A stretch of DNA of 64,000 nt from Rheinheimera riviphila. GTDB lineage: Bacteria > Pseudomonadota > Gammaproteobacteria > Enterobacterales > Alteromonadaceae. Below, one piece after another: positions 1-64,000 of the stretch. The notes beneath the pieces are model-generated. The model did not search any database and was not told the DNA's origin. It saw nothing but the letters and a program-made list of their open reading frames with translations. The DNA is taken from positions 1 to 64,000 of the forward strand of contig NZ_SACS01000020.1 in NCBI RefSeq assembly GCF_004005945.1, written 5' to 3'. The position numbers and the translations under genes were made by a program. The stretch's first letter is position 1; each line of letters opens with the position of its first letter.

Positions 1-622
1 CGAGTTGAGCAATGAGGCGGGGGGCTACTCTACATACGAGGTCAGATAATGCTGCCTCTAGGGCGGAACAGCCTCCCCGGTAAACTGATAAAATTATTAA
101 CTCAATAAGATTCAACATACAAGGGCGGATCAGCGCAGCGCCATCCGCCGTGGCGGCATAAAACGAATGCCTTTTGATGTATCGGGCGTTGCCGGTGGTG
201 GATGGGGCTACGCTTATCCACCCTACGCAATTAAAGTTAAATGAGCATTCATTGAAGGCACCGCACACAAGGGCGTACTCGCCGAATACAGTACGCTGCA
301 GGGCAATTTCCACCACCATCTTCAACAAATTTTAATCAACATTTCGGCGCACTACCGCTTGCGCGGTGAGTGACGCCCTACGGTTTTTTTATTTTTAAAA
401 CAATAGCTTAAGCGGGTTTTTGTAGGGCGTACTCGCCGAATGCAGTACGCCGCAGCGCAATATCCACCACCATCGTCAACAAATTTTAATCAACATTTCG
501 GCGCACTATCGCTTGCGCGGTGAGTGACGCTCTACGGCATTTTTATATTTTAAAACAATAGCTTAAGCGCATTTTTGTAGGGCGGATAAGCGAAGCTCCA
601 TCCGCCGTGATGTGAGATAAAA
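1..622. other. Intergenic region rich in palindromic repeats
   Basis: I find no convincing gene here. The stretch holds two GGGCGGAT-type imperfect palindromes (about 121-150 and 579-608, arms GGCGGAT/ATCCGCC) and two tandem copies of a ~154-bp unit. Similar GTAGGGCG...CGCCCTA motifs recur at 9755-9905, 11466-11680 and 41690-42927, so they belong to a dispersed repeat family of this genome. Confidence 0.6.
271..579. repeat. Two tandem copies of a ~154-bp repeat
   Basis: Copy 1 runs from 271 to 424 and copy 2 from 425 to about 579. Both start with GGGCGTACTCGCCGAAT and contain the same AT-rich middle (AACAAATTTTAATCAACATT), a GCGCGGTGAGTGACGC palindrome segment and AACAATAGCTTAAGCG. They differ at scattered bases. 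The GTACTCGCC/GGCGCACT pieces can form hairpins typical of REP-like elements. Confidence 0.8.
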
Positions 623-1075
623 CTAATCCAGATCCCACAGCTCATCATCGGCCGCCCACAGCGTCAACAGCTGTGCCTGGCGGCTGAGTTGTTTCGCCTT
701 CACGGCTAATTCGCCGGTAAGCTCGGGGCTACCTGACCAAGCCGTCCCTTTATTGGCCGCTGCTGCCAACGCCGTCCATTTACGGGCAAAGGCAGCCATC
801 GCATCACGCGGTTCGGGTAAATCGCTGGCGCTGAGATGGTCAAATGGTACAGGTTGTGGTTGTACGCCGGTGCTATCACCAGCCAAAATCCAGTGCCCGA
901 CAAACCCCGGATCGTCCGGGTTTTCCACCGCCCATAATCCGACATAAGGCGCGGTATACCACTCCGGCCAGTCGCAAATCACGCCATGCGGAATTTGCTG
1001 GGTTTTGACATAACTTTCAATTGCCACAAACTGACTGTCGCACCAAGCCCAGTCTTCTGCTTCGTCCATATCCAT
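623..1075 (-). CDS. DUF4826-like small protein
   Basis: A soluble protein of about 150 residues with no signal peptide. A central APYVGLWAVE segment, a WILAGD segment, a later F..KW segment and a C-terminal QAQLLTLWAADDELW stretch fit my memory of the DUF4826 family, small gammaproteobacterial proteins of unknown role. I chose the ATG at 1075 because GGAG lies 8 bases before it; an upstream start at 1114 would add 13 residues with no Shine-Dalgarno sequence. It stands alone and points away from the next genes. Function unknown. Confidence 0.6.
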   Translation of the reverse strand: MDMDEAEDWAWCDSQFVAIESYVKTQQIPHGVICDWPEWYTAPYVGLWAVENPDDPGFVGHWILAGDSTGVQPQPVPFDHLSASDLPEPRDAMAAFARKWTALAAAANKGTAWSGSPELTGELAVKAKQLSRQAQLLTLWAADDELWDLD

Positions 1076-1341
1076 TTTTGCGTCTCCGAATCGTTGCTGA
1101 AAATACCACGGCATGATAGTGCAGGTATAAAGTTGTTATTGTCGGTGACACAGGCCGTTACGGCAATTTTTTTAGCCAACCATCCCAACACTCATATTCA
1201 CTCAAAACATCTGCCCTCAAAAAAGCTGAGGTCAGCCTTCCAAAGATGCAATTGGATCCTAAAACCATCCGGGTTCAAAATTCGCATCAAGCCGCGCGAC
1301 GGGGTGAAACACTTCACCGGCGCGGTTACTGGAGTTTGCAG

Positions 1342-1581
1342 ATGATCCCACAACGTTTTAGTCCTTATGTGTTTTCGTTTTTTATGTCGTTGCTGATGTC
1401 CGGCATCATGTCCGGTTGCATCACGGTGTTGAACCTTGGTTGGGTTGACGGCCTGCTGCATCTCTGGTTACAGGCCTGGGCGGGTGCTTTTGTGATCGCC
1501 TTTCCGACTATTGTGCTGATCACGCCTTTGGTGCGGGCATTGGTGCTGGCGGTGGTGAAACCTAATCTGGTTCAGAGTTAG
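1342..1581 (+). CDS. DUF2798 family membrane protein
   Basis: A 79-residue protein with two hydrophobic helices (about residues 8-33 and 45-70), an SGIMSGCITVLN segment in the first and AFPTIVLITPLVR in the second. This two-helix pattern with a conserved Ser/Gly/Thr-rich first helix and AFP before the second is that of DUF2798 proteins, small inner-membrane proteins of unknown function. The start at 1342 gives the family's normal length; an upstream start at 1246 would add a basic extension with no similarity. It precedes another small membrane protein gene, 52 bp away. Confidence 0.7.
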   Translation: MIPQRFSPYVFSFFMSLLMSGIMSGCITVLNLGWVDGLLHLWLQAWAGAFVIAFPTIVLITPLVRALVLAVVKPNLVQS

Positions 1582-1633
1582 GTGTGAAGCGTGTTGAGAT
1601 GGCAGGATGTGACAGGAAATTTGGAGAAACAAG

Positions 1634-2146
1634 ATGATTGATTTATCACCCATATTAGCCGCCATGGTGATTGGCGCAGGCGCTACGGCGCTACTGGATT
1701 TATGGTCGCTGCTGCTGAAAAAAGTAGGGAACATCCCATCACTAAGCTTTTGCCTGGTGGGGCGCTGGTTCAGCTTGATGCGGCATGGTCAGTTCCGGCA
1801 TCCCAAAATTGGCAGCGCCCCAACGCAGCCTTTGGAGTGTGCCCTTGGCTGGACAATCCATTACCTGACAGGCATGCTGTTTGCGCTGCCGCTGGTGCTT
1901 TTAAACGGCGGCCAATGGCTGGTTGAGCCTAGTTTGCAGTGGGCGTTAGTGCTGGGGATTTGCACCGTATTATTCCCGTTTTTGTTGATGCAACCGGCTT
2001 TTGGTATGGGCATCGCAGCGGCAAAAGCACCAAAGCCCTGGTCAGCCAGAACAAAAAGCCTGCTGAGTCATACCGTGTTTGGCGGTGGTTTGTATGTGGC
2101 GGGTATGGGTTATCAATGGGCTGTGACTCAGTTCGGGTTTGCGTAA
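1634..2146 (+). CDS. DUF2938 family integral membrane protein
   Basis: A 170-residue, probably four-helix membrane protein. The N-terminal GAGATALLDLWSLLLKK, the loop VGRWFSLMRHGQFRH and the following LGWTIHYLTGMLFAL match the conserved blocks of DUF2938 proteins, found in many proteobacteria and of unknown role. The conserved Arg/His residues sit in a short loop after the first helix. It follows the DUF2798 gene on the same strand and is followed 73 bp later by a LysR regulator gene, so the three may be loosely linked. I cannot infer its substrate. Confidence 0.75.
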   Translation: MIDLSPILAAMVIGAGATALLDLWSLLLKKVGNIPSLSFCLVGRWFSLMRHGQFRHPKIGSAPTQPLECALGWTIHYLTGMLFALPLVLLNGGQWLVEPSLQWALVLGICTVLFPFLLMQPAFGMGIAAAKAPKPWSARTKSLLSHTVFGGGLYVAGMGYQWAVTQFGFA

Positions 2147-2219
2147 AACGGCGCACGCCACACAAGTACGAATACGAGTACCCAAATATCACTGAAGATT
2201 TCAGCAAACAGGGCAACGG

Positions 2220-3104
2220 ATGGACATTTATCAGCTCAAAACTTTTGTCACAGTCGCACGGCAGGGCAGTATCACCCGAACCGCGGAATTGCTGTTCCTG
2301 AGCCAACCGGCGATCAGCGCCCATATCAAAACGCTGGAAGACGAGCTAGCGCTCACGCTGTTTGAACGCACGCCACGTGGCATGAGTCTGACTGCGCAAG
2401 GGCTGGCATTGTTAGCTAAAGCGGAACAACTGCTGGCATTACATCAGGAAATCAAAACCGATGCCCGGCAATTAACCGGGCAGCTCAGTGGGCGAGTCCG
2501 GTTGGGGTCGAATCGAACGCCAAGTGCGCAGGTACTGAGCAAACTGTTGGCACAACTGGCGGAAACTTGTCCGAGGCTCGAAGTGAGTCTGGAATATGGC
2601 AGTGCGGCTGAAATCATCGAAGCTATTGATAAAGGTCGGATTGACGCCGGTTTTTACACTGCCGATCCGTCGCCTGGCGGTTTAATGCAGTTGCCGGTCG
2701 ATAGTTTTGGCGTGTATCTGGCGGCGCCGGTCGGTTGGGTTGATGTAACGCAGTCGCCAGACTGGCAGCAACTCAGTCAGTTGCCGTGGATTTGTCCGGC
2801 CACCAACACTTGTTGTGGTCGACTGGCCGAGCAACTGTTTACAGAACACAACTTTCGGCCGCTAAAAACCATTCATGTTGATCAGGAGCATGTCACCCGC
2901 ACCTTAATTGCCGGTGGTGTCGGTTTAGGTTTGTTGCATCAACCGACGGCGTTGGATGCACAAAGCAAAAACGAATTAGTATTGCTTGGCCCGGCGTTGC
3001 AACAGGTGCAGGTCTGGTTTGGGGTATTGGCACAGCGCCAGTCAGAACCCTTATTACAAGCGGTATTAGCAACGATGCAGCAAGTAAATCCCAGCTCTTT
3101 GTAA
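2220..3104 (+). CDS. LysR-family transcriptional regulator
   Basis: A 294-residue protein with a LysR-type winged helix at the N terminus (residues 1-60, with TRTAELLFLSQPAISAHIK as the helix-turn-helix) and a periplasmic-binding-like effector domain from about residue 90. The effector domain has an unusual CPATNTCCG segment near residue 190, three cysteines that could sense metal or redox state, although that is inference. Length is normal for the family. The neighbours upstream are small membrane proteins and downstream is a TetR-SDR pair. The target genes cannot be told from the sequence. Confidence 0.88.
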   Translation: MDIYQLKTFVTVARQGSITRTAELLFLSQPAISAHIKTLEDELALTLFERTPRGMSLTAQGLALLAKAEQLLALHQEIKTDARQLTGQLSGRVRLGSNRTPSAQVLSKLLAQLAETCPRLEVSLEYGSAAEIIEAIDKGRIDAGFYTADPSPGGLMQLPVDSFGVYLAAPVGWVDVTQSPDWQQLSQLPWICPATNTCCGRLAEQLFTEHNFRPLKTIHVDQEHVTRTLIAGGVGLGLLHQPTALDAQSKNELVLLGPALQQVQVWFGVLAQRQSEPLLQAVLATMQQVNPSSL

Positions 3105-3161
3105 ATCAATCCACACTTTCAACTGCTGTGAAAATAAAGGTTGCTTTTTATATAAAGCTAA

Positions 3162-3181
3162 AATATGATGTTCATCATATT
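3162..3181. promoter_or_regulatory. Probable operator of the TetR regulator gene
   Basis: A perfect inverted repeat AATATGATG-TT-CATCATATT lies 20 bp before the tetR start codon. A related 20-bp palindrome lies before the downstream SDR gene. Sharing between the two promoters suggests the TetR protein represses both itself and the oxidoreductase. Confidence 0.7.
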
Positions 3182-3201
3182 ATCTGGCAAGGTAAATAGC
3201 G

Positions 3202-3870
3202 ATGGCGATTTCAGGCAAAGCAGTTGATGCAAAAAAAGAAAGCAAAAAGGAACTGACCCATCAGCGGATCCTGGCGACTGCTGCCAAGATTATTCGTCGC
3301 GACGGCTTTGAAGCATTGGCGGTGGCTGATGTGATGAAGCAGGCCGGGTTAACTCATGGCGGTTTTTATGCGCACTTTGCCAATCGTGATGCGTTGCTGG
3401 CAGAAGCTTTGGCTTATGCCGGAACAGATAGCCAAGGCGCGATGGAGAACGGCTTAGCGCTGCAATGTTTAAGCACGACTGCGGCAAATCAGCCAGCCAG
3501 CGAGCTACAAACCTTTATTGAACTGTATCTGTCAGAGCAGCATTTATTCGCCGCCCAAAGTGGTGTCGGCTGCCCGGTCGCGGCGCTTGGTGGTGAGTTT
3601 CATCGGCTGGACGAGCATAGCCAAACCGTGGCGGCAAAAGTGGTTACAGCGCTGGTGGAGCGATTGGTGCAGCTGGGCGAGGGTAACATCAGCAAACAAC
3701 AAGCATTTTTGTGCAGTAGTGCGATGGTTGGCGTGATCCAACTGGCGCGGGCGCTCGATCGCAGCGAAGCATTAGTTTATTTAGACAGCAGCCGGCAGTT
3801 ATTGCTGGAACAATTTTTAACGCCAGCTGTTATGAACAGCAGCATTGAATTCCTGAACAAAACGCCCTAA
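3202..3870 (+). CDS. TetR/AcrR-family transcriptional repressor
   Basis: A 222-residue protein with a TetR-type N-terminal DNA-binding domain (about residues 18-64; the VMKQAGLTHGGFYAHFANRD segment contains the recognition helix and the conserved FYxHFxxxD) and an all-helical ligand domain. A GCPVAALGGE segment in the ligand domain is common in a subgroup of TetR repressors that control oxidoreductases. The gene is preceded by a perfect palindrome that recurs before the SDR gene at 3943, which argues for autorepression and control of that neighbour. The inducer is unknown. Confidence 0.88.
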   Translation: MAISGKAVDAKKESKKELTHQRILATAAKIIRRDGFEALAVADVMKQAGLTHGGFYAHFANRDALLAEALAYAGTDSQGAMENGLALQCLSTTAANQPASELQTFIELYLSEQHLFAAQSGVGCPVAALGGEFHRLDEHSQTVAAKVVTALVERLVQLGEGNISKQQAFLCSSAMVGVIQLARALDRSEALVYLDSSRQLLLEQFLTPAVMNSSIEFLNKTP

Positions 3871-3903
3871 ACATCGACGGGTTCGCCCATTTTTTTAAAC
3901 TAA

Positions 3904-3923
3904 AATATGATAATCGTCATATT
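3904..3923. promoter_or_regulatory. Probable TetR operator before the SDR gene
   Basis: AATATGA-N6-TCATATT, the same overall length (20 bp) and the same outer 7-bp arms as the palindrome before tetR at 3162-3181. It sits 19 bp before the SDR start codon, between it and the tetR stop codon, so the SDR gene probably has its own regulated promoter. Confidence 0.7.
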
Positions 3924-3942
3924 GAATTGAAAGGATCGACCG

Positions 3943-4650
3943 ATGAAACTTGAAAATTCCGTGGTATTTGTCACAGGCGCCAACCGTGGTTTAGGTCTGG
4001 TCTTTGCAAAACAAGCACTGGCGCAAGGTGCCCGCAAAGTGTATGCCGCAGCCCGTAACCCCGACAGCATCACGCTTCCAGGCGTGATTCCGGTGAAACT
4101 TGATGTCACCAATGCCGATGATATCGCAAGGGTGGCGCGCGATTATCCGGATGTGACCTTACTGATTAATAATGCGGGTGTCGCTGAAATGGGCCCGATG
4201 CTGGCGGCTGATGCCGAGGCGATGTTACGCCGGCAAATGGAAACCAATGTGTTTGGCCCGCTGCGGTTAAGTCAGGCCTTTGCGCCAGTGCTTGAGCAAA
4301 ATGGCGGTGGTGGCATTATTAATGTGCTGTCGATTGCCAGCTGGATCACCGGGCCACTGCTGGCGACTTATTCAGTCACAAAATCAGCGGCCTGGTCGAT
4401 GACCAATGCGCTGCGTCAGGAATTGCAGGCACAACAAACCCAGGTGCTGGGGCTGCATGTTGGTTTTATCGATACCGATTTAACCCAAGGCTTAGACGTG
4501 CCAAAAGTATCGCCAGAACTGGTGGTGGCTGAAACTTATGCCGGTCTGGAGCAAGGCGCGCACCAGGTACTGGCCGATGACGTCACCCGTCAGGTGCACG
4601 GTTCCTTATCGGGATATCCGGATATTTATCTGCAGGCGATTAATCATTAA
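3943..4650 (+). CDS. Short-chain dehydrogenase/reductase (SDR)
   Basis: A classical SDR of 235 residues, expected to be a cytosolic NAD(P)H-dependent oxidoreductase. The cofactor motif TGANRGLG is at residues 11-18, NNAG at 76-79, the catalytic serine at about 130, and the YxxxK pair is Tyr143/Lys147. An Arg right after the first motif's Asn and the basic residues after the second strand would favour NADPH. The substrate is unknown. It is preceded by an operator shared with the TetR gene upstream, so it is probably induced by the compound that TetR senses. Confidence 0.88.
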   Translation: MKLENSVVFVTGANRGLGLVFAKQALAQGARKVYAAARNPDSITLPGVIPVKLDVTNADDIARVARDYPDVTLLINNAGVAEMGPMLAADAEAMLRRQMETNVFGPLRLSQAFAPVLEQNGGGGIINVLSIASWITGPLLATYSVTKSAAWSMTNALRQELQAQQTQVLGLHVGFIDTDLTQGLDVPKVSPELVVAETYAGLEQGAHQVLADDVTRQVHGSLSGYPDIYLQAINH

Positions 4651-4802
4651 TTTACCGCTGGCTTGAATTGGCAGTGATTCTCAGTTGAAATACGGCGTGA
4701 TGGCAGCGGATCTTTAACGAACCGCTGCTTTTTCGCTTTGCTCTGCGTATTTTATCGCAGTGTATTTGCAACAGTTTTTCCAAGCTATTTAAGGACAGCC
4801 AG

Positions 4803-5267
4803 ATGCCCGCCGACTATCAGCAAACGAATGATCTGCCAGCCAACGATCTGCCCGCTAAGTACCAGCTCGAACTCAAAACACCTTCGGTCACCGATTATTG
4901 TCATTTACGCCTCGCCAGCGGCCTATCGGCAAAAACGATTGAGGCCGCCACTATTGGCCTTGCCGCTACATTATTTGCGGTGCAAATCACTTTGGCAGAG
5001 GAAGTGGTGGCGATGGGGCGGTTGGTTGGCGATGGTGGTTGCCATTGCCAGGTCTGTGATATTGCGGTGCTGCCGGAACATCAGGGCCAAGGTCTTGGCA
5101 AAATGGTGATGCAGGCGCTGATGGATTACATCGGGCAACAGCTGCCTGCGAGCTGTTATATCAATTTAATTGCCGACGGTGATGCCCGTTATCTTTATGA
5201 AAAATATGGTTTTACCGATGTAGCACCGGCTTCAATTGGCATGGCATTACCACTGAAAAGTCGCTGA
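4803..5267 (+). CDS. GNAT family N-acetyltransferase
   Basis: A 154-residue GNAT acetyltransferase using acetyl-CoA. The pyrophosphate-binding signature is clear: CDIAVLPEHQGQGLGKMVM (Q/R-x-x-G-x-G/A form QGQGLG), followed by a C-terminal YEKYGFTDV block. The first 20 residues contain a short repeat (NDLPANDLPAK) that is not part of the fold and may come from slippage. Substrate cannot be read from the sequence. The stop codon ends one base before the stop of the convergent TrpD-kinase gene. Confidence 0.85.
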   Translation: MPADYQQTNDLPANDLPAKYQLELKTPSVTDYCHLRLASGLSAKTIEAATIGLAATLFAVQITLAEEVVAMGRLVGDGGCHCQVCDIAVLPEHQGQGLGKMVMQALMDYIGQQLPASCYINLIADGDARYLYEKYGFTDVAPASIGMALPLKSR

Positions 5268-5268
5268 T

Positions 5269-7974
5269 CTAGCTATGAGTACGATAACCCGGTGCGACCA
5301 AAGGCATCGTCAGGGTGAAAGTGCTACCGACACCGGCTTGTGAACTGACGGTCAATTCGCCGCCCAGCACACCACTGGCCAGGCGTTTGCAAATAGGCAG
5401 ACCAAGGCCAGTACCGTTACTCATATTGGCGCTGAAAAACGGGTCAAACACCCGGATTTGTTGGGCTGTGGTCATGCCGCAGCCGTTGTCGCTAATGCTC
5501 AGTTGCAGCTGTTTTTCTTCCACTAAAGCCTGAACAACCACCTGGCCATTGGATCTTTTGACAAACGCATGTTGGGCGCAATTTTGTAGCAACTGACCGA
5601 CAATTTGCCCGACCGCTGCCGGGAAGCTATCGCAGCCAATCGGCGCCAGCAACTGGTTCTGCACGGTGAGCGATAGCGTCTCAAAAATGGGTAACATCGC
5701 CTGTACTTTTTGTTCGACAAGCTCGTTGAGCGAAAAATGGCGGCGCTGCTCGGCAATTTGTGCTGTGGCAACCTGTTTAAAATTGTTGATGAGCTGCACT
5801 GTTTGCTGCGCCGAGCGTACCGCTAGATCAAGCATTTGCGCGCTGTTTTGCAAATGCGCGGCTAAGGTGGTTCGGGACAAAATGCCACCGGCCAGCTGTC
5901 CGGCAATGGTGGCGACATCCCCTTGCAACGCCGTCGTTGCGGTCAGAATATTGCCTACCGGCGTGTTCATTTCATGGGAAATACCCGCGACAACGGTGCC
6001 CAGTGCCGATAGTTTTTCGGCTTCGATCAGCTGATTTTGCATCTGCCGTAGCTGTGTCACCGCTTGCGACAATCCCTTGGTGCGCTCGGCGACAATCAGT
6101 TCCAGTTGATCACGATGCCGGGTCAGCTCATCGGTGGTGGTTTTAAAGGCGGTGACATCGCGGGCAATCCCCATCACACCATTTAAAACGCCATGGTGAT
6201 CAAAAAAAGGTGTCTGAATAATTTCGACATATTCCTGATGGCCATCACCGGCAAAGGTGATCCATTGCCACGACAACACCGCGCGCTTTTCGCGCAGCGC
6301 CAGTTCAAACGACTGAAACAACGCTGCCGCTAGTTCTGCCGGCAAAAAATCAACGTCACGCCGTCCTTTAATCAGGGCTTCCGGGGTGCCAAAAAACCGT
6401 TCAAACCGGTGATTACAATTCAGGTATCTTCCGGCTTTGTCCTGCAGCCAAATCAGATCCGGCAGGGTTTCGATCAGGGTATGCAAGCGGGCGCGTTTGT
6501 TTTGCTCTGATGCTTCCAGCCGCCGTTGAGCTGTGATGTCGCGGCTGATCAGCAGGATATTATCGCCATCGTTAATCGGGATCAGTCGCTGCGCCAGTTG
6601 TAAATCGTGCATGCGCTCTTCCCATTGCGCGATATGGGCTTGTTGTTGCACGGCCGCCAATTGCTGCCGATGCTGCAATTGCAGATCCGCCGGCAATAAA
6701 GTGCAATAAGGATGACCAAACATGTGCGCCGGTGACAATTCAAATAAGCGGCCAGCGGCGGTATTGCTAACTAACACCAAACCTTGTTGATTCAAAACCA
6801 GAATGCCGTCGGGGGCCGATTCCAGAATGCCTTGCCAGATCCGCTCGGCAGAAGGCGGCACCAGCGCCGGATCCGCTGCTGCAAGTGGCGCTACTGTGGG
6901 TGATTCCACCCCTGTTGCAACAACGTTTTTCACGGCAGGCGTCGCTGGTTGTGCTGCTAAATCGTGCGACATCATCACCAGTTCACGTAATTTGCGGGTA
7001 ACTTTACCTTCGTCAATCAGCTGGGCGGCAAGTTGAATGCCCTCTGCAAAATTGGCAGCACGATGGCCCATCATCAGTGCGCCAGCGCTATTCAGTAAGA
7101 CCGCATCCCGGGCCGGCCCATGTAGTTTGCCGGCGAAAATCGCCCGCAGTAATTCAGCACTCTCTAATGGCACCTGGGAGCCAATATCCGCCAGTTTGCA
7201 GCGCTGCAAACCAAAATCTTCCGGACAAATCTGATAGCGTGTTAGTTGCCCATTTTCCAGCTCCAGAATTTGCGTTGGACCGAGCAACGACAGTTCATCC
7301 ACGCCATCCAAACCGTGCACGATCATCGCCCGGCTAAATTCAAGCTTATCAGCGACATAGGCCGTGGGTTCAACTAAATCCTGGCGAAATACGCCTAGCA
7401 GGTGGCGCCTGGCTTGTGCCGGATTGATCAAAGGCCCAACCAGGGTATAAAAAATAGTTTTGATGCCAAGGCTGGCTTCCACTGGTAATACCCGGCGCAT
7501 TACCGGGTTAAAATCGGGTGCATGAATAAAACCGATGCCAATTTGTTCAATCATTTGTTCAATCGCGCGCGGCGCCTGTTTGAGCACCACGCCCAGCGCC
7601 TGCAACACATCGGCGCTGCCACATAAACTGCTGATTGAACGGCTACCATGTTTTGCCACCGGAATACCGGCCGCCGCACAAACAAAAGCGCTGGCGGTGG
7701 AAATATTAAAAGTGCTGAGACCACCGCCGGTGCCGCAGGTATCGAGCAAATCTTCCGGCACTTTGGGCTGGATCGGCACCGAATAATGACGCATCGCTTG
7801 AACGATGGCGGTGGTTTCGGCTGGTGTGACGCCTTTAAGTAGCAACCCCATCAGAACTGCGGCCAACTGGGTGTCGTTCAGTTCGTCGTTGGCAATGGCG
7901 CTGAGAAGTAGCGATATTTCAGCGGCGGTGAGTTCCGCTTTTACTGAAAGTTGCTGCAACAGGTGTCGAAACAT
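5269..7974 (-). CDS. TrpD-like phosphoribosyltransferase fused to PAS-PAS histidine kinase
   Basis: One open frame of 901 residues. Residues 1 to about 345 are a complete anthranilate phosphoribosyltransferase-like unit: GTGGG at 81-85, NIST at 90-93, KHGSR at 108-112, GPLINP at 180-185 and the metal-binding DE at 226-227. The usual Asp of GTGGD is Gly here. After a Thr/Pro/Ala linker come two PAS domains (about 380-490 and 500-625), a short coiled coil, a HisKA helix with SHEMNTPVGN (His near 665), and an HATPase domain with SDNGCGM and GTGLGLPICK. There are no membrane segments, so it is a cytosolic kinase. No receiver domain or response-regulator gene is adjacent. It could sense PRPP or an aromatic precursor through the TrpD part; that is inference. 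Codon usage and frame are continuous, so a frame error is unlikely. Confidence 0.85.
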   Translation of the reverse strand: MFRHLLQQLSVKAELTAAEISLLLSAIANDELNDTQLAAVLMGLLLKGVTPAETTAIVQAMRHYSVPIQPKVPEDLLDTCGTGGGLSTFNISTASAFVCAAAGIPVAKHGSRSISSLCGSADVLQALGVVLKQAPRAIEQMIEQIGIGFIHAPDFNPVMRRVLPVEASLGIKTIFYTLVGPLINPAQARRHLLGVFRQDLVEPTAYVADKLEFSRAMIVHGLDGVDELSLLGPTQILELENGQLTRYQICPEDFGLQRCKLADIGSQVPLESAELLRAIFAGKLHGPARDAVLLNSAGALMMGHRAANFAEGIQLAAQLIDEGKVTRKLRELVMMSHDLAAQPATPAVKNVVATGVESPTVAPLAAADPALVPPSAERIWQGILESAPDGILVLNQQGLVLVSNTAAGRLFELSPAHMFGHPYCTLLPADLQLQHRQQLAAVQQQAHIAQWEERMHDLQLAQRLIPINDGDNILLISRDITAQRRLEASEQNKRARLHTLIETLPDLIWLQDKAGRYLNCNHRFERFFGTPEALIKGRRDVDFLPAELAAALFQSFELALREKRAVLSWQWITFAGDGHQEYVEIIQTPFFDHHGVLNGVMGIARDVTAFKTTTDELTRHRDQLELIVAERTKGLSQAVTQLRQMQNQLIEAEKLSALGTVVAGISHEMNTPVGNILTATTALQGDVATIAGQLAGGILSRTTLAAHLQNSAQMLDLAVRSAQQTVQLINNFKQVATAQIAEQRRHFSLNELVEQKVQAMLPIFETLSLTVQNQLLAPIGCDSFPAAVGQIVGQLLQNCAQHAFVKRSNGQVVVQALVEEKQLQLSISDNGCGMTTAQQIRVFDPFFSANMSNGTGLGLPICKRLASGVLGGELTVSSQAGVGSTFTLTMPLVAPGYRTHS

Positions 7975-8170
7975 GGAGGGTCCTTGTGTTTGATCAAACC
8001 GCTGATCGATAGCGGCTATCAGCCACCTCAGTATAGCCAGCGCCGTGCTGACGGATAAATATTCTGTTGCGCTGGCATTGTAAAGAAGTTGTTGAAATCA
8101 AGAGGTTTTACCGTTAGGGTGACGCTGTTATACCGATACTTTAACCCGTCCAAAAAATGAGGGACTTTAA

Positions 8171-9154
8171 ATGGAATTTCCATTGGATTTATTGACCAGC
8201 CCGGCACTGTGGCTAACGCTGGTGTTGATTTTCACCATGAAGAAAGGCATTCACTTTGTGCCGCAAAACCGTGGTTATGTGATTTACCGCTTTGGTAAAT
8301 ACACCAAAACTTTAAGTTCCGGCCTGAATTTTATTGTGCCTTATATCGAGTCGATTGAAGCAGACCGCAATTTGAAAGAACAAACGCTGGTCATCCCACA
8401 ACAATCGGCCATCACCAAAGACAATATCGCGTTGATGATCGACGGCGTGTTGTTTATCAAAGTGATTGATGCCGCGGCAGCAACCAACAATATTACCGAT
8501 TACAAACTGGCCTGTACGCAGCTGGCGATGACGTCGATGCGTAACGCCATCGGCTCGATGGAACTGGATGACTGTTTCCAGAATCGGGCGGCGATTAACG
8601 CCAAAATTCAGGAAGCGATGCAAGAAGCGACGCAGCCTTGGGGTTTAATCGTGCTGCGTTTTGAATTGCTGGAAATTTCTATTCCGCCTTCAATCAAAGA
8701 AGACATGGAAAAACAAATGACCGCTGAGCGGCAAAAACGCTCGGCCATTCTGACCGCTGAAGGTGTGAAGATTGCGGCGATCACCACGGCTGAAGGTCAG
8801 AAACAAGCCAGGGTTTTGGATGCAGAAGCGGCGAAATCGGAACAGGTTTTAGCGGCCGAAGCCAGCAAAGAAGCACAAATTCTGGAAGCGACCGGTAAAG
8901 CCGAAGCGATCCGGTTAGTGGCAATTGCCGAAGCGGAAGCTTTGACCACCATTGGCGCATCAGCAGCCACCAGCGAAGGCCAGAAAGCCGTCGCCTTGAC
9001 GCTGGCACAGGGCGCGATTGAAGCGCATAAAGCCATTGCTCAGGAAGGCACGATCGTGCTGACCGATGGCAAAACCGGCGACAATATTGCCAATACAGTC
9101 GCGCAGGCGATGGCGGTGTCAACGGCAGTGAATCAATCGGCTTCACGTCAGTAA
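8171..9154 (+). CDS. SPFH/Band 7 membrane protein (QmcA/stomatin-like)
   Basis: A 327-residue SPFH protein. A single N-terminal membrane helix (about residues 8-22) is followed by the Band 7 domain (VPQNRGYVIYRFGKYTKTL through the IPPSIKEDM segment near residue 180) and a long Ala/Glu-rich coiled coil (about 185-270) with repeated AEG and AEA units. This is the layout of E. coli QmcA and stomatins, which form large oligomeric rings in the inner membrane and organise microdomains. The NfeD-type gene 112 bp downstream is its usual genomic partner. Confidence 0.88.
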   Translation: MEFPLDLLTSPALWLTLVLIFTMKKGIHFVPQNRGYVIYRFGKYTKTLSSGLNFIVPYIESIEADRNLKEQTLVIPQQSAITKDNIALMIDGVLFIKVIDAAAATNNITDYKLACTQLAMTSMRNAIGSMELDDCFQNRAAINAKIQEAMQEATQPWGLIVLRFELLEISIPPSIKEDMEKQMTAERQKRSAILTAEGVKIAAITTAEGQKQARVLDAEAAKSEQVLAAEASKEAQILEATGKAEAIRLVAIAEAEALTTIGASAATSEGQKAVALTLAQGAIEAHKAIAQEGTIVLTDGKTGDNIANTVAQAMAVSTAVNQSASRQ

Positions 9155-9266
9155 GTAATTGTTTGTCAAAGCTTTATAGTGAGTTAAATCGATGATTGGT
9201 TACTGTGGTGGAACATCTTCGCCACAGTGACTACTTCGACCGCCCAACCAACAGAGTGACACCAGC

Positions 9267-9734
9267 ATGAACAGCATCATGGAATACTTTTCGCAGCATC
9301 ACGACCAGTTGTTGTACGCCATTGCCGCCATTAGTTTGTTATTAGAGCTTGGCGTATTAGGCATGAGCGGCCCGTTGTTATTTTTTGCTTTTAGTTGCCT
9401 GATCACGGGGTTGTTAGTCAGCGCTGGCCTCATCAGCGGCTGGGAAACCGAACTGTTGCTGGTTGGCGTGTTGTCGTTCGCCAGCGCAGTATTGCTGTGG
9501 AAGCCCTTTAAAAACTATCAAAATGCCAAAGAAGCCCCTAATACCAGCAGCGACATGATTGGCCGCCAGCTATTGGTTTCAACGGCTATCAGTCAGGATG
9601 CCGGTAGCGTCGCTTATTCAGGTATCGAATGGCAAGCAAGATTAGCTGCTGGCGAAACTGGCAATATAGCTGCTGGCACCCGCGCAGAAGTGGTGGCTGT
9701 GGATGGGTCTTTGTTGTTGGTGAAGGCGGTTTAA
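9267..9734 (+). CDS. NfeD-family membrane protein (short form)
   Basis: A 155-residue protein with an N-terminal pair or trio of membrane helices (about residues 15-72) and a C-terminal OB-fold-like domain (about 100-155, with LVSTAISQDAGSVAYSG and GTRAEVVAVDGSLLLV). This is the short NfeD form that pairs with SPFH proteins and is thought to aid assembly or turnover of the microdomain. Its gene lies directly after the SPFH gene. Its 3' part (from about 9555) is duplicated 1.7 kb downstream as a remnant. Confidence 0.85.
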   Translation: MNSIMEYFSQHHDQLLYAIAAISLLLELGVLGMSGPLLFFAFSCLITGLLVSAGLISGWETELLLVGVLSFASAVLLWKPFKNYQNAKEAPNTSSDMIGRQLLVSTAISQDAGSVAYSGIEWQARLAAGETGNIAAGTRAEVVAVDGSLLLVKAV

Positions 9735-9905
9735 TTCAAGGTTGCAACGAACAGTAGGGCGTCACTCACCGCGTAAGCGGTAGTGCGCCGGAGTTGTCCA
9801 TATCGGTTGCTCTAGAGTGATTCTTACAAACGGCGGACCCGGTGAGTCCGCCCTACTTTTTCACATATAATCAGATATTTACCGTAGGGCGTCACTCACC
9901 GCGTA
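9556..9905 (+). repeat. Duplicated segment, copy 1 (nfeD 3' end plus repeats)
   Basis: This segment covers the last third of nfeD and its downstream GTAGGGCGTCACTCACCGCG palindromes. A near-identical copy lies at about 11290-11604. The downstream homology includes the TTCACATATAATCAGATATTTACC block. The exported-protein gene at 9914-11065 lies between the copies. Confidence 0.85.
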
Positions 9906-9913
9906 AGTCTTGG

Positions 9914-11065
9914 CTAACAATCAGATTGGTAAGATCCAGACCATACGCCATTACTGTAGACATCCCAGGTGCATTGCACAGGCAGACCGCCATGGTTGCC
10001 TCCCGTTCCAGGCTCACCCGGTTCACCATAGCCACCACCAGGGGCAGTTGTTGAAGGTCGGATATCCACCAGCTTTTTTAGCTCTTCATGCACACATTTA
10101 CTGACTGAAAGAGGCGTGCTTGCTTTGGTATTGATAATAAAGCGCAGCGCTACACCTTCAATTACAGTTGCATTATCCTCTACAGATGCTACGGGGATTC
10201 CACTGCCGTAATCAATCTTATCGACTACTTTTGAAAAAGTGGCCGATGTTGAAGTGAGTCCTGCTGTGACGCTGTCATGATTTTGATTCGGGTAATAGGT
10301 GCGGGTAATATATTGCACATTGGATTCTGAATTGACTTTAAACGTACCACTGGCGGATACACTACCAAACTGGCTGGATGGCGAAGTAAGACCAAAAGAA
10401 ACCGCATCCAGGCTGAACACACTGAGCCCGTCTTTATTTTTAAACCAGCTCACAGTTTCGGTTCTTTTATGAATTAAACTGTTATTTGCGGCAATTTGCA
10501 AAGTGTTTAGCCTGCCACTGCTATCCAGCGCATCCCTGATAGCTCTGACGTGAGGGTTCTGACTGCACTGATCTGCGCTCTGAGCCTGTGCACTGAGTCC
10601 AGATGGCGCGGCTACGGCATAAACACCCAGTTGCTGAATCAGCTCCGCCGGAATTTGGCTAATCCCTTGCTTCAAATGATTTCTGGCTTCAGCAGCAACT
10701 TTGAGTAATCTGGTTACTTCGGCTTCTACCGACACATTACTGGCAGCCAGAGTCAGGTTGTAAGAAGGTCCTCCCTGATTAGTGTGATATAACCGAAAAC
10801 CATAAACCTGCTGGCTTGCAGCGCTATAAACGACATAACGTGTTTCAGTACTACGGCACTGCTCAGAGGCCGGATCCGGTACTTCAGTGGCATAACTACA
10901 TTGGATTTGCGGCGCAGCCTGCTCTTTGGCATCACTGAGCGCTTGCTGATAAGAACAATATTCGCAAATAGTTGCTTTCGCGCTAATAGCCGCTTGGGAT
11001 CCTTCAGCCCAACCTAACCCTGTTAACAGCAAAAAACTCGTTGCACCAAGTTGCATCCTTTTCAT
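9914..11065 (-). CDS. Exported protein of unknown function
   Basis: A 383-residue protein with a clear signal peptide (residues 1 to about 26; basic start, LLLTGLGWAEG core, cleavage likely after SQA). The mature protein has ten or so cysteines, clustered near the N terminus (CEYCSYQQ) and at the very end (CTWDVYSNGVW...C), and a Gly/Pro-rich linker near residues 340-365, so disulfide-linked periplasmic or secreted modules are likely. A central Ser/Thr-rich region resembles beta-rich surface proteins. I recognise no family. It sits alone, on the opposite strand, between two copies of the nfeD 3' end, which suggests insertion by recombination. Confidence 0.7.
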   Translation of the reverse strand: MKRMQLGATSFLLLTGLGWAEGSQAAISAKATICEYCSYQQALSDAKEQAAPQIQCSYATEVPDPASEQCRSTETRYVVYSAASQQVYGFRLYHTNQGGPSYNLTLAASNVSVEAEVTRLLKVAAEARNHLKQGISQIPAELIQQLGVYAVAAPSGLSAQAQSADQCSQNPHVRAIRDALDSSGRLNTLQIAANNSLIHKRTETVSWFKNKDGLSVFSLDAVSFGLTSPSSQFGSVSASGTFKVNSESNVQYITRTYYPNQNHDSVTAGLTSTSATFSKVVDKIDYGSGIPVASVEDNATVIEGVALRFIINTKASTPLSVSKCVHEELKKLVDIRPSTTAPGGGYGEPGEPGTGGNHGGLPVQCTWDVYSNGVWSGSYQSDC

Positions 11066-11289
11066 GTCACTATCCTGTGTTTAGATACAATATGAATTAT
11101 TGACGCACAGATACCGCCAGAAAGTGGCGATATAAATTCACAATAATGCAAATTAACATGTATGCATACCTAAATTTAGTACAAGTTTTGCTTTGGTCTC
11201 TGCAAAAGAAATTTAACCAGCGCAGTCCGGTAGTCGAGGCGTTTGCAAACTAACAAAATGTTTAAGAAGCATCGAAGCCTGGCAGCGGC

Positions 11290-11445
11290 ATGATTGGCCG
11301 CCAGTTATTGGTTTCAACCGCCATCAGTCAGGATGCCGGTAGCGTGGCTTATTCAGGTATCGAATGGCAAGCAAGATTAGCTGCTGGCACCCGCGCAGAA
11401 GTGGTGGCTGTGGATGGGTCTTTGTTGTTGGTGAAGGCGGTTTAA
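11290..11445 (+). pseudogene. Remnant of the nfeD 3' end
   Basis: These 156 bases match the last 60 codons of the nfeD gene at 9267-9734 in frame, to the same stop codon, but lack 24 bases between two GCTGCTGGC direct repeats. There is no start region or membrane domain, so no functional product is expected. It is followed by the same downstream sequence as nfeD. Confidence 0.8.
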
Positions 11446-11604
11446 TTCAAGGTTGCAACGAACAGTAGGGTGTCACTCACCGCGTAAGCGGCAGTGCGCC
11501 GGAGTTGTCTGAAAATATTGTTAAGGATGATCCTGGCAAACGGCGGACCCGGTGAGTCCGCCCTTTCACATATAATCAGATATTTACCGTAGGGCGCTAC
11601 TCGC
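11290..11604 (+). repeat. Duplicated segment, copy 2 (nfeD remnant plus repeats)
   Basis: Second copy of the segment at 9556-9905, with the same order: nfeD end, ATTCAAGGTTGCAACGAACAG, a GTAGGG-type palindrome, CGGCGGACCCGGTGAGTCCGCC and CACATATAATCAGATATTTACC. Point changes and a 24-base deletion show that the copies have been diverging. The rest of 11066-11737 contains only the divergent gene's upstream region and further GTAGGGCG/GGCGGACC repeats up to about 11680. Confidence 0.85.
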
Positions 11605-11737
11605 CGCGTCAGCGGCAGTACGCCAGATGTTGAATTGATATTGCTTTGCTTGACGGCGGACCCGGTGAGTCCGCCCTTTTTGACTAAAATTCATAGAGTT
11701 GCGTAGAGTAGTCGAGCTCCCGAATCCGCTGTAACAC

Positions 11738-13084
11738 CTACCTCATGGTCACAAATTCCTCAGCCGAAGTCGGATGAATCGCCACGCAATTATCAAAATC
11801 AGCTTTGGTCGCGCCCATTTTAATTGCCACCGCAAAGCCTTGCAGCATCTCATCCGCGCCAAAGCCAATCACATGTAAACCAACAATTTTTTCATCACTT
11901 CCTGCACACACCAGCTTCATCCGTGTCGGTTGGCGGTGGCTGGTCAGTGCGCTGTACATGGCGGTGAATTCACTTTGGTAAATCTTCACGCCATCACCAA
12001 ACTGCGTGCGGGCTTCCGGCTCCGTCAGGCCGATGGTGCCGATGGCCGGGTGCGAAAACACGACTGTGGGAACCAGTTCGTAATTGAGGTGCAAATCGGT
12101 TTTGCCGTTAAACAAGCGCTCGGCCAAACGTCGCCCTGCAGCCACTGCGACCGGTGTTAAGGCCAAACGGCCGGTGTTGTCACCAATGGCGTAAATGCCC
12201 GGCACATTGGTATTTTGGAATTTGTCAGTAGGAATAAAACCTTGCTCGTCAGTAGCGACACCAGCGGCTGGCAGATTTAGTTTGTCGGTGGCAGGCGTGC
12301 GGCCAATCGCCCAAATCAGGCAATCAACTTCCAGGGTGCGGTCATCGCTCAGCTGCAGCAGCAAACTGCTGTCGGCTTGTTGCGCTACCGAAAGTACTTG
12401 CGTCTGTGGATGTAACGTCAGGCCATCGCGCGCCATTTGCTCCACCAACGTATCGCTAAGGATGGGGTCGAAGCTGCGTAGGGGTTTGTCGTGGCGCACC
12501 AATAAATGGGTTTCAGAACCTAAAGCATTCAGTACCCCGGCAATTTCGACCGCGATATAACCGGCGCCGACGATGGCAACGCGTTTTGGCTGTTCGGCCA
12601 GCGCAAAAAAACCATCACTGTCGATACCAAAACGGGCACCTGGGATTTCTAGCCAGCTTGGCCGGCCGCCGGTGGCAACACTAATATGGTCGGCGCTGTA
12701 TAAAGTACCGTTCACATCGACGGTGTTTTTATCAATAAAACGGGCAAACCCTTGAATAACAGTGACATTATTTTTAGCCAAAACTCTGTCGTAAGACGCA
12801 TGAATACGACCAATATAAGCTTCGCGACTGGCCACCAGCTTGTTCCAGTCCAATGCCGGAACATCCACCGGATAACCGTAGTCCGGCGCCAGTTTTAACG
12901 CTTCGGCCACTTGTCCGGCAAACCACATAGCTTTTTTCGGTACGCAACCGACATTCACACAAGTGCCACCCAAGGCTTTGGCTTCGATGATGGCGCATTT
13001 TTTACCATGGCTGGCCGCGCGATTAACGCTGGCAATACCGCCGCTGCCACCACCAATGGCTATATAGTCAAAATGTTGGGTCAT
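11738..13084 (-). CDS. gor: Glutathione-disulfide reductase
   Basis: A 448-residue NADPH-dependent flavoenzyme that reduces GSSG to GSH in the cytosol. FAD-binding GGGSGG is at residues 11-16, the redox pair is Cys42/Cys47 ([13 protein letters not shown]), the NADPH motif is GAGYIAVE, the second FAD motif is YAIGDNTG, and the C-terminal catalytic HPTSAEEFV is intact. The protein follows E. coli Gor almost throughout. I took the ATG at 13084 because it gives the E. coli-like N terminus ([13 protein letters not shown]); a start at 13111 would add nine residues. It is divergent from rmuC. Confidence 0.96.
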
Positions 13085-13275
13085 AAGCTGTGTCCTGTGT
13101 GAATGCGGCAATAAACAATGAAGATTGTTATATGGGGTCGGGCGGGCATTTACAAGAGCTGGCAGGTGCAGGGCGCGTAACCACGTCCCACTGGGCGTTT
13201 TTCGTTGATCGCTGTATAGTAATACAGTGCTGCAAAATGAAAGTGCAAAATACGACTTGAGATCAGGAGCTTAGA

Positions 13276-14634
13276 ATGGATGTGATCGGCAACAACCCGC
13301 TGGCCGGGTGGTTGGTATTAACAGTCCTCGCGCTGCTGGCGCTGTTATGGCAGCTGTGGTCACGCCAGCGTCAAACGGCATTGTTGCATTTAGACCAAGC
13401 CAGAACGGAAACCCAACTTGCCGCCGCCGTGCAGCAATTACAAGAACAAAAACATCAGAATTTTGCGCTCAATGACGAGCTGAAACAGCAGGCACAGCAT
13501 TATCAGCACCTGAAAGAAAAATACGACCGGCTGACGGTGTTATTGCAAGAACGGCAAAGCCATTACCAGAGCCAGCTGGCGTTATTAAAAGACAATAAAC
13601 AACAGTTAAAACAAGAGTTTGAATTGCTGGCGAATGAAATTTTGCAGCGCAAGGGCGAAGACTTTAAGCAGCAAAGCACTGAAAGTTTATTGCAGCTATT
13701 ACAACCACTGCAGGCCGATATGAAAGGTTTTCGCGACAAAGTGGAATCCATTCATACCGAAGAGTTAAAACAGCGCTCTGAGCTGAAAACCGAGCTGGTG
13801 AACCTGCAAAAACTGAATTTTGCCATTACCGACCAGGCCGCCAGACTCACCAACGCCTTGCAGGGCCAGAAAAAAGTGCAGGGCAACTGGGGCGAACTGA
13901 TGCTGGAAAACGTGTTGGATAATTCCGGCCTTCGCGCCGGCGTCGATTATCAGCGTGAAGTCAGTTTTCAGACCGAAGAAGGCCGTCGTCGGCCGGACGT
14001 GATTATTTACCTGCCACAACAAAAACATCTGGTGGTTGATGCCAAAACCTCGCTGGCGGCCTATACCCGTTATGTCAATGCCGAACAAGATGACGAGCGC
14101 TCGCTGGCGCTGGCCGAACATTGTCAGGCAGTGCGCGATCGGATTGTTGAACTGGCCGATCGCAACTACTATCAACTCAATGGCTTAAATTCACCGGAAG
14201 TGGTGTTTATGTTTATTCCGATTGAATCGGCTTATGTTGAAGCACTGAAACAAGACCCCATGTTGTACCAAAAAGCGCTGGAGCGTAACGTACTGGTGGC
14301 AACACCAACTACTTTGTTGACCAGCCTGAACATCGTGCGGCAATTGTGGCGGTTTGAAGATCAGAATAAACACAGTGCAGAGCTGGCCAATAGAGCGGAG
14401 AAATTCTACGCCAAATTGACGTCTTTTCTCGATAGTATGCAAGGCGTAGGTAAACAACTCGACAAAGCGCGCGAAAGCTACGATAAAGCCTTTGGGCAAC
14501 TGTATAGCGGCAAAGGCAATCTGATTAAACAAGCGGCGGAATTTAAAGAACTAGGAGTCGCAGTGAAAACTGAAATGGCGGCAGATTTGCTGGAAAAAGC
14601 CAATCTGGAATTGCCGGGGAGCATCGAACCCTAA
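13276..14634 (+). CDS. rmuC: DNA recombination protein RmuC
   Basis: A 452-residue RmuC protein. An N-terminal membrane helix (about residues 13-28) is followed by a long coiled coil (about 35-190) and the nuclease-related RmuC domain, seen in GNWGELMLENVLDNSGLR, RRRPDVIIYLP and LVVDAKTSL. RmuC limits recombination between short inverted repeats in E. coli; its biochemical activity is inferred from the restriction-endonuclease-like fold. Start codon has AGGAG nine bases upstream. Its TAA stop overlaps the next ATG (TAATG), so it is translationally linked to the binding-protein gene. Confidence 0.93.
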   Translation: MDVIGNNPLAGWLVLTVLALLALLWQLWSRQRQTALLHLDQARTETQLAAAVQQLQEQKHQNFALNDELKQQAQHYQHLKEKYDRLTVLLQERQSHYQSQLALLKDNKQQLKQEFELLANEILQRKGEDFKQQSTESLLQLLQPLQADMKGFRDKVESIHTEELKQRSELKTELVNLQKLNFAITDQAARLTNALQGQKKVQGNWGELMLENVLDNSGLRAGVDYQREVSFQTEEGRRRPDVIIYLPQQKHLVVDAKTSLAAYTRYVNAEQDDERSLALAEHCQAVRDRIVELADRNYYQLNGLNSPEVVFMFIPIESAYVEALKQDPMLYQKALERNVLVATPTTLLTSLNIVRQLWRFEDQNKHSAELANRAEKFYAKLTSFLDSMQGVGKQLDKARESYDKAFGQLYSGKGNLIKQAAEFKELGVAVKTEMAADLLEKANLELPGSIEP

Positions 14635-15461
14635 TGTTTACCTTGCTGCTTCGCCGGTTGCAGATCGCATCGTCCATCGGTTTGCTGTCCTGTGGCTTGA
14701 TGTTCGTCATGCTGTCAACTCCGGCGCAGGCCGTCGATCGCGCCGTTGAACCGGCCTGCCATTTATTAGCACATCTCAATGAAAACAAAGAAACGGTGGC
14801 CAAAGAAGGCCTGACGCTGCCGCGTTGGTATGAATTACATCACCGTTTGCTGACCTTATTAACCGACGAAGCCGGTTGTACCCTGGAAGTGATCGGCAGC
14901 CCCTGGTCACGGTCGTTGACCTTGTTACAGCAGGGGAAAATCGATTTGATGCTGACCATGTCCTATACCGAAGAACGCAATCAATACGCCGATTTTATCG
15001 GCATTCATTACATGGAAGAATCGGTGTTGGTGCTGCATAAAGATCAGCTCGCCAAAGTGAAGCAACTGGCGGATATTAAATTATTACCAGGCCCGATTGG
15101 CGTACTGCGGGATGCTTTTTACGGTGCTGCTTTTGAGCAAATGAAAACAGAACCCTCGTACCAGCCATTTTTACAATACGCCAATAGCCTGACGCAAAAG
15201 CTGAATATGTTACAGCGCCATCGGGTACTTGGCATGATTGAAGACAAAACCCAGTTTTTAGAATGGAGCAGAGCCTATCCGGACCTGGCGGCTACCTATC
15301 AATACAGCCTGACCTTGCACCGCGCACCGGTGTATATAGTGGCCAGCCGCAGCAGTTTAACCCCAGCTCGCCGACAGCGGTTGCACCAAGCCTGGCAACG
15401 GGTGTACGGCAAACCGGCGCATCTGGCGATCCTGGCTGAGTTTGGCTGGTCGTTAGAATGA
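14634..15461 (+). CDS. Periplasmic solute-binding protein, family 3 type
   Basis: A 275-residue exported protein with a signal peptide (residues 1 to about 33, ending STPAQA) and a type II periplasmic-binding fold related to amino-acid binding proteins (SBP family 3). WSRSLTLLQQGKIDLMLTMSYTEER is the typical block around the ligand site. No ABC permease or ATPase is nearby, as is common for orphan members of this group in Alteromonadales. It overlaps the rmuC stop by one base and the next gene by four (ATGA), so the three genes form an operon. Confidence 0.8.
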   Translation: MFTLLLRRLQIASSIGLLSCGLMFVMLSTPAQAVDRAVEPACHLLAHLNENKETVAKEGLTLPRWYELHHRLLTLLTDEAGCTLEVIGSPWSRSLTLLQQGKIDLMLTMSYTEERNQYADFIGIHYMEESVLVLHKDQLAKVKQLADIKLLPGPIGVLRDAFYGAAFEQMKTEPSYQPFLQYANSLTQKLNMLQRHRVLGMIEDKTQFLEWSRAYPDLAATYQYSLTLHRAPVYIVASRSSLTPARRQRLHQAWQRVYGKPAHLAILAEFGWSLE

Positions 15462-15946
15462 AACACGGGAACCCGCTGTCGTTGCATTACCCAACACAAC
15501 GTCCAGTCGCCTGGGTTGGCGGGGCTTTAGATCCGACAACCCGGCTGTTAAAACGTTTTGTCCGGCCAGGTCAGCAGTATTTCCGCTGGACTGAACATAG
15601 GGCGCTGAGCCGCTGGCTCGATGCACACCGCGATCAGCAGGCGCTGGTGATTGCGCACAGTTACGGTGCCAGCACTGCGGTTACCGTAATTGCTGCCGGT
15701 CATCCGGTGGCGGAGTTGATAACGATTGACCCTGTCGGTTGGCGTAAGCCTAGAGGTGCTGCGCTTCAACTATATTGCCAGCGTTGGAGCAACTATCAGG
15801 CAGTCGATACCAAATTCAATGTTGCCAATCTGGTGGCAACTGTTGGCGGTAGCTGGCGCCGATGGCCAGCGGCATTTGCGCATCAACATTTGGAAATCCC
15901 CGCGGATCATGCAGAAATTGTGGTGAAAGTGCTGCGGGGGTTGTGA
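15458..15946 (+). CDS. Small alpha/beta-hydrolase-like protein
   Basis: A 162-residue protein with an AHSYGAS nucleophile elbow (Gly-x-Ser-x-Gly variant, Ala in place of the first Gly) at about residues 67-73, then ITIDPVGW as a likely acid strand and a late His in IPADHAEIV, giving a possible Ser-Asp-His triad. This matches the compact hydrolase/thioesterase-like proteins annotated as alpha/beta hydrolases. Substrate unknown. Its ATG overlaps the upstream stop (ATGA). The stop codon lies exactly at the edge of the integron cassette array, so the original 3' end may have been altered. Confidence 0.6.
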   Translation: MKHGNPLSLHYPTQRPVAWVGGALDPTTRLLKRFVRPGQQYFRWTEHRALSRWLDAHRDQQALVIAHSYGASTAVTVIAAGHPVAELITIDPVGWRKPRGAALQLYCQRWSNYQAVDTKFNVANLVATVGGSWRRWPAAFAHQHLEIPADHAEIVVKVLRGL

Positions 15947-15977
15947 CTTCGTAAGTCCGGATTAATTTGCTTGTTAG
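15946..15977 (-). repeat. Truncated attC half-site at the array end
   Basis: On the minus strand CTAACAAGCAAATTAATC is followed by GGACTTACGAAGTC, matching the left half of the attC at 16684-16772, but I see no right-hand core. The array was probably cut here by a deletion. Confidence 0.6.
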
Positions 15978-15979
15978 TT

Positions 15980-16666
15980 TTACAACCCAAAGACTTCTTC
16001 GAATTTTTCACCATTATTTAAACGTTCCAAACCAAAATATAGAGATTTTGGCTCTAAAGCTTCAATCGCTATTCTTGAAGCTTGATATGATTTAACACTG
16101 GTATTAGGAAAATTATGAAAAAAGAACACAGACTTTATCTGCTCCACGTCTTCTTTTGATACACTAATGTTTTCGATTAGGAAAGGTATCCGATAATCTA
16201 CTTTAATTCCTGTGCCTTCAATAAACCAAGCTGGCAATTCAGTATGTTCAACAAGAAAGTTTGTTCTATACCTCACCTCGGCGTGCACTAGTCCATGAGC
16301 AATAACATCAACATTTAATCCTTTAGGGCCTAAGAAAATGCATTCCCTAAAGAACCCAGAGTTCTGCATGCCTGTAGGATTTAATCCAAATTTTTTATAT
16401 TCAAGATTATTCGTAGCGATTATTCTAGGAGAGGCTTTTGTTACACCATATACCTGTTCTATACGGTCGTGCGCTTGATTAATTGTATTTCTAAGTGACG
16501 AACGTTGTTCACTGGTTAAGCTAGAGTCCGAATACACATTAGAGTGTATCTCTTCAAAACCAATTAAAGTTATAGCTTCGCACGCTATAGCTTCTTTCTT
16601 AAAAAAAAGAAAAGAAGAGATTAATAATGATAGAAAAATAATGAAGCTAACGTTCAGGACTCGCAC
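15980..16666 (-). CDS. Cassette protein, exported, degenerate metallopeptidase-like
   Basis: A 228-residue protein with an N-terminal membrane or signal helix (about residues 7-28). The segment IAHGLVHAEV followed by LPAWFIEGTGIKVDYR looks like a gluzincin peptidase (HExxH ... WxxEG), but the catalytic Glu of HExxH is Gly here. It may therefore be inactive or use another base. It starts with GTG, with AAGGAG five bases before it. It is the last cassette of the array. The AT-rich composition differs from the chromosomal neighbours. Confidence 0.65.
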   Translation of the reverse strand: MRVLNVSFIIFLSLLISSFLFFKKEAIACEAITLIGFEEIHSNVYSDSSLTSEQRSSLRNTINQAHDRIEQVYGVTKASPRIIATNNLEYKKFGLNPTGMQNSGFFRECIFLGPKGLNVDVIAHGLVHAEVRYRTNFLVEHTELPAWFIEGTGIKVDYRIPFLIENISVSKEDVEQIKSVFFFHNFPNTSVKSYQASRIAIEALEPKSLYFGLERLNNGEKFEEVFGL

Positions 16667-16683
16667 ATACTCTCCTTGTAAAA

Positions 16684-16772
16684 ATAACGTCCAAATAATG
16701 TGCTAAAAATGATTGACTAAATTCGCGAAGCGACAGCCAATCGTTTTAGTCCTGATTAATTTGCTTGTTAGA
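16684..16772 (-). repeat. attC recombination site
   Basis: Minus strand: TCTAACAAGCAAATTAAT ... ATTATTTGGACGTTAT. The outer arms pair imperfectly, with the unpaired bases expected of attC, and the inside carries GACTAAA/TTTAGTC and a CGCTTCGCG hairpin. Length 89 bp. Confidence 0.8.
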
Positions 16773-16775
16773 TTT

Positions 16776-17315
16776 TTACTTGATAACTTTCCTGAAATAA
16801 TTATCGAGGGAAATAGAGGAATGCCTTGTTTCAAGTGTTTTTCCAGAATTTTTAGCAGACTTTTGTCCAAAATATAATTTTTCACTATCAATGTATATTA
16901 AAGTGTAATTCGGAGGAAGATCTCGATTACCTGAATTGTAATTAAAAATTTCATTTAGACCGTTAGCATCAATACTCTCTTCACTTATTACTTTACCTCT
17001 AATATCAAATTTAGAGATATCCAGAGCATCAAACATCATTGAGTTACATTTTGTATCGTTTGGATGGAAATATTCTGTTCGATAAGTGGAGTTCAGTGAA
17101 GAATCTATACTTAGTTTGATCTTGACGTTCCATGCATCTTTTAAATCGTCACTCGGAAATTTATTGTAAGCAGAACATTCTTTTACCCAAGATGTATTGG
17201 ATAATTTTGTTTGAAAGTCACTTGTTGACGTTTCATTAGCCGAACCTCCTTCAGAACCACCACAAGAAGACAAGACCATTGATGAAAAGACTATAACTAT
17301 CCATAAATTTTTCAT
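16776..17315 (-). CDS. Cassette lipoprotein of unknown function
   Basis: A 179-residue probable lipoprotein: MKNLWIVIVFSSMVLSSC has a lipobox (VLSSC) with the modified Cys near residue 18, followed by a Ser/Gly-rich linker. The mature domain has a WVKEC...KC cysteine pair and a beta-rich pattern ending in DNYFRKVIK. I recognise no family. I chose the ATG at 17315 with GGAG five bases before it. It is the eighth cassette of the array and AT-rich. Gene cassettes often carry such orphan lipoproteins. Confidence 0.75.
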   Translation of the reverse strand: MKNLWIVIVFSSMVLSSCGGSEGGSANETSTSDFQTKLSNTSWVKECSAYNKFPSDDLKDAWNVKIKLSIDSSLNSTYRTEYFHPNDTKCNSMMFDALDISKFDIRGKVISEESIDANGLNEIFNYNSGNRDLPPNYTLIYIDSEKLYFGQKSAKNSGKTLETRHSSISLDNYFRKVIK

Positions 17316-17335
17316 TTGCACTCCATGTTTTAATA

Positions 17336-17383
17336 AAAATTGTCCAGCGCACGAAGTGCGCGATGCTTCAGCGACTTGTTAGG
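17336..17383 (-). repeat. attC site, short, with degenerate core
   Basis: Minus strand: CCTAACAAGTCGCTGAAGC then GCGCACTTCGTGCGC (perfect hairpin) and CTGGACAATT. The right core (expected GTTA) is degenerate. The upstream gene's TAA stop lies inside CTAACAA. Confidence 0.65.
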
Positions 17384-17903
17384 TACCACCACGCTCAAAT
17401 GAAAAACCTGGAGGATACTGATGAAGCCCATCAAAGTCCCCTTTTGTTAGAGGTACGCCTCGAGATCGAGCAATGGCATAAACCATACCTAGGTGGAAAT
17501 AGAAATTTGGATACGCAAAACGCATTAGAAAATCCTCTGCTTTCATTGAGATTGGCGTCGGGCCAGCCATATCTTCAATGACGACTTCGAGGTCGCTCTG
17601 CTTTTCATCCAAACTTGTAATGTAGTTGAATGTATCCTCAAGTTGAGCCCTTAGATTTGCAAATGACTTACCCTCACGGGAGTACGAATTGACTTCTACG
17701 CCCGCAATTGGACAACAGGATCTTAAGGCGAAACTTGCCACAATCTCTACTTGAACACATAGAGGGAACATATCAGGACTAAGTCTTTGATGGAGAATAC
17801 TTTCATCACCACCAAAATGTTCCTCGACCTTTTCGAGTAAGCTCGAGAGTAACCTCAGGTATTCAACAAAAATTTCAATATGCTTGTTTTTCACTACAGA
17901 CAT
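17379..17903 (-). CDS. Cassette protein, DUF1993 family
   Basis: A 174-residue helical protein that fits DUF1993: an N-terminal helix pair (FVEYLRLLSSLLEKVEEHFG), LSPDMFPLCVQVEIVASFA in the middle, and a C-terminal PNFYFHLGMVYAIARSRGVPLTKGDF block. The family is related to the DinB/YfiT four-helix fold and is of unknown function; the conserved His near the end could bind metal. AGGTG lies seven bases before the ATG. It is the seventh cassette. Confidence 0.75.
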   Translation of the reverse strand: MSVVKNKHIEIFVEYLRLLSSLLEKVEEHFGGDESILHQRLSPDMFPLCVQVEIVASFALRSCCPIAGVEVNSYSREGKSFANLRAQLEDTFNYITSLDEKQSDLEVVIEDMAGPTPISMKAEDFLMRFAYPNFYFHLGMVYAIARSRGVPLTKGDFDGLHQYPPGFSFERGGT

Positions 17904-17910
17904 TATCTAC

Positions 17911-17999
17911 ACCTAATGACCAAGTTTAGCGCGACGACCGCGCACGCGATTGGCGTCGAAGCCTACACTGTTTGCTGGCAATAAAATTTGTTTGTTATG
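17911..17999 (-). repeat. attC recombination site
   Basis: Minus strand: CATAACAAACAAATTTTATTG ... CTAAACTTGGTCATTAGGT. Left arm ATAACAA is intact and the right core is ATTAGGT, one base off GTTAGGT. The upstream cassette's stop codon lies in ATAACAA. Confidence 0.7.
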
Positions 18000-18525
18000 T
18001 GACGATGTGCTTTTCAATTTCAATCGCCGACTCTTGTATGCTTAATTTAGTACTGTTGAGATGGAAAGTTTCAAATCCGGCAATATCTACTGAAAAATCA
18101 AACCTGTTTAGATAATTTTCTAGATACTCTTGGGACTGGATTTTGTTTGTATTTTTCCGACTTTCACTGGTGACTCTGCGAACATGCTCATCAAAATCGC
18201 AGGATAACCGAACAAAATTGGCATCTAGTTGGTATTTTCTAAGTAATTCACACAGGCCATCTATAAAATAACTGCTGGCTGGGTATACATAACAAAATGT
18301 AAAAACAACCCCGGAGACGTTCTTTTCAATCAGTGCCTCGAATGCGTCCAGACAAATTTTTCGCTGGTATTTCTCAAAACCATTATTCCCGAAACCGACA
18401 ACGGCGCAGGCTATATCAAAGGCCAGATGCTGTGGGAACAAATGCCAGTCATTTCTCTTTGCCAGTTCACGGGCCACACTTTCTTTTCCAATGCCCGACG
18501 GGCCGTAAATCATTACAAATTTCAC
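17995..18525 (-). CDS. Cassette P-loop kinase-like protein
   Basis: A 176-residue protein with a Walker A motif near the N terminus (GPSGIGKES, about residues 8-16) and a VVFTFCYVYP strand that could end in Walker B position, followed by an R-rich lid (RRVTSESRKN). This is the pattern of small nucleotide/shikimate-type kinases or AAA-like ATPases, with an unknown substrate. The start is GTG at 18525, with AAGGA eight bases before it; an ATG lies four codons later. Sixth cassette of the array. Confidence 0.7.
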   Translation of the reverse strand: MKFVMIYGPSGIGKESVARELAKRNDWHLFPQHLAFDIACAVVGFGNNGFEKYQRKICLDAFEALIEKNVSGVVFTFCYVYPASSYFIDGLCELLRKYQLDANFVRLSCDFDEHVRRVTSESRKNTNKIQSQEYLENYLNRFDFSVDIAGFETFHLNSTKLSIQESAIEIEKHIVT

Positions 18526-18543
18526 GCGGATCGTCCTTGAGTT

Positions 18544-18587
18544 ACATAACTATTTGCTTTGGGGCGACCAACAGCAACTTGTTATGT
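18544..18587 (-). repeat. attC recombination site, short
   Basis: Minus strand: CATAACAAGTTGCT ... AGCAAATAGTTATGT. The two arms pair almost perfectly (AGCAA.T.GTTATG against its complement) and the right core is GTTATGT. Length about 44 bp. Confidence 0.75.
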
Positions 18588-18605
18588 TTTTTTGTGAAAT
18601 ACAAA

Positions 18606-18974
18606 TCAATCGGATCTAAATAGTGCATTTGAAACTGCTGTATAAATAAATTTTATTATTACGAAAAATAGTAGAGCACAAAAAATAAATAGCGCTAAAC
18701 TCAACACTTGTACCAAGTAACCCAAAGAAGTTAGTAGAACAGCAGTTGCAAGTGAGATACTAAAACTATATCTCTGCAATATACTGCCGCTTTTAAAAGC
18801 GATATATGTGCAATAGCTTAAACTTCCATAAAACCCAACCACAGCACCTATTAGCAAAGCTAAACCAAACACATGGTGATTTGCTTTAAACAATAATGAT
18901 CCAAAAAGAGTGACTGCACAGCTTACGATTGTACATTTAAACAAAACTGCTAAATATTGCTCAATTGAGATCAA
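18606..18974 (-). CDS. Cassette membrane protein
   Basis: A 122-residue protein made almost wholly of four predicted membrane helices (about residues 12-28, 33-52, 64-84 and 88-112). The likely start is TTG at 18974, as the frame has no ATG before the first helix and is closed by a stop just upstream; GAGAA lies upstream as a weak ribosome site. I recognise no family. Small multi-helix proteins are frequent in integron cassettes. Fifth cassette, AT-rich. Confidence 0.65.
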   Translation of the reverse strand: MISIEQYLAVLFKCTIVSCAVTLFGSLLFKANHHVFGLALLIGAVVGFYGSLSYCTYIAFKSGSILQRYSFSISLATAVLLTSLGYLVQVLSLALFIFCALLFFVIIKFIYTAVSNALFRSD

Positions 18975-18997
18975 GTCGAATTCTCATGATGTTTAGA

Positions 18998-19088
18998 CAT
19001 AACTACCAAATTTAGCGCTGGAAAACGTGCACGCGTTTTGCCGTCGCAGGCCATGCGCAGCATGGGCGATTAATATTTGCTTGTTATG
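18998..19088 (-). repeat. attC recombination site
   Basis: Minus strand: CATAACAAGCAAATATTAATCGCCC ... AGCGCTAAATTTGGTAGTTATGT. Right core GTTATGT, left arm ATAACAA, inner palindromes CATGCTGCGCATG and AAACGCGTGCACGTTT. Length about 91 bp. Confidence 0.8.
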
Positions 19089-19356
19089 TTTTAGTTGCTG
19101 AACTCGTCTCTATAGATTCAGCTTCTAGCGCTTTACTCTGAGCTGAACTGTAAAAAAACCAACCTACTAATGCAAAGAGCGCAGGAACTAAATAAAACCC
19201 TGTTTTTCGACCGGCGGCTTCCATACTAGTCTTCGCTGTTTCAGTGTTGGGAGATGAGATTCCGAACATGGAAGCAATTACAATCAATGCAGCTAAAACA
19301 AAAAGTACAATCGCAACTCGCTTTCTGAAATGTGCTTGCTGTCTAGATTTATTCAT
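19084..19356 (-). CDS. Cassette small membrane protein
   Basis: A 90-residue protein with a basic N terminus (MNKSRQQAHFRKR) and two membrane helices (about residues 14-34 and 55-75), ending in a polar Glu/Ser/Thr-rich tail. GAGG lies just before the ATG at 19356; the ATG at 19380 would start inside the attC core and is less likely. No family recognised. Fourth cassette of the array. Confidence 0.65.
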   Translation of the reverse strand: MNKSRQQAHFRKRVAIVLFVLAALIVIASMFGISSPNTETAKTSMEAAGRKTGFYLVPALFALVGWFFYSSAQSKALEAESIETSSATKT

Positions 19357-19377
19357 AGTGACCTCAATTAAACCGAA

Positions 19378-19445
19378 CATAACGCTCGCCGCACAGGCGA
19401 GCCACGTAGTGGCGAGTCCAGCCGCCGAAGGCGGCGCTTGTTAAG
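19378..19445 (-). repeat. attC recombination site
   Basis: Minus strand: CTTAACAAGCGCCGCC ... GCGGCGAGCGTTATGT. This is the best-conserved site of the array: long GC-rich arms, an inner CCGCCTTCGGCGG hairpin and a CGCCACTACGTGGC hairpin, and core GTTATGT. Confidence 0.85.
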
Positions 19446-19452
19446 TTTTTGA

Positions 19453-19770
19453 CTATTCATCGTACGACGTGAAATTGATGCCATAGCCAAAAGGGTTGTC
19501 TTTTGGTGGTTGCTCAGGCTCTGTTTCATATACCTGGATTTCACCGGTAGCCTCAAAGCCAATTTGCGCACCGATAACCCTGAGCATATCAGCAGACTCA
19601 CCTGCATCAGTCGCCCAGGTTTTCATTGCCATTATCGCTGGGCCCTTTGGGCACTCGAAGCCACCTACCATGTCGCCAACTAGCCCATCACTTAAAGCAG
19701 TAAAATGCTTATAAGGTGTGGTTTCTTTTCCATACCTTAATTTCAACTTCCAGTTTTTTCCTTCTTCCAT
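19453..19770 (-). CDS. Cassette protein of unknown function
   Basis: A 105-residue soluble, acidic protein. It has WKLKLRYGKETTPYKHF at the N terminus, a central GGFECPKGPAIMAMKTWA and an IGAQIGFEATGEIQVYETEP segment; the overall pattern (strand, strand, helix with ATDAGESADMLR, strand, strand) suggests a compact alpha/beta fold like small immunity-type proteins, which is a guess. AGGA lies just before the ATG. I cannot name a family. Third cassette of the array. Confidence 0.6.
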   Translation of the reverse strand: MEEGKNWKLKLRYGKETTPYKHFTALSDGLVGDMVGGFECPKGPAIMAMKTWATDAGESADMLRVIGAQIGFEATGEIQVYETEPEQPPKDNPFGYGINFTSYDE

Positions 19771-19787
19771 GATATTCCTACTTGTGA

Positions 19788-19827
19788 ACTTAACGCTTCA
19801 AGCAGCGGCGCCGCTTGACGTGTTAAG
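19788..19827 (-). repeat. attC recombination site, short
   Basis: Minus strand: CTTAACACGTCAAGCGGCGCCGCTGCTTGAAGCGTTAAGT. The arms CTTAAC/GTTAAG and TCAAGC/GCTTGA pair and GCGGCGCCGC forms the tip. The upstream cassette gene runs into this site before stopping. Confidence 0.8.
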
Positions 19828-20358
19828 CGATTCTTTATTAATTACAACAGTGCCAGCAATAAAATCATGTAAAGATCTACGCTTTTTATTAGTGAGCATG
19901 ACAATGAATTCACTCCATATCCATATGTTCATAAATACATTTGCAACGTTGAACCAGTTCGGAGCATGCTCGACCATATAAAGAGCACGCTCTTGCCAAC
20001 CCATTGAAAAATAATAAGTGTCAGTCATTTCCAATGTAACTGGTATTAGCGCACTGGACATCACTACTGAAATAACAAATAGTACTGAATAACGAAGCAT
20101 AGCCTCTTTATACCCAACATCGCTGCCATCAACTTTAGCAACCTTTATTTTTAGGAGTAGTTTCCCCGGTGTACCGCCATACGTTTTAACAAGATAGACA
20201 TGAAACCATAGGCCGATGAATAGACCTGGAACAAACCAGTACAATTGAAATAAGCGCGATTGTTCATCGCCCCATATAGATAAAACCATAATCGGAAGGA
20301 ATATGATTACGTCTATCCAATATGCTCCAAATCTTTTCCAAAATCCTGCGTACTGCAT
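19798..20358 (-). CDS. Cassette RDD-family membrane protein
   Basis: A 186-residue RDD-family membrane protein. The N-terminal YAGFWKRFGAYWIDVIIF block, the TPGKLLLKIKV block after the second helix and the C-terminal KKRRSLHDFIAGTVVI are the conserved segments of the family; some RDD proteins act as sodium/proton antiporters, but most are uncharacterised. About four membrane helices. AGGAGAA lies before the ATG at 20358. Its last residues (TSSGAAA) are encoded inside the attC site, as expected of a captured cassette. Second cassette. Confidence 0.8.
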   Translation of the reverse strand: MQYAGFWKRFGAYWIDVIIFLPIMVLSIWGDEQSRLFQLYWFVPGLFIGLWFHVYLVKTYGGTPGKLLLKIKVAKVDGSDVGYKEAMLRYSVLFVISVVMSSALIPVTLEMTDTYYFSMGWQERALYMVEHAPNWFNVANVFMNIWIWSEFIVMLTNKKRRSLHDFIAGTVVINKESLNTSSGAAA

Positions 20359-20373
20359 TGATTCTCCTAGGCA

Positions 20374-20428
20374 CCTAACGCCCAAAGCTGGGGCGCATTT
20401 ATGCGTCCGCCTGCCTTTGATTGTTAGT
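20374..20428 (-). repeat. attC recombination site
   Basis: Minus strand: ACTAACAATCAAAGGC ... GCTTTGGGCGTTAGGTG. Right core GTTAGGT matches the classical GTTRRRY, the arms pair (CAAAG/CTTTG) and an inner GGACGCATAAATGCGCC hairpin is present. Confidence 0.85.
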
Positions 20429-20857
20429 GCTGTTTTCTACAGTATTAAAAATATCAAAGCCCCAGCACAATGCAGCCAAGTGCCAGTAAGCTATATTTTT
20501 GACTATGGGCATTTCTTGCTTAGTTGCAATTGCCTCAATGTTACTACCAAGCCCTAATAAACCAAATGTTAGGAGGCTTAGCGCTAAGAAATAAAGAAAC
20601 GGTTTATGGCCGAGCAGGAAGCTATTAAATGATATAAACACAAAAGCAACAGCACCTACGCATACGAAAAAAGCAATCGCTTTTGCTGCAAGCGAAACAA
20701 CTCCGTAATCGGACGAAATATATTCATGCCAAGATTCTGATAGCAAAACAACCCATAAACCAAATTCCAAATATATTGCGGCGGCGATCATCGGAATAAC
20801 CAATATCGCACTTAATTTACTGATATTTCCAGCGTCTCCAAGATTCATACTTTTCAA
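20399..20857 (-). CDS. Cassette membrane protein
   Basis: A 152-residue protein with three or four membrane helices (about residues 14-38, 55-80, 88-108 and a weaker one near 120). The C terminus (ENSTNNQRQADA) is polar and is encoded partly within the attC site. No family recognised. It is the first cassette of the array in transcriptional order; a TGTTATGC core lies just upstream (20869-20877), the 5' boundary of the array. Confidence 0.65.
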   Translation of the reverse strand: MKSMNLGDAGNISKLSAILVIPMIAAAIYLEFGLWVVLLSESWHEYISSDYGVVSLAAKAIAFFVCVGAVAFVFISFNSFLLGHKPFLYFLALSLLTFGLLGLGSNIEAIATKQEMPIVKNIAYWHLAALCWGFDIFNTVENSTNNQRQADA

Positions 20858-20877
20858 TATCCATTAGAGCATAACAG

Positions 20878-21207
20878 TATTTTTTCAAAAGCAAAGAACC
20901 CGCAAACCGCAAATTCAGCTGCCTTCTTTCACGAATTCCACTCAATGCACGTTAACTTTTTAAGTACATTAAATCAACCACTTCTTTGCAGTCGCAATAG
21001 TACAGGCGAGCTCCACAACGGTTCCGTGCCCGCCAGACGGAAGCAAAAAACTCAGTGAAACCACTGCGGGTAAAATCAGGGAGGTATCAGGGGATAGCGC
21101 CGTCTTTTCCAGCTTTACACGTCATGTTTGGTACCAGCAGCACGCCATCACCCGATAAAGTGCTCATTCGGGGAACATAGCTGCAATGTAGGGTGCATTT
21201 GCGTTGG
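20878..21207. other. Intergenic region upstream of the cassette array
   Basis: No gene, and in particular no integrase gene, is visible in these 330 bp between the first cassette boundary and the hybrid kinase gene. It could hold a remnant of an attI site or promoter for the array, but I see no clear one. Confidence 0.5.
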
Positions 21208-23073
21208 TTAACCAACGGCCAGCTGTTTACTTTGGTCCTGTAACCGCTGACACAGCTGTTGCACTGTGGTTTTAATTTCCGGTTGTACAGCGCCCGATTG
21301 CAGCAGCTGTTGTTCCAGTTCGCTGGCCAGTAAACTTAAGTCGGTCAGACCAAATAACGCGGCTGTGCCTTTGAGCGCATGCGCCTGATAACGGGCGGCG
21401 GACCAGTCGGCTTGCAAACAGTTTTGTTGCAGTTCCGCCATTTGCCCTGGCAAGGTTTGCACAAAACGCGCAGTCATGGCTTCGAGTTCTGCTGCGGGTA
21501 ACTGCAATTGCTGGCGATGATGCTGGCCACCCAAAAAGTGACTTAACACCGCGGCGAATTTATTGCGATCAACAGGTTTCGCCAGATGGGTGGCAAAACC
21601 AGCCGCTAAATAGCTTTGTACTTCATGGGTCATGGTGTTGGCAGTCAGCGCTACGCACGGTGTATCAATACCAGCCGCGCGCAGCAGCGCAATAGCAGCG
21701 ACCCCGTCCATTTTTGGCATTTGAATGTCGGATAGGATCAAATCAAAATCACCGGTTAGCGCCGTTTCGACCAATAACTCGCCGTTTTCTACCGCAGTCA
21801 CATCCAGTCCGGCGTGTTGTAACATCCGCACCAGCAACTGGCGGGTGTCATTCTGATCTTCGGCCAGTAAAATCCGGCCACGCATTTGTTGCCGTGGTAA
21901 GGGGGTGGGGGCGGCGCGTTGTTGTTGCTCAAGAATATCGCTTGGCTGCTGCAGCCAGATGCTGTCTGGTAGCACGTCCAGGTTGATGGCGGCGACAAAA
22001 CAGCTGCCGGCTGGCGACGAGCTTTGAAGTTGCAACTGACCACCGAGTTTTTCACAGAGTTGACGCGCAATCACCAGCCCCAGGCCAGTGCCGCCGTATT
22101 GCCGCTGTACGGACACGTCCGCCTGACCAAAAGCATGAAACAGTTTTTGTTGTTGATCCGGTGCGATGCCAATGCCACTGTCGCTGACGGCAAACTGCAG
22201 TTGGCCGTCGGTGCGGCTGATCAGCACTCTCACAAAACCCTGCTCGGTAAATTTGATGGCGTTATTACACAGATTCAGCAGAATTTGCTTCAGCCGGGTC
22301 GGATCGGTTTTCACCATCGCCGGTAACGGCAGCTGATAGTCAAACTGGAATTCCAGCCCTTTCTGGCGGGCTTTATCCTGCAATAAAGCGCTGATTTCCG
22401 CGGCCAACTGACATAAATTCACCGGCAATAATTCGATGTCGAGTTTGTTGGCGGCAATTTTTGATAAATCGAGTAAATCGTTTAACAGCGCCTGTAGGTG
22501 TTTGCCATTCTGACAAATGGTCTGGATGGCTTGCAGTTGTTCGTTGGCAGCAAACTCACCGGCCAGAATGGCTTCGGCGTAACCGATGACTGACGCCAGT
22601 GGTGTGCGGATTTCATGGCTGATGGTCGCCAGAAAGCGGCTTTTCGCTTCGTTGGCCTGGGTCAGTTGTTCGGACAGCAGCTGTAATTCCTGGCGTTGCC
22701 GGATCAGTTTGAGCTGAGTGGCGACGCGGGCTTTCACCACTTCGGCATGAAAAGGTTTGTGAATGTAATCCTGCGCGCCCAGCTGTAGCCCTTGCTGCTC
22801 GTGGTCGGCGGATTGCAGGCCGGTAATAAAAATCACCGGAATTTGCGCGGTTAAGGTATCAAAGCGCAGTGCTTTTAGCGTTTCAAAGCCATCCATGCCG
22901 GGCATCAGCACGTCCATCAGGATCAGATCCGGCGGTTGCTGGCGACATTTCTCCAACGCTTGCTGGCCGTTCTGCGCCAGGCGGATCCGGTAATCTGACC
23001 TTAATAACTCGGCCAATACTTTGAGGTTGGTTTTTTCATCATCAACCAACAACAGATGAGCACGTTCCGACAT
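21208..23073 (-). CDS. Hybrid histidine kinase, REC-HisKA-HATPase-REC-Hpt
   Basis: A 621-residue soluble hybrid kinase. An N-terminal receiver (1-120; phospho-Asp in LILMDVLMPGMDG) is joined by a coiled coil to HisKA (ISHEIRTPLASVIGY), an HATPase domain (NNAIKFTEQG, DSGIGI, GTGLGLVIA), a second receiver (about 400-515; LILSDIQMPKMDG) and a C-terminal Hpt domain (HALKGTAALFG). A complete phosphorelay therefore sits in one protein. It starts two bases after the stop of the REC-GGDEF gene and ends a three-gene signalling operon. No DNA-binding output is present, so the signal probably passes to c-di-GMP or other regulators. Confidence 0.92.
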   Translation of the reverse strand: MSERAHLLLVDDEKTNLKVLAELLRSDYRIRLAQNGQQALEKCRQQPPDLILMDVLMPGMDGFETLKALRFDTLTAQIPVIFITGLQSADHEQQGLQLGAQDYIHKPFHAEVVKARVATQLKLIRQRQELQLLSEQLTQANEAKSRFLATISHEIRTPLASVIGYAEAILAGEFAANEQLQAIQTICQNGKHLQALLNDLLDLSKIAANKLDIELLPVNLCQLAAEISALLQDKARQKGLEFQFDYQLPLPAMVKTDPTRLKQILLNLCNNAIKFTEQGFVRVLISRTDGQLQFAVSDSGIGIAPDQQQKLFHAFGQADVSVQRQYGGTGLGLVIARQLCEKLGGQLQLQSSSPAGSCFVAAINLDVLPDSIWLQQPSDILEQQQRAAPTPLPRQQMRGRILLAEDQNDTRQLLVRMLQHAGLDVTAVENGELLVETALTGDFDLILSDIQMPKMDGVAAIALLRAAGIDTPCVALTANTMTHEVQSYLAAGFATHLAKPVDRNKFAAVLSHFLGGQHHRQQLQLPAAELEAMTARFVQTLPGQMAELQQNCLQADWSAARYQAHALKGTAALFGLTDLSLLASELEQQLLQSGAVQPEIKTTVQQLCQRLQDQSKQLAVG

Positions 23074-23075
23074 GG

Positions 23076-24008
23076 TTATCCCTGAATTTCAATAGCCGCT
23101 GTAGTCCATAACACCCGGTTTTTGCCTTGCCGCTTCGCTTGATACAATAAATCATCCGCTTGTTTTAAGGCGAAGGCGGAAATCGACTCATCAGGTTGTT
23201 CCGGCCAGCAGCTATAACCGCCAGCGCTGATGGACAGACATCCGCCGGTGGCCTGATGCGGAATTTGTAACTGCAAAATGGCTGCCCGGCAACCTTCAAT
23301 AATACGGAAACTATCGTCAGCGGGGGTGTCGGGCAGAATGATAACAAATTCTTCACCTCCGTAACGAGCAATAAAATCGTAAGGACGACGTAATTCTGCG
23401 GCCAGCGTCAGTGCAACCTGCTGCAACACCCGATCACCGGCGGCATGGCCATAATGATCGTTGTACATTTTGAAGTTATCGACATCGACCATCACCAACG
23501 ACAAACAGCTGCGTTTACGACAGGCATCCCGCCACTGCCGGTCCAGCACTTCCTGATATTTGCGTCGGTTGGCCACCGCCGTTAACGGGTCGATGTTGGC
23601 AAGCTGCTCCAGCATTAAACGTTGCCGGGCCAGTTGCAGATGCAGTTTCACCCTGGCCATCACCACGGCGGCATGAAAGGGTTTGTTGATATAGTCGCAG
23701 GCGCCCAGCAACAACCCTTGTTCTTCATGCGCGACGTCGTTCAGCGAGGTAATAAAAATCACCGGGATCAGGTAAGTGCTGGGGTCTTGTTTCAGCTGCC
23801 GGATCACTTCAAAACCATCGATGCCGGGCATCACCACGTCCAACAAAATTAAATCAGGTGCAAATTCAGTCGCTTTACGGATCCCTTGTTCACCATCCTG
23901 CGCCAGGATGAGCTCAACCTCATCCCGCAAGATATCGCTCAGGATTTTCAGGTTCGATTTTTGATCGTCAATGATCAGTACCCGCTGTTTTAGCTGCGAC
24001 GCCGCCAT
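23076..24008 (-). CDS. Response regulator with GGDEF diguanylate cyclase domain
   Basis: A 310-residue protein with a receiver domain (1-125; LILLDVVMPGIDG) and a GGDEF domain (about 145-305). The active-site motif is GGEEF in RYGGEEFVIILP, preceded by VDNFKMYNDHYGH, so it should make c-di-GMP when phosphorylated. I see no RxxD inhibitory site at the usual place. It lies between the giant kinase gene and the second hybrid kinase gene with tight spacing, which makes it the likely output of this operon. Confidence 0.92.
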   Translation of the reverse strand: MAASQLKQRVLIIDDQKSNLKILSDILRDEVELILAQDGEQGIRKATEFAPDLILLDVVMPGIDGFEVIRQLKQDPSTYLIPVIFITSLNDVAHEEQGLLLGACDYINKPFHAAVVMARVKLHLQLARQRLMLEQLANIDPLTAVANRRKYQEVLDRQWRDACRKRSCLSLVMVDVDNFKMYNDHYGHAAGDRVLQQVALTLAAELRRPYDFIARYGGEEFVIILPDTPADDSFRIIEGCRAAILQLQIPHQATGGCLSISAGGYSCWPEQPDESISAFALKQADDLLYQAKRQGKNRVLWTTAAIEIQG

Positions 24009-24117
24009 AACACTCCTGCCACATGGTGGCGTTTTAAAACAGACCCAACTGACTCTATTAAGCCTGTTTCAGTCTTTGCAATAAACCGCTGCTTGTCAAC
24101 TTTGCACCTCAGCGCAG

Positions 24118-27100
24118 TTACTGCAGCAACTGTTGTAATAATTGCACCGTTTGACCGGCGGCTTTTTCATATTCTACCTGGCGGATATCGGCGGCAATCT
24201 GTTCGACCACCAGCGCGTGCCGATGATTGTTGGCCACTTCCAGCAAGGCCGGCAACAAATCTTCGGCAGCAAAATCAGACTCCTGCAATAACGGCAACAA
24301 AGTGGTTAAGGCTTCGGTTAAATGCTGGAACTGGATTTGTTGTGGCGCGGTGGGCGACACTTTGCTCAGTTGCTGCATCAGCAGTTGCAGTTGATCACAG
24401 AGTAGTTGTAATGCTTCAGCGCTGGCAGTTTGCTGCGACAAGGTTGTTTCAAACTGCTGACAAAGCTGCGAGAACTCAAAGGCGCCAACATATGCACTGG
24501 TTGATTTGAGCGAATGAATGTCCAGATAGAGCGGCTGCCATTGCTGATGCCGGAACATACTCTGCAGTTTGCTGCTTTGTTGCTGATGTTCCAATTGGAA
24601 ATCGTCAATCAGTTTCAGATACAACGACAACTTGCCACCGAGGTTTTTCAGCGCCCGCTCGGCGTCGATGGCCGAACATTCACTTAGCTGTTGCCATTGT
24701 TGCTGCTCGGCCAGGGTTGGCCCTGTCACAACCATTGGCGCGGGCCGTCTGGTTTGTGGTTCGGCCGGTAAATATTGCAATAAGGTGCTGTAAAGTTGTT
24801 GTGGATCAATAGGTTTGGTCAGATGGTCGTTCATGCCGGCGGCTTTGCTTTTGGCAATGTCACTGGCCATCGCATGCGCCGTCATCGCAATCACCGGCAA
24901 ATCGGTCAGCAGCAGTTGCTGGCGAATATGCTGACAGGCGGTCAGACCGTCCATTTCCGGCATCTGAATATCCATCAGCACCAGATCATAACGTTGCTGT
25001 TGTAGGCGGTGGATTGCCAGCAAGCCGTTTTCAGCAATATCAACCTGCACCTGACTGTCTTTGAGCAGCCCCAGCGCGACCTGCCGGTTGATGGCATGAT
25101 CTTCTACCAATAAAATCCGGTATCTGGCCAGATCCGGAATATCGTTGATGTCGGTGCTCTGCCGCCGTGGCATGTCCTGCTCCAGCATGGTGTAGAGCGC
25201 ATCGAGCAGAATCGACTGATTCACCGGCTTTTCAATAAACTGACTAATTTTGACGTCCTGCAAACTGGCGCGGGCTTGTTCCCGATCATAAGCGGACACC
25301 ATCAGAATATGCGGCGCATCGTCCAATTGCTGAATACGGCGTGAGGTTTCAATGCCGTCGATACCGGGCATCCGCCAGTCCATCAGCACAAAATCATAAG
25401 GTTGCGCGGCAGCTTTAGCCTGACGCACCATTTCAATCGCCTGATAACCATTGTCGGTCTGATCGGCACTGATCCCCATCTCGCCGAGCAGGCTCAACAA
25501 CACCGTTCTAGCGAGCGTGATATCGTCAACGACCAGCGCTTTGAGCGAGCTGATATCCAGCGGTAACAACGCCGTTGATTGCTGGATGTCGGCCGATTGC
25601 ACCTGCAGCTGACAATAAAAAGTGGTGCCGTGACCATACTGACTTTCCAGCCAGATTTTGCCGCCCATCAGTTCACATAGCTGTTTACAGATCGCCAGAC
25701 CGAGCCCGGAGCCACCATATTTACGGGTGATCGAATCATCGGCCTGACTAAAGGACTGAAACAACCCTTGTTGCTGCTCTGGGGTAATGCCGATGCCATG
25801 GTCGCTGATCGCAAGTTGCAGACTCAGCTGGTTGTCTTGTTGTTGCAGCAGTTTCACCTGAATACCGATGACCCCACGATCGCTGAACTTCACCGCATTA
25901 CTGATTAAATTCACCAAAATTTGCTGAATCCGCAGCGGATCGCCCATCAACATGGCGGGGAGCGCCGGATCGACATTACAAATCAGCTCTAAGCTTTTGG
26001 CATGGGCTTTGAGCGCATTCAGGTTTACTGCCCGTTGCAGCACTTTGTCCAGGCTAAAGCGGGTAATTTCCAGCTCCAGTTTACCGGCTTCAATTTTAGA
26101 AAAGTCCAGTATGTCGTTGACCAGACTGAGCAGCACTTCACCGGATTCCTGAATTTTACTCAGATAGTCCTGCTGCTCTAACGTCAGGCTGGTTTTGTTG
26201 GCTAACCGGCTTAAGCCAATCACTGCATTAATTGGGGTGCGGATCTCATGACTCATCCGCGCCAAAAACGATGATTTGGCGGCAGTGGCCGATTCAGCTT
26301 TAATTTTGGCCGACGCCAGTTCCTGGGTGCGTTCCCAGACTTTTTGCTCCAGATTTTTATTGGCTGCAACCACCTGATGATACAAGCGGGTGTTTTCTGA
26401 CAAAATCGCCGTCTGATTGGCGAGCAACTGCAGTAAATTGATGCGATCTTCGGTAAAAGCACCACTCAGTTCAAAATGTTCCAGATAGAGCAAACCACAG
26501 AGCTGGCCGCTGACAATCACCGGAATACATAACACCGCGGCGGGCAGCGGTTGGGGTAAATCCTGGAACAAGCTGCCACTGCCGGCAAGGTCGTTCACCA
26601 GCCTTGGTTGCAAGGTGCGACTGACCAACGCCAATAACTGGCTCGACATGGCGCGGCTGGCGCTGCTGGCCGGGGCGCTGGCTTTCAGTTGCAACTGTTG
26701 CTGCTCATCCAGCAACCACAAGCGGCCAGCCTGGGCGCCGGCGTTTTCGACAATCAGATCAATCATTTGCTGCAAAAAGGCGCTTAAGTCAATTTGACCG
26801 CTCAGCGTTTCCGCAGCTTTGAGTACCGAAGCCATATCCAGTAACTGGTTTTGCGGTTTGGCTTGCAGCTGCGGTTGTAACTGTTGCAACTGCGCCACTT
26901 TGCGATGCGCCTGCCAGTTCTGATATTGCTGCAGCGCCTGTTGCCAGTGCAGATTGGCAAAATCGGCTTTGCCGAGGCGTTGCCAGTAACCGGCGGTTAA
27001 TTCGGCGGCAATCGCGTGATGCTGACAAAAACCGCTTTGCTGCGCTAGTTTCAGTGCCTGATCATAAGCCTGCCAGGCCAGCGGTTGCTTGGCGATTGCA

Positions 27101-30100
27101 GCAAGCTCGGCTTCCAGCAGCGCCACTTTGTGCTGATGGTTGGCCGAAGCGCGATTGGTCCATTGCCGCAATAGTTGCAGATATTGCTCGGCCAGCGGTT
27201 GCCATTGTGATTGCTGCTCCGGCTGTTGTTGGCAGAGTCGGGTGGCCAGCAGCGCCGCGAAAAAATAGAACTCGGTCTGGTGATATAACGACATCGCCAC
27301 GCCGGTCAAAGGTAACGCGGCCTGATAATGGCGAATGGCGGCTTCGTCATCATTAAACAAATAGGCCAGCATCAGTTTAATGCTGTGATAGCAAAATAAA
27401 ATCGTGACGTTGTTGGTTTGTTCCAGCAGCGGTAATTGCTCAGCTTCATGAAAAGCTTCACCACACAGCAGCAGCGGGTTCCCGGCATGCACTGCAACAT
27501 CGCTCGTCTGCAAGTTCAGTACATATTGTTGCCACAACCGGATAAATTCGAGGTTATAAGCGAATTTTTTCTCGCTGATAAACTGGCGGTACTTCTGTAG
27601 ATTGGCGGCAACTTCATCCAGCGACGTGCCGCTCAGACTCTGATAAAAACTGAAAAACAGCGCCGAATGCACCGAATATTCGAGGTTGCCCTGACCGAGC
27701 GCCAGATAAATGTTTTGCTCCAACGCCTGCAAACTGTTTTGCAGCGGCGCATTCCAGTGCAGTACTGTGGCAGCGCGCTGGAAATTCAGCTCCGGGGCAA
27801 ATTTCCCTTGATATTGCTGGTTCACGACGATGGCTAAGTCGGCAAAATCCAGCGCTTCTTTGTACTGACCAAAGGCGCCGCTGAGGTTCATCGCATGGGT
27901 GGAATAGGCTTTGCTGGACGCCGCACAATGGCCGTTTTGAATACTCAGACTGACCAAAGCATAACTAACCGCCAGATAATGCAGCGGGCTCACCAGAAAG
28001 GCCACCGTCAGCAGGGTATTCAAAATTTCCATCGCCATCAGCAATTCAGCGGACGTCAGCGCCGGTTGCTGCACTAAATCGCTGATGCGGGTTTTATCAT
28101 ACAGTTGCTCAAGCTCCAGATAACGCACCGGAATGTCATCGAGCTGGCTGATGTCAACGCCAACCGGCTGCAATACTTGCTGCGCCAGTTCAAAGGCCGG
28201 GGCAAAGTTGTTGCGGGCGAATAACAATAAAATTTCCAGCCTGGCCACCTGCATTCTGGGCAGTGGTTGATCTGCAGCCTGATGGAGCTGCAAACAACTT
28301 TGGTCAGCGGCATCATATTGTTGCGTCAGGTATTGGCAATTGGCCATGCCAAGTAAGCTGTCGAAACTCAGCTGCTTAATGGGGATGTCATCGGTGTGAA
28401 CAGCGCCGCCACTGAGCTGATAGGCCCGCTGATAATAAGCCGCCGCTTCATGCCAGGCATTGCCGGCATGGGCTTGCCGTGCCGCTGCTAGATTCAGCCG
28501 CGCCACGGCCAAAGCACCATAATGGCTGACGGCGCTAGCACCGGCGGCATTCAGGTGGTCAATATAGGAGAACAAATGTTGTTGTTGCTCTGCTTCGCTG
28601 CGCCCTTGCAGATAATCATCAGCAATTGCACGGTGCAGCGCGGTGGCGTCGTCCTGCAGCAGCGCAAAAGCCGCTTGTTGCAGCCGGTCATGCACAAAGC
28701 GCAGACTGGAAATTTGCGCGCCATGTTGCTGGCTGTAAGCCGTCATAATGCCGGCGTGGACCACTTCGCCAATCACCGGTTGCAGCGCCGGATAGCTTTG
28801 TTGCAGCACCGCGGCCACCACCTGCAGATCGGCGGTTTCACCTAACAAGGCCGCAACTTTCAGTAGTTGATGCGCGCCAGGCGACAGCGTTGCAAAGCGC
28901 TGCGCGGTCAGTTCCACCAGATTGTCGGTGATATTTTGCCGGGCGATGGCGCTGATGTCCCAACTCCAGCGGCCCTTGCCATCGCATACCAGTAAATTTT
29001 TTTGCTGCAGCATCAACAAAAATTGTCTTAAAAAGAACGGGTTACCACTGGTTTTTTCAATTAGTAATTGGCTGAGGCCGGTAAGCTGCGTTGGTGGCTG
29101 GCGCAAGGTGTCGGCGAGCCAGGCGGTGACGGCAGGTTGATCCAGCGATTGCAGCGCAATCCGCTCTGGTTCGATCCCGGCTTGCTGCAGTTTTTGCAGG
29201 ATATGACGCAGCGGGTGGACTTCATCCATTTCATTATCACGATACGACAGGATCAACAAAATGCCACGCACGCCGTCGTCCGTCAGTAAAGACTGTAATA
29301 AGCGCAAACTGGAATTATCCGCCCATTGCACGTCGTCGAGCAGCAGCACCAATGGCCGCTTCGATTGGCTGCAAATTTGCCCCATTACCCGGAAAAATTG
29401 CAGCAGTAGCTGGTCGAAACTCGGGTCAACACTGGCATTAAAGCCGCTTTCAGCACCTGGGGGGACCGCTTTGGTCTGCGGTTCGCCCAACAAGGGTTGC
29501 AGCGATGGGATCAAGGCCTGCAACTCCGAAATCCGGCTGCCTAATACCTGGTGCAACTGCTGTTGCCAGGCCTGCAACTGTGCCGCCGGTTCTTGCAGCA
29601 ATTGTTCCGACAGATCCGTCAGCAGTTGCTGCCAGGCGCTATACAGCTGGTTGCGTTGGTACTGATCAAATTTACCGCGGCAAAAATGTGGCCGTTCGAT
29701 CAAGGTGTGACGGTACAGCTGGTCAATCAGCGCCGTTTTACCAATGCCGGAATAACCTTCAATCAGCAACAGCTGATTTTGTTGCTGTTGCCGCACCTGC
29801 TGATACAGCGCCTGTAACTGTGCTTGCTGCGTCTCGCGGCCGTACAATTGACTGGAAAAATGCAGTTGTTGATCGCCCAGCCGCAACGACAATTCCGGCA
29901 GTTCCAGCTGCTGCTGTTGTTGCCACTGATTCAGTAACAGTTCCAAATCATGACGCAAGCCACTGATCTGACTGTATCTTTGATTCGAATTTTTTTGCAG
30001 CAAGGTGCTGATCAGCACATTCAGCGGCGCCGGGATCAAAGGCAAAGGCGGCGGTGTCAGTGCGATATGCGCATGCACCAGTTCAATCGGTTGTTGTTGT

Positions 30101-30702
30101 TCAAACGGATAACGGCCGGCAACGATGGCGTAAAATAATACCCCGAGACTATATAAATCGGTGCGTTGATCCAGCGGCGCATTGACCCGACCTGTTGCTT
30201 CCGGCGCAATGGTGCGCAGGGCGTTTAAGTCGTCGTGTTGATGCAGTTTCAAGCTATTGACGCTACTGATCGCCGCCGCTTGTGACGCATCCAGTAGCAC
30301 CAGGCTCCGACTGTTGGCGCAGCGGAAAACGGCACCAGCGCGTAAATCGCCCAGCACCAATTGCCGCTGATGCAGCGATTCTAATAACAAAGTGAGCTGC
30401 AACATCCATTGTAGTTGCACGCCAAGATTGGCCGCTGCCAGATTGCCGAGCACCTGGCTCAGTTGTTCTGGCAACGCCGTGGCAGGGAAACTTTGATAAT
30501 CATCCTGATTATCCGACCAGCTGTGGACCGGCGCCGGGAGCTGCGGTTGTAGTTCCTGTAAATCGAACTGTGGTTGCGGCCGGTTTTTATCCATTTGCTT
30601 AATCAGCAATGGCTGACCTTGCAGGCTGGCGCTGTATAATCTGACATAAGCCGATAAGGCCGGCTGTTCCTGAACATCGGTAAAATTTTGCAGTGACAAC
30701 AT
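24118..30702 (-). CDS. Giant pseudokinase-ATPase-GAF-hybrid histidine kinase
   Basis: A 2194-residue protein. Residues 1-270 resemble a Ser/Thr protein kinase but lack the catalytic HRD (VLGDLRAG instead) and DFG (LLDAS), so it is a pseudokinase. Next is an AAA/STAND-type ATPase (about 290-560; Walker A GYSGIGKTAL, Walker B LVLLLDDVQWAD), a long TPR-like helical region (about 690-1300), a GAF domain (about 1330-1480), HisKA (MSHEIRTPINAVIG), HATPase (NLISNAVKF, GSGLGLAIC), two receivers (LMDWRMPGIDG, LMDIQMPEMDG) and an Hpt domain (HSLKSTSAYVG). This is the known large trifunctional kinase/ATPase/sensor architecture. It is very Gln/Leu-rich. The first gene of the operon, with the GGDEF protein and second kinase downstream. 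ATG at 30702 is preferred over GTG at 30711. Confidence 0.9.
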   Translation of the reverse strand: MLSLQNFTDVQEQPALSAYVRLYSASLQGQPLLIKQMDKNRPQPQFDLQELQPQLPAPVHSWSDNQDDYQSFPATALPEQLSQVLGNLAAANLGVQLQWMLQLTLLLESLHQRQLVLGDLRAGAVFRCANSRSLVLLDASQAAAISSVNSLKLHQHDDLNALRTIAPEATGRVNAPLDQRTDLYSLGVLFYAIVAGRYPFEQQQPIELVHAHIALTPPPLPLIPAPLNVLISTLLQKNSNQRYSQISGLRHDLELLLNQWQQQQQLELPELSLRLGDQQLHFSSQLYGRETQQAQLQALYQQVRQQQQNQLLLIEGYSGIGKTALIDQLYRHTLIERPHFCRGKFDQYQRNQLYSAWQQLLTDLSEQLLQEPAAQLQAWQQQLHQVLGSRISELQALIPSLQPLLGEPQTKAVPPGAESGFNASVDPSFDQLLLQFFRVMGQICSQSKRPLVLLLDDVQWADNSSLRLLQSLLTDDGVRGILLILSYRDNEMDEVHPLRHILQKLQQAGIEPERIALQSLDQPAVTAWLADTLRQPPTQLTGLSQLLIEKTSGNPFFLRQFLLMLQQKNLLVCDGKGRWSWDISAIARQNITDNLVELTAQRFATLSPGAHQLLKVAALLGETADLQVVAAVLQQSYPALQPVIGEVVHAGIMTAYSQQHGAQISSLRFVHDRLQQAAFALLQDDATALHRAIADDYLQGRSEAEQQQHLFSYIDHLNAAGASAVSHYGALAVARLNLAAARQAHAGNAWHEAAAYYQRAYQLSGGAVHTDDIPIKQLSFDSLLGMANCQYLTQQYDAADQSCLQLHQAADQPLPRMQVARLEILLLFARNNFAPAFELAQQVLQPVGVDISQLDDIPVRYLELEQLYDKTRISDLVQQPALTSAELLMAMEILNTLLTVAFLVSPLHYLAVSYALVSLSIQNGHCAASSKAYSTHAMNLSGAFGQYKEALDFADLAIVVNQQYQGKFAPELNFQRAATVLHWNAPLQNSLQALEQNIYLALGQGNLEYSVHSALFFSFYQSLSGTSLDEVAANLQKYRQFISEKKFAYNLEFIRLWQQYVLNLQTSDVAVHAGNPLLLCGEAFHEAEQLPLLEQTNNVTILFCYHSIKLMLAYLFNDDEAAIRHYQAALPLTGVAMSLYHQTEFYFFAALLATRLCQQQPEQQSQWQPLAEQYLQLLRQWTNRASANHQHKVALLEAELAAIAKQPLAWQAYDQALKLAQQSGFCQHHAIAAELTAGYWQRLGKADFANLHWQQALQQYQNWQAHRKVAQLQQLQPQLQAKPQNQLLDMASVLKAAETLSGQIDLSAFLQQMIDLIVENAGAQAGRLWLLDEQQQLQLKASAPASSASRAMSSQLLALVSRTLQPRLVNDLAGSGSLFQDLPQPLPAAVLCIPVIVSGQLCGLLYLEHFELSGAFTEDRINLLQLLANQTAILSENTRLYHQVVAANKNLEQKVWERTQELASAKIKAESATAAKSSFLARMSHEIRTPINAVIGLSRLANKTSLTLEQQDYLSKIQESGEVLLSLVNDILDFSKIEAGKLELEITRFSLDKVLQRAVNLNALKAHAKSLELICNVDPALPAMLMGDPLRIQQILVNLISNAVKFSDRGVIGIQVKLLQQQDNQLSLQLAISDHGIGITPEQQQGLFQSFSQADDSITRKYGGSGLGLAICKQLCELMGGKIWLESQYGHGTTFYCQLQVQSADIQQSTALLPLDISSLKALVVDDITLARTVLLSLLGEMGISADQTDNGYQAIEMVRQAKAAAQPYDFVLMDWRMPGIDGIETSRRIQQLDDAPHILMVSAYDREQARASLQDVKISQFIEKPVNQSILLDALYTMLEQDMPRRQSTDINDIPDLARYRILLVEDHAINRQVALGLLKDSQVQVDIAENGLLAIHRLQQQRYDLVLMDIQMPEMDGLTACQHIRQQLLLTDLPVIAMTAHAMASDIAKSKAAGMNDHLTKPIDPQQLYSTLLQYLPAEPQTRRPAPMVVTGPTLAEQQQWQQLSECSAIDAERALKNLGGKLSLYLKLIDDFQLEHQQQSSKLQSMFRHQQWQPLYLDIHSLKSTSAYVGAFEFSQLCQQFETTLSQQTASAEALQLLCDQLQLLMQQLSKVSPTAPQQIQFQHLTEALTTLLPLLQESDFAAEDLLPALLEVANNHRHALVVEQIAADIRQVEYEKAAGQTVQLLQQLLQ

Positions 30703-31040
30703 GCCTGGCACTTCCCCACAGACCCGAAGTTCGATTGACTTTGTCGGGTAACATCAATGTTTTTAGGTATAGACTGAGCTTATGCATTAACTGTGAAAGA
30801 ATAAAGGGCAAAACCGGTGTTGGTTATGCTTTCGGGAATATTTTTCTGCCGCGTTGCCCGAACCACCTCAGATCCTTGTTCGCTTTGGTGTTTTTTCAAT
30901 ATTTTTCAGGCTATTTTCAGCGCCGTGCTGGCTGGAATAGGTCGTGGCAGGCTATGCTTACGCCACTTCAATAGGTTCTCTTCACGGACGATTTCAGCGG
31001 CAATTGACTGCCAACATTCAATTTCTGATTTGGATTTGTG
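30703..31040. other. Divergent intergenic region
   Basis: About 340 bp between the minus-strand giant kinase and the plus-strand TonB receptor. It should contain both promoters. I see no convincing gene or repeat; short frames here are probably chance. Confidence 0.5.
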
Positions 31041-33281
31041 ATGACAGACTCAGTGTTCGCCACCATCGCAGCCGCAGTGCTGCTTGTTCCTTCTGCTATG
31101 GCTACGGCGGCAGAGCCGGTAACGCCTGACGCGAACGAGCGGGAAACCGCTATCGAAGTGATTGAAGTTTATGCACAAAAACGGCCACAGCCAAAATCTG
31201 AAGTATCGCTGGCGGTCAGTAGCCTCGATGGTGAAGCACTGGCGCAGCGCCGGATCGCAGATACCACGCAACTGTCAGGGCTGGCGCCGAATTTACTGGC
31301 GTCGACTGTGGCCGGTGAAGGCACCACACCGTCCTTTAATATTCGTGGTGTGGGCATGTTCGATTACAACACCACCACCATTTCCCCAATTGCCATTTAT
31401 AGCGACGATGTGGTGAGTGGCGGCGCCAATTTTTTAAGCAGCAGCCTGTTTGATTTAGAGCAAGTCGATGTTCTGCGCGGGCCGCAGGGCACCTTGTTTG
31501 GCCGCAATACCACCGGCGGCGCGATTTTACTGATGTCGAAACAACCGGACGCCGAATTTGGCGGTTATGCCAGTGCTGAAATTGCTGAACACGATACCCG
31601 GCAGTTGACCGCAGCCGTGAATATGCCGTTGACCGAACAAACCTCGGCGCGGCTGGCAGTGCAACATAAAGATTATCAATACAGCATGCAAAACCTGTTT
31701 CCGCTGGGGCAGGACGGTGGCATGCGCCATAACAATGTGCGGTTGATCGTGCGCACTGAGCTGGAAAACTGGGTGGTCAGCAGCAAATTGACGCTGGAAG
31801 ATATTGAAGGCGCGCCAAAACCTATTTATAGCGCAGGCATCATGGCTGCTGATGGCTCAGGTACGCGGTGCCCATTGTCGCAAGTGGGCAGCAGAAACTG
31901 CGTCGATAGTTTTGGTCTGTCGGGCCCCAGCGATGATTTCTGGCAGACGGTGGCCGACACTCATGATAAAAAACATGATACCGAAGGCTGGACTGGCTCG
32001 GTCAATGTCAGTGGTGAACTGGCGCCTGGTTATCAGTTTAAATCGGTGACGGCAGTCAAAGATCTACAACGTTTTCATTCGTTTGATTCAGACGGCCCGG
32101 GTAATTTTATTGAAGGCAGTTTTGATTCCGACAACGAATTTTTTAGTCAGGAATTCAGTCTGGCGATTGAGCAGGATGGCCGTTACTGGATTTCCGGTTT
32201 GTTTTACCTGAATGAAAGTCTGGATCAGCAAAACGATTTAGATCTGTTCCGTGATTTTCGCGCTATTCCGGCGCTGGCGGCAGTGCCGGCACAATTTTTC
32301 TATTTTAATCAGTTAGATAATCAGTCATTTTCCGCCTACAGCCAGCTGGATCAGCCGTTATCCGACGCCTGGACTTTGACGGCAGGTGTGCGTTTCACCC
32401 GTGAACAAACCGATTATGTCGCGCGCGCCGATTTAGACACGGTGCCGGTTTATATTCCAAAACTGTGGGACCTGGCCGGTGAAGTGGCGGACAGCGAATG
32501 GTCTGGCAAGCTGGCGCTATTGCAAAAAATCAGCAGCAACTATAACCAGTATTACAGTCTGTCGCGTGGTTTTAAAGCCGGTGGTTATAACGGCGGCTAT
32601 TCCACCAGCCCGCAACAGGCGGCGGATTCTACCTACGCACCGGAGCGGCTGACCGCATGGGAAGTTGGTGGTCACTGGCTGGCACCGCAACAGCAGCTGA
32701 GCTTCGACTGGGCGGCGTTTTATTATGATTATCAGGATCAGCAGGTGTTTGTGAATCAAACTTCTGGTCCTGCGCCTTATCACGTCCTTAAAAATGCCGG
32801 TGAATCAACCATCTATGGTGTGGAAGCTGAAATGAGCTGGCGGCCGGTCGCGGCGATGAAACTGGATTTGGCGGTGGGGCATATTCCAAAAGCTGAGCTT
32901 GGTTCCGATCAAAGCAATGCGTTGTTTGTCGCGGATAACCGTTTGCCGTTTACCTCCGAATGGATGGCCAGTGGTCAGCTGGAATATGATTTGTCCGCAG
33001 TCGTGAATCATTTGTTGGTGCAGCTGGGTTTTGTCTATCAATCAGAATTCTTTTTTGACCAGTATGAAAACCCCTATATCCGGCAGGATGGCTACACTTT
33101 ATGGCACGGTCGTATCGCTTATCAGCCAACACCAGAACTGGAACTTGCTGTTTTTGGTAAAAATTTATTGAATAAAGAGTATACCGAGCTTAAATTTGAT
33201 TCGATTGCTGCATTATCAGCAGTCACTCAATTGCGCGGTGAAGCTCGTCAGCTTGGGGTAGGTGTGACCTATCATTTTTAG
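31041..33281 (+). CDS. TonB-dependent outer-membrane receptor
   Basis: A 746-residue outer-membrane receptor. A signal peptide (residues 1-24, ending MATAAEP) is followed by a plug domain (about 45-165; EVIEVYAQKR start, IRGVGM, VDVLRGPQGTLFGRNTTGGAI) and a 22-strand barrel ending in an aromatic residue (VGVTYHF). TonB powers import of siderophores, vitamin B12, nickel or sugars; this one has the layout of the large Xanthomonas/Alteromonas-type group with unknown ligand. ATG at 31041 is preferred; a GTG lies three bases before. The multi-helix membrane protein downstream may be its partner in uptake. Confidence 0.9.
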   Translation: MTDSVFATIAAAVLLVPSAMATAAEPVTPDANERETAIEVIEVYAQKRPQPKSEVSLAVSSLDGEALAQRRIADTTQLSGLAPNLLASTVAGEGTTPSFNIRGVGMFDYNTTTISPIAIYSDDVVSGGANFLSSSLFDLEQVDVLRGPQGTLFGRNTTGGAILLMSKQPDAEFGGYASAEIAEHDTRQLTAAVNMPLTEQTSARLAVQHKDYQYSMQNLFPLGQDGGMRHNNVRLIVRTELENWVVSSKLTLEDIEGAPKPIYSAGIMAADGSGTRCPLSQVGSRNCVDSFGLSGPSDDFWQTVADTHDKKHDTEGWTGSVNVSGELAPGYQFKSVTAVKDLQRFHSFDSDGPGNFIEGSFDSDNEFFSQEFSLAIEQDGRYWISGLFYLNESLDQQNDLDLFRDFRAIPALAAVPAQFFYFNQLDNQSFSAYSQLDQPLSDAWTLTAGVRFTREQTDYVARADLDTVPVYIPKLWDLAGEVADSEWSGKLALLQKISSNYNQYYSLSRGFKAGGYNGGYSTSPQQAADSTYAPERLTAWEVGGHWLAPQQQLSFDWAAFYYDYQDQQVFVNQTSGPAPYHVLKNAGESTIYGVEAEMSWRPVAAMKLDLAVGHIPKAELGSDQSNALFVADNRLPFTSEWMASGQLEYDLSAVVNHLLVQLGFVYQSEFFFDQYENPYIRQDGYTLWHGRIAYQPTPELELAVFGKNLLNKEYTELKFDSIAALSAVTQLRGEARQLGVGVTYHF

Positions 33282-33384
33282 GGACACCATTTTAGGTAGG
33301 AAGCCAGCTAAAAGCCGCGTATTACGCAACAATAACTAACATCATTGCTGTTGCAGCCAAGCTGCGGCTTCAAAGATGAAGGTG

Positions 33385-33512
33385 ATATACCCAAAATCAT
33401 TGGTGGTGTGGCGCGAAGACGAGTGAGTGAGTCTCCAGGAGCATAGTTCACTATGTGACTGGAGCGAGCAAGCGAAGACGACAAAGCCACAGCGACAAGG
33501 ATGAAGGGGATA
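33385..33512. repeat. MITE-like palindromic repeat, copy 1
   Basis: Starts TATACCCAAAATCATTG and ends GATGAAGGGGATA, with CTCCAGGAGCATAGT...CTATGTGACTGGAG in the middle. The second copy (45154-45283) has the same ends and core. Here the right end lies just before a start codon, so the repeat may supply the leader and ribosome site of the membrane protein gene at 33524. Confidence 0.8.
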
Positions 33513-33523
33513 AGGAAATGCTT

Positions 33524-34666
33524 ATGCGCTTTCAATTGCTGTGGCCGGTACTTGCCACTTTGCTCGTCCCGTTAATCGTATCCTGGTTTGTTTACCCCAC
33601 CCATTTACCCCCCGGTTTTGGCGAATTTCCGCCGCAATTTGTGGCGCAGGCGCCTGGTTTTAATCTGATTTATTTTATTCTGGTGGCTATTGGCGCGGTC
33701 TGGATCAGCTGCATGATGTTGATTCCGCAAAAAATGGGCTTTAAAGGCGGTACGCCGGCGCCGGCTGCTGATCGCAAACCTTTGCCCTGGTGGTTTTATG
33801 CCGGGTTGGTGGTGAACCTGTTTTTCTGGTGGCTGATGTGGTCACACTCGATGGCCTTCGGCGATTTGGTGTATTGGTCCTTTACACCGATGTGGTGGGG
33901 TTTTGTGTTTGTGCTGGATGGGATTGTTTATCAGCGCAATAACGGGGCGTCCTTGGTGTCAAAACAACCGGTATTGATGGCGCTGGCCGGTCTGGTGTCG
34001 ATTGGTGGCTGGGCTTATTTTGAATATTATGACTACTTCGTACTCGCCAACTGGTTTTACCCTGATTCGGCTGCCGCACCCTGGTCAAAAACCGTGCTCA
34101 CTATTGAGTTTTTACTGACTTACAGTACGGTCACGCCAGTGATTTTGGAGTGGTATTGTCTGCTGCAAACCTTCCCGAAACTGGTGGCGCGTTATAAAAA
34201 TGGTCCGGTGTGGAATTTAAACGGCAATTATTTGATTGGGATCGGTGCGCTGTTAATTGGCCTGATGGTGTTCTATCCGTATCCGCTGTTCTGGGTGGTG
34301 TGGATTGGGCCTTTTGCGGTGATGACCGGCGTGCTATTGCGGCTGAATATCTGGAACCCTTTCACCGATATTGCCAAAGGTGATTGGTCAGCGGGTTTGT
34401 TGATTGGGATGGCGTCGTTGCTAAATGGTTTTTTCTGGGAGTTCTGGAATTTTGGCAGCCATCACTTCGTCGGAGAGCCGGTGACGAACCCGAATTATTG
34501 GGTGTACAACATCCCATACGTGGACGTTATTCACCTGTTTTCGGAAATGCCGTTGTTGGGTTATTTTGGTTATATCCCGTTTGGTGTGCTGGTGTGGCAG
34601 GTGTTTATCTGGTGCGGCAAACTATTTGGCTTTAATACCGATATTAAATTGTTCCCAAGTTCTTAA
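33524..34666 (+). CDS. Multi-helix membrane protein of unknown function
   Basis: A 380-residue integral membrane protein with about ten hydrophobic helices and many Trp/Phe/Tyr residues in the loops (PLPWWFYAG, WWLMWSHSM, FFWEFWNFGSHH). I recognise no family. The aromatic-rich loops and SHH motif could bind a ligand or metal. ATG at 33524 has AAGGA seven bases before it, while the ATG at 33518 is too close to that site. The AAGGA lies at the end of the upstream repeat. The TonB receptor gene upstream is on the same strand, about 240 bp away, so joint function in uptake is possible. Confidence 0.7.
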   Translation: MRFQLLWPVLATLLVPLIVSWFVYPTHLPPGFGEFPPQFVAQAPGFNLIYFILVAIGAVWISCMMLIPQKMGFKGGTPAPAADRKPLPWWFYAGLVVNLFFWWLMWSHSMAFGDLVYWSFTPMWWGFVFVLDGIVYQRNNGASLVSKQPVLMALAGLVSIGGWAYFEYYDYFVLANWFYPDSAAAPWSKTVLTIEFLLTYSTVTPVILEWYCLLQTFPKLVARYKNGPVWNLNGNYLIGIGALLIGLMVFYPYPLFWVVWIGPFAVMTGVLLRLNIWNPFTDIAKGDWSAGLLIGMASLLNGFFWEFWNFGSHHFVGEPVTNPNYWVYNIPYVDVIHLFSEMPLLGYFGYIPFGVLVWQVFIWCGKLFGFNTDIKLFPSS

Positions 34667-34683
34667 ATAATCTTCTACCACGA

Positions 34684-34716
34684 GCGATTGGTCGTATTTT
34701 TGTTACGACCAATCGC
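34684..34716. terminator. Strong hairpin after the membrane protein gene
   Basis: GCGATTGGTCGTA and TACGACCAATCGC form a perfect 13-bp stem with a TTTTTGT loop, 18 bp after the stop codon at 34666. There is no long T run after it, so termination may be weak or Rho-aided. Confidence 0.6.
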
Positions 34717-34810
34717 AATCTGTTTCCTGGAGTTCTTCTGCCGTAGCTTTTTTGTTATGCTCGGCACAAACCAAAAACACTCTGCCTCTTTGCTTTAGGG
34801 AAACTATCTG

Positions 34811-36982
34811 ATGAAATATCTCGCTTTAAGTGCCATCACATTGGCACTGTTAACTGCTTGTGGTCCAAAACCTGATACCGCTGCTGCGCCTGCCGTGGCC
34901 GCCGCCGCAACTCCAGCCGCTACTGCCGTCACCTATGCCGTGACCAACAAGGGTACCGTGATCGATACTTATTTTGAAACTCAGGTGGCGGACCCATACC
35001 GCTGGCTGGAAGATGACCGCAGCGCTGAAACCGGCGACTGGGTGAAAGCGCAAAACAAAGTGACTTTTGATTACCTGGCGCAAATTACTTACCGTGAACA
35101 AATCAAACAGCGTTTAACTGAGCTGTGGAACTACGAAAAAGTCGGCACGCCAAGCACGGAAGGCGCCTACAGCTACTTCTCCAAAAATGACGGCCTGCAA
35201 AACCAGTCGGTGGTGTACCGCCAAAAAGCCGGTGCTGAAGCTGAATTATTCCTGGATCCAAATACCTTCTCGGCTGATGCCACCACGTCACTGGCTGATT
35301 TACAGTTCAGCGATGACGGTTCTATCGCCGCTTATGCCATTTCTGAAGGCGGCAGTGACTGGCGCAAAGTGATCGTGATTAACGCTGAAACCAAAGAAAA
35401 GCGCGAAGCTGAACTGGTTGATGTGAAGTTCTCTGGTATTTCGTGGAAAGGGAACGAAGGTTTCTTCTACTCCAGTTACGACAAACCAACCGGCAGTGAA
35501 CTGTCGGCTAAAACCGATCAACATAAACTGTATTACCATAAATTAGGTACGGCGCAACAAGACGATCCGGTATTATTCGGTGCTGTGGATGCCGAAAAAC
35601 ATCGGTATGTTGGCGGCCAGGTGACAGAAGATGGTCAATACCTGATCGTAACTGCATCCAATGCCACCTCTGGCAATAAACTGTTTATCAAAGACTTAAC
35701 CAAAGCCGACAGTCCATTTGTGACCGTTGACGCTGAAGGCACTGCTGATTATCAGCTGGTGACCAGCGTTGGCAGCAAGTTGTATTTTGAAACCAACCTT
35801 GATGCGCCAAATAACCGTTTGGTGATGATTGATGCCACCAAACCGGCAAAAGATCAGTGGGTAGTGATTATCCCTGAAACCAAAAACGTGTTAAGCGTCA
35901 GCAAAGGCTCTGGTTTCCTGTTCGCCAATTACATGGTTGATGCCGTATCTAAAGTGCAGCAGTTTGACCTTGACGGCAAGCTGGTACGCGACATTCTGCT
36001 GCCAGGTGTCGGTTCGGTCGGTGGTTTTGACGGCAAAGCCAAAGACACCGTGCTGTATTACAGTTTCACCAACTACAACACACCAGGCACCAGCTATGCG
36101 TTTAACCCGCAAACCGGTGAATCGACGGTGTATTTTAAACCTGCGGTGAAGTTTAACAGCGACGACTATGAGTCGAAGCAAGTGTTTTACACCAGCAAAG
36201 ACGGTACCAAAGTGCCGATGATCATCACCCACAAAAAAGGTCTGCAACTGGATGGTACCAATCCAACCATGTTGTACGGCTATGGTGGCTTTAACGTCAG
36301 CCTGACACCACGTTTTAGCGTGTCGAATCTGGTGTGGATGGAGATGGGTGGTATTTATGCGGTGCCAAACCTGCGGGGCGGTGGTGAATACGGCAAAGAC
36401 TGGCACAACGCCGGTATTCAGCTGAAAAAACAAAATGTGTTTGATGACTTTATTGCAGCTGGTGAATATCTGGTGGCGAACAAGTATACATCGAACGCGA
36501 AACTGGCGATCAGCGGTGGTTCCAACGGTGGTCTGTTAGTGGGCGCCGTGATGACCCAACGTCCTGATTTAGTGCAAGTTGCACTGCCAGCGGTGGGTGT
36601 ATTGGATATGCTGCGTTACCACACCTTCACCGCCGGTGCTGGCTGGGGTTATGACTATGGTACCGCCGAACAAAGCAAAGAAATGTTCGAGTACTTAAAA
36701 GGTTACTCGCCAGTGCATAACGTGAAACAAGGTGTGGCTTACCCTGCGACTATGGTGACCACCGGTGATCATGACGACCGCGTGGTACCTGCGCACAGCT
36801 TTAAGTTTGCGGCTGAACTGCAGGCAAAAGCCGGTGGCAGCAATCCACAGCTGATCCGCATCGAAACCAATGCCGGCCACGGTGCTGGTACGCCGGTGTC
36901 CAAAACCATCGAGCAAGCCGCCGATGCCTTTGGTTTTACGCTGCATAATATGGGCGTGAAAGCATTGCCAGCCAAAATGTAA
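34811..36982 (+). CDS. Prolyl oligopeptidase family lipoprotein (S9A)
   Basis: A 723-residue lipoprotein. [17 protein letters not shown] ends in a lipobox with the Cys at residue 17, then an Ala/Pro-rich linker, a beta-propeller (about 70-430) and the alpha/beta-hydrolase domain (about 1-70 and 430-715). The catalytic serine is Ser571 in GGSNGGLL, with Asp in GDHDDRV and His in NAGHGAG. This is the prolyl oligopeptidase (S9A) pattern, here secreted to the periplasm or outer membrane; it would cut short proline-containing peptides. Start has AGG upstream. A strong terminator follows. Confidence 0.92.
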
Positions 36983-37004
36983 TTTGGCAAAAAGCGAACA
37001 AGGG

Positions 37005-37041
37005 GCGGAGTTAATGTTTCAGACTTAACTCCGCTTTTTTT
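37005..37041. terminator. Rho-independent terminator
   Basis: GCGGAGTTAA and TTAACTCCGC form a perfect 10-bp stem around a 10-base loop, followed by seven T. It lies 23 bp after the prolyl oligopeptidase stop and also near the stop of the convergent deacetylase gene (37053), and can serve the plus strand. Confidence 0.9.
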
Positions 37042-37052
37042 ATGAGCTTTTT

Positions 37053-37898
37053 CTACATCTGCTGCAAATACAGGCTGATGTTGTGATAAGTATCCACCCA
37101 AAACCGGTCTCGGTGTTTGGCTAAATAAGCCAGAAATTGCTGATGCACTTTGCTGTCGACTTGCAGATGATCGCCGCCGACGCCATGAAAGGTAATGCTG
37201 GCGATGGTGCCGTGTTGTGCTGCTTGTTCTGTGTAATCAATCAGTTGCTGTAAGGTTGGTTCCACTGGAAACCAGGTCGGTAATTGTTTGCCTTCAATCT
37301 GGCTCATCGACGTCACTGGCGGACCCAACACTTTAATCCCACTAAACAGCGGCGCCACGCTCGCCAGATAATCACCATCTTTGACCTGGGTATCACCACA
37401 TGGCGGGGTAAAAGTGCGGCTACTTTGTTGATCCAGCGCTTGTAACTGCTGATTGGCCTGAGTTATTTCGGCGCCGATTTTTGCCAAAGTCCACTGATCT
37501 AAATCCTGCTCTTTGGCCACCCATTCCCGATTGGCCAACGATGCCCGACAAGCATGATGCACACTGTGATTGCCAAGTTCATGACCCGCTTTCGCCAGCG
37601 CCTGCCATTCAGCTTGCCTTGCTTTGTAGGCATCAGAATTCAGCGTCAGATAAAAAGTGGCTTTGAATTTGTGCGCTGCCAACGCGCTGACCGCCTGATC
37701 CAGCTGACTGTTAAGCGCATCATCGTAAGACAAACTAACCGCAGCTTTGGCGCCATCTGGCCAGTTGAAGGGTTGGCTGGAGGTCGTTGGAATTGCTGTT
37801 TGTTGACGTGCTGTTTGCTGATCGGCTGTTTGTTGATTGGCGTTGGCGAACCCGTTGCAGCAAATCAGGATCAACACAGCACAGGCACTTTTGCTCAT
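37053..37898 (-). CDS. Exported polysaccharide deacetylase (NodB-like)
   Basis: A 281-residue protein with a signal peptide (residues 1-20, ending FANA) and a Gln/Thr-rich linker with repeated QQTA units. The NodB homology domain shows SLSYDDA (catalytic and metal Asp), GHELGNHSVHH (metal-binding His pair) and a late TFHGVGG. This predicts a metal-dependent deacetylase (carbohydrate esterase 4) in the periplasm, with substrate unknown. Its minus-strand position between the peptidase and the wHTH/TPR regulator gives no operon partner. Confidence 0.85.
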   Translation of the reverse strand: MSKSACAVLILICCNGFANANQQTADQQTARQQTAIPTTSSQPFNWPDGAKAAVSLSYDDALNSQLDQAVSALAAHKFKATFYLTLNSDAYKARQAEWQALAKAGHELGNHSVHHACRASLANREWVAKEQDLDQWTLAKIGAEITQANQQLQALDQQSSRTFTPPCGDTQVKDGDYLASVAPLFSGIKVLGPPVTSMSQIEGKQLPTWFPVEPTLQQLIDYTEQAAQHGTIASITFHGVGGDHLQVDSKVHQQFLAYLAKHRDRFWVDTYHNISLYLQQM

Positions 37899-37975
37899 TT
37901 GAAATTCCTTTTACCAAAATTTTGGCCGGGAGGGGGCTGCTTAAAGTGCCAGATCCAGCGTCTGAACTCAATGGC

Positions 37976-39943
37976 TTAGCGGCTATCGATAGCCTGCAGT
38001 ACTTTTTGCCGTTGCTGTTGGATCTGCTGGAAAATAGCCGGATCCAGTTGCCGCCATAACGGATGTTGTTCGGCGAGGTAATAATTGTCGTGCGGCGAAG
38101 GCAGCCAGTCTTGTTGCAGCAGCTGTATTGCCAGTTGATTGGCCTGGTCGGTTAAACCCACAGCGCACAATAGTTGCAAGCTCAGGCCATCGGCTTCGGT
38201 TTCTTTTGCCTGTCCCTGCGCCATTTGCGCTGCGACAAACCCGGCAATCAGCGGTTGATATTGTGCGCGTTCAGGTTCGGACACCGTCAACAGCCAATAC
38301 AGCACCAGTACCTGTTGTTTTTGTGCCAGCGCCTGACGGGTGGCGGCCAGCGGATCTTTGGCAAAATCCGGCAACAGCTGCAAAACCTGCGGTTGTAGTT
38401 GCTGAAAATCAACGTCATCGGCCAATAGTAAGGCCTGTAGCTGAAACATTTTGTGGTCTGGCCGGCGCTTTGCCCGTTCGATCAGGAACTGCCGCGCCTG
38501 CTTCGGTTGGCCATTGGCTTGCGCCAACATCGCTTTGGCCAGCAGCACAAACTGATGTTGTGGGTACTGCGCTGCCGCTTGCTGCAGAGTTTTTTCCGCG
38601 GCAACCTGCTGATTTAAACTCAACTGCACCAATGCCAAATTGACCAAGCGTCCCGGATGTTGCAACCGATCCGGAAAGCGTTCGGCCCATTGTAAATAAG
38701 CGATGGCACGCGTGGCGGTTAGCGGTAACATTTCCAACTCGTCCAGCGCGCGGTCGGAATAATCACTATCCAGCAGCAGCGACTGGTGAAACTGATCCCG
38801 GGCTTCACTCAGCATGCCGTTACCAATCAGGCTATAGGCATAATGGCGTTTGAGCAGGCCAGATAACGGGTCCAGCCGGATTGCTTGTTGTAGTAAATCA
38901 ATGGCGGCTGGAAATTGATCCTGACTGCGATACAGCATCGCGCGCCAGAGCAAAGTGTTGCGATCCTGCGCATCTATCGCCAGCGCCTGATCCAGATACT
39001 GAGTCGCCGCCGGGATATTCTGTTGCGACAGCATTAAAGCGCCAAAACTGGCCAGCGCCGCCGCGGATCCTGGTTGTAATTGCAGCGCTTGTCGCAATAA
39101 CGGCTCGCACAACGCTAGTACTTTTTGTAGCGGCCAGTCGCTGTAGATATGCAGCAAATGGTAGCTATTACAAAGGTCGGTTAACAGCGGCGCATAGTGC
39201 TGCTGGGTTGGCAATAACGCAGTCAACAGCGCAATCGCCTGTTGTACCGCTGCTGCTTTGGGCTGTTGCGCCAGCCATTTAGCTTGTTGATATTGTTGCC
39301 ACTGTGCATTGGAAAAACCGGCAGCTGGCGCCAGTTGGGCAGGTGGGGGCTTAGCTGGCTGTTGCTCAGCTGCTGCAATCTGGGGAGGATGGTTTGCCGC
39401 TGGACTGGGCTTGGTTGGCGTTTGCCATAACCACCAGCCAAAACCAGCCAGCACTATCAGTCCGATAGACCATAAAGTAGGGAAGGCTTTTTTAGCTGCG
39501 GCCGGTTGCGGGTGGGGAAATTCAGTCTGGATTGGGATTGTCTGCTTTGGGGGTGTTTGCTCTGTGACAGTCTGCTCTGTTGCTTCCTGCTCTGTTGTCG
39601 CCTGAATACGCAGCGCCGGTTGCAGCAGCCGGTAACCTTTACTGTGTACCCGTTCAATCAGCTGATAAGGTTTCTGCTGATCCTGCAAAGCTTTACGCAG
39701 CTGCGCCACTACTTTATACAACGAAGCATCTGACACCACCAAACCCGGCCACACGCCTTCGAGCATCGCCTGGTCGGTCACCGTCTGACCATCGGCCTGC
39801 AGTAATAACACCAACGCCGTCATCACCCGCGGTTCGAGCAGTTGTTGGCTGTGTTCTTTGGTTTGTTGCAGCAAATTACTGGCCGGATCGATACGCCAAT
39901 CAGCCAGTTGCCATTGTATTGCCTGTTTTGCTGCTGAAGAAAT
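37976..39943 (-). CDS. CadC/ToxR-like membrane regulator with TPR domain
   Basis: A winged-helix DNA-binding domain of the OmpR/PhoB type (GVWPGLVVSDASLYKVVAQLRK, RVHSKGYRLL) is followed by a Thr/Gln-rich linker, a membrane helix (about LWSIGLIVLAGFGWWLW) and a long TPR-like periplasmic domain. The domain homology continues before the first common start: WQLADWRIDPASNLLQQ is in frame, but no ATG, GTG or TTG precedes it; an ATT at 39943 with AGGTGG upstream is the best candidate start, giving about 655 residues. TTG at 39874 (632 aa) is the conservative alternative. The divergent amidohydrolase gene at 40090 is a plausible target. Confidence 0.8.
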   Translation of the reverse strand: MSSAAKQAIQWQLADWRIDPASNLLQQTKEHSQQLLEPRVMTALVLLLQADGQTVTDQAMLEGVWPGLVVSDASLYKVVAQLRKALQDQQKPYQLIERVHSKGYRLLQPALRIQATTEQEATEQTVTEQTPPKQTIPIQTEFPHPQPAAAKKAFPTLWSIGLIVLAGFGWWLWQTPTKPSPAANHPPQIAAAEQQPAKPPPAQLAPAAGFSNAQWQQYQQAKWLAQQPKAAAVQQAIALLTALLPTQQHYAPLLTDLCNSYHLLHIYSDWPLQKVLALCEPLLRQALQLQPGSAAALASFGALMLSQQNIPAATQYLDQALAIDAQDRNTLLWRAMLYRSQDQFPAAIDLLQQAIRLDPLSGLLKRHYAYSLIGNGMLSEARDQFHQSLLLDSDYSDRALDELEMLPLTATRAIAYLQWAERFPDRLQHPGRLVNLALVQLSLNQQVAAEKTLQQAAAQYPQHQFVLLAKAMLAQANGQPKQARQFLIERAKRRPDHKMFQLQALLLADDVDFQQLQPQVLQLLPDFAKDPLAATRQALAQKQQVLVLYWLLTVSEPERAQYQPLIAGFVAAQMAQGQAKETEADGLSLQLLCAVGLTDQANQLAIQLLQQDWLPSPHDNYYLAEQHPLWRQLDPAIFQQIQQQRQKVLQAIDSR

Positions 39944-40089
39944 AACGCCACCTGCTGTTCAGAATGTTAGTTAAGGCATTGATATTGAAATAATAAAATA
40001 ACTTCAGAAAAACTTCAGACTATCTTCAGGCTTTGCTGCCGGCATTTTGGCAAGCTGCAGGTCGAATCTTGCAAAACCGGAGTTACCTG

Positions 40090-41631
40090 ATGAAATCACC
40101 CAATTGTGTTGCGCCAAAAACCTTGTTATTGGCGCTATTCTTTCAACTGCTTTATGCCAATCCGCTGCAAGCAGCAACTGATACCGAAAGTCGTGACACT
40201 GAAAGTCTGCTGATTGAGCATGTTACCGTATTGTCACCCGAACGCGACAGCGCCTTAACCGATCAAAACGTGTTGATTAAAAATGGCCTGATTGTCAGTA
40301 TCAGCAAGGCCAACTCCAGCCAACATTTTCCGGCAACGATCAAACGTATTAACGGTCGTGGCCGCTTTTTAACACCTGGACTGATGGACAGCCATGTGCA
40401 TGTCAGCAATACCCCGGGTTTGTTACCTCAGATGCCAGGCGCCGCAGAGTTGCACCAGGCATTCGCGCAACAACAGCCCCGCAGTTATTTGTATTTTGGC
40501 GTGACTCAAGTACTCGATACCGGCAATTCAGTCGAAGGAGTCAGCGAATTTAACGCCCAGCCGCAAAAACCCGATTTATTTCGCTGCGGCGCGGCGCCGG
40601 TGATGGATGGTTATCCAAATCATCAGTTACCTAAAGCCAAACGTTATCAACAACGGCCAGATTTTATTGTCGAAGCTGCACATCATCATCCACTGCCAGC
40701 GGCCGTTGACGCGAAGCAGCAAACACCAGAAATGGTGGTGGCGCGGATTGCGCAAAGCGGTGCCGACTGCCTGAAAATTTTTATCGAAAATGGCTTTGGC
40801 GACGCTGATCATCTGCCGGTTTACAGCAGTGACAGCTTACAACGGTTGCGCGCTGCAGCGACCAACCATGGCTTGCCGTTACTGGCGCATGCCAATGCCT
40901 ACGATATGCAGTTGCAGGCGGTAGATGGCAAAGTGGATGTGATTGCCCACGGCTTGTGGAACTGGAGTGGTATCGATCGCAACATCCGCAAGCAAGCCGA
41001 AGCGAGCAATCAATTGCCAGCAGCAATCATGCAACATTTGGCCAAAGTGCATGCGTCGGGCATTGGCTATCAACCAACGATTCAGGTCATTTCGCGGATG
41101 GGCGCCTTGTTTGAAGCGGATGCGCTGGCCGATCCACAACTGAAAAAAGTGGTGCCAAAAAGCTTGCTGGACTGGTATCGAACGCCGGAAGCCCAATGGT
41201 TTCGCGATGAATTACAACTGGATTTTGGCGACATGCCGATGGAGCAAGTCGCGGCGGTGTTTAAAAAAGCCAGCTTGCAAGGCGCGAAAGCGGCCAAAGT
41301 ACTGGCGGATCTTGGTCACCCCTTATTGCTGGCCAGCGATACGCCATCTTCTCCAACTTACACCCAACAGCCAGGTTACAGTACTTATCTGGAAATGCAG
41401 GACATGGCAGCCGTTGGGATCTCGCCACGCGCTATTTTTCAGGCGGCAACGATCAACAATGCCAAAATGCTCAACATCGCCCATAAATACGGCACTGTCA
41501 GCATGGGGAAAGTGGCTAACCTTTTGTTACTTCAGAAAAATCCTCTGGAGAATGTGCAAGCTTGGGACAGTATTGAATGGGTGATTTTACATGGTGAGGC
41601 ATTGCCAAGAGCCGGGCTAGCGGCGCCTTAA
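40090..41631 (+). CDS. Exported amidohydrolase (imidazolonepropionase-like)
   Basis: A 513-residue metal-dependent hydrolase with a signal peptide (residues 1 to about 27, ending PLQAA). The amidohydrolase signatures are the metal-binding HVH in LMDSHVHVSNT, a His in VIAHGLW, and the catalytic Asp in LLASDTPSSPT; the small N-terminal beta domain and C-terminal LADxNNAK-type segment are present (TINNAKMLNI, GKVANLLLL). It would act in the periplasm on an unknown amide or lactam. ATG at 40090 gives a full signal peptide. It is divergent from the ToxR/CadC-like regulator, which may control it. Confidence 0.87.
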   Translation: MKSPNCVAPKTLLLALFFQLLYANPLQAATDTESRDTESLLIEHVTVLSPERDSALTDQNVLIKNGLIVSISKANSSQHFPATIKRINGRGRFLTPGLMDSHVHVSNTPGLLPQMPGAAELHQAFAQQQPRSYLYFGVTQVLDTGNSVEGVSEFNAQPQKPDLFRCGAAPVMDGYPNHQLPKAKRYQQRPDFIVEAAHHHPLPAAVDAKQQTPEMVVARIAQSGADCLKIFIENGFGDADHLPVYSSDSLQRLRAAATNHGLPLLAHANAYDMQLQAVDGKVDVIAHGLWNWSGIDRNIRKQAEASNQLPAAIMQHLAKVHASGIGYQPTIQVISRMGALFEADALADPQLKKVVPKSLLDWYRTPEAQWFRDELQLDFGDMPMEQVAAVFKKASLQGAKAAKVLADLGHPLLLASDTPSSPTYTQQPGYSTYLEMQDMAAVGISPRAIFQAATINNAKMLNIAHKYGTVSMGKVANLLLLQKNPLENVQAWDSIEWVILHGEALPRAGLAAP

Positions 41632-41689
41632 TCGCCAGTTTTGTGGTGATAATATCCAGCTTCAAAACCATAAACAAAACAACGGCGGG

Positions 41690-42927
41690 ACTCCGCCATC
41701 AAGCTGGTTCGCGTCAAATCACCATCCGGCGCACTGCCGCTGCCGCGGCGAGTGACGCCCTACGCTGGGCGAGGATTTTTATCTTGAGCAACCAGCCGTA
41801 GGGCGCGACTCAGCCGCAGGCTAGTCCGCCATCAAGCTGATTCGGGCAAATCATCACCCGGCGTACTGCCGCGGCCGCGGCGAGTAGCGCCCTACGCTGG
41901 GTGAGGACTTTTATCTTGAGCAACCAACCGTAGGGCGCGACTCAGCCGCAGGCTAGTCCGCCATCAAGCTGGTTCGGGCAAATCACCATCCGGCGCACCT
42001 GCCGCGGTGAGTGACGCCCTACGCTGGGTGAGGACTTTTATCTTGAGCAACCAACCGTAGGGCGCGACTCAGCCGCAGGCTAGTCCGCCATCAAGCTGAT
42101 TCGGGCACATCATCATCCGGCGTACTGCCGCTGCCGCGGTGAGTAGCGCCCTACGCTGGGCGAGGATTTTTATCTTGAGCAACCAACATACAAGGGCGCG
42201 ACTCAGCCGTAGGTTAGTCCGCCATCAAGCTGATTCGGGCACATCATCATCCGGCGTACTGCCGCTGTCGCGGCGAGTGACGCCCTGCGCTGGGTGAGAA
42301 CTTTTATCTTGAGCAACCAACATACAAGGGCGCGACTCAGCCGTAGGCTAGTCCGCCATCAAGCCGGTTCGGGCAAATCACCATCCGGCGTACTGCCGCT
42401 GCCGCGGCGAGTAGCGCCCTACGCTGGGCGAGGACTTTTATCTTGAGCAACCAACCATAGAGCGCGACTCAGCCGCAGGCTAGTCCGCCATCAAGCTGAT
42501 TCGGGCAAATCACCATCCGGCGCACTGCCGCTGCCGCGGTGAGTGACGCCCTGCGCTGGGTGAGGACTTTTATCTTGAGCAACCAGCCGTAGGGCGCGAC
42601 TCAGCCGCAGGCTAGTCCGCCATCAAGCTGATTCGGGCAAATCATCACCCGGCGCACCTGCCGCGGCGAGTGACGCCCTACGCTGGGCGAGGACTTTTAT
42701 CTTGAGCAACCAACCGTAGGGCGCGACTCAGCCGTAGGCTAGTCCGCCATCAAGCTGGTTCGGGCACATCATCATCCGGCGTACTGCCGCGGCCGCGGCG
42801 AGTAGCGCCCTACGCTGAGTGCGGGCTTTGCCTTGAGCAACCAGCCGTAGGGTGCGACTCAGCCGCAGGCTAGTCCGCCATCAAGCTGATTCGGGCACAT
42901 CATCATCCGGCGTACTGCCGCGGCGAG
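41690..42927. repeat. Tandem array of ~9.5 units of 127-134 bp
   Basis: After the amidohydrolase stop codon there are about nine and a half head-to-tail copies of one unit (mean spacing of GGGCGCGACTC near 131 bp; starts at 41801, 41933, 42060, 42194, 42328, 42460, 42592, 42719, 42850). Each has GCGACTCAGCCG, TAGTCCGCCATCAAGCTG, ATTCGGGCA, CCGGCGTACTGCCGC, a GCCGCGGC palindrome and TTTTATCTTGAGCAACCA. Units differ by small indels and by swaps such as gagtagcgcc/gagtgacgcc. No reading frame seems real. The repeats continue to near the Hpt-HD-GYP gene. Confidence 0.9.
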
Positions 42928-43062
42928 ATGTGACAAACTTTTTTAGTTTTTTTATTTTCGGCTTACTTGGGTTTAGAAGACCGCTGTTATCTGCAGACGA
43001 AATCCGCAAATTGCCGTCGTTTCGGTATAGACTGAATCGAACCATTCAAAAGAAGTAGCCTT

Positions 43063-44283
43063 ATGAGCCAGCTAAACCTGAACCGTCCTGATGAATTACA
43101 ACGTGATTGCGTCGATGACTTTTTTGAAGATTTTCGCGACGCCTACGAGCAATGCGAAACCACGCTGATTGAACTGGAGCAAAATCCGCAGCAGTCGGAA
43201 TTGCTGCACGGTATTTTCCGGGTGGTGCATACCATCAAGGGGAATTTGGGTTTTATCGGCTTGTTTTCGCTGATCCCGCTGCTGCAAAGTCTGGAAGATG
43301 TGCTCGATGATATCCGTAAAGGCCGGATGGCTTATGACAGTGCGCTTTGTGACGTCATCCAACTGACATTGGATCGTACCCAACAATGGGTAGAAGCCAG
43401 CATTGCCAACGAACCTAAACCTTTGTCGACCACCAGTTTACAGCAGATTTGTCAGCGACTGACCGGCCTGGCCAGTACCGACGAACGCTCCCGCGAACAG
43501 CGCATCCGGCATATTCTGGGATTGCTTGACCCAGAACATCCACAGGGCCTTGCCATTACCGCTGATGTGTTGCCGGATACAGTCAGCCAAAGTACGGTTG
43601 ATGACGCGGATCTATCGGCCTCTTCAGCCATCGCAGCTTGTCGGCGGTTATTACAGTATTACGGCATCCGGATGGATGCTGATCTGGAGTTTTTTATTCA
43701 GTTGATCCCCGCGCTGGAGCAACGCCATCCACGTTGGCTCGGCCGCACCGCGCGGCAGTTGTTTCTGGTGCTGGAAATGAACCGGCTCGCTGGTAATAAA
43801 GAGTCTGCCAATAAAGAACCCGGAAACAAAGTGGATACGCTACAACTGGCGGTCGCCGTAATGCTGCATGATTTGGGCATGTCGTTTTTACCGCTGAATA
43901 TGCTGGACGCCCAGGGCCTGGCCGATCCGGCGCAGTTGACAGTGTGGCTGCGCCATGCCGATATGGGCGCCAGTTTAGTCGCCAGTTCACCGCGCTGGCA
44001 GGACGCAGCAGCGATGATTTGGCAGCATCACGAACATCATGATGGCACTGGTTTTCCGGATGGTTTAGACGGCGGCGATATCAGTGAAGGTGCCAAGTTG
44101 CTGCTGATTGCCGATGCTTTTGACAATATCGCCAATGATGGCGATCGGTCTGAGCAGCGCAAGATATCGTTGATCAAAGCGCTGCAGCATATTAATAGCG
44201 GTTCTGGTACCCGTTATGATCCGGATTGGGTTGGGATTTTTAGTGAAGTGATTAAGCTACACCGGCAGCATTTTCAGCGCTGA
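43063..44283 (+). CDS. Hpt-HD-GYP type signalling protein
   Basis: A 406-residue soluble protein. The N terminus is an Hpt domain (HTIKGNLGFIG with phospho-His56). The C terminus (about 255-400) is an HD-GYP-like domain: MLHDLGMSF carries the HD, then WQHHEHHDGTGFPDG in which the GYP motif is GFP, and LLLIADAFDNIA. HD-GYP domains cleave c-di-GMP; the F for Y change is seen in some active members but makes activity uncertain. A phosphorelay would modulate the output. It could take phosphate from the hybrid kinases near 21208-30702; that is inference. Confidence 0.83.
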   Translation: MSQLNLNRPDELQRDCVDDFFEDFRDAYEQCETTLIELEQNPQQSELLHGIFRVVHTIKGNLGFIGLFSLIPLLQSLEDVLDDIRKGRMAYDSALCDVIQLTLDRTQQWVEASIANEPKPLSTTSLQQICQRLTGLASTDERSREQRIRHILGLLDPEHPQGLAITADVLPDTVSQSTVDDADLSASSAIAACRRLLQYYGIRMDADLEFFIQLIPALEQRHPRWLGRTARQLFLVLEMNRLAGNKESANKEPGNKVDTLQLAVAVMLHDLGMSFLPLNMLDAQGLADPAQLTVWLRHADMGASLVASSPRWQDAAAMIWQHHEHHDGTGFPDGLDGGDISEGAKLLLIADAFDNIANDGDRSEQRKISLIKALQHINSGSGTRYDPDWVGIFSEVIKLHRQHFQR

Positions 44284-44343
44284 GGTGGCCATCAATAGCG
44301 TTGAATAATGACGCGTAGCAACAACGGTAAAGAATATTGCATG

Positions 44344-44378
44344 GCACACAGCAGAGAACTTCTATCTTTGCTGTGTGC
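44344..44378. terminator. Hairpin between convergent genes
   Basis: GCACACAGCA and TGCTGTGTGC form a perfect 10-bp stem with a 15-base loop, midway between the Hpt-HD-GYP stop (44283) and the DUF445 stop (44405). No T run follows on the plus strand, so its role as a terminator is only likely by position. Confidence 0.5.
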
Positions 44379-44404
44379 TGTTAAAGTCATGCAGAAGTTA
44401 AGGT

Positions 44405-45130
44405 TTAAACCGCCGGCAACAAAGCGCTGACCAAACCAATCACCCCACCAAATACACCACCCCAAACCACCAACCAGCCGAGATGTTGTTGAATCAATTG
44501 TTGGATCAGCTCTTTCACCAGTTGCGGCGTCAGTTCATCCAAACGGGCTTGCACTAACATGGCAATTTTTGGCTGCAATTGACTGATGTTTTCACCGCTG
44601 GCCAACTGTTGTTGTAATTGCGCCTGCACTTCCGGGCTATCGGCCAGTTCAATCAAGGATGTGCGTAATTTAGTGATAAAAGGCTGTTCCAGTGGCTGCA
44701 GCATCGCCGGGCCACCAAACATCGCTAACATACCGCCCAATGACGATTGTTGTACTGTGTCGAGCAGGGCAGCAAAAGCGGGTGATAAATCGATGGCTTC
44801 GATCACAGGCGCTAATTTGAGTTGCATTGCCGTTGAATCTGCTTCAGCAGCTTGATTGCCAGTGGCCAGGCGTTGCAGGTTTTGGGTGCTGAAAAACTGC
44901 TCCATTACCAATTTATGCAAAGCGATTTTAATTTCGCTAAACCGGGCAGGGATCACGCCTGAACCATACAGCAGCGGCACTTTTTCAAATAACATATGCA
45001 CGGCCAGCCAGTTGGTAATGGCACCAGAAAAGGCAAATAACCCGGTGGTCCAAAGCCAGGGCATGGCGGCAAACCAGCCAATGGCCATAGCCACTAAAGA
45101 CACGATATTTGTAATCAGACTTTTATTCAT
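44405..45130 (-). CDS. DUF445 family membrane protein
   Basis: A 241-residue protein with membrane helices at both ends (about residues 5-40 and 215-238) and a helical middle. The SGAITNWLAVHMLFEKVPLLYGSGVIPARF block is the signature of DUF445, whose members are membrane proteins of unknown function. The protein is about half the size of the full-length members and matches the short form. It is convergent with the Hpt-HD-GYP gene. Confidence 0.85.
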   Translation of the reverse strand: MNKSLITNIVSLVAMAIGWFAAMPWLWTTGLFAFSGAITNWLAVHMLFEKVPLLYGSGVIPARFSEIKIALHKLVMEQFFSTQNLQRLATGNQAAEADSTAMQLKLAPVIEAIDLSPAFAALLDTVQQSSLGGMLAMFGGPAMLQPLEQPFITKLRTSLIELADSPEVQAQLQQQLASGENISQLQPKIAMLVQARLDELTPQLVKELIQQLIQQHLGWLVVWGGVFGGVIGLVSALLPAV

Positions 45131-45153
45131 CACTGCTTCCCATAACTACTTTC

Positions 45154-45283
45154 TATACCCAAAATCATTGACGATTCGGGTAGGCGACAAGTAAGTGAGG
45201 CCCCAGGAGCATAGCTGTTCTATGTGACTGGGGCGAATGAGCGAAGTCAACAACCCCGAATCTTCAAGGATGAAGGGTATATA
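45154..45283. repeat. MITE-like palindromic repeat, copy 2
   Basis: TATACCC at the left end and GGGTATA at the right end form a perfect 7-bp terminal inverted repeat that continues imperfectly for about 24 bp. The middle has CCCCAGgagCATAG...CTATGtgaCTGGGG. Length about 130 bp. No coding capacity. Same family as 33385-33512. Confidence 0.85.
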
Positions 45284-45598
45284 ACTGCTTCGACAAAACG
45301 CGCATTGTAATCAGACTGCCGGCCAGCGGCAAATCCCAAACTCAGGCTGCAGCCTAACAGACTTTGCTGACTGTTTACTAATAGCGTTAACTCAGTAGAT
45401 TAGATTTAACTGAATTATGAAAGTTCTGCGATTTTATGTTGAAGTTGCCCGAACTTAGCAGCGAAAACTCGCTATTTGTGCGTATTCTGCTTGAATTAAA
45501 AAGCTTTGGGGCCTGGTGGTTTTTGTGGTCTTGCCGAAAATCAATTGGTGGGGGAAAAGTTGTACCCGTATTTATAACGTATTACGAGGTTACACCAA
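45284..45598. other. Intergenic region before the PEP-CTERM-like gene
   Basis: Around 315 bp with no gene I can support. A short frame from 45436 has no ribosome site or domain and is probably chance. Confidence 0.45.
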
Positions 45599-46366
45599 AT
45601 GAACAGGATGTTTTATCTGCTGCTGGTCAGCATATTGTTTTTTAGTTTTTGTGCCGATGCGGCGTTGATTCGTGGTGGTGGGAAAGGCACTGAATCGTCA
45701 TCCGAAGCGCAGAATTTTTACCGAATTGCGGATACTTATATTGATGCTTTAGGGGTTAAACCTGGCTTTAGCGCTACCGACCGGGAAACTCTAGTCAACG
45801 GTAATATATCGCTATTCGCAGTACCAACTGATTGTTACGTCGACGTCACCATCATGCCGCCGGATTTTGAAAATGATCCCTGTTATTACCAGTTTTATCA
45901 AAATGAATTACTGCAGTTTGAAGGATATATGGCGATGTATTTTGAAAATGCTCCGCTAATGGATTTAGTTTGGACCTTATCTGGCGGTGGCTACAGCCAG
46001 TCATTTTCTGGCACCAATGAGGAGCGGAAGGCATTTTTAGACACTACCATGCCTATTTTAGCCGCTGGCGAATACCAGATTAGCTTGATGGTGACCTTTT
46101 ATGCTGGTACTGGTTACAAGTTTTATACCGACCCTACAGTGCATTCTGATAACTTAAACTGTGGTGAGTTAACTCCAGGTGACCAAAGCAGTTTTAGTTG
46201 CAGTTATAACTGGGGCGCAGCAGAAAGCTTAAGTTTTAGCTCTAACTTGGAAAAAGTGGTAATTCTGGCTGGCGATAAACCTTTAGGTATCCCGCTACCA
46301 GCCACTGCGGCGCTTTTAATGTTGGGTGGCGGTTTGTTGCGTTGGCGTATCCGGAAACAACAATAA
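45599..46366 (+). CDS. PEP-CTERM-like exported protein
   Basis: A 255-residue exported protein with a signal peptide (residues 1-22, ending CADA). The extreme C terminus IPLPATAALLMLGGGLLRWRIRKQQ has the PxP/PLPA motif, one hydrophobic helix and a basic tail, the layout of PEP-CTERM proteins sorted by exosortase. The body is a beta-rich domain with YVDVTIMPPDFE and GGGYSQSFSG blocks and no known enzyme motif. No exosortase is in the window. The last 51 bases overlap, on the opposite strand, the end of the TolB/TPR gene. Confidence 0.65.
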   Translation: MNRMFYLLLVSILFFSFCADAALIRGGGKGTESSSEAQNFYRIADTYIDALGVKPGFSATDRETLVNGNISLFAVPTDCYVDVTIMPPDFENDPCYYQFYQNELLQFEGYMAMYFENAPLMDLVWTLSGGGYSQSFSGTNEERKAFLDTTMPILAAGEYQISLMVTFYAGTGYKFYTDPTVHSDNLNCGELTPGDQSSFSCSYNWGAAESLSFSSNLEKVVILAGDKPLGIPLPATAALLMLGGGLLRWRIRKQQ

Positions 46367-48478
46367 TGCCTGTTGTTTTTCTTTGTCCAATAGACGCGAC
46401 AAGTTCATATGGAGTTGCCTGAACTTGTCGTTGTCTTTTAATGCCTGCATCAGCGGGTCTTTGCTCAGCCACCATTCACGCCAACCATGACTGATTGCCA
46501 GTTCCAATTGCTGCAGAGCGCGGTCATGCTCGCCTGCTAAAACGGCCAGCCTTGCAGCTAAATAAGCCAAATCGTAGTCGACTAGTTTGCCTTTTCTTGA
46601 ATCCTCTAGCTGTAGGCGACATTTTTGAATATATGAACTTGCCGTTACGTCATCACTTCGTTGTTGTAAGGCCCAAGCTAATTCAATTGCTGGGCTGCAC
46701 ATTGGCATTGCGTAAAGCTCTGTATTGTTTATCAGCTTGTGTGCAGCAATAAGTAACTCAATACCTTTGGTTTTGTCGCCGACTAGCAATTGATACCAAC
46801 CTGCTTCGAAAGCAATCCAGCCATCGTCTGGGTTGGCCGCTAGTTGAAAATCCATACTTTGAAATAGTTCAGTATAAGCGCCACTTAATAGTAATAAGGT
46901 GGCCTCATAAAATGGTTCTGTGGCCATTGGCTTCGCCTGCTCAGCCATACCCAGCCTAAGCATTACGCTTACATAGTCACTTTTAATCTGTTTATTTTGT
47001 GGAGACAACAAATGTGCCTGTTGCCAAAATTTAATGCTCTGAGCGAGATTTCCTTGAATTGCAGCTACGCCACCAAGTCCAGCAACACCCCAAGGCGACT
47101 CTGGAAAATCAGCAATCAACTGCGTAAATCGTTGCTCAGCTTCAGCGTACTCACCACGTAGTGACATCTCCAAACCAGTATTGTAAAGAGTAGTCACTGA
47201 TACTGGGTCCAATCGGTAAGACTGCTCCAAAGAGATTAAAGATTCGTCATATCGACCTTGCATTTTTAAAAGGATATATCGCCACATATAAGCAATCGCT
47301 AGGTTAGGATTGAGACTAATCGCCTTATCGTAAGCTGCGAGCGCTTGGTCATTTTGTTGCTGGATTTCAAACACCTTGCCCTGAATCGCAAAGGCTTCAG
47401 CTATTTCTGGCTGGCGCAAAAAAGCTTTTGTTAGATTTTCGCTGGCAAGTTGTCCGGCAATATCCGGTTTAAGTACGCCAAACTCTCTTTTACCGTCGCT
47501 GAGCAATACAAAGGTATCAGCCAAGGCGACATAAGCCTGGGCATATTCCGGGTCCAAGGCAATGGCTTGTTCAAATAATTTGCGTGCTTCTTTAATCGCT
47601 TCAGTCGTTTGCAACCGATATTGCTCGCGGCCTTTGAGGTACAACACATAAGCATCAACACTTTGGGTATTGGCGTGGTTACTGATATCAGTTTGATCCA
47701 GATAGTTATCTTGCAGCAAGTTGACCACAGCGCGGGCGATTTGGGTTTCCAGCGCAAAGACGTCACTTAAACTGCGTTGCAGGGTTTCGGTCCAGAGGGT
47801 GTGGCCTTTTTCGGTTTCTAACAGTTCCAGCCGGACTTTCAGCTGGTCGCCAGTGCGGCGGACGCTGCCGGTGAGCACGGTTTTCACTTCAAGCCGACGG
47901 CCGATGGCAACAGGGTCGAGACCTTGTTTACTCAGCACTAAACCCGAGCCGGAGGCGGCCACCGTCAGATTGGGCATTTTACCGAGCAGACTGGTGATTT
48001 CTTCGGTCAGACCTTCGGCCAGATATTGTTGATCCTGCTCCGGGCTTTGATCTTTAATACCAACTACGGCGATGGAATCGGCAATTTGTACCGTTTTGAT
48101 CCCTTCTTCTGCTTTGAGACTGTTACTGCGCACTTGCTGGAAATAACTAAAACCGATGCCGCAGGACAGCAGCAGAATACCGCATAACGCAACCCAGTTT
48201 TTCCAACCCAGCGGTGTGACCGTGCCGGAATCATCGGCCGGGGTTAGCACAATACCGTTACTGGTCAGGTCATAAAACCAGGCTAAATACAGCACCACCG
48301 GGAACAAGGCGAATAACAATACCGCAGAAAATGTGCCGACCAACGGCGGTAGACTAAGCAGCGGCACTACCACTGAGATCACCTGCAGCAGCAACCACAC
48401 CACACCGACATAGGGTAAAACGGTATTGATCACCTTGCGGCGTTTCAGTTCGGAGAAAAACGTTTTAAGCCCGGACAC
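46316..48478 (-). CDS. Membrane protein with TolB-like and TPR domains
   Basis: A 720-residue protein. N-terminal FFSELKRRKVINTV is followed by two or three membrane helices (about residues 20-70 and 92-112), a TolB N-terminal-like domain (about 125-265; SIAVVGIKD, LAEGLTEEITSLL, VKTVLTGSVRRTGDQLKVRLELL) and many TPR-like repeats to about residue 690. This is the non-cyclase form of the TolB/TPR proteins often fused to adenylate cyclase or wHTH domains. It starts with GTG at 48478 with GGAAAGG upstream. Its 3' end overlaps the convergent PEP-CTERM-like gene by 51 bases. Confidence 0.8.
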   Translation of the reverse strand: MSGLKTFFSELKRRKVINTVLPYVGVVWLLLQVISVVVPLLSLPPLVGTFSAVLLFALFPVVLYLAWFYDLTSNGIVLTPADDSGTVTPLGWKNWVALCGILLLSCGIGFSYFQQVRSNSLKAEEGIKTVQIADSIAVVGIKDQSPEQDQQYLAEGLTEEITSLLGKMPNLTVAASGSGLVLSKQGLDPVAIGRRLEVKTVLTGSVRRTGDQLKVRLELLETEKGHTLWTETLQRSLSDVFALETQIARAVVNLLQDNYLDQTDISNHANTQSVDAYVLYLKGREQYRLQTTEAIKEARKLFEQAIALDPEYAQAYVALADTFVLLSDGKREFGVLKPDIAGQLASENLTKAFLRQPEIAEAFAIQGKVFEIQQQNDQALAAYDKAISLNPNLAIAYMWRYILLKMQGRYDESLISLEQSYRLDPVSVTTLYNTGLEMSLRGEYAEAEQRFTQLIADFPESPWGVAGLGGVAAIQGNLAQSIKFWQQAHLLSPQNKQIKSDYVSVMLRLGMAEQAKPMATEPFYEATLLLLSGAYTELFQSMDFQLAANPDDGWIAFEAGWYQLLVGDKTKGIELLIAAHKLINNTELYAMPMCSPAIELAWALQQRSDDVTASSYIQKCRLQLEDSRKGKLVDYDLAYLAARLAVLAGEHDRALQQLELAISHGWREWWLSKDPLMQALKDNDKFRQLHMNLSRLLDKEKQQALLLFPDTPTQQTATQH

Positions 48479-48923
48479 AGTCCTTTCCTTTCGCTGTTTT
48501 TTGTTGTGGGTGTTGCGGGAAATTGCCAGGCGCCAGAGGCACCTGAACTCGTGAATAAGCGTAGCCTAATAAACAAGCACTTGGTAATGAATCAGTTAGC
48601 GAATTTTATGGTGTTTTTTGGTTGTCGCAGTCGGTGCTGACGACGGTCATAGCCTTGTGTGGTCTGGCTGGTGTTCGTTTATAAATTGTCATGATCAGCA
48701 GGCTCAATAGTTGCAACTTAAACGATTAAGGTGTAGGTTTAGCTTGACGTGAAAAGATGAAATTTTAAGCAGTTTAGGCGGTGGTTTTTAAACTGCTTCG
48801 AAGTGTTGTTAAAAAGTCGACAGGTTAAATTTTTAGAATACCAAGTAAAAAAATAATGAGTGCTGCTGGCTATTGGCCGCTGACCCTCACATGATAAAAA
48901 AGCTTCAAAGACAGGACAGACAG
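48479..48923. other. Divergent intergenic region
   Basis: No supported gene between the TolB/TPR gene and the MFS gene. It is AT-rich from 48690 and should contain both promoters. A minus-strand frame around 48739-48954 has no support. Confidence 0.5.
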
Positions 48924-50153
48924 ATGCAACAAATTCAAAAAGTACCGGCAGCACCTGTGCTGGCGATGGACAATCATACCCAGGTCAAGTGGATGACTTG
49001 CCTGATGTTTTTTGTGTTTGCCATGACCACCGATGCGGTTGGGGTGATCATTCCCAAAGTGGTCGAGCAGTTTCAGTTGTCGTTGACTGAAGCAGCGGCT
49101 TTTCATTATGTGCCGATGATTTTTATTGGTTTGTCCGGGTTGTTTTTAGGGCGACTGGCCGACAAAGTCGGGCGGAAAAAAGTGATTCTGGCGGGTTTGG
49201 CTTTATACACGCTGGCCTGTGTCGCCTTTGCCTTTGGCGATAACTTTATGTTTTATCTGCTGTTACTGGGTGTTTGTGGTTTAAGTATTGGTTTATTTAA
49301 AACCGGTGCGCTAGCGCTACTTGGCGATATCAGCAGCAATGCCGATGGTCACACTAAATTAATGAACCGGGTGGAAGGTTTTTTTGGGCTGGGCGCTATT
49401 GCCGGACCAGCGTTGGTGGGTATTTTGATTGCCGCCAATATGGCCTGGACTCAGCTGTATCTGCTGGCGGGGCTGATTTGTGCGATCTTGCTGGTACTGG
49501 CCTGGCGGATGGACTATCCGGCTTATCAGCCACAGCAGCAAACTTCGTTGTTTCAGAGTCTGGTGCTGGTGAAAGATAAATATGCGCTGGGCTTTTCACT
49601 AGCCATTGCCTGTTATGTCGCCACTGAAGTGGCGATTTTTGTCTGGTTGCCTACCTTATTGCAGCAGTATCAAGGCGATTTCACCACTTTAGCCGCACAT
49701 GCCATTACGGTGTTTTTTATTCTGCGTACCGTCGGCCGTTTTCTGGCGGAATGGTTGCTAAGCCGTTTTAACTGGACTGTTTTATTAGCCTGGTTTGGCA
49801 GTGCGATTTTTATCTGTTTTGCGCTGAGTATGCTGGGTGGCGTGGATTGGGCGTTATGGTTAATGCCGTTATCCGGGCTTTTTATGTCGATGATGTACCC
49901 AACGCTGAATTCCAAAGGCATCAGCTGTTTTGAACGCCACCAGCACGGTGCAGTTGCTGGCTTAATTCTGGCCTTTACCGCATTAGCCGCAGCATTAGGT
50001 CCGCTATTGATGGGCTTGGTCGGCGATGTATTTGGCAATGTCCGTTACGGCTTTTACCTCGCCACCGGTTTTGCTTTGCTGATGGCGATTGGTTTGTGGT
50101 GGAATCATCTGGTGCAGCCAGCAGCGAAACGTCTTGCTGCGGTGTCCCACTAA
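48924..50153 (+). CDS. Major facilitator superfamily transporter
   Basis: A 409-residue inner-membrane transporter with 12 predicted helices. The MFS signature GRLADKVGRKKVI lies in the loop after helix 2, and helix 5 has GLGAIAGPALVG. An N-terminal cytosolic stretch precedes helix 1 (CLMFFVFAMTTDAVGVIIP). Substrate is unknown; sugar or drug transport are both possible. I chose the ATG at 48924, with AGGA seven bases before it, over one at 48891. The gene ends 200 bp before the sigma-54 promoter of the R-body region. Confidence 0.87.
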   Translation: MQQIQKVPAAPVLAMDNHTQVKWMTCLMFFVFAMTTDAVGVIIPKVVEQFQLSLTEAAAFHYVPMIFIGLSGLFLGRLADKVGRKKVILAGLALYTLACVAFAFGDNFMFYLLLLGVCGLSIGLFKTGALALLGDISSNADGHTKLMNRVEGFFGLGAIAGPALVGILIAANMAWTQLYLLAGLICAILLVLAWRMDYPAYQPQQQTSLFQSLVLVKDKYALGFSLAIACYVATEVAIFVWLPTLLQQYQGDFTTLAAHAITVFFILRTVGRFLAEWLLSRFNWTVLLAWFGSAIFICFALSMLGGVDWALWLMPLSGLFMSMMYPTLNSKGISCFERHQHGAVAGLILAFTALAAALGPLLMGLVGDVFGNVRYGFYLATGFALLMAIGLWWNHLVQPAAKRLAAVSH

Positions 50154-50322
50154 GCAGTTCTGGGTACCAATCAACCCGTCACCTGGCTGAGATGAACATC
50201 AGCTTTTCGCCGGTCGGATTCAACCAGTGTGTTGTAGCGCAGTGGTTGAGTCCGGGCTATGGCGTCGCTGGCATTGACCCCACAGCTTGACTCCTCCTCA
50301 ACTGACTGCTGCGACAGTGCTG

Positions 50323-50350
50323 GCTGATGGCGGCTTTTACAGCCATCAGC
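50323..50350. promoter_or_regulatory. Inverted repeat upstream of the sigma-54 promoter
   Basis: GCTGATGGC and GCCATCAGC form a perfect 9-bp inverted repeat with a 10-base loop, five bases before the -24 element. It may be an activator binding site or a terminator for the MFS gene; there is no T run after it. Confidence 0.45.
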
Positions 50351-50354
50351 ACAC

Positions 50355-50370
50355 TGGCATGTCCGTTGCT
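50355..50370 (+). promoter_or_regulatory. Predicted sigma-54 promoter of the acetyltransferase gene
   Basis: TGGCATGTCCGTTGCT matches the sigma-54 consensus TGGCACG-N4-TTGCW with GG and GC in the correct spacing; only positions 6 (T for C) and 8 differ. Transcription would start near 50382, giving a leader of about 39 bases before the ATG at 50421. Confidence 0.7.
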
Positions 50371-50420
50371 CCTTCTGCCTGGCGCCACTACTAACGCCGT
50401 TTACCAGGCAGGGATGTTTT

Positions 50421-51446
50421 ATGTCGTTGACTCAACACACCAATCCAGTCGTCAGTACCATCATCACGCAGGACAGCCATCGCATTGCGGTCGCCAAGCC
50501 TCTGCCAAGCTTGTCGTTGCGCCAGTTGTGTCAGTTGCCGCATGCGGCAGTGCAGCCGCAACAGCGCCTGGCAGTGATGTGTGCAGCAAGAGTGGCACTG
50601 GCAGATCCGGCGGTGGTATCCGCCACTGATGCGGACAAACTGGCGGCACTGGCACATTACCTCTGTGACTGGCCGTTGCTGCAGATGATGCAGGACCGCG
50701 GCTTGTGGCATCCCGCCCCGGCGGAACAAGTGCGGCCGGCGATTCAGTTTGGTCAGTTTGCCCGGGCGCTTGGTGTGCTGGAACAGTCGTCGGCTGCAGG
50801 CGCTGCAGCACTGCGACTGCAGCCGCTGCGCCAGGCATTGCAACAAATGCTGCATCAGCAGGCGTTTCCGCTTACAGCATTGCAGCGGGGAGCTGTTAGT
50901 CTGACCCCATTGCAGTTTCATCACGTGGCGGATTTTATCTGGCAATATGCCGATCCAAACATCAGCCGGCTCTGTAATCTGCCGGCCTTTCCATCCGCAG
51001 AACACTGGATGACCTGGTTATACCTGTGTCAGCAGGAGCCGGCGCGCCAGCTGTTTGCGGTGATGCATGCCGATTATGGTTTTATTGGTTCAGTTAGCTT
51101 GCAGGTCTTTGATGGCATTGGTTTTTTCTACTATTGGCTCGGGGCCGATTTTCAGGGGCAGGGCTTTGGTCCGCTGGCGGTTGAGGTGCTCATGCAGCTG
51201 GGCCGGCAGCATCTGGGGATGGATTGCTGCTATGCCAAAGTGTTTGATTACAATCTGGTGTCCAATAAGGCCATCAGCAAGCTGGGATTTCAGCAGCTGG
51301 CGCTGCGGGCCTTGCCGCCGTCGGAAGCTGAAGTGTTTTATTATCGGGGGGCTGCACTGAACGACATCGCTCATCATTCCAGCCTCGGCACGCTGTTACA
51401 GCAAATGAATTCCGGCATTGAGCTGGCAGAGTTGCCGCCACGGTAA
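50421..51446 (+). CDS. GNAT-type acetyltransferase at the R-body locus
   Basis: A 341-residue protein. The C-terminal third (about 180-315) is a GNAT domain of the ribosomal-protein-acetyltransferase (RimJ/RimL) type: LFAVMHADYGFIGSV, YYWLGADFQGQGFGPLA (the acetyl-CoA QGQGFG motif) and NKAISKLGFQQL. The N-terminal 170 residues are helical, Ala/Gln/Leu-rich and of unknown family. AGGGAT precedes the ATG. A sigma-54 promoter lies 51-66 bp upstream, so it is probably co-regulated with the reb genes and may modify an R-body or partner protein; that role is inference. Convergent with 51465. Confidence 0.8.
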   Translation: MSLTQHTNPVVSTIITQDSHRIAVAKPLPSLSLRQLCQLPHAAVQPQQRLAVMCAARVALADPAVVSATDADKLAALAHYLCDWPLLQMMQDRGLWHPAPAEQVRPAIQFGQFARALGVLEQSSAAGAAALRLQPLRQALQQMLHQQAFPLTALQRGAVSLTPLQFHHVADFIWQYADPNISRLCNLPAFPSAEHWMTWLYLCQQEPARQLFAVMHADYGFIGSVSLQVFDGIGFFYYWLGADFQGQGFGPLAVEVLMQLGRQHLGMDCCYAKVFDYNLVSNKAISKLGFQQLALRALPPSEAEVFYYRGAALNDIAHHSSLGTLLQQMNSGIELAELPPR

Positions 51447-51464
51447 AGCGTGGCGGCCTGGCGC

Positions 51465-52490
51465 TTATGAATTCAAACCATTACTTTTTGATTGCTGTAG
51501 TGATGTGATCAGGTCATTGACGCCCGTAGCGGCATAGGTATCGCGGTTCTGGCTCACCAGCAGCCGGTGGATCTCCGGCTCGTTCTGCTGAAGTTCGACC
51601 GAGGCTTCAATTTTCTGACCCAACCCGGTCAGATACTTGTAGAGGATCAAGCCGGCAAACACCGTCGGGTTATAAAACACTTTCACCGGCGGTTTGATCA
51701 CAAACATCCGGATCGGCAGACGAAACATAAACGGCAGGTAATTAACCAATAATCTGGATGACCAGCGTTGTGTAGCAACTCTGGTGCGGGTACGGACAGA
51801 TTTCGGCAGCGTAAAAGCGAGCACGCCGATACCAACCCAGCCAGCAATTTCTGCAAACCGATCGGTGATAACATCAAAATAACCGCCGGCAAGCTGTTTG
51901 GATTTGTCCATAATCAGCCGGTTCGGCTGCAGAATACCGTACTGTGAAGTTAATTTGTTATCCCAGATATATTTTTGCACAACAAAAGATTGTTTCATCT
52001 GTTGCAGCCAGATCTGCTGTAAGCTCCAGCCGGTACTGAGGAAACTGTTAAAATTAATGGCGTCATAATAACGCTGATAAAGCGCTTTGCGCTGAGCGAA
52101 ATATCTCCAGGTCAAATCCGAGTGTTGAAAAATAGTCCATATATTCGCCGGATGTGCTGATCGGTAGGTGCAGCCAACTACTTTATCCATTGTCGCGCCA
52201 ATACCGCTGCCAATATGATAAATGGCCGGACGGGTTAGTTTAGAGAACTGGTCAAAAACATAGTTTTCCACACGATATTTGGGGCGCATGAAAAAATAGG
52301 CGTTTTCAATGTCTTTATGTTTTACAAAATCATAAATCCAATCATGACCATATAAAACTTTATTTAGTGCAAGATCGCCATATAACCGACGTTGTTCAAT
52401 CAACGTATTTTTGTAAACAGTCAGCGAATTGCTACCGCTTTGTATTCTGTCTTTGATCTGATCATAAATTGTTCTGCTGCCTTCGCTCAT
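51465..52490 (-). CDS. Uncharacterised protein of the R-body locus
   Basis: A 341-residue protein of unknown family. The N-terminal two thirds are rich in Tyr, Trp, Arg and Lys (HDWIYDFVKHKDIENAYFF, HSDLTWRYFAQRKALYQRY); a Gly-rich HIGSGIGATMDKVVG lies near residue 110, and a hydrophobic stretch VGIGVLAFTLP near 235 plus a second near 290 suggest membrane association. I chose the ATG at 52490, with GAGGGAT upstream; a start at 52559 adds 23 residues. It may be co-transcribed with the upstream gene 52596-53480. A secreted toxin or membrane effector released with R-bodies is possible but unproven. Confidence 0.6.
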   Translation of the reverse strand: MSEGSRTIYDQIKDRIQSGSNSLTVYKNTLIEQRRLYGDLALNKVLYGHDWIYDFVKHKDIENAYFFMRPKYRVENYVFDQFSKLTRPAIYHIGSGIGATMDKVVGCTYRSAHPANIWTIFQHSDLTWRYFAQRKALYQRYYDAINFNSFLSTGWSLQQIWLQQMKQSFVVQKYIWDNKLTSQYGILQPNRLIMDKSKQLAGGYFDVITDRFAEIAGWVGIGVLAFTLPKSVRTRTRVATQRWSSRLLVNYLPFMFRLPIRMFVIKPPVKVFYNPTVFAGLILYKYLTGLGQKIEASVELQQNEPEIHRLLVSQNRDTYAATGVNDLITSLQQSKSNGLNS

Positions 52491-52595
52491 GATATCCCTC
52501 GATGTTGAATGCAGGAAGCGGCTGAGCCTGCGATATATGCTGCAAAACCAGTGCTTCACCGCTGAACTGAAAAAAAATGGCCGGAATGGGCAGAT

Positions 52596-53480
52596 TCACA
52601 GGCTTGGAGGGGGCATCTTGACCTTGGTCAGACTGCGTCGGATCGGAATTTGCTGGTAATACTGCCGGTCTTTGGTGAGCACGCTGACCATCGCCGTCAT
52701 GCTCAGCGATTTGTAATCGGTCAGACTCTGAGTTTCCTGATCCACGCCATAGGATTCAATGCCTTGGGTCAGGCAAGGGAATAAATAGCCATAGACTTCT
52801 GTGCTGGAAAAATCGTGTTTGGTCGCCACGCTTTTGTTCAGCAGAGATTTTTGCAGTTCAGCCGCCAGGCTGCCTTGCGTACCAATCGTCAGCAGTAAAA
52901 ATGCATTTTGCGATTCGAGGTTGTTGCTGAACTGCTCACGCAGCTGCTCCATACTGCTGAAGCTGTACTGTTTCGAGGCTGCACTGGCATTGCTGGTCAA
53001 ATACAGCTTCAATGTGGCCGGATCCTCGATTTGCAGCGAATCCAGATACTTTGCTAGCTGCGTGCTGTCCAGCCACTGGTTCACACCGTTATACAGCAAC
53101 GGGACACCGGCATTGCCTAACCCACAGATTAATAAGGTACATCCGCTGCCTTCCAGCTTCATTTGCGCAGCTGATTCTGTCAGAAAAGTTTCAGTGTCCT
53201 TGCGCAGTTTGTTCAGTACCGCCAGCGTAATGCTGTAATACATATCACTGGTCATCAACTCCGTTTCAAGCTTGTCGACGGAGCTGTCGTCAATCGATAA
53301 CCTGCCGATCAAAATATCCTGGAAGATCAGCGCGTCAGTCCGGCTGGAAAAAAATGGCTGGATCCATTCACTGGCTTTGGGCTTTTCTGCACTGATCACG
53401 GCCCGGGTAAAGTTTGCCCCAAATACATTGTCAAACAGTGTGGCCATGTCACTGAGCGGGCTGCAGATATATTTCTTCAT
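52596..53480 (-). CDS. Uncharacterised protein of the R-body locus
   Basis: A 294-residue protein of unknown family with no signal peptide. It has a GCTLLICGLGNAGVPLL strand near residue 120 that resembles a nucleotide- or sugar-binding loop, and a C-terminal RQYYQQIPIRRSLTKVKMPP basic tail. GGAG lies six bases before the ATG at 53480. The gene is divergent from the sigma-54 activator and precedes 51465 on the same strand (gap 105 bp). No sigma-54 promoter match is seen before it. The pairing with 51465 in a locus of this kind suggests shared function. Confidence 0.6.
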   Translation of the reverse strand: MKKYICSPLSDMATLFDNVFGANFTRAVISAEKPKASEWIQPFFSSRTDALIFQDILIGRLSIDDSSVDKLETELMTSDMYYSITLAVLNKLRKDTETFLTESAAQMKLEGSGCTLLICGLGNAGVPLLYNGVNQWLDSTQLAKYLDSLQIEDPATLKLYLTSNASAASKQYSFSSMEQLREQFSNNLESQNAFLLLTIGTQGSLAAELQKSLLNKSVATKHDFSSTEVYGYLFPCLTQGIESYGVDQETQSLTDYKSLSMTAMVSVLTKDRQYYQQIPIRRSLTKVKMPPPSL

Positions 53481-53795
53481 GATGGTCTCCAAATGATGAG
53501 AGGGTTTTAGTCGTCAGACTGTGATGCACAGGCCAATCAATTCAAAAATCCTGCCACTGTGTTTTTCGTATTGATTAAATGCTGTGGTGCGCATTGAATT
53601 TCAATGTAATCAGGTGTTTGTGTTTTGTTTGTAGCGTCCGCTGACATTGTATGACTTTAATTCAAAGGATTATTGTTGCGGTGGGCGTTTTTTATATGGC
53701 CGGAATTGTCCATGTTTAGCAGCACGCTGGATGATTTAGTCTGGTCATGCGCTGGGGTTTAAATTGAAGTAGTGACAAATTCAAAAAAAATAAAG
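53481..53795. other. Divergent intergenic region of the R-body locus
   Basis: 315 AT-rich bases between the divergent unknown gene and the sigma-54 activator. No gene seen. It should hold the promoters of both units; no sigma-54 match was found on either strand. Confidence 0.5.
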
Positions 53796-54866
53796 ATGAA
53801 TTCAAAAGCGGTACGCCGCTCGGCGGTGCTAGCATCATTTTCATTTGGACATGGAGAGCCGTTCGTGAATGCTGCAAATAATTTGACCATGATGTGTTCG
53901 GAGGTTTTACCGGGCGTCATCAGCCAGAATAAAGCGATGAAAACGCTGGCGGCGTATATAGCGAAAATTGCGCTCAGTGACGGGGCTGTGTTCCTGCATG
54001 GCGAAACCGGTACCGGCAAAGATCTGATAGCCCAGGCCATTCACCAGAAAAGTGGCCGGTTGGGGCGCATTGTCAGTGTGAACTGCGGCGCTATTCCGGA
54101 GAATTTATTTGAGTCGCTGTTTTTCGGCCACGAAAAAGGTGCTTTTACCGGCGCCGACAAAAAGCAACAAGGTTTTTTTTATCAAGCCAATTACGGCACT
54201 TTGTTCCTGGATGAGATTGCCGAATTGCCGTTGGTCCACCAAGCGAAGTTATTGCGGGTGCTGGAAAGCCGCCAGTTCAGCCGGATCGGCAGCAGTGAAA
54301 CCGAAGCATTTACCGGGCGGGTTATCAGCGCTTCGCATGTCAATCTGGCCGGGCAGGTGCAGCAACGGCTGTTCCGCGAAGATTTATGGTATCGCATCAA
54401 TCTATTTGAGATCACGGTCCCGGCGCTGCAACAGCGTCGGGATGATATTCCGCTGCTGGCGCAGTATTTTGCCCGTCTGACCAACCGGATCCGTTTCAGT
54501 GGCTGTGCGCTGAAATTGCTGCAGTTTGCCGAATGGCCCGGCAATATTCGTCAGTTGAAGAATTGTGTCGACAAGCTGGCTGTACTGGCAGACGGACCTG
54601 AAGTGACGGCGCAAAGCATCCAGCAACTGGCGATGTGTGAAGAACATGTCGATTGGGCGGTGCGGGTAGCGCAGGAAATTATTGAAATGCCGGTCAACAA
54701 CAAACTGAAAACCATTTATGACGCGCTGATTGCCCAAGCGGTTGAACGCAGCAATGGCAATAAAACCGAAGCGGCGCGGCTGCTGGGCGTGCACCGCAAA
54801 GTCATTGAGCGTCGGCTGGCGCAGATCCAGACCCGCGGCGGTGTGGCGCACGAGGTGATGCTATGA
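53796..54866 (+). CDS. Sigma-54-dependent activator without sensory domain
   Basis: A 356-residue bacterial enhancer-binding protein. The AAA+ domain has Walker A GETGTGKD (about residues 70-77), the sigma-54 contact loop GAFTGA (about 115-120), Walker B GTLFLDEIAELP and arginine-finger region; a C-terminal Fis-type HTH (NKTEAARLLGVHRKVIERRL) follows. There is no receiver, GAF or PAS domain, only about 45 poorly conserved N-terminal residues, as in PspF or HrpS, so activity is probably set by expression or a partner. The start is uncertain (GTG 53772 or ATG 53796). Its ATGA stop overlaps the next gene, tying it to the reb operon. Confidence 0.9.
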   Translation: MNSKAVRRSAVLASFSFGHGEPFVNAANNLTMMCSEVLPGVISQNKAMKTLAAYIAKIALSDGAVFLHGETGTGKDLIAQAIHQKSGRLGRIVSVNCGAIPENLFESLFFGHEKGAFTGADKKQQGFFYQANYGTLFLDEIAELPLVHQAKLLRVLESRQFSRIGSSETEAFTGRVISASHVNLAGQVQQRLFREDLWYRINLFEITVPALQQRRDDIPLLAQYFARLTNRIRFSGCALKLLQFAEWPGNIRQLKNCVDKLAVLADGPEVTAQSIQQLAMCEEHVDWAVRVAQEIIEMPVNNKLKTIYDALIAQAVERSNGNKTEAARLLGVHRKVIERRLAQIQTRGGVAHEVML

Positions 54867-55255
54867 GCCAGACCGTTCAACCGATGGCGCCAGGAGATGC
54901 CGCCCGTCAACAACTGCAACAACTGAAAACTGATTCCAGCCAGCAACTGGCACAACTGATGCTTGAGCAGCAACACAAGCTCAGCCAGATGGTACAGCAG
55001 TTGCAGGTGCAGCAGTTACAAGAGCAGCAGCCGGTGGCCGCGCCCGCGCCGCTTAGCAATGTAAAAGGCAGCGCAGAAGGCAGTACAGCAGGCCGTACAC
55101 CAGCGCTGGCAGATGCCTTACAGTTGCAGCAGAGCAATATTGGCAACATGGACCTGTTGCTGCAGCGGATCCACACGACGATGCACAGTACGCTGGCAAC
55201 GTCTGGTCCACAGCGAGGAGGGGGAGATGATGACAAAAACGGTCCAGCTGTTTGA
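54863..55255 (+). CDS. Gln-rich coiled-coil protein of the R-body operon
   Basis: A 130-residue protein. Residues 12-60 form a Gln/Leu-rich coiled coil (repeated QQL, LQV, LAQL), then a short Pro/Ala linker, an ALQLQQSNIGNMDLLLQRI helix and an acidic tail (GGGDDDKN). No family recognised. The ATG overlaps the activator stop codon by four bases, with GAGG upstream, so it is translated with the activator. It could be a scaffold, chaperone or activator partner. Confidence 0.7.
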   Translation: MSQTVQPMAPGDAARQQLQQLKTDSSQQLAQLMLEQQHKLSQMVQQLQVQQLQEQQPVAAPAPLSNVKGSAEGSTAGRTPALADALQLQQSNIGNMDLLLQRIHTTMHSTLATSGPQRGGGDDDKNGPAV

Positions 55256-55610
55256 AGCGGTGAAAACTGCAGACGGCGACTACCAATGTCAGCCGATCAG
55301 TGCCGCAGCATTTGACGGGCCGGTGGAGGCGACGGTATCGGATGCGGCGGCCAGCGCTGCGGCAGATCCAAATGGGGCAGATCCCAGTGCGGCAGATCCC
55401 ACGGCGCAGCCGATGTTTTTTATTGACAGCAACATCATGCAGTCCATATGGCCGGACTGGGCAGCCGAGGCCCAGGCAGTGTTTCTGCAAAGCCTGCACA
55501 GCAACGCGCTGGGTGGTCATACCCCGTATTTTCAGGAAGTGCACGCGCGTTTTGAACAGATGCGGCAGTCCTTGCAGCAGCAACTGGACCAATACAGCCG
55601 CTATGGTTAA
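55227..55610 (+). CDS. Uncharacterised protein of the R-body operon
   Basis: A 127-residue acidic protein. The N-terminal half has a short low-complexity region in which ADP-x-GADP-x-AADP units repeat (about residues 45-65, AADPNGADPSAADPTAQP), and the C-terminal half is helical with IWPDWAAEAQAVFLQSL and a FQEVHARFEQMRQSLQQQLDQY coiled coil. No family recognised. GAGGAGGGGGAG precedes the ATG at 55227. It overlaps the end of the upstream gene by 29 bases. Confidence 0.65.
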   Translation: MMTKTVQLFEAVKTADGDYQCQPISAAAFDGPVEATVSDAAASAAADPNGADPSAADPTAQPMFFIDSNIMQSIWPDWAAEAQAVFLQSLHSNALGGHTPYFQEVHARFEQMRQSLQQQLDQYSRYG

Positions 55611-55628
55611 CTACGATGGAGTCTGCAT

Positions 55629-56021
55629 ATGAGTGTGTCGATTGCCGCGATCGCAGAAGCCACAGCCCGGTTTGCAGCGGATGAGCTGAAGGCATTTCGC
55701 GCATTTATTGATGTCAGCAAAGCGTTAAAAGGTGCGGTGAAAACTCAGCAAAACCAGGCCGCCGACACTTTTAACGCGATGCAGGCCGCGCTGGACAGTC
55801 TGCAACAGCCGGTCGCTGCCAATGGGCTGGCAGTGATTGCCGTGCTGGAAGCGGATGCCGCTTATCTCAAGGCACTGCAGGCTGTGACGCTACTGCCGGC
55901 TGATGTGAATCAACCCGCGGTCTCGCTGGCTTATATGCAGGAATTTTTGCAGCAAGTGGATACGACGATGGCGCATCAGATACAAAGTGCAGACAGCGAG
56001 GGAGCACAGGGCGATGAGTGA
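55629..56021 (+). CDS. Helical protein of the R-body operon
   Basis: A 130-residue, Ala-rich, probably all-helical protein (ARFAADELKAFRAFIDVSKALKGAV, then TFNAMQAALDSLQQPV) with no membrane segment. No family recognised. GGAG lies seven bases before the ATG. It overlaps the following gene by eight bases. Its helical, Ala/Gln-rich character resembles the other reb-linked proteins, so it could be a minor ribbon or assembly component. Confidence 0.65.
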   Translation: MSVSIAAIAEATARFAADELKAFRAFIDVSKALKGAVKTQQNQAADTFNAMQAALDSLQQPVAANGLAVIAVLEADAAYLKALQAVTLLPADVNQPAVSLAYMQEFLQQVDTTMAHQIQSADSEGAQGDE

Positions 56022-56304
56022 AAGCAATACTGCGACCAGTTCAGCCCAGCAACTGATCCAGCCGTCGGTGAATCAGTCCATTGCGCTCGCCGTACAAAGT
56101 GCGGTCGATCTGATGCGAAATCTAAACACGATTGAGACTACGGTCATCGGTGTGGCGTCGGCCGCCTGGCTGGCCGAACCAGGAAATACGGCGTACAAAG
56201 ACATTATCGAAAATGCCACCAAAACCATTACTTTTGCCGTGGAAAACCTGGCAAAAGTGGGCACAGTCGGTGCAGGGGTCCTGACGGATCTGAAACCGGA
56301 TTGA
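56014..56304 (+). CDS. Reb-linked helical protein, paralogue A
   Basis: A 96-residue protein sharing a motif with the protein at 59532: VNQSIALAVQSAVDLMRNLNT against IAQSIALAAQNEVDAYRNQNT, then a GVASAAWLAEP segment. This QSIALA...VD..RN.NT pattern is related to, but distinct from, the RebB repeat, and both copies flank the rebB genes. It is probably an accessory ribbon subunit. AGGGCG precedes the ATG, which lies inside the end of the previous gene. Confidence 0.7.
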   Translation: MSESNTATSSAQQLIQPSVNQSIALAVQSAVDLMRNLNTIETTVIGVASAAWLAEPGNTAYKDIIENATKTITFAVENLAKVGTVGAGVLTDLKPD

Positions 56305-56348
56305 TTGGAACGGCTGCCCGCGCAGTCACCTGAAAACAAGGAGAATCT

Positions 56349-56561
56349 ATGACCGAGATCAATCATGCTGTGGCGCAAAGTGTTGCGCTGGTCAATGCGC
56401 TGACCGTGGGGATGGCGCCAGCGATGGCCATGGGTAGCCAGTATCAGCATCTGGCGTATAACCTGGGTCTGGCAACGCTGAATCAGGTATTTGCCCAACA
56501 ACAGGCCAACATCACGCATCAGGCAACGGCGGTAGCCGGCGTGTTGCATAGCTGGCGCTAA
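56349..56561 (+). CDS. rebB: RebB-family R-body protein
   Basis: A 70-residue RebB-family (killing trait) protein with the family core PAMAMGSQYQ ... NQVFAQQQANITHQA. It differs from the four tandem copies: the first residues are MTEINHAVAQSVALVNAL, and the C terminus ends AGVLHSWR rather than TKLFAQN. RebB proteins polymerise to the coiled ribbon of R-bodies. GGAGAA precedes the ATG. Confidence 0.85.
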   Translation: MTEINHAVAQSVALVNALTVGMAPAMAMGSQYQHLAYNLGLATLNQVFAQQQANITHQATAVAGVLHSWR

Positions 56562-56564
56562 ACC

Positions 56565-56906
56565 ATGATGCAGCCGGATAAACCCGAAAATAGACCCGAA
56601 AATAAACCCGAAAATGCAGTGGCGCAGCAGACAGTCGCCAGTGGCCAGGACTTATTGCAACAAGCCTTGGCGCTGTTTGATTTACAGCCTGTGCAGCCGG
56701 TGGCGTTGGTTTTCCCTAATGTGATTGGCGAACCGGGTGTTTTATCTGCTGGCCAGATGCAACACTATGTCGGCCAGCTGTTTGCACAGCAGGAACTGTT
56801 ATTTGCCGCGGCAGACGTGACAGAACCCGCGCCGGAAGCGGATGCTGAGCCGCTGGCCGAATCTGCCGAGCTGCAGGCGATCCGCCAGATGTATGCCGGG
56901 GACTGA
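56565..56906 (+). CDS. Uncharacterised protein of the R-body operon
   Basis: A 113-residue acidic protein. The N terminus has a short repeat (KPENRPENKPEN), the middle a VALVFPNVIGEPGVLSAGQ segment, and the C terminus a Glu/Ala-rich region before AIRQMYAGD. It starts four bases after the upstream rebB-like gene. The ribosome site is weak. No family recognised. Confidence 0.6.
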   Translation: MMQPDKPENRPENKPENAVAQQTVASGQDLLQQALALFDLQPVQPVALVFPNVIGEPGVLSAGQMQHYVGQLFAQQELLFAAADVTEPAPEADAEPLAESAELQAIRQMYAGD

Positions 56907-56917
56907 GCCACCCGGGC

Positions 56918-57511
56918 ATGAGTTTGCTGACCCGCCAAAGCCTGTTGCCCAAAGCCCGGCTTGAACAGGATTTACAGTTGACGCTGGGCAGTCGTATTGC
57001 AGCCCAGTTGACGCCGTTGCAGCAACAGCGACCCCGTATCTACCGCGATATGCAAAGTGACTGGCTGACGCCATATCAGCCGCCGTTATCGGCCGACCAT
57101 ACCAGCATGCAGCAACCCACACCTCTGCCATCGGATCTGTCCTGGTACTGGCAGCAACTGATACTGCCAGACCAGTCGATCTGCTCGGAACTGGTGCTGA
57201 TGCGCCGTGACCACATCCTTTACCTGACTTATCTAAACATCTTACCGGCGGACTTTGGCTTGTTCAGTCCGCTATGGCCACAACAGGCGATGCGATATGC
57301 CGACCAGCTGATTGCCGAAACACTTGGCAATATCGCCGCTTTTGCACGGGCACAGCATGATCTTGCCATTGTCACCACCCTGACCAATCCGAATCTGGCG
57401 GCCATTTTTGTGCATCAGCATTTCCAAAAAACGCCCAGCGGCAGCCAGATCGTCGGTTTCCCGCTGCCCGCGCGTTATGTCCGACTGCTGGCGCCGACGC
57501 CGCATGGTTGA
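56918..57511 (+). CDS. Uncharacterised protein of the R-body operon
   Basis: A 197-residue soluble protein with no signal peptide. Conserved-looking blocks are PLPSDLSWYWQQLILPDQS, a LYLTYLNILPADFGLF segment and a helical RYADQLIAETLGNIAAFARAQHD. It ends with a strand-rich FPLPARYVRLLAP. The Trp/Tyr content and late helices give no family I can name. It starts 11 bp after the preceding gene and is last in this part of the operon before the sigma-54 promoter at 57682. Confidence 0.6.
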   Translation: MSLLTRQSLLPKARLEQDLQLTLGSRIAAQLTPLQQQRPRIYRDMQSDWLTPYQPPLSADHTSMQQPTPLPSDLSWYWQQLILPDQSICSELVLMRRDHILYLTYLNILPADFGLFSPLWPQQAMRYADQLIAETLGNIAAFARAQHDLAIVTTLTNPNLAAIFVHQHFQKTPSGSQIVGFPLPARYVRLLAPTPHG

Positions 57512-57681
57512 GTGCGATTTTCCGACCGGCTGTTGTCCGGTAGCCGGATCAGACCGCCGGAATTTCTGAACTGGATGAAATGAACCGCTGCTTGGTAGTG
57601 TCAGATCGTTCTGTAACCACAATGAAAGTTAAAAATATATATAAAACATATAGATATGTATTTGTGTGGCAATGTTTTCAC
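57512..57681. other. Upstream region of the rebB promoter
   Basis: No gene. It contains a CCGGC...GCCGG inverted repeat (about 57524-57548), which could end the preceding operon, and an AT-rich stretch (57628-57660) that could be an upstream binding or bending site for the activator or IHF. Confidence 0.45.
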
Positions 57682-57697
57682 TGGCACAGCCAATGCA
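57682..57697 (+). promoter_or_regulatory. Predicted sigma-54 promoter of the rebB genes
   Basis: TGGCACAGCCAATGCA matches TGGCACG-N4-TTGCW: GG at -24 and GC at -12 with exact spacing; only positions 7 and 12 differ. Transcription would begin near 57709, 62 bp before the first tandem rebB. The activator at 53796 is the obvious partner. Confidence 0.75.
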
Positions 57698-57770
57698 CTG
57701 TTAAGGCAGAGTCCCTGAAAACGGATTCGAAAACAATGTCCTAGCGGTTCAAAAACCATGGAGAAAGATT

Positions 57771-58001
57771 ATGTCAAGTGCACAACTTGTAAATGGCGCG
57801 GTCGTCGACTCTGTCACTATTACCAACACAAAAGTTCTGGCTGAAGCCCCCGCAATGGCGATGGGTAGTTTGTATCAGACTATCGGCAATTCTGTTGCGA
57901 TGGCGGCGGCCAATGCGGTCTATGCCCAGCAACAGGCCAATGTGGTGTATCAGGCTTCGACCACCCTTGGGGTGACCAAACTGTTCGCACAAAATTCGTA
58001 A
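57771..58001 (+). CDS. rebB: RebB-family R-body protein, tandem copy 1
   Basis: A 76-residue RebB-family protein and likely a main subunit of the R-body ribbon. It has the conserved TNTKVLAEAPAMAMGSLYQTIG stretch, then NSVAMAAANAVYAQQQANV and a TLGVTKLFAQN end. Almost the same in copies 3 and 4. The start has GGAGAAAG upstream, typical of high expression. First gene after the sigma-54 promoter. Confidence 0.92.
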   Translation: MSSAQLVNGAVVDSVTITNTKVLAEAPAMAMGSLYQTIGNSVAMAAANAVYAQQQANVVYQASTTLGVTKLFAQNS

Positions 58002-58042
58002 CCACCTCGTGGTTTCAGTCTCGTCCATCGGGAGATTAGCTC

Positions 58043-58273
58043 ATGTCACAACCATGTGAAGTTAACGGAGCCATCGTTGATGCGGTCGCCGGCTCTAACG
58101 CGTCTGTCGTCGCTGTTGCTCCGGCGATGGCAATGGGAAATTTGTATCAGACGATTGGCAATTCTGTGGCGATGGCAGCGGCAAACGCCGTCTATGCCCA
58201 GCAACAGGGCTGGGTCACCTCTCAGTCTGCCGGAACCTTAGGGATCACTAAATTGTTCAGTCAGAACAAGTGA
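58043..58273 (+). CDS. rebB: RebB-family R-body protein, tandem copy 2 (divergent)
   Basis: A 76-residue RebB protein that shares AMAMGNLYQTIGNSVAM and ANAVYAQQQ with its neighbours but differs elsewhere: SNASVVAVAPAM replaces TNTKVLAEAPAM, QQQGWVTSQSAGTLGI replaces QQQANVxYQAxTTLGV, and a cysteine appears at residue 5. It may be a minor or junction subunit. GGGAG precedes the ATG. Confidence 0.9.
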   Translation: MSQPCEVNGAIVDAVAGSNASVVAVAPAMAMGNLYQTIGNSVAMAAANAVYAQQQGWVTSQSAGTLGITKLFSQNK

Positions 58274-58329
58274 TCAACAACGATTCAACCATCAGTAAGT
58301 AGGCGCAAGCCACTTCAGGAGAATTCATT

Positions 58330-58572
58330 ATGTCAAATGCTCCAGCTCAGCCAACAGTCGTCAATGGCGCTGTTGTCGATTCAATTGTGACGACCAATAC
58401 CAAAGTGCTGGCCGAAGCGCCGGCGATGGCGATGGGTAGTTTATACCAGACCATTGGCAATTCAGTGGCGATGGCCGCGGCAAATGCCGTGTACGCGCAG
58501 CAGCAGGCTAATGTCGGCTATCAGGCCGCCAGTACCCTTGGCGTGACCAAGCTGTTTGCAGATAACAAATAA
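58330..58572 (+). CDS. rebB: RebB-family R-body protein, tandem copy 3
   Basis: An 80-residue RebB protein with the standard TNTKVLAEAPAMAMGSLYQ core and an ANVGYQAASTLGVTKLFADNK end. Its N terminus is slightly longer (SNAPAQPTVVNGAVVDSI). AGGAGAA precedes the ATG. Close to copies 1 and 4 at DNA level. Confidence 0.92.
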   Translation: MSNAPAQPTVVNGAVVDSIVTTNTKVLAEAPAMAMGSLYQTIGNSVAMAAANAVYAQQQANVGYQAASTLGVTKLFADNK

Positions 58573-58603
58573 CCGGGTTTGATCAGTGTAAAAGGAGAAC
58601 ACG

Positions 58604-58843
58604 ATGAGTAGCACATCTCAACCAACAGCAGTCAATGGCGCCATTATTGATGCAGTCACGATTGCCAATACCAAAGTACTGGCCGAAGCACCCGCGATGG
58701 CGATGGGTAGTTTGTATCAGACCATTGGCAATTCAGTGGCGATGGCAGCAGCCAATGCCGTGTATGCGCAGCAGCAGGCCAATGTGGCCTACCAGGCCGC
58801 GACCACTTTGGGTGTCACCAAGTTGTTTGCCCAGAACAAGTAA
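58604..58843 (+). CDS. rebB: RebB-family R-body protein, tandem copy 4
   Basis: A 79-residue RebB protein with the same core (IANTKVLAEAPAMAMGSLYQ) and TKLFAQNK end. AAAGGAGAA precedes the ATG. The last of the tandem set, followed 24 bp later by a terminator hairpin. Confidence 0.92.
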   Translation: MSSTSQPTAVNGAIIDAVTIANTKVLAEAPAMAMGSLYQTIGNSVAMAAANAVYAQQQANVAYQAATTLGVTKLFAQNK

Positions 58844-58866
58844 CCAAAGTCGCACTCTTTGAAAAG

Positions 58867-58886
58867 CGCCCGAGGCGGGCGTTTTT
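58867..58886 (+). terminator. Terminator after the tandem rebB genes
   Basis: CGCCC-GAGGC-GGGCG followed by TTTTT. The short stem may let some transcripts read on into the downstream reb genes, giving unequal amounts of ribbon and accessory proteins. Confidence 0.7.
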
Positions 58887-58961
58887 CAGGAGGCATTTGT
58901 CCTGGCCCGCACATCTGTTTGCGCTGTGGCTCAAAGGATGACCATCAGACAGGTATCTATT

Positions 58962-59171
58962 ATGTCCGACACCAATTACATCAAAAGCTCAGTTGCCATC
59001 AATGACGAAGTGCAAAGTCAGAGCAATGAAACTCTGCAGACACTGTCGCTGGGGGCGTTGGTCAATGCCACCTCATTGACGATGCTAAACAACACCTCAA
59101 ACCAATATGCGGCACAGACACTGGCTAATTCGGCGATGGTGCAGGTTTGTAACAAAATTCTGAGTTCATAG
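58962..59171 (+). CDS. Divergent RebB-like protein
   Basis: A 69-residue protein that keeps the length and spacing of RebB (VNATSLTMLNNTSNQYAAQT where RebB has PAMAMG...NAVYAQQQ) but not the exact motif. It is probably a distinct ribbon component. The ATG at 58962 has AGG upstream. It lies after the terminator of the tandem genes. Confidence 0.65.
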   Translation: MSDTNYIKSSVAINDEVQSQSNETLQTLSLGALVNATSLTMLNNTSNQYAAQTLANSAMVQVCNKILSS

Positions 59172-59216
59172 ACCGATCCGGATCTATGCATTCATTTGTG
59201 ATTTCAGGAGTCTGCT

Positions 59217-59474
59217 ATGCCCACGACACCACCAGCCGCCGAGATATTTAATTGTCTCAAAGCGTCATTTGATCAGACTGCCAACAATGCGCAGGCGCAA
59301 TGGTCCCTTGATTTCAGCCGGCAACAAAATCGCTTGTTGCTTTCTGTGCAGATAGGTCCAACAGAGCCGCTGAAGGCCGGCAGCTGTCTGCAAAGCAGTA
59401 TTGATGCAGATGGTCTGAACACCCTGAGCGAATTTCTGGCCCAGGTCAAAATGCAGATGGCAAACCCAGGCTGA
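59217..59474 (+). CDS. Uncharacterised small protein of the R-body operon
   Basis: An 85-residue soluble protein with an alternating pattern (WSLDFSRQQNRLLLSVQIG) then a helix (LNTLSEFLAQVKMQMAN). It is not RebB-like. AGGAG precedes the ATG. No family recognised. Confidence 0.6.
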   Translation: MPTTPPAAEIFNCLKASFDQTANNAQAQWSLDFSRQQNRLLLSVQIGPTEPLKAGSCLQSSIDADGLNTLSEFLAQVKMQMANPG

Positions 59475-59531
59475 CATCTGCCTGGAAATCGCCGGGAAAT
59501 CGCGACAGCCACTAACCAATGAGAACCGCAT

Positions 59532-59966
59532 ATGACTGAATCAAAACAGCAAACGCCGCCAAGTTCGAAGCTGGGCCTGACGGCGGAAGAGGCCGCCGGC
59601 GCGTCGATTGCCCAGTCCATCGCGCTGGCGGCGCAGAACGAAGTGGATGCATACCGTAATCAGAACACGGTGAACATGGTGGCCATGGGGGTTGCCTATG
59701 CTAAGTGGCTGCAAAATCCTACGCTGAGCAAACAATACAGTGAGGTGGTCGATGCGGCACGTCTGAGCATGGGGAATGAAGAATCGGAGACGATCAAAGC
59801 CTTTGCCGGCGGCGTTAACAAGACCAGCGCCCATACCCGTGCGGAAAGCAATCCGCCGCCGCAAGCTGCTGCTGCGGCCAGTGCGCCGGGCCCTGGCACA
59901 CATTCGCTGCCAGCGAGGGTATTCAGTTATTTTTTATCGCCACCGGCCAAGCCGGAGCAATCTTAA
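59532..59966 (+). CDS. Reb-linked helical protein, paralogue B
   Basis: A 144-residue protein. The N-terminal part is paralogous to 56014-56304: SIAQSIALAAQNEVDAYRNQ and MGVAYAKWLQNP. It has a longer Pro/Ala-rich C-terminal tail (PPPQAAAAASAPGPGT...). GAGAA precedes the ATG. It is the last plus-strand gene of the locus and converges with the minus-strand accessory operon. Confidence 0.7.
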   Translation: MTESKQQTPPSSKLGLTAEEAAGASIAQSIALAAQNEVDAYRNQNTVNMVAMGVAYAKWLQNPTLSKQYSEVVDAARLSMGNEESETIKAFAGGVNKTSAHTRAESNPPPQAAAAASAPGPGTHSLPARVFSYFLSPPAKPEQS

Positions 59967-60070
59967 TCTCCTCAGTGCAACGCGGACTCTGTGGCAGGCG
60001 TGCCCGGCCAGGCGGCGACATATCAGCCAGGCTTGGCTGGCTGTGTTTGCTGCTGGCTGCCGTCGCTTAC

Positions 60071-60307
60071 TTAAAACCGCTGTTGTTCCAGTGAATCCAG
60101 CAGATGCTGCATCACACTGCGTTTTGCTGCCGCCCGTTGTTGCTGTTGTGCCGCATCTGATTGCAGTGCTGCAGTTATTGGCGATAAATCAATGGCCTGC
60201 CGGGTGGCGGTGACTGCGTCCTGCGGCGACATCTGCTGTAACCAGCTGGCGGGTTGCCAGTACCAGCCAAACCGATCAAATACTGCCACCTGTTCATCGG
60301 CTGCCAT
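60071..60307 (-). CDS. Uncharacterised protein of the reb accessory operon
   Basis: A 78-residue soluble protein with FGWYWQPASWLQQMSPQDAVTAT and a helical Gln/Ala-rich C terminus (SDAAQQQQRAAAKRSVMQHLLDS). AGG precedes the ATG. It starts 11 bp after the previous minus-strand gene. No family recognised. Confidence 0.6.
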   Translation of the reverse strand: MAADEQVAVFDRFGWYWQPASWLQQMSPQDAVTATRQAIDLSPITAALQSDAAQQQQRAAAKRSVMQHLLDSLEQQRF

Positions 60308-60318
60308 AGCAGCGCCTG

Positions 60319-60858
60319 TTACAGCAACAGCGCAGGCAACATGCTGCAGGGCGGCGTAGTGCAGGCAGCTGGTTGCAGCGTCTCAGGCGCAGGCACGGTG
60401 GTCGCGTCGGAGGCTGCCGTGCTGGCGCCTGGGGGAAACGGCAGTTGCAGCAGCGGGAAACGGCTGAGCAATTGTTGATATAACTGCTGGTGCCAGTGGA
60501 TCAATGTGCTGAGGCCGTTGCTTTGCTGTGTGCGGGCCCGGTACTCCTGCTGATAATCAAACCAATGCTCGGCATCTGATGGCAGCGGACAGCTGTACAA
60601 TAAATCAAGCAGCGCGCTTTGGGTGTCCGGATATACCGCTGACACTTGCTCAGCCTGGGCCAGGCTGATCTGTTCGGGCAGCAGTTGCCAGCGCTCGCTG
60701 AAAATAAACAGTTGCTGCATCTGGGCACCAAATGCCGCCAGTCGGGCAGGGCTCAGGGGGCGTTGCTGATAGGGATTGTCTTTTGCAAAGGCCAGCGTTT
60801 GTTGCAATAGCGCATTCAGCTGCAGAAAATCAATGGTATCCAAAGTAGTGAGTTGCAT
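60319..60858 (-). CDS. Uncharacterised protein of the reb accessory operon
   Basis: A 179-residue soluble, helical protein (TLDTIDFLQLNALLQQTLAF; QSALLDLLYSCPLPSDAEHWF) with a Pro/Ala-rich C-terminal tail ending in CTTPPC. AGGAA precedes the ATG. It lies between genes of the same strand with short gaps, so it is part of an operon whose first gene is the AraC regulator. Confidence 0.6.
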   Translation of the reverse strand: MQLTTLDTIDFLQLNALLQQTLAFAKDNPYQQRPLSPARLAAFGAQMQQLFIFSERWQLLPEQISLAQAEQVSAVYPDTQSALLDLLYSCPLPSDAEHWFDYQQEYRARTQQSNGLSTLIHWHQQLYQQLLSRFPLLQLPFPPGASTAASDATTVPAPETLQPAACTTPPCSMLPALLL

Positions 60859-60882
60859 GTTTAATTCCTGTCCGGGCGGTTT

Positions 60883-61311
60883 CTAGTCATAACGGTTATA
60901 GCTTGGCGGGCCGGCTAGCCCCTTTTGCTCTGGCGGGGTATCTTTGCTCCCCGCCACGATGGCAAAGCCGCTGGCAGGTATTGCAACCGGGGGCATGGCA
61001 ACGGTGGGCTGCTCAGGCCCGGTGTCGCCGCAAGCAGGGTTCAGGTCACGATAAAAAGCGCAGATCTGACTGAACAACTGCTGACATGCCGCCTGCTGCG
61101 GCGGATCGTCGCTGAGACTGGCCAGCGCCTGCAGTATCGGGCCGAACTCTGTCATTAGATTCCGGACCAACGATGCAGACAAAGCACGACCGTGGCGCTG
61201 AACATCCAGCAACACCGCTTGTTTCAGCCAGTGCAGCAGCAACTCCGCGGTTTCAGTCCCGGCGTTGCACTGCCTGATCAGGCTGACCATCAGGATCGGA
61301 TCTGTTTGCAT
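60883..61311 (-). CDS. Uncharacterised protein of the reb accessory operon
   Basis: A 142-residue helical protein (PILMVSLIRQCNAGTET, ELLLHWLKQAVLLDVQRHGR, ACQQLFSQICAFYRDL) with a Pro-rich C-terminal tail. The ATG at 61311 has GGAG six bases upstream; a longer frame to 61554 is possible but has no ribosome site or consistent domain. No family recognised. Confidence 0.6.
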   Translation of the reverse strand: MQTDPILMVSLIRQCNAGTETAELLLHWLKQAVLLDVQRHGRALSASLVRNLMTEFGPILQALASLSDDPPQQAACQQLFSQICAFYRDLNPACGDTGPEQPTVAMPPVAIPASGFAIVAGSKDTPPEQKGLAGPPSYNRYD

Positions 61312-61517
61312 ATCATTCTCCATTGCCGTTGTATATCGCGTCGTAAAAGCCAGTACTGCAGCCAGTACAGCAGCAAATACAGAAGCCAGATACGTGCCAA
61401 TCGCCCGGGCTGCTGTCTGAGGCTGCAATACCAGCAGAACAGCGCGATGCCAACGACATTCTGCCGTCGAAACTGAAGGCGCAGTGCCGGCCAGCGGCTT
61501 GAACCGGCCAGTTGCAT
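61290..61517 (-). CDS. Possible two-helix membrane protein
   Basis: A 75-residue frame with a first hydrophobic stretch (VVGIALFCWYCS), a second (IWLLYLLLYWLQYWLL) and a basic end (RRDIQRQWRM). It overlaps the next gene by 22 bases, as in translational coupling. No ribosome site is clear, and the start may be ATG 61517 or TTG 61550. Support is only the plausible membrane topology and its place in the operon. Confidence 0.4.
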   Translation of the reverse strand: MQLAGSSRWPALRLQFRRQNVVGIALFCWYCSLRQQPGRLARIWLLYLLLYWLQYWLLRRDIQRQWRMICKQIRS

Positions 61518-61556
61518 GCGCGCAGCGGCGCAATCTGACCGCTTCGGCAAACACCT

Positions 61557-62262
61557 TCAGACATCATTGAGCTCCCGTCGGATTTGTTTCGGAGTCTGAT
61601 TAAACAGACTTTTAAAAGAAGTGGAAAAATTGGCCTGTAGCGGATAGCCCAGCCGTGCAGATATTTCCTGAATACTTAAATTGGTATCGAGCAACAGTTG
61701 CCGGGCCTTCTGCATCCGTTGTGCGCGCAACCAGGCGGACACCCCGATATTCAGCTCCTTTTTAAAGGCTTTGGCTAAACTGTTGCGATTGGTATTCATC
61801 GCTTTGCTGATTGAGCTTAGCGTCAGCGGTTGCTCCAGATGTTGTTGAATGTAAAGGCAGGTTTTTTCCACCAGTGCTTTGTGTTTGCGACTGAGTGACG
61901 CCGTGTTGTAAGAGGGAGCACTGAGGAGTGGTTGCGGGAGTGGTAATAATATTTTTTGATAGACCTGCATAAACTGTTCAATCGATGCGCGCTCCAGCGG
62001 GCCGGTTAAGCGGAATGTGTGACTATGCAGATGAATAATGGCCGCGGCCTGAGGGCTCTCTGCCAGCAGCTGTTGCGCCAGAATAAAGCTACTTTCTTCC
62101 TCGATGATAAATACAGTCATTTTTTTTGAGACTGTATAATTCAACATTGTCCATACTGTCGGTGACCATGCATTGATATTCTTTGGTCAGAACTTGCCAC
62201 AATGGCATCAATTGTGGCGGATTGTTTGAAATGAAAACCAGAATTAAAGTGTCATTATTCAT
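61557..62262 (-). CDS. AraC-type regulator with N-terminal receiver-like domain, frameshifted at A8
   Basis: The AraC-type DNA-binding domain (LTLSSISKAMNTNRNSLAKAF, ISARLGYPLQANFSTSFKSLF) ends the protein. An open frame starting at ATG 62262, with GAGGAAA upstream, encodes 47 residues like the first half of a receiver (LILVFISNN ... YQCMVTDSMDNVELYSLKK) and then meets an A8 tract at 62120-62127. Skipping one A puts it in frame with VFIIEEESSFILAQQLL and the AraC domain, giving 234 residues. Without the shift, translation from ATG 62120 would give an AraC protein with about 80 residues before the HTH. A sequencing error, transcript slippage or a true mutation are all possible. The receiver-like half lacks the acidic cluster and phospho-Asp, so it would be a pseudo-receiver. 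Confidence 0.7.
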
Positions 62263-62722
62263 CAATATTTCCTCTGTTTGTTACTAAATGTTTGTTATTA
62301 AATGTTTGTTTAAAAATCAAAAATAAGATATTTTAATGTTTTATTATTGTGCTTGAGTGGCTGAACTTGTCGACAACAGAATGAACTGCAGCATATTTGT
62401 TGTCTTATATTGAGCCTGAAACCAAATAAGCTTGGGCGGTCACAACTATCGCCGGGCAATTGTTGGCAAACGCCATAGAATGGTGCTTTATATTTTTGTG
62501 ATGAAAACTTGATATATTTTCTTAAGCTGTTAGAACCACTGCCGATTTTTTATACGGCACGATGTTCAAAACAAAGGTTGCAGGACGGCTGCCGGTGAAT
62601 GCCTACTGCGTGTGGTAACACTGTCTGTGGCAACAACGTGGTGAGTTGATTGGGTCTGTCATTGCGGGGCAATTCGTAAAAAAGGTCAGTACATTGCAGC
62701 TATTTACCGACCCATTACATGT
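62263..62722. other. Intergenic region upstream of the AraC-type gene
   Basis: 460 AT-rich bases with no gene I can support. It should contain the AraC promoter. A weak sigma-54-like match on the minus strand (62579-62594, CGGCAGCCGTCCTGCA) has the right GG/GC spacing but only half of the other conserved bases. Confidence 0.5.
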
Positions 62723-64000
62723 CTACTGTATCGGAATAAACTCTATCGCCGCGCCACCACCGGGCTGCAGCTTTAACTCAATGGTACTACCGGCTTTCAC
62801 CACACTTTTAGTGATCTGATAGGCCATTGGTTTGGTTTCCCAGTGGGCGTCCGGGGCGTCAAGGTAGCTAATCATTTGATAGCTTTGGCCAGCTTTGAGG
62901 AAATCTAATTTTACACTCAGCTCCCGCGCCTGTTCGTTGCTGGTGGCGCCTAAGTACCAGTTTGCTGAGTGTTTATCCTGGCGCGCGATCACCAGATACT
63001 CACCGATTTTCCCTTGTAACGCTTTGCTTTGTTGCCAGTCGGTCGGTACCGCGTCGATAAAAGCAAAGGCCGGATGTCCTTGATAATTCTCCGGTAAATC
63101 GGCGGCCATTTGCAGCGGGCTATATAAAGTCACATAAAGCGCCAACTGATTGGCCAGGGTCGAAGGAACCCGGTTATTCGGGCGATGTTGTTGATAATTA
63201 AAATTAAAAATACCCGGGGTAAAGTCGATAGGGCCTGCCAGACCCCGGGTAAAGGGGATAATCACCGTATGGTTCGGTAGGTTGCCGCTGTCCGGACTGC
63301 CGCCGTTGTATTCCATACCGCGGACACATTCGCGGGTCATTAAATTCGGATAAGTGCGGCTGAGGCCGGTATCTTTCACCGTTTCATGGGCGTTCACCAT
63401 CACGCCATAACGCGCCGCGGTTTCGGTGACGCGCCCGAAGTGCTCAACCATATACTGGCCGTGGTGCCACTGGTTTTGATCAACCCGGGTGCCGACATAA
63501 CCCATCTTCACTGAGTTCACGCCAAGCTGTTGATAAAGCTTAAAAGCCTCGTCCATTTGTTGTTCGTAATACTGCACCCCGGCGGCGGTTTCATGATGAC
63601 CAATCAACCGTACGCCTTTTGCTTTGGCATAAGCCGCAACCTTGTTGATATCAAAACCGGCCACCGCTTTGGTGAAACTAAAAGTCGGCGGACGTTGCCA
63701 CCATTCACCTTCCCAGCCTTGGTTCCAGCCTTCGACTAACACACCGTCGATATCGTGTTGGCTGGCAAAATCAATATATTGCAGCGCGCGTTCGGTGGTT
63801 GCGCCCTGAAGAGGGCCGGGTGACCAGTCTTTCTGGCCGATATGCATTTCCCACCAGATGCCGATATATTTGCCTGGTTTGATATAACCCAGCTCGACGT
63901 CTTTTGCTGGTGGCTCGTTTAAGTTCAGGATCAGATCTGAATCGAGCAGCGCTACTTCCGAGTCCGCCACCTGAATGGTTCGCCACGGTGTGCTAAACGG
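62723..64000 (-). CDS. GH97 alpha-glucosidase-like hydrolase (partial)
   Basis: The C-terminal 425 residues of a glycoside hydrolase family 97 protein; the N terminus is beyond the window. PFSTPWRTIQ is the normal lead-in to the catalytic barrel; barrel motifs include GYIKPGKYIGIWWEMH, GVLVEGWNQGWEG, VMVNAHETVKDTG and MTRECVRGMEYNGG, and a C-terminal beta domain ends the protein. The Glu-rich active-site segments favour the inverting (SusB-like) class. It would cleave alpha-glucosides, probably in the periplasm. Confidence 0.85.
   Translation of the reverse strand, partial: PFSTPWRTIQVADSEVALLDSDLILNLNEPPAKDVELGYIKPGKYIGIWWEMHIGQKDWSPGPLQGATTERALQYIDFASQHDIDGVLVEGWNQGWEGEWWQRPPTFSFTKAVAGFDINKVAAYAKAKGVRLIGHHETAAGVQYYEQQMDEAFKLYQQLGVNSVKMGYVGTRVDQNQWHHGQYMVEHFGRVTETAARYGVMVNAHETVKDTGLSRTYPNLMTRECVRGMEYNGGSPDSGNLPNHTVIIPFTRGLAGPIDFTPGIFNFNYQQHRPNNRVPSTLANQLALYVTLYSPLQMAADLPENYQGHPAFAFIDAVPTDWQQSKALQGKIGEYLVIARQDKHSANWYLGATSNEQARELSVKLDFLKAGQSYQMISYLDAPDAHWETKPMAYQITKSVVKAGSTIELKLQPGGGAAIEFIPIQ

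What the first reader, a model, noticed from the sequence alone, without database searches (positions are those of the whole stretch)
50355..62262. R-body (refractile body) locus with many uncharacterised accessory genes
Five clear RebB-family genes, a divergent RebB-like gene, two paralogous accessory proteins, a sigma-54 activator, an AraC-type regulator and about ten genes of unknown family lie together. R-bodies are spring-like protein ribbons; in Caedibacter they help kill paramecia. A locus of this size with so many accessory genes in this type of bacterium is worth study.
Basis: partly seen in the sequence, partly recalled or inferred. Interest (0 to 1): 0.85.

Follow-up and report, generated by a model that had tools for sequence, protein, structure and literature searches.

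The report
R-body island with sigma-54 switch
A stretch of a water bacterium's genome encodes the parts of a spring-like protein ribbon (an R-body) together with a set of helper genes, and it appears to be switched on as one unit by its own control genes, one of which is split across two reading frames.

Summary
Five RebB (PF11747) proteins pass Pfam's cut-off; a sixth falls below it. The locus is a discrete 12.6-kb island in a Rheinheimera-type genome, inserted between two genes that are direct neighbours in four other species of the genus. The same ordered module occurs in Rheinheimera sp. SA_1 and in two other genera of the family. It fits neither published R-body synteny class: it shares HP1.2-like proteins and a HP1.4-like Reb with Group 1 but lacks HP1.1 and HP1.3.

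(1) Sigma-54-type promoter sites precede four transcription units at syntenic places in all four loci, and the module carries a sigma-54 activator with intact GAFTGA; AAA-AraC regulators at ten other reb loci lack it. (2) The slot between the GNAT gene and the activator holds different orphan genes in each genus, behind weaker sigma-54-like sites: candidate payload. (3) The AraC regulator is split over two frames at an A7-A8 run in all four loci, suggesting slippage (as in Shigella MxiE) or phase variation.

Ribbon formation, promoter activity, frameshifting and payload function are inferred, not shown. New variant of a known kind.

The parts
50154..62722 (.). whole island, between an MFS gene (ends 50153) and a GH97 gene (62723 onwards)
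   Evidence: The two flanking genes are 61-71 bp apart in G015, G010, G002 and G007; families of the flanks; no shared repeat of 10 bp or more at the two ends
50355..50370 (+). sigma-54-type promoter site before g01 (score 15.3 of 16.5)
   Evidence: same place in 4 of 4 loci
50421..51446 (+). g01, GNAT acetyltransferase domain protein
   Evidence: PF13302 51.6 bits; conserved in 4 of 4 loci
51465..52559 (-). g02, orphan protein of the variable slot, candidate payload
   Evidence: 2 of 295 family genomes, window and SA_1; no Pfam match
52596..53480 (-). g03, orphan protein of the variable slot, candidate payload
   Evidence: conserved in SA_1 (90%); replaced by other genes in G078 and G281
53541..53556 (-). 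sigma-54-like site before g03 (score 13.3; lacks the -12 GC)
   Evidence: counterparts in the three other loci
53772..54866 (+). g04, sigma-54 activator (AAA+ with GAFTGA, Fis-type HTH, no sensor domain found); true start probably downstream of the GTG given
   Evidence: PF00158 203 bits, PF02954; GAFTGA in the sequence; relatives 325-333 aa
54863..55255 (+). g05, glutamine-rich accessory protein
   Evidence: syntenic in 4 of 4 loci
55230..55610 (+). g06, accessory protein
   Evidence: syntenic in 4 of 4 loci
55629..56021 (+). g07, accessory protein
   Evidence: syntenic in 4 of 4 loci
56014..56304 (+). g08, HP1.2-like (probably S3) accessory protein
   Evidence: matches the Azospirillum HP1.2 protein, E 2e-11; profile 98.7%
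56349..56561 (+). g09, RebB protein, resembles HP1.4
   Evidence: 44 bits; E 1e-7 to the Azospirillum HP1.4-like protein; absent from G281
56565..56906 (+). g10, accessory protein
   Evidence: syntenic in 4 of 4 loci
56918..57511 (+). g11, probable GNAT-fold protein
   Evidence: low-confidence model whose PDB matches are acetyltransferases
57682..57697 (+). sigma-54-type promoter site before the tandem reb operon (score 14.7)
   Evidence: counterparts in the three other loci (12.7-14.7)
57771..58001 (+). g12, RebB protein
   Evidence: 81 bits
58043..58273 (+). g13, RebB protein
   Evidence: 70 bits
58330..58572 (+). g14, RebB protein
   Evidence: 74 bits
58604..58843 (+). g15, RebB protein
   Evidence: 83 bits
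58962..59171 (+). g16, possible distant Reb protein
   Evidence: 16 bits, below the cut-off of 24; 67-68% identical in the other genera
59217..59474 (+). g17, accessory protein
   Evidence: syntenic in 4 of 4 loci
59532..59966 (+). g18, paralogue of g08
   Evidence: profile 97.7% to g08, 95.7% to HP1.2
60071..60307 (-). g19, accessory protein
   Evidence: syntenic in 4 of 4 loci
60319..60858 (-). g20, accessory protein, resembles the small slot proteins of G078 and G281
   Evidence: profile 88.5%
60883..61326 (-). g21, accessory protein, fused to g20 in G281
61384..61399 (-). sigma-54-type promoter site before g21 (score 15.2)
   Evidence: same place in 4 of 4 loci
61557..62126 (-). g22 C-frame: second part with AraC-type HTH
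   Evidence: PF12833 76 bits; frames
62120..62127 (-). run of eight A at which the two frames of g22 meet
62089..62262 (-). g22 N-frame: first part, ATG at 62262, ends 19 nt-scale beyond the run; no Pfam match
   Evidence: homologous in G078 (z = 10)

Best explanation
This is a self-contained R-body island of a type not described in the papers I could read. Shown by sequence comparison: four tandem RebB proteins plus one further RebB protein; a conserved accessory set; a dedicated sigma-54 activator (g04); sigma-54-type promoter sites before the tandem reb operon, the GNAT gene g01, the g21-g20-g19 operon and the variable slot; and an AraC-type regulator (g22) split over two frames at an A-run. 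Inferred: the Reb proteins polymerise into a ribbon; g22 is made in full only when RNA polymerase or the ribosome slips at the A-run, and it turns on the g04 operon; g04 with RpoN then fires the ribbon, accessory and slot genes together in a minority of cells; the genus-specific slot genes (g02 and g03 here) encode payload that the ribbon helps to deliver to a predator or host.
For: RebB HMM. Same gene order in three genera although many accessory proteins keep only 26-43% identity. Clean insertion site in four other species. GAFTGA-bearing activator and RpoN in the four module genomes. Sigma-54-like sites at 16 of 16 expected starts at score 12.7 or more, and 11 of 16 at 14.4 or more, against 6 of 199 and 0 of 199 control starts. 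g22 split at an A7-A8 run in 4 of 4 loci, with conserved codons in the second frame upstream of any start codon in G078 and G281.
Against: The score threshold 12.7 was chosen after seeing the sites, the consensus is recalled, and the G281 slot start codon was chosen after seeing its site. The window's own slot site lacks the -12 GC. Four of 66 other module starts also reach 12.7: g06 once and g09 three times. No shared activator-binding motif was found. The A-runs are 7-8 long, shorter than the nine that mark slippage in many genomes. No toxin or effector domain was recognised in the slot proteins. That g22 controls g04 is a guess from gene content. No expression or microscopy data exist here.
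Confidence: 0.6

Rival explanations
1. An ordinary Group 1 R-body locus of the published kind, with lineage-specific neighbours that are unrelated to it.
For: g08 and g18 are HP1.2-like and g09 resembles HP1.4.
Against: No HP1.1 match in the SA_1, G078 and G281 loci or between window proteins and the Azospirillum locus; no HP1.3-length protein; the other genes keep order across three genera.
Confidence: 0.15
2. g22 is phase-variable: the DNA run itself changes length, so that single cells are on or off, and every sequenced clone happened to be out of frame.
For: Run length differs between lineages (A7, A8 and, at a related regulator in G020, A9) while the halves stay conserved. With two of three lengths out of frame by chance, four independent lineages all out of frame is not unlikely (about 0.2, my arithmetic).
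Against: Runs of 7-8 are short for this; no in-frame copy of the module's g22 was seen among four.
Confidence: 0.3
3. g22 is decayed, and the island is controlled by g04 alone.
For: A frame break at a homopolymer is the usual way for a gene to decay; few changes support the pN/pS values (6, 14 and 25).
Against: Same break point in three genera, pN/pS 0.45, 0.39 and 0.17 between window and SA_1, second half 40-45% identical across genera.
Confidence: 0.12
4. The slot genes are passengers that happen to sit inside the island and have nothing to do with R-bodies.
For: Orphan sequences without recognised domains; different strand arrangement in G281.
Against: Sigma-54-like sites before the slot genes in 4 of 4 loci; homologous small proteins in G078 and G281 (E 2.4e-8) that resemble g20; g02 found only with this module in 295 genomes.
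Confidence: 0.35

Closest known systems
Group 1 reb loci (Raymann et al. 2013, PMC3583457; groups 1, S1-S3 of Dorr et al. 2026, PMC13430693)
   Same: Tandem Reb genes, HP1.2-like proteins (g08, g18) and a HP1.4-like Reb (g09)
   Different: No HP1.1 or HP1.3; many genes absent from the Group 1 loci compared; sigma-54 activator with GAFTGA instead of the AAA-AraC fusions seen at ten such loci; window Rebs lack the QITD signature described by Dorr et al. but keep NAV and QQQ
Pseudomonas aeruginosa PA14 reb cluster (Wang et al. 2021, PMC8322103)
   Same: reb genes with dedicated regulators in the cluster
   Different: RcgA and the sigma factor FecI2 control rebP1 there (sections 6 and 8 read); no homologues of the window's accessory genes were found in the two loci with that kind of regulator pair that I compared (Ruegeria and Burkholderia)
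Azorhizobium caulinodans reb operon (PMC5527310)
   Same: reb operon with its own activator
   Different: RebR, discussed with Crp-Fnr members, and the repressor PraR (abstract and passages seen)
Shigella flexneri MxiE
   Same: AraC-family activator encoded in two overlapping frames at a homopolymer run (passages of PMC1088944; listing)
   Different: There slippage was demonstrated at a run of Us; here a run of A7-A8 and no experiment

Membership tests
R-body (reb) locus | several RebB-family (PF11747) proteins in a cluster | tested here: met
   five over the cut-off
R-body (reb) locus | NAV and QQQ motifs of Reb proteins | tested here: met
   AANAVYAQQQ in the four tandem Rebs, read by eye
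R-body (reb) locus | QITD signature of primary Reb proteins (Dorr et al. 2026) | tested here: not met
   the tandem Rebs read G[AI][IV]VD or similar at that place, by eye; a common but, by that paper, not universal feature, so the HMM decides
R-body (reb) locus | forms an extendable ribbon | not testable with these tools
   needs microscopy
Group 1 synteny | HP1.2 protein | tested here: met
   g08 E 2e-11, profile 98.7%
Group 1 synteny | HP1.4, short distant Reb | tested here: inconclusive
   g09 resembles it (E 1e-7) but also the other Rebs
Group 1 synteny | HP1.1 (about 360 aa) | tested here: not met
   no match; g02 has the length only
Group 1 synteny | HP1.3 (long distant Reb) | tested here: not met
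   only short Rebs match the HP1.3 query in the module loci
Group 2 synteny | HP2.1/HP2.2 with sigma factor and Crp-type regulator | tested here: not met
   of the Ruegeria and Burkholderia loci only Reb genes match window proteins convincingly
Sigma-54-controlled regulon | activator with AAA+ domain and GAFTGA, RpoN in the genome | tested here: met
Sigma-54-controlled regulon | -24/-12 promoter sites | tested here: met
   sequence match only
Sigma-54-controlled regulon | upstream activator-binding sites | tested here: inconclusive
   no shared motif or dyad above shuffles
MxiE-like slippage-gated AraC activator | two overlapping frames meeting at a homopolymer run, AraC HTH in the second | tested here: met
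MxiE-like slippage-gated AraC activator | fused product made by slippage | not testable with these tools
   needs RNA and peptide data

The most novel reading that the evidence does not exclude
A transferable R-body delivery island in which a frameshift-gated AraC regulator starts a sigma-54 cascade that fires ribbon, adaptor-like proteins and a swappable, genus-specific payload cassette together in a small fraction of cells: a molecular cause for the stochastic production of R-bodies, and a defined place to look for the unidentified R-body toxins.
Probability: 0.3. Interest if true: 0.87.

Novelty: new variant of a known kind. Interest (0 to 1): 0.68.

Why it matters
R-bodies help kill paramecia, but the toxin and the cause of their rare, uneven production are open. 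PA14 expresses rebP1 in 0.26% of cells (PMC8322103, section 8), and Raymann et al. found no general toxin candidate beyond the conserved unknown proteins. This island offers testable candidates for both: a slot whose genes change with the genus yet sit behind the same promoter type, and a regulator whose reading frame is broken at an A-run in each of the four copies examined. It would also add sigma-54 to the ways of controlling reb genes.

Tried and rejected
Rejected: g02 as HP1.1 despite equal length. g20 and g21 as paralogues: the first profile match of 99.9% came from one fused G281 protein placed in both families; with it split the match is 1.3%. Phage origin: no tblastn match of a Reb in 50,697 phage records, no relative of g11 (G078 copy) or g03 in viral contigs, and nothing at E <= 0.01 in PHROGs for the ten proteins scanned (two weak hits at 0.03 and 0.06). 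A sigma-54-like site inside g05, found in the window, SA_1 and G078, lies in coding sequence and was not counted as a promoter.

Led nowhere: search for activator-binding sites; AlphaFold model of g03, mean pLDDT 35; plasmid searches for g02, g03 and the large slot proteins of G078 and G281; PDB sequence searches for g02, a Reb and the G281 slot protein; Pfam does not recognise the N-half of g22, so 'receiver-like', used in my notes, is by eye only. My test for a Walker A motif also missed it in g04 itself, so I draw nothing from it. No repeat of 10 bp or more is shared by the two island ends.

Coverage limits: of the 21 Reb-positive genomes in the family draw of 295 I did not open the loci of G085, G117 and G138, nor the main loci of G105 and G166. 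The g11 profile found only the window among 394 order genomes; G013, G078 and G281 would have matched, so they were presumably not in that draw. The single genome-contig scan found only SA_1.

The confidence of the best explanation was set to 0.6 because it joins several inferred steps. A first attempt to submit this report was malformed and was not filed.
Full report
What is there. The window lies in a 4.7-Mb genome whose nearest named relative at this locus is Rheinheimera sp. SA_1; SA_1's contig and position match genome G013, which the tools place in the same genus. PF11747 matches five proteins over its cut-off and no others in the genome. The module runs from g01 (50421) to the start of the regulator g22 (62262). 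It replaces a short gap: the MFS gene on its left and the GH97 gene on its right (families) lie 61-71 bp apart in G015, G010, G002 and G007; in the three other species opened (G003, G009, G006) the MFS gene is not beside the GH97 gene on that side. No integrase was noticed and no repeat of 10 bp or more is shared by the two ends; mobile-element genes were not searched for systematically.

The module is conserved as a unit. G281 lacks g09 and has g20 and g21 fused. The four tandem Rebs keep 80-92% identity across genera, while g05, g06, g07, g10, g11, g17, g20 and g21 keep 26-43%. Order kept through such divergence argues that the accessory genes work with the Rebs. Within the genus, 7 of 22 genomes have Reb matches; two have this module and five have two Reb matches each in other surroundings. 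Reb genes occur in 21 of 295 family genomes and 4 of 369 class genomes, the window's own genome counted in both.

Comparison with published classes. Raymann et al. 2013 (Results read) define Group 1 by HP1.1 to HP1.4, and Group 2 by HP2.1/HP2.2, often with a sigma factor and a cyclic-nucleotide-type regulator. I used an Azospirillum plasmid locus as the Group 1 standard, and a Ruegeria and a Burkholderia locus, which carry the Crp-type and sigma-factor pair, for Group 2. g08 and g18 are HP1.2-like; g09 resembles HP1.4; HP1.1 and a HP1.3-length protein were not found. Library searches for R-body with sigma-54, Rheinheimera, phase variation, frameshift and reb genes/AraC listed no paper on such a module; I judged by listings, and most subscription papers are not held.

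Sigma-54 control. g04 has the AAA+ domain, GAFTGA and a Fis-type HTH, and no other domain was found in it. RpoN is present in the four module genomes. With a hand-made score from a recalled consensus (maximum 16.5), the best upstream site scores 14.5-15.7 for g01 in the four loci, 14.4-15.2 for g21, 12.7-14.7 for g12 and 13.2-13.8 for the first slot gene. In the 40-110 bp before start codons, 16 of 16 such cases reach 12.7, 15 reach 13 and 11 reach 14.4. Controls at 12.7: 1 of 44 genes outside the module, 1 of 89 Reb-family starts at other loci, and 4 of 66 other starts inside the module (g06 in SA_1; g09 in window, SA_1 and G078); none of the 199 reaches 14.4. The g09 sites may be real in G078; in the window that site lies inside the g08 coding sequence. 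Fisher's test on 12 of 12 independent cases against the 2 of 133 outside controls gives 8e-16, and 9e-14 without the G281 slot, whose start codon I chose after seeing the site; the in-module controls are not in that test. The threshold was set after seeing the data, the SA_1 and window loci are close relatives, and the window's own slot site lacks the -12 GC. Eleven AAA-type regulators at ten other reb loci carry an AraC signature and lack GAFTGA; one more, at the G049 locus L039, lacks both. So sigma-54 control looks particular to this module among the loci compared. No activator-binding motif was found.

The variable slot. Between g01 and g04 lie g02 and g03 in the two Rheinheimera loci, proteins of 162, 645 and 265 aa in G078, and of about 638 and 192 aa in G281. 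None of the large ones has a Pfam match above its cut-off; the 265-aa one has a glycine-rich domain (PF21722, 26.8 bits). The G281 large protein occurs in 1 of 295 genomes, its own, and g02 in 2 of 295, the two module genomes of the genus. The 162- and 192-aa proteins are homologous (26% over 117 aa, E 2.4e-8) and resemble g20 (profile 88.5%). I read this as payload plus small adaptor; no step of that is shown, and no toxin domain was recognised.

The split regulator. On the minus strand the AraC frame is open from the A8 run at 62127-62120 down to 61557, and a second frame starts at ATG 62262 and ends at 62089. The same holds in SA_1 (A8), G281 (A8) and G078 (A7); the first three need a shift of one kind, G078 of the other. 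The N-halves of window and G078 align without gaps over 47 residues (z = 10); window against G281 is weaker (z = 3.6) and G078 against G281 is not significant (z = 0.7). In G078 and G281 the first start codon in the AraC frame comes 40 and 39 codons after the run begins, although the stretch in between is conserved, beginning KKISAVIVD in both. In Rheinheimera an ATG lies at the run itself, so separate starts are possible there. A Reb-linked AraC gene in G020 is also split, at an A9 run, whereas its relative in G452 is one open frame that matches both parts; in that related gene the two parts therefore form one protein. pN/pS between window and SA_1 is 0.45 (N-half), 0.39 (next 70 codons) and 0.17 (HTH part), from 6, 14 and 25 changes. 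Shigella mxiE is the closest parallel: an AraC-family activator made by transcriptional slippage (listing, passages); the same paper takes nine as the telling run length in many genomes and notes likely slippage on eight As in some IS elements. Phase variation and decay remain open.

g11. With four sequences AlphaFold gave a low-confidence model (mean pLDDT 54, 44 residues at 70 or more), but the 50 Foldseek rows shown, from E 2.6e-5, are acetyltransferases or related acyltransferases by name, SpNatD included, with low TM-scores (0.32-0.41 by query). With g01 the module thus has two probable GNAT proteins; their substrates are unknown.

Verdict. The R-body assignment is firm by homology; the module, its boundaries and its promoter sites are well supported by comparison; the frame split is real in the sequences but its use is inferred; the payload reading is a hypothesis.

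Noticed in passing
L049-L052, L054, L055: Group 1 loci of this family and class have, after HP1.1, a further conserved pair: a protein of about 160-240 aa and one of about 360-500 aa that begins alike in these loci, then varying genes. I saw neither named in the papers read.
   Followed up: partly
L033, L044, L049, L050, L052-L055, L060, L062: Regulators that join a sigma-54-activator-like AAA domain without GAFTGA to an AraC-type HTH sit beside Group 1 reb genes (11 proteins at 10 loci); the window has the two functions as separate genes.
   Followed up: partly
L042:14502-19625: The Azospirillum Group 1 locus is followed by a 1707-aa protein annotated hypothetical, with a small protein before it.
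   Followed up: no
L034:9240-9503: A lone RebB gene in G034, far from that genome's main cluster, is closer to the window's tandem Rebs (E 3e-34) than G034's clustered Rebs are.
   Followed up: no
L032, L035, L036, L037, L038: Five other genomes of the genus carry a different reb locus with two Reb genes; L038 has the A9-split AraC gene.
   Followed up: partly
window 53783-53790: A second A8 run lies just after the GTG start given for g04; the true start is probably downstream, as the relatives are 325-333 aa long.
   Followed up: no
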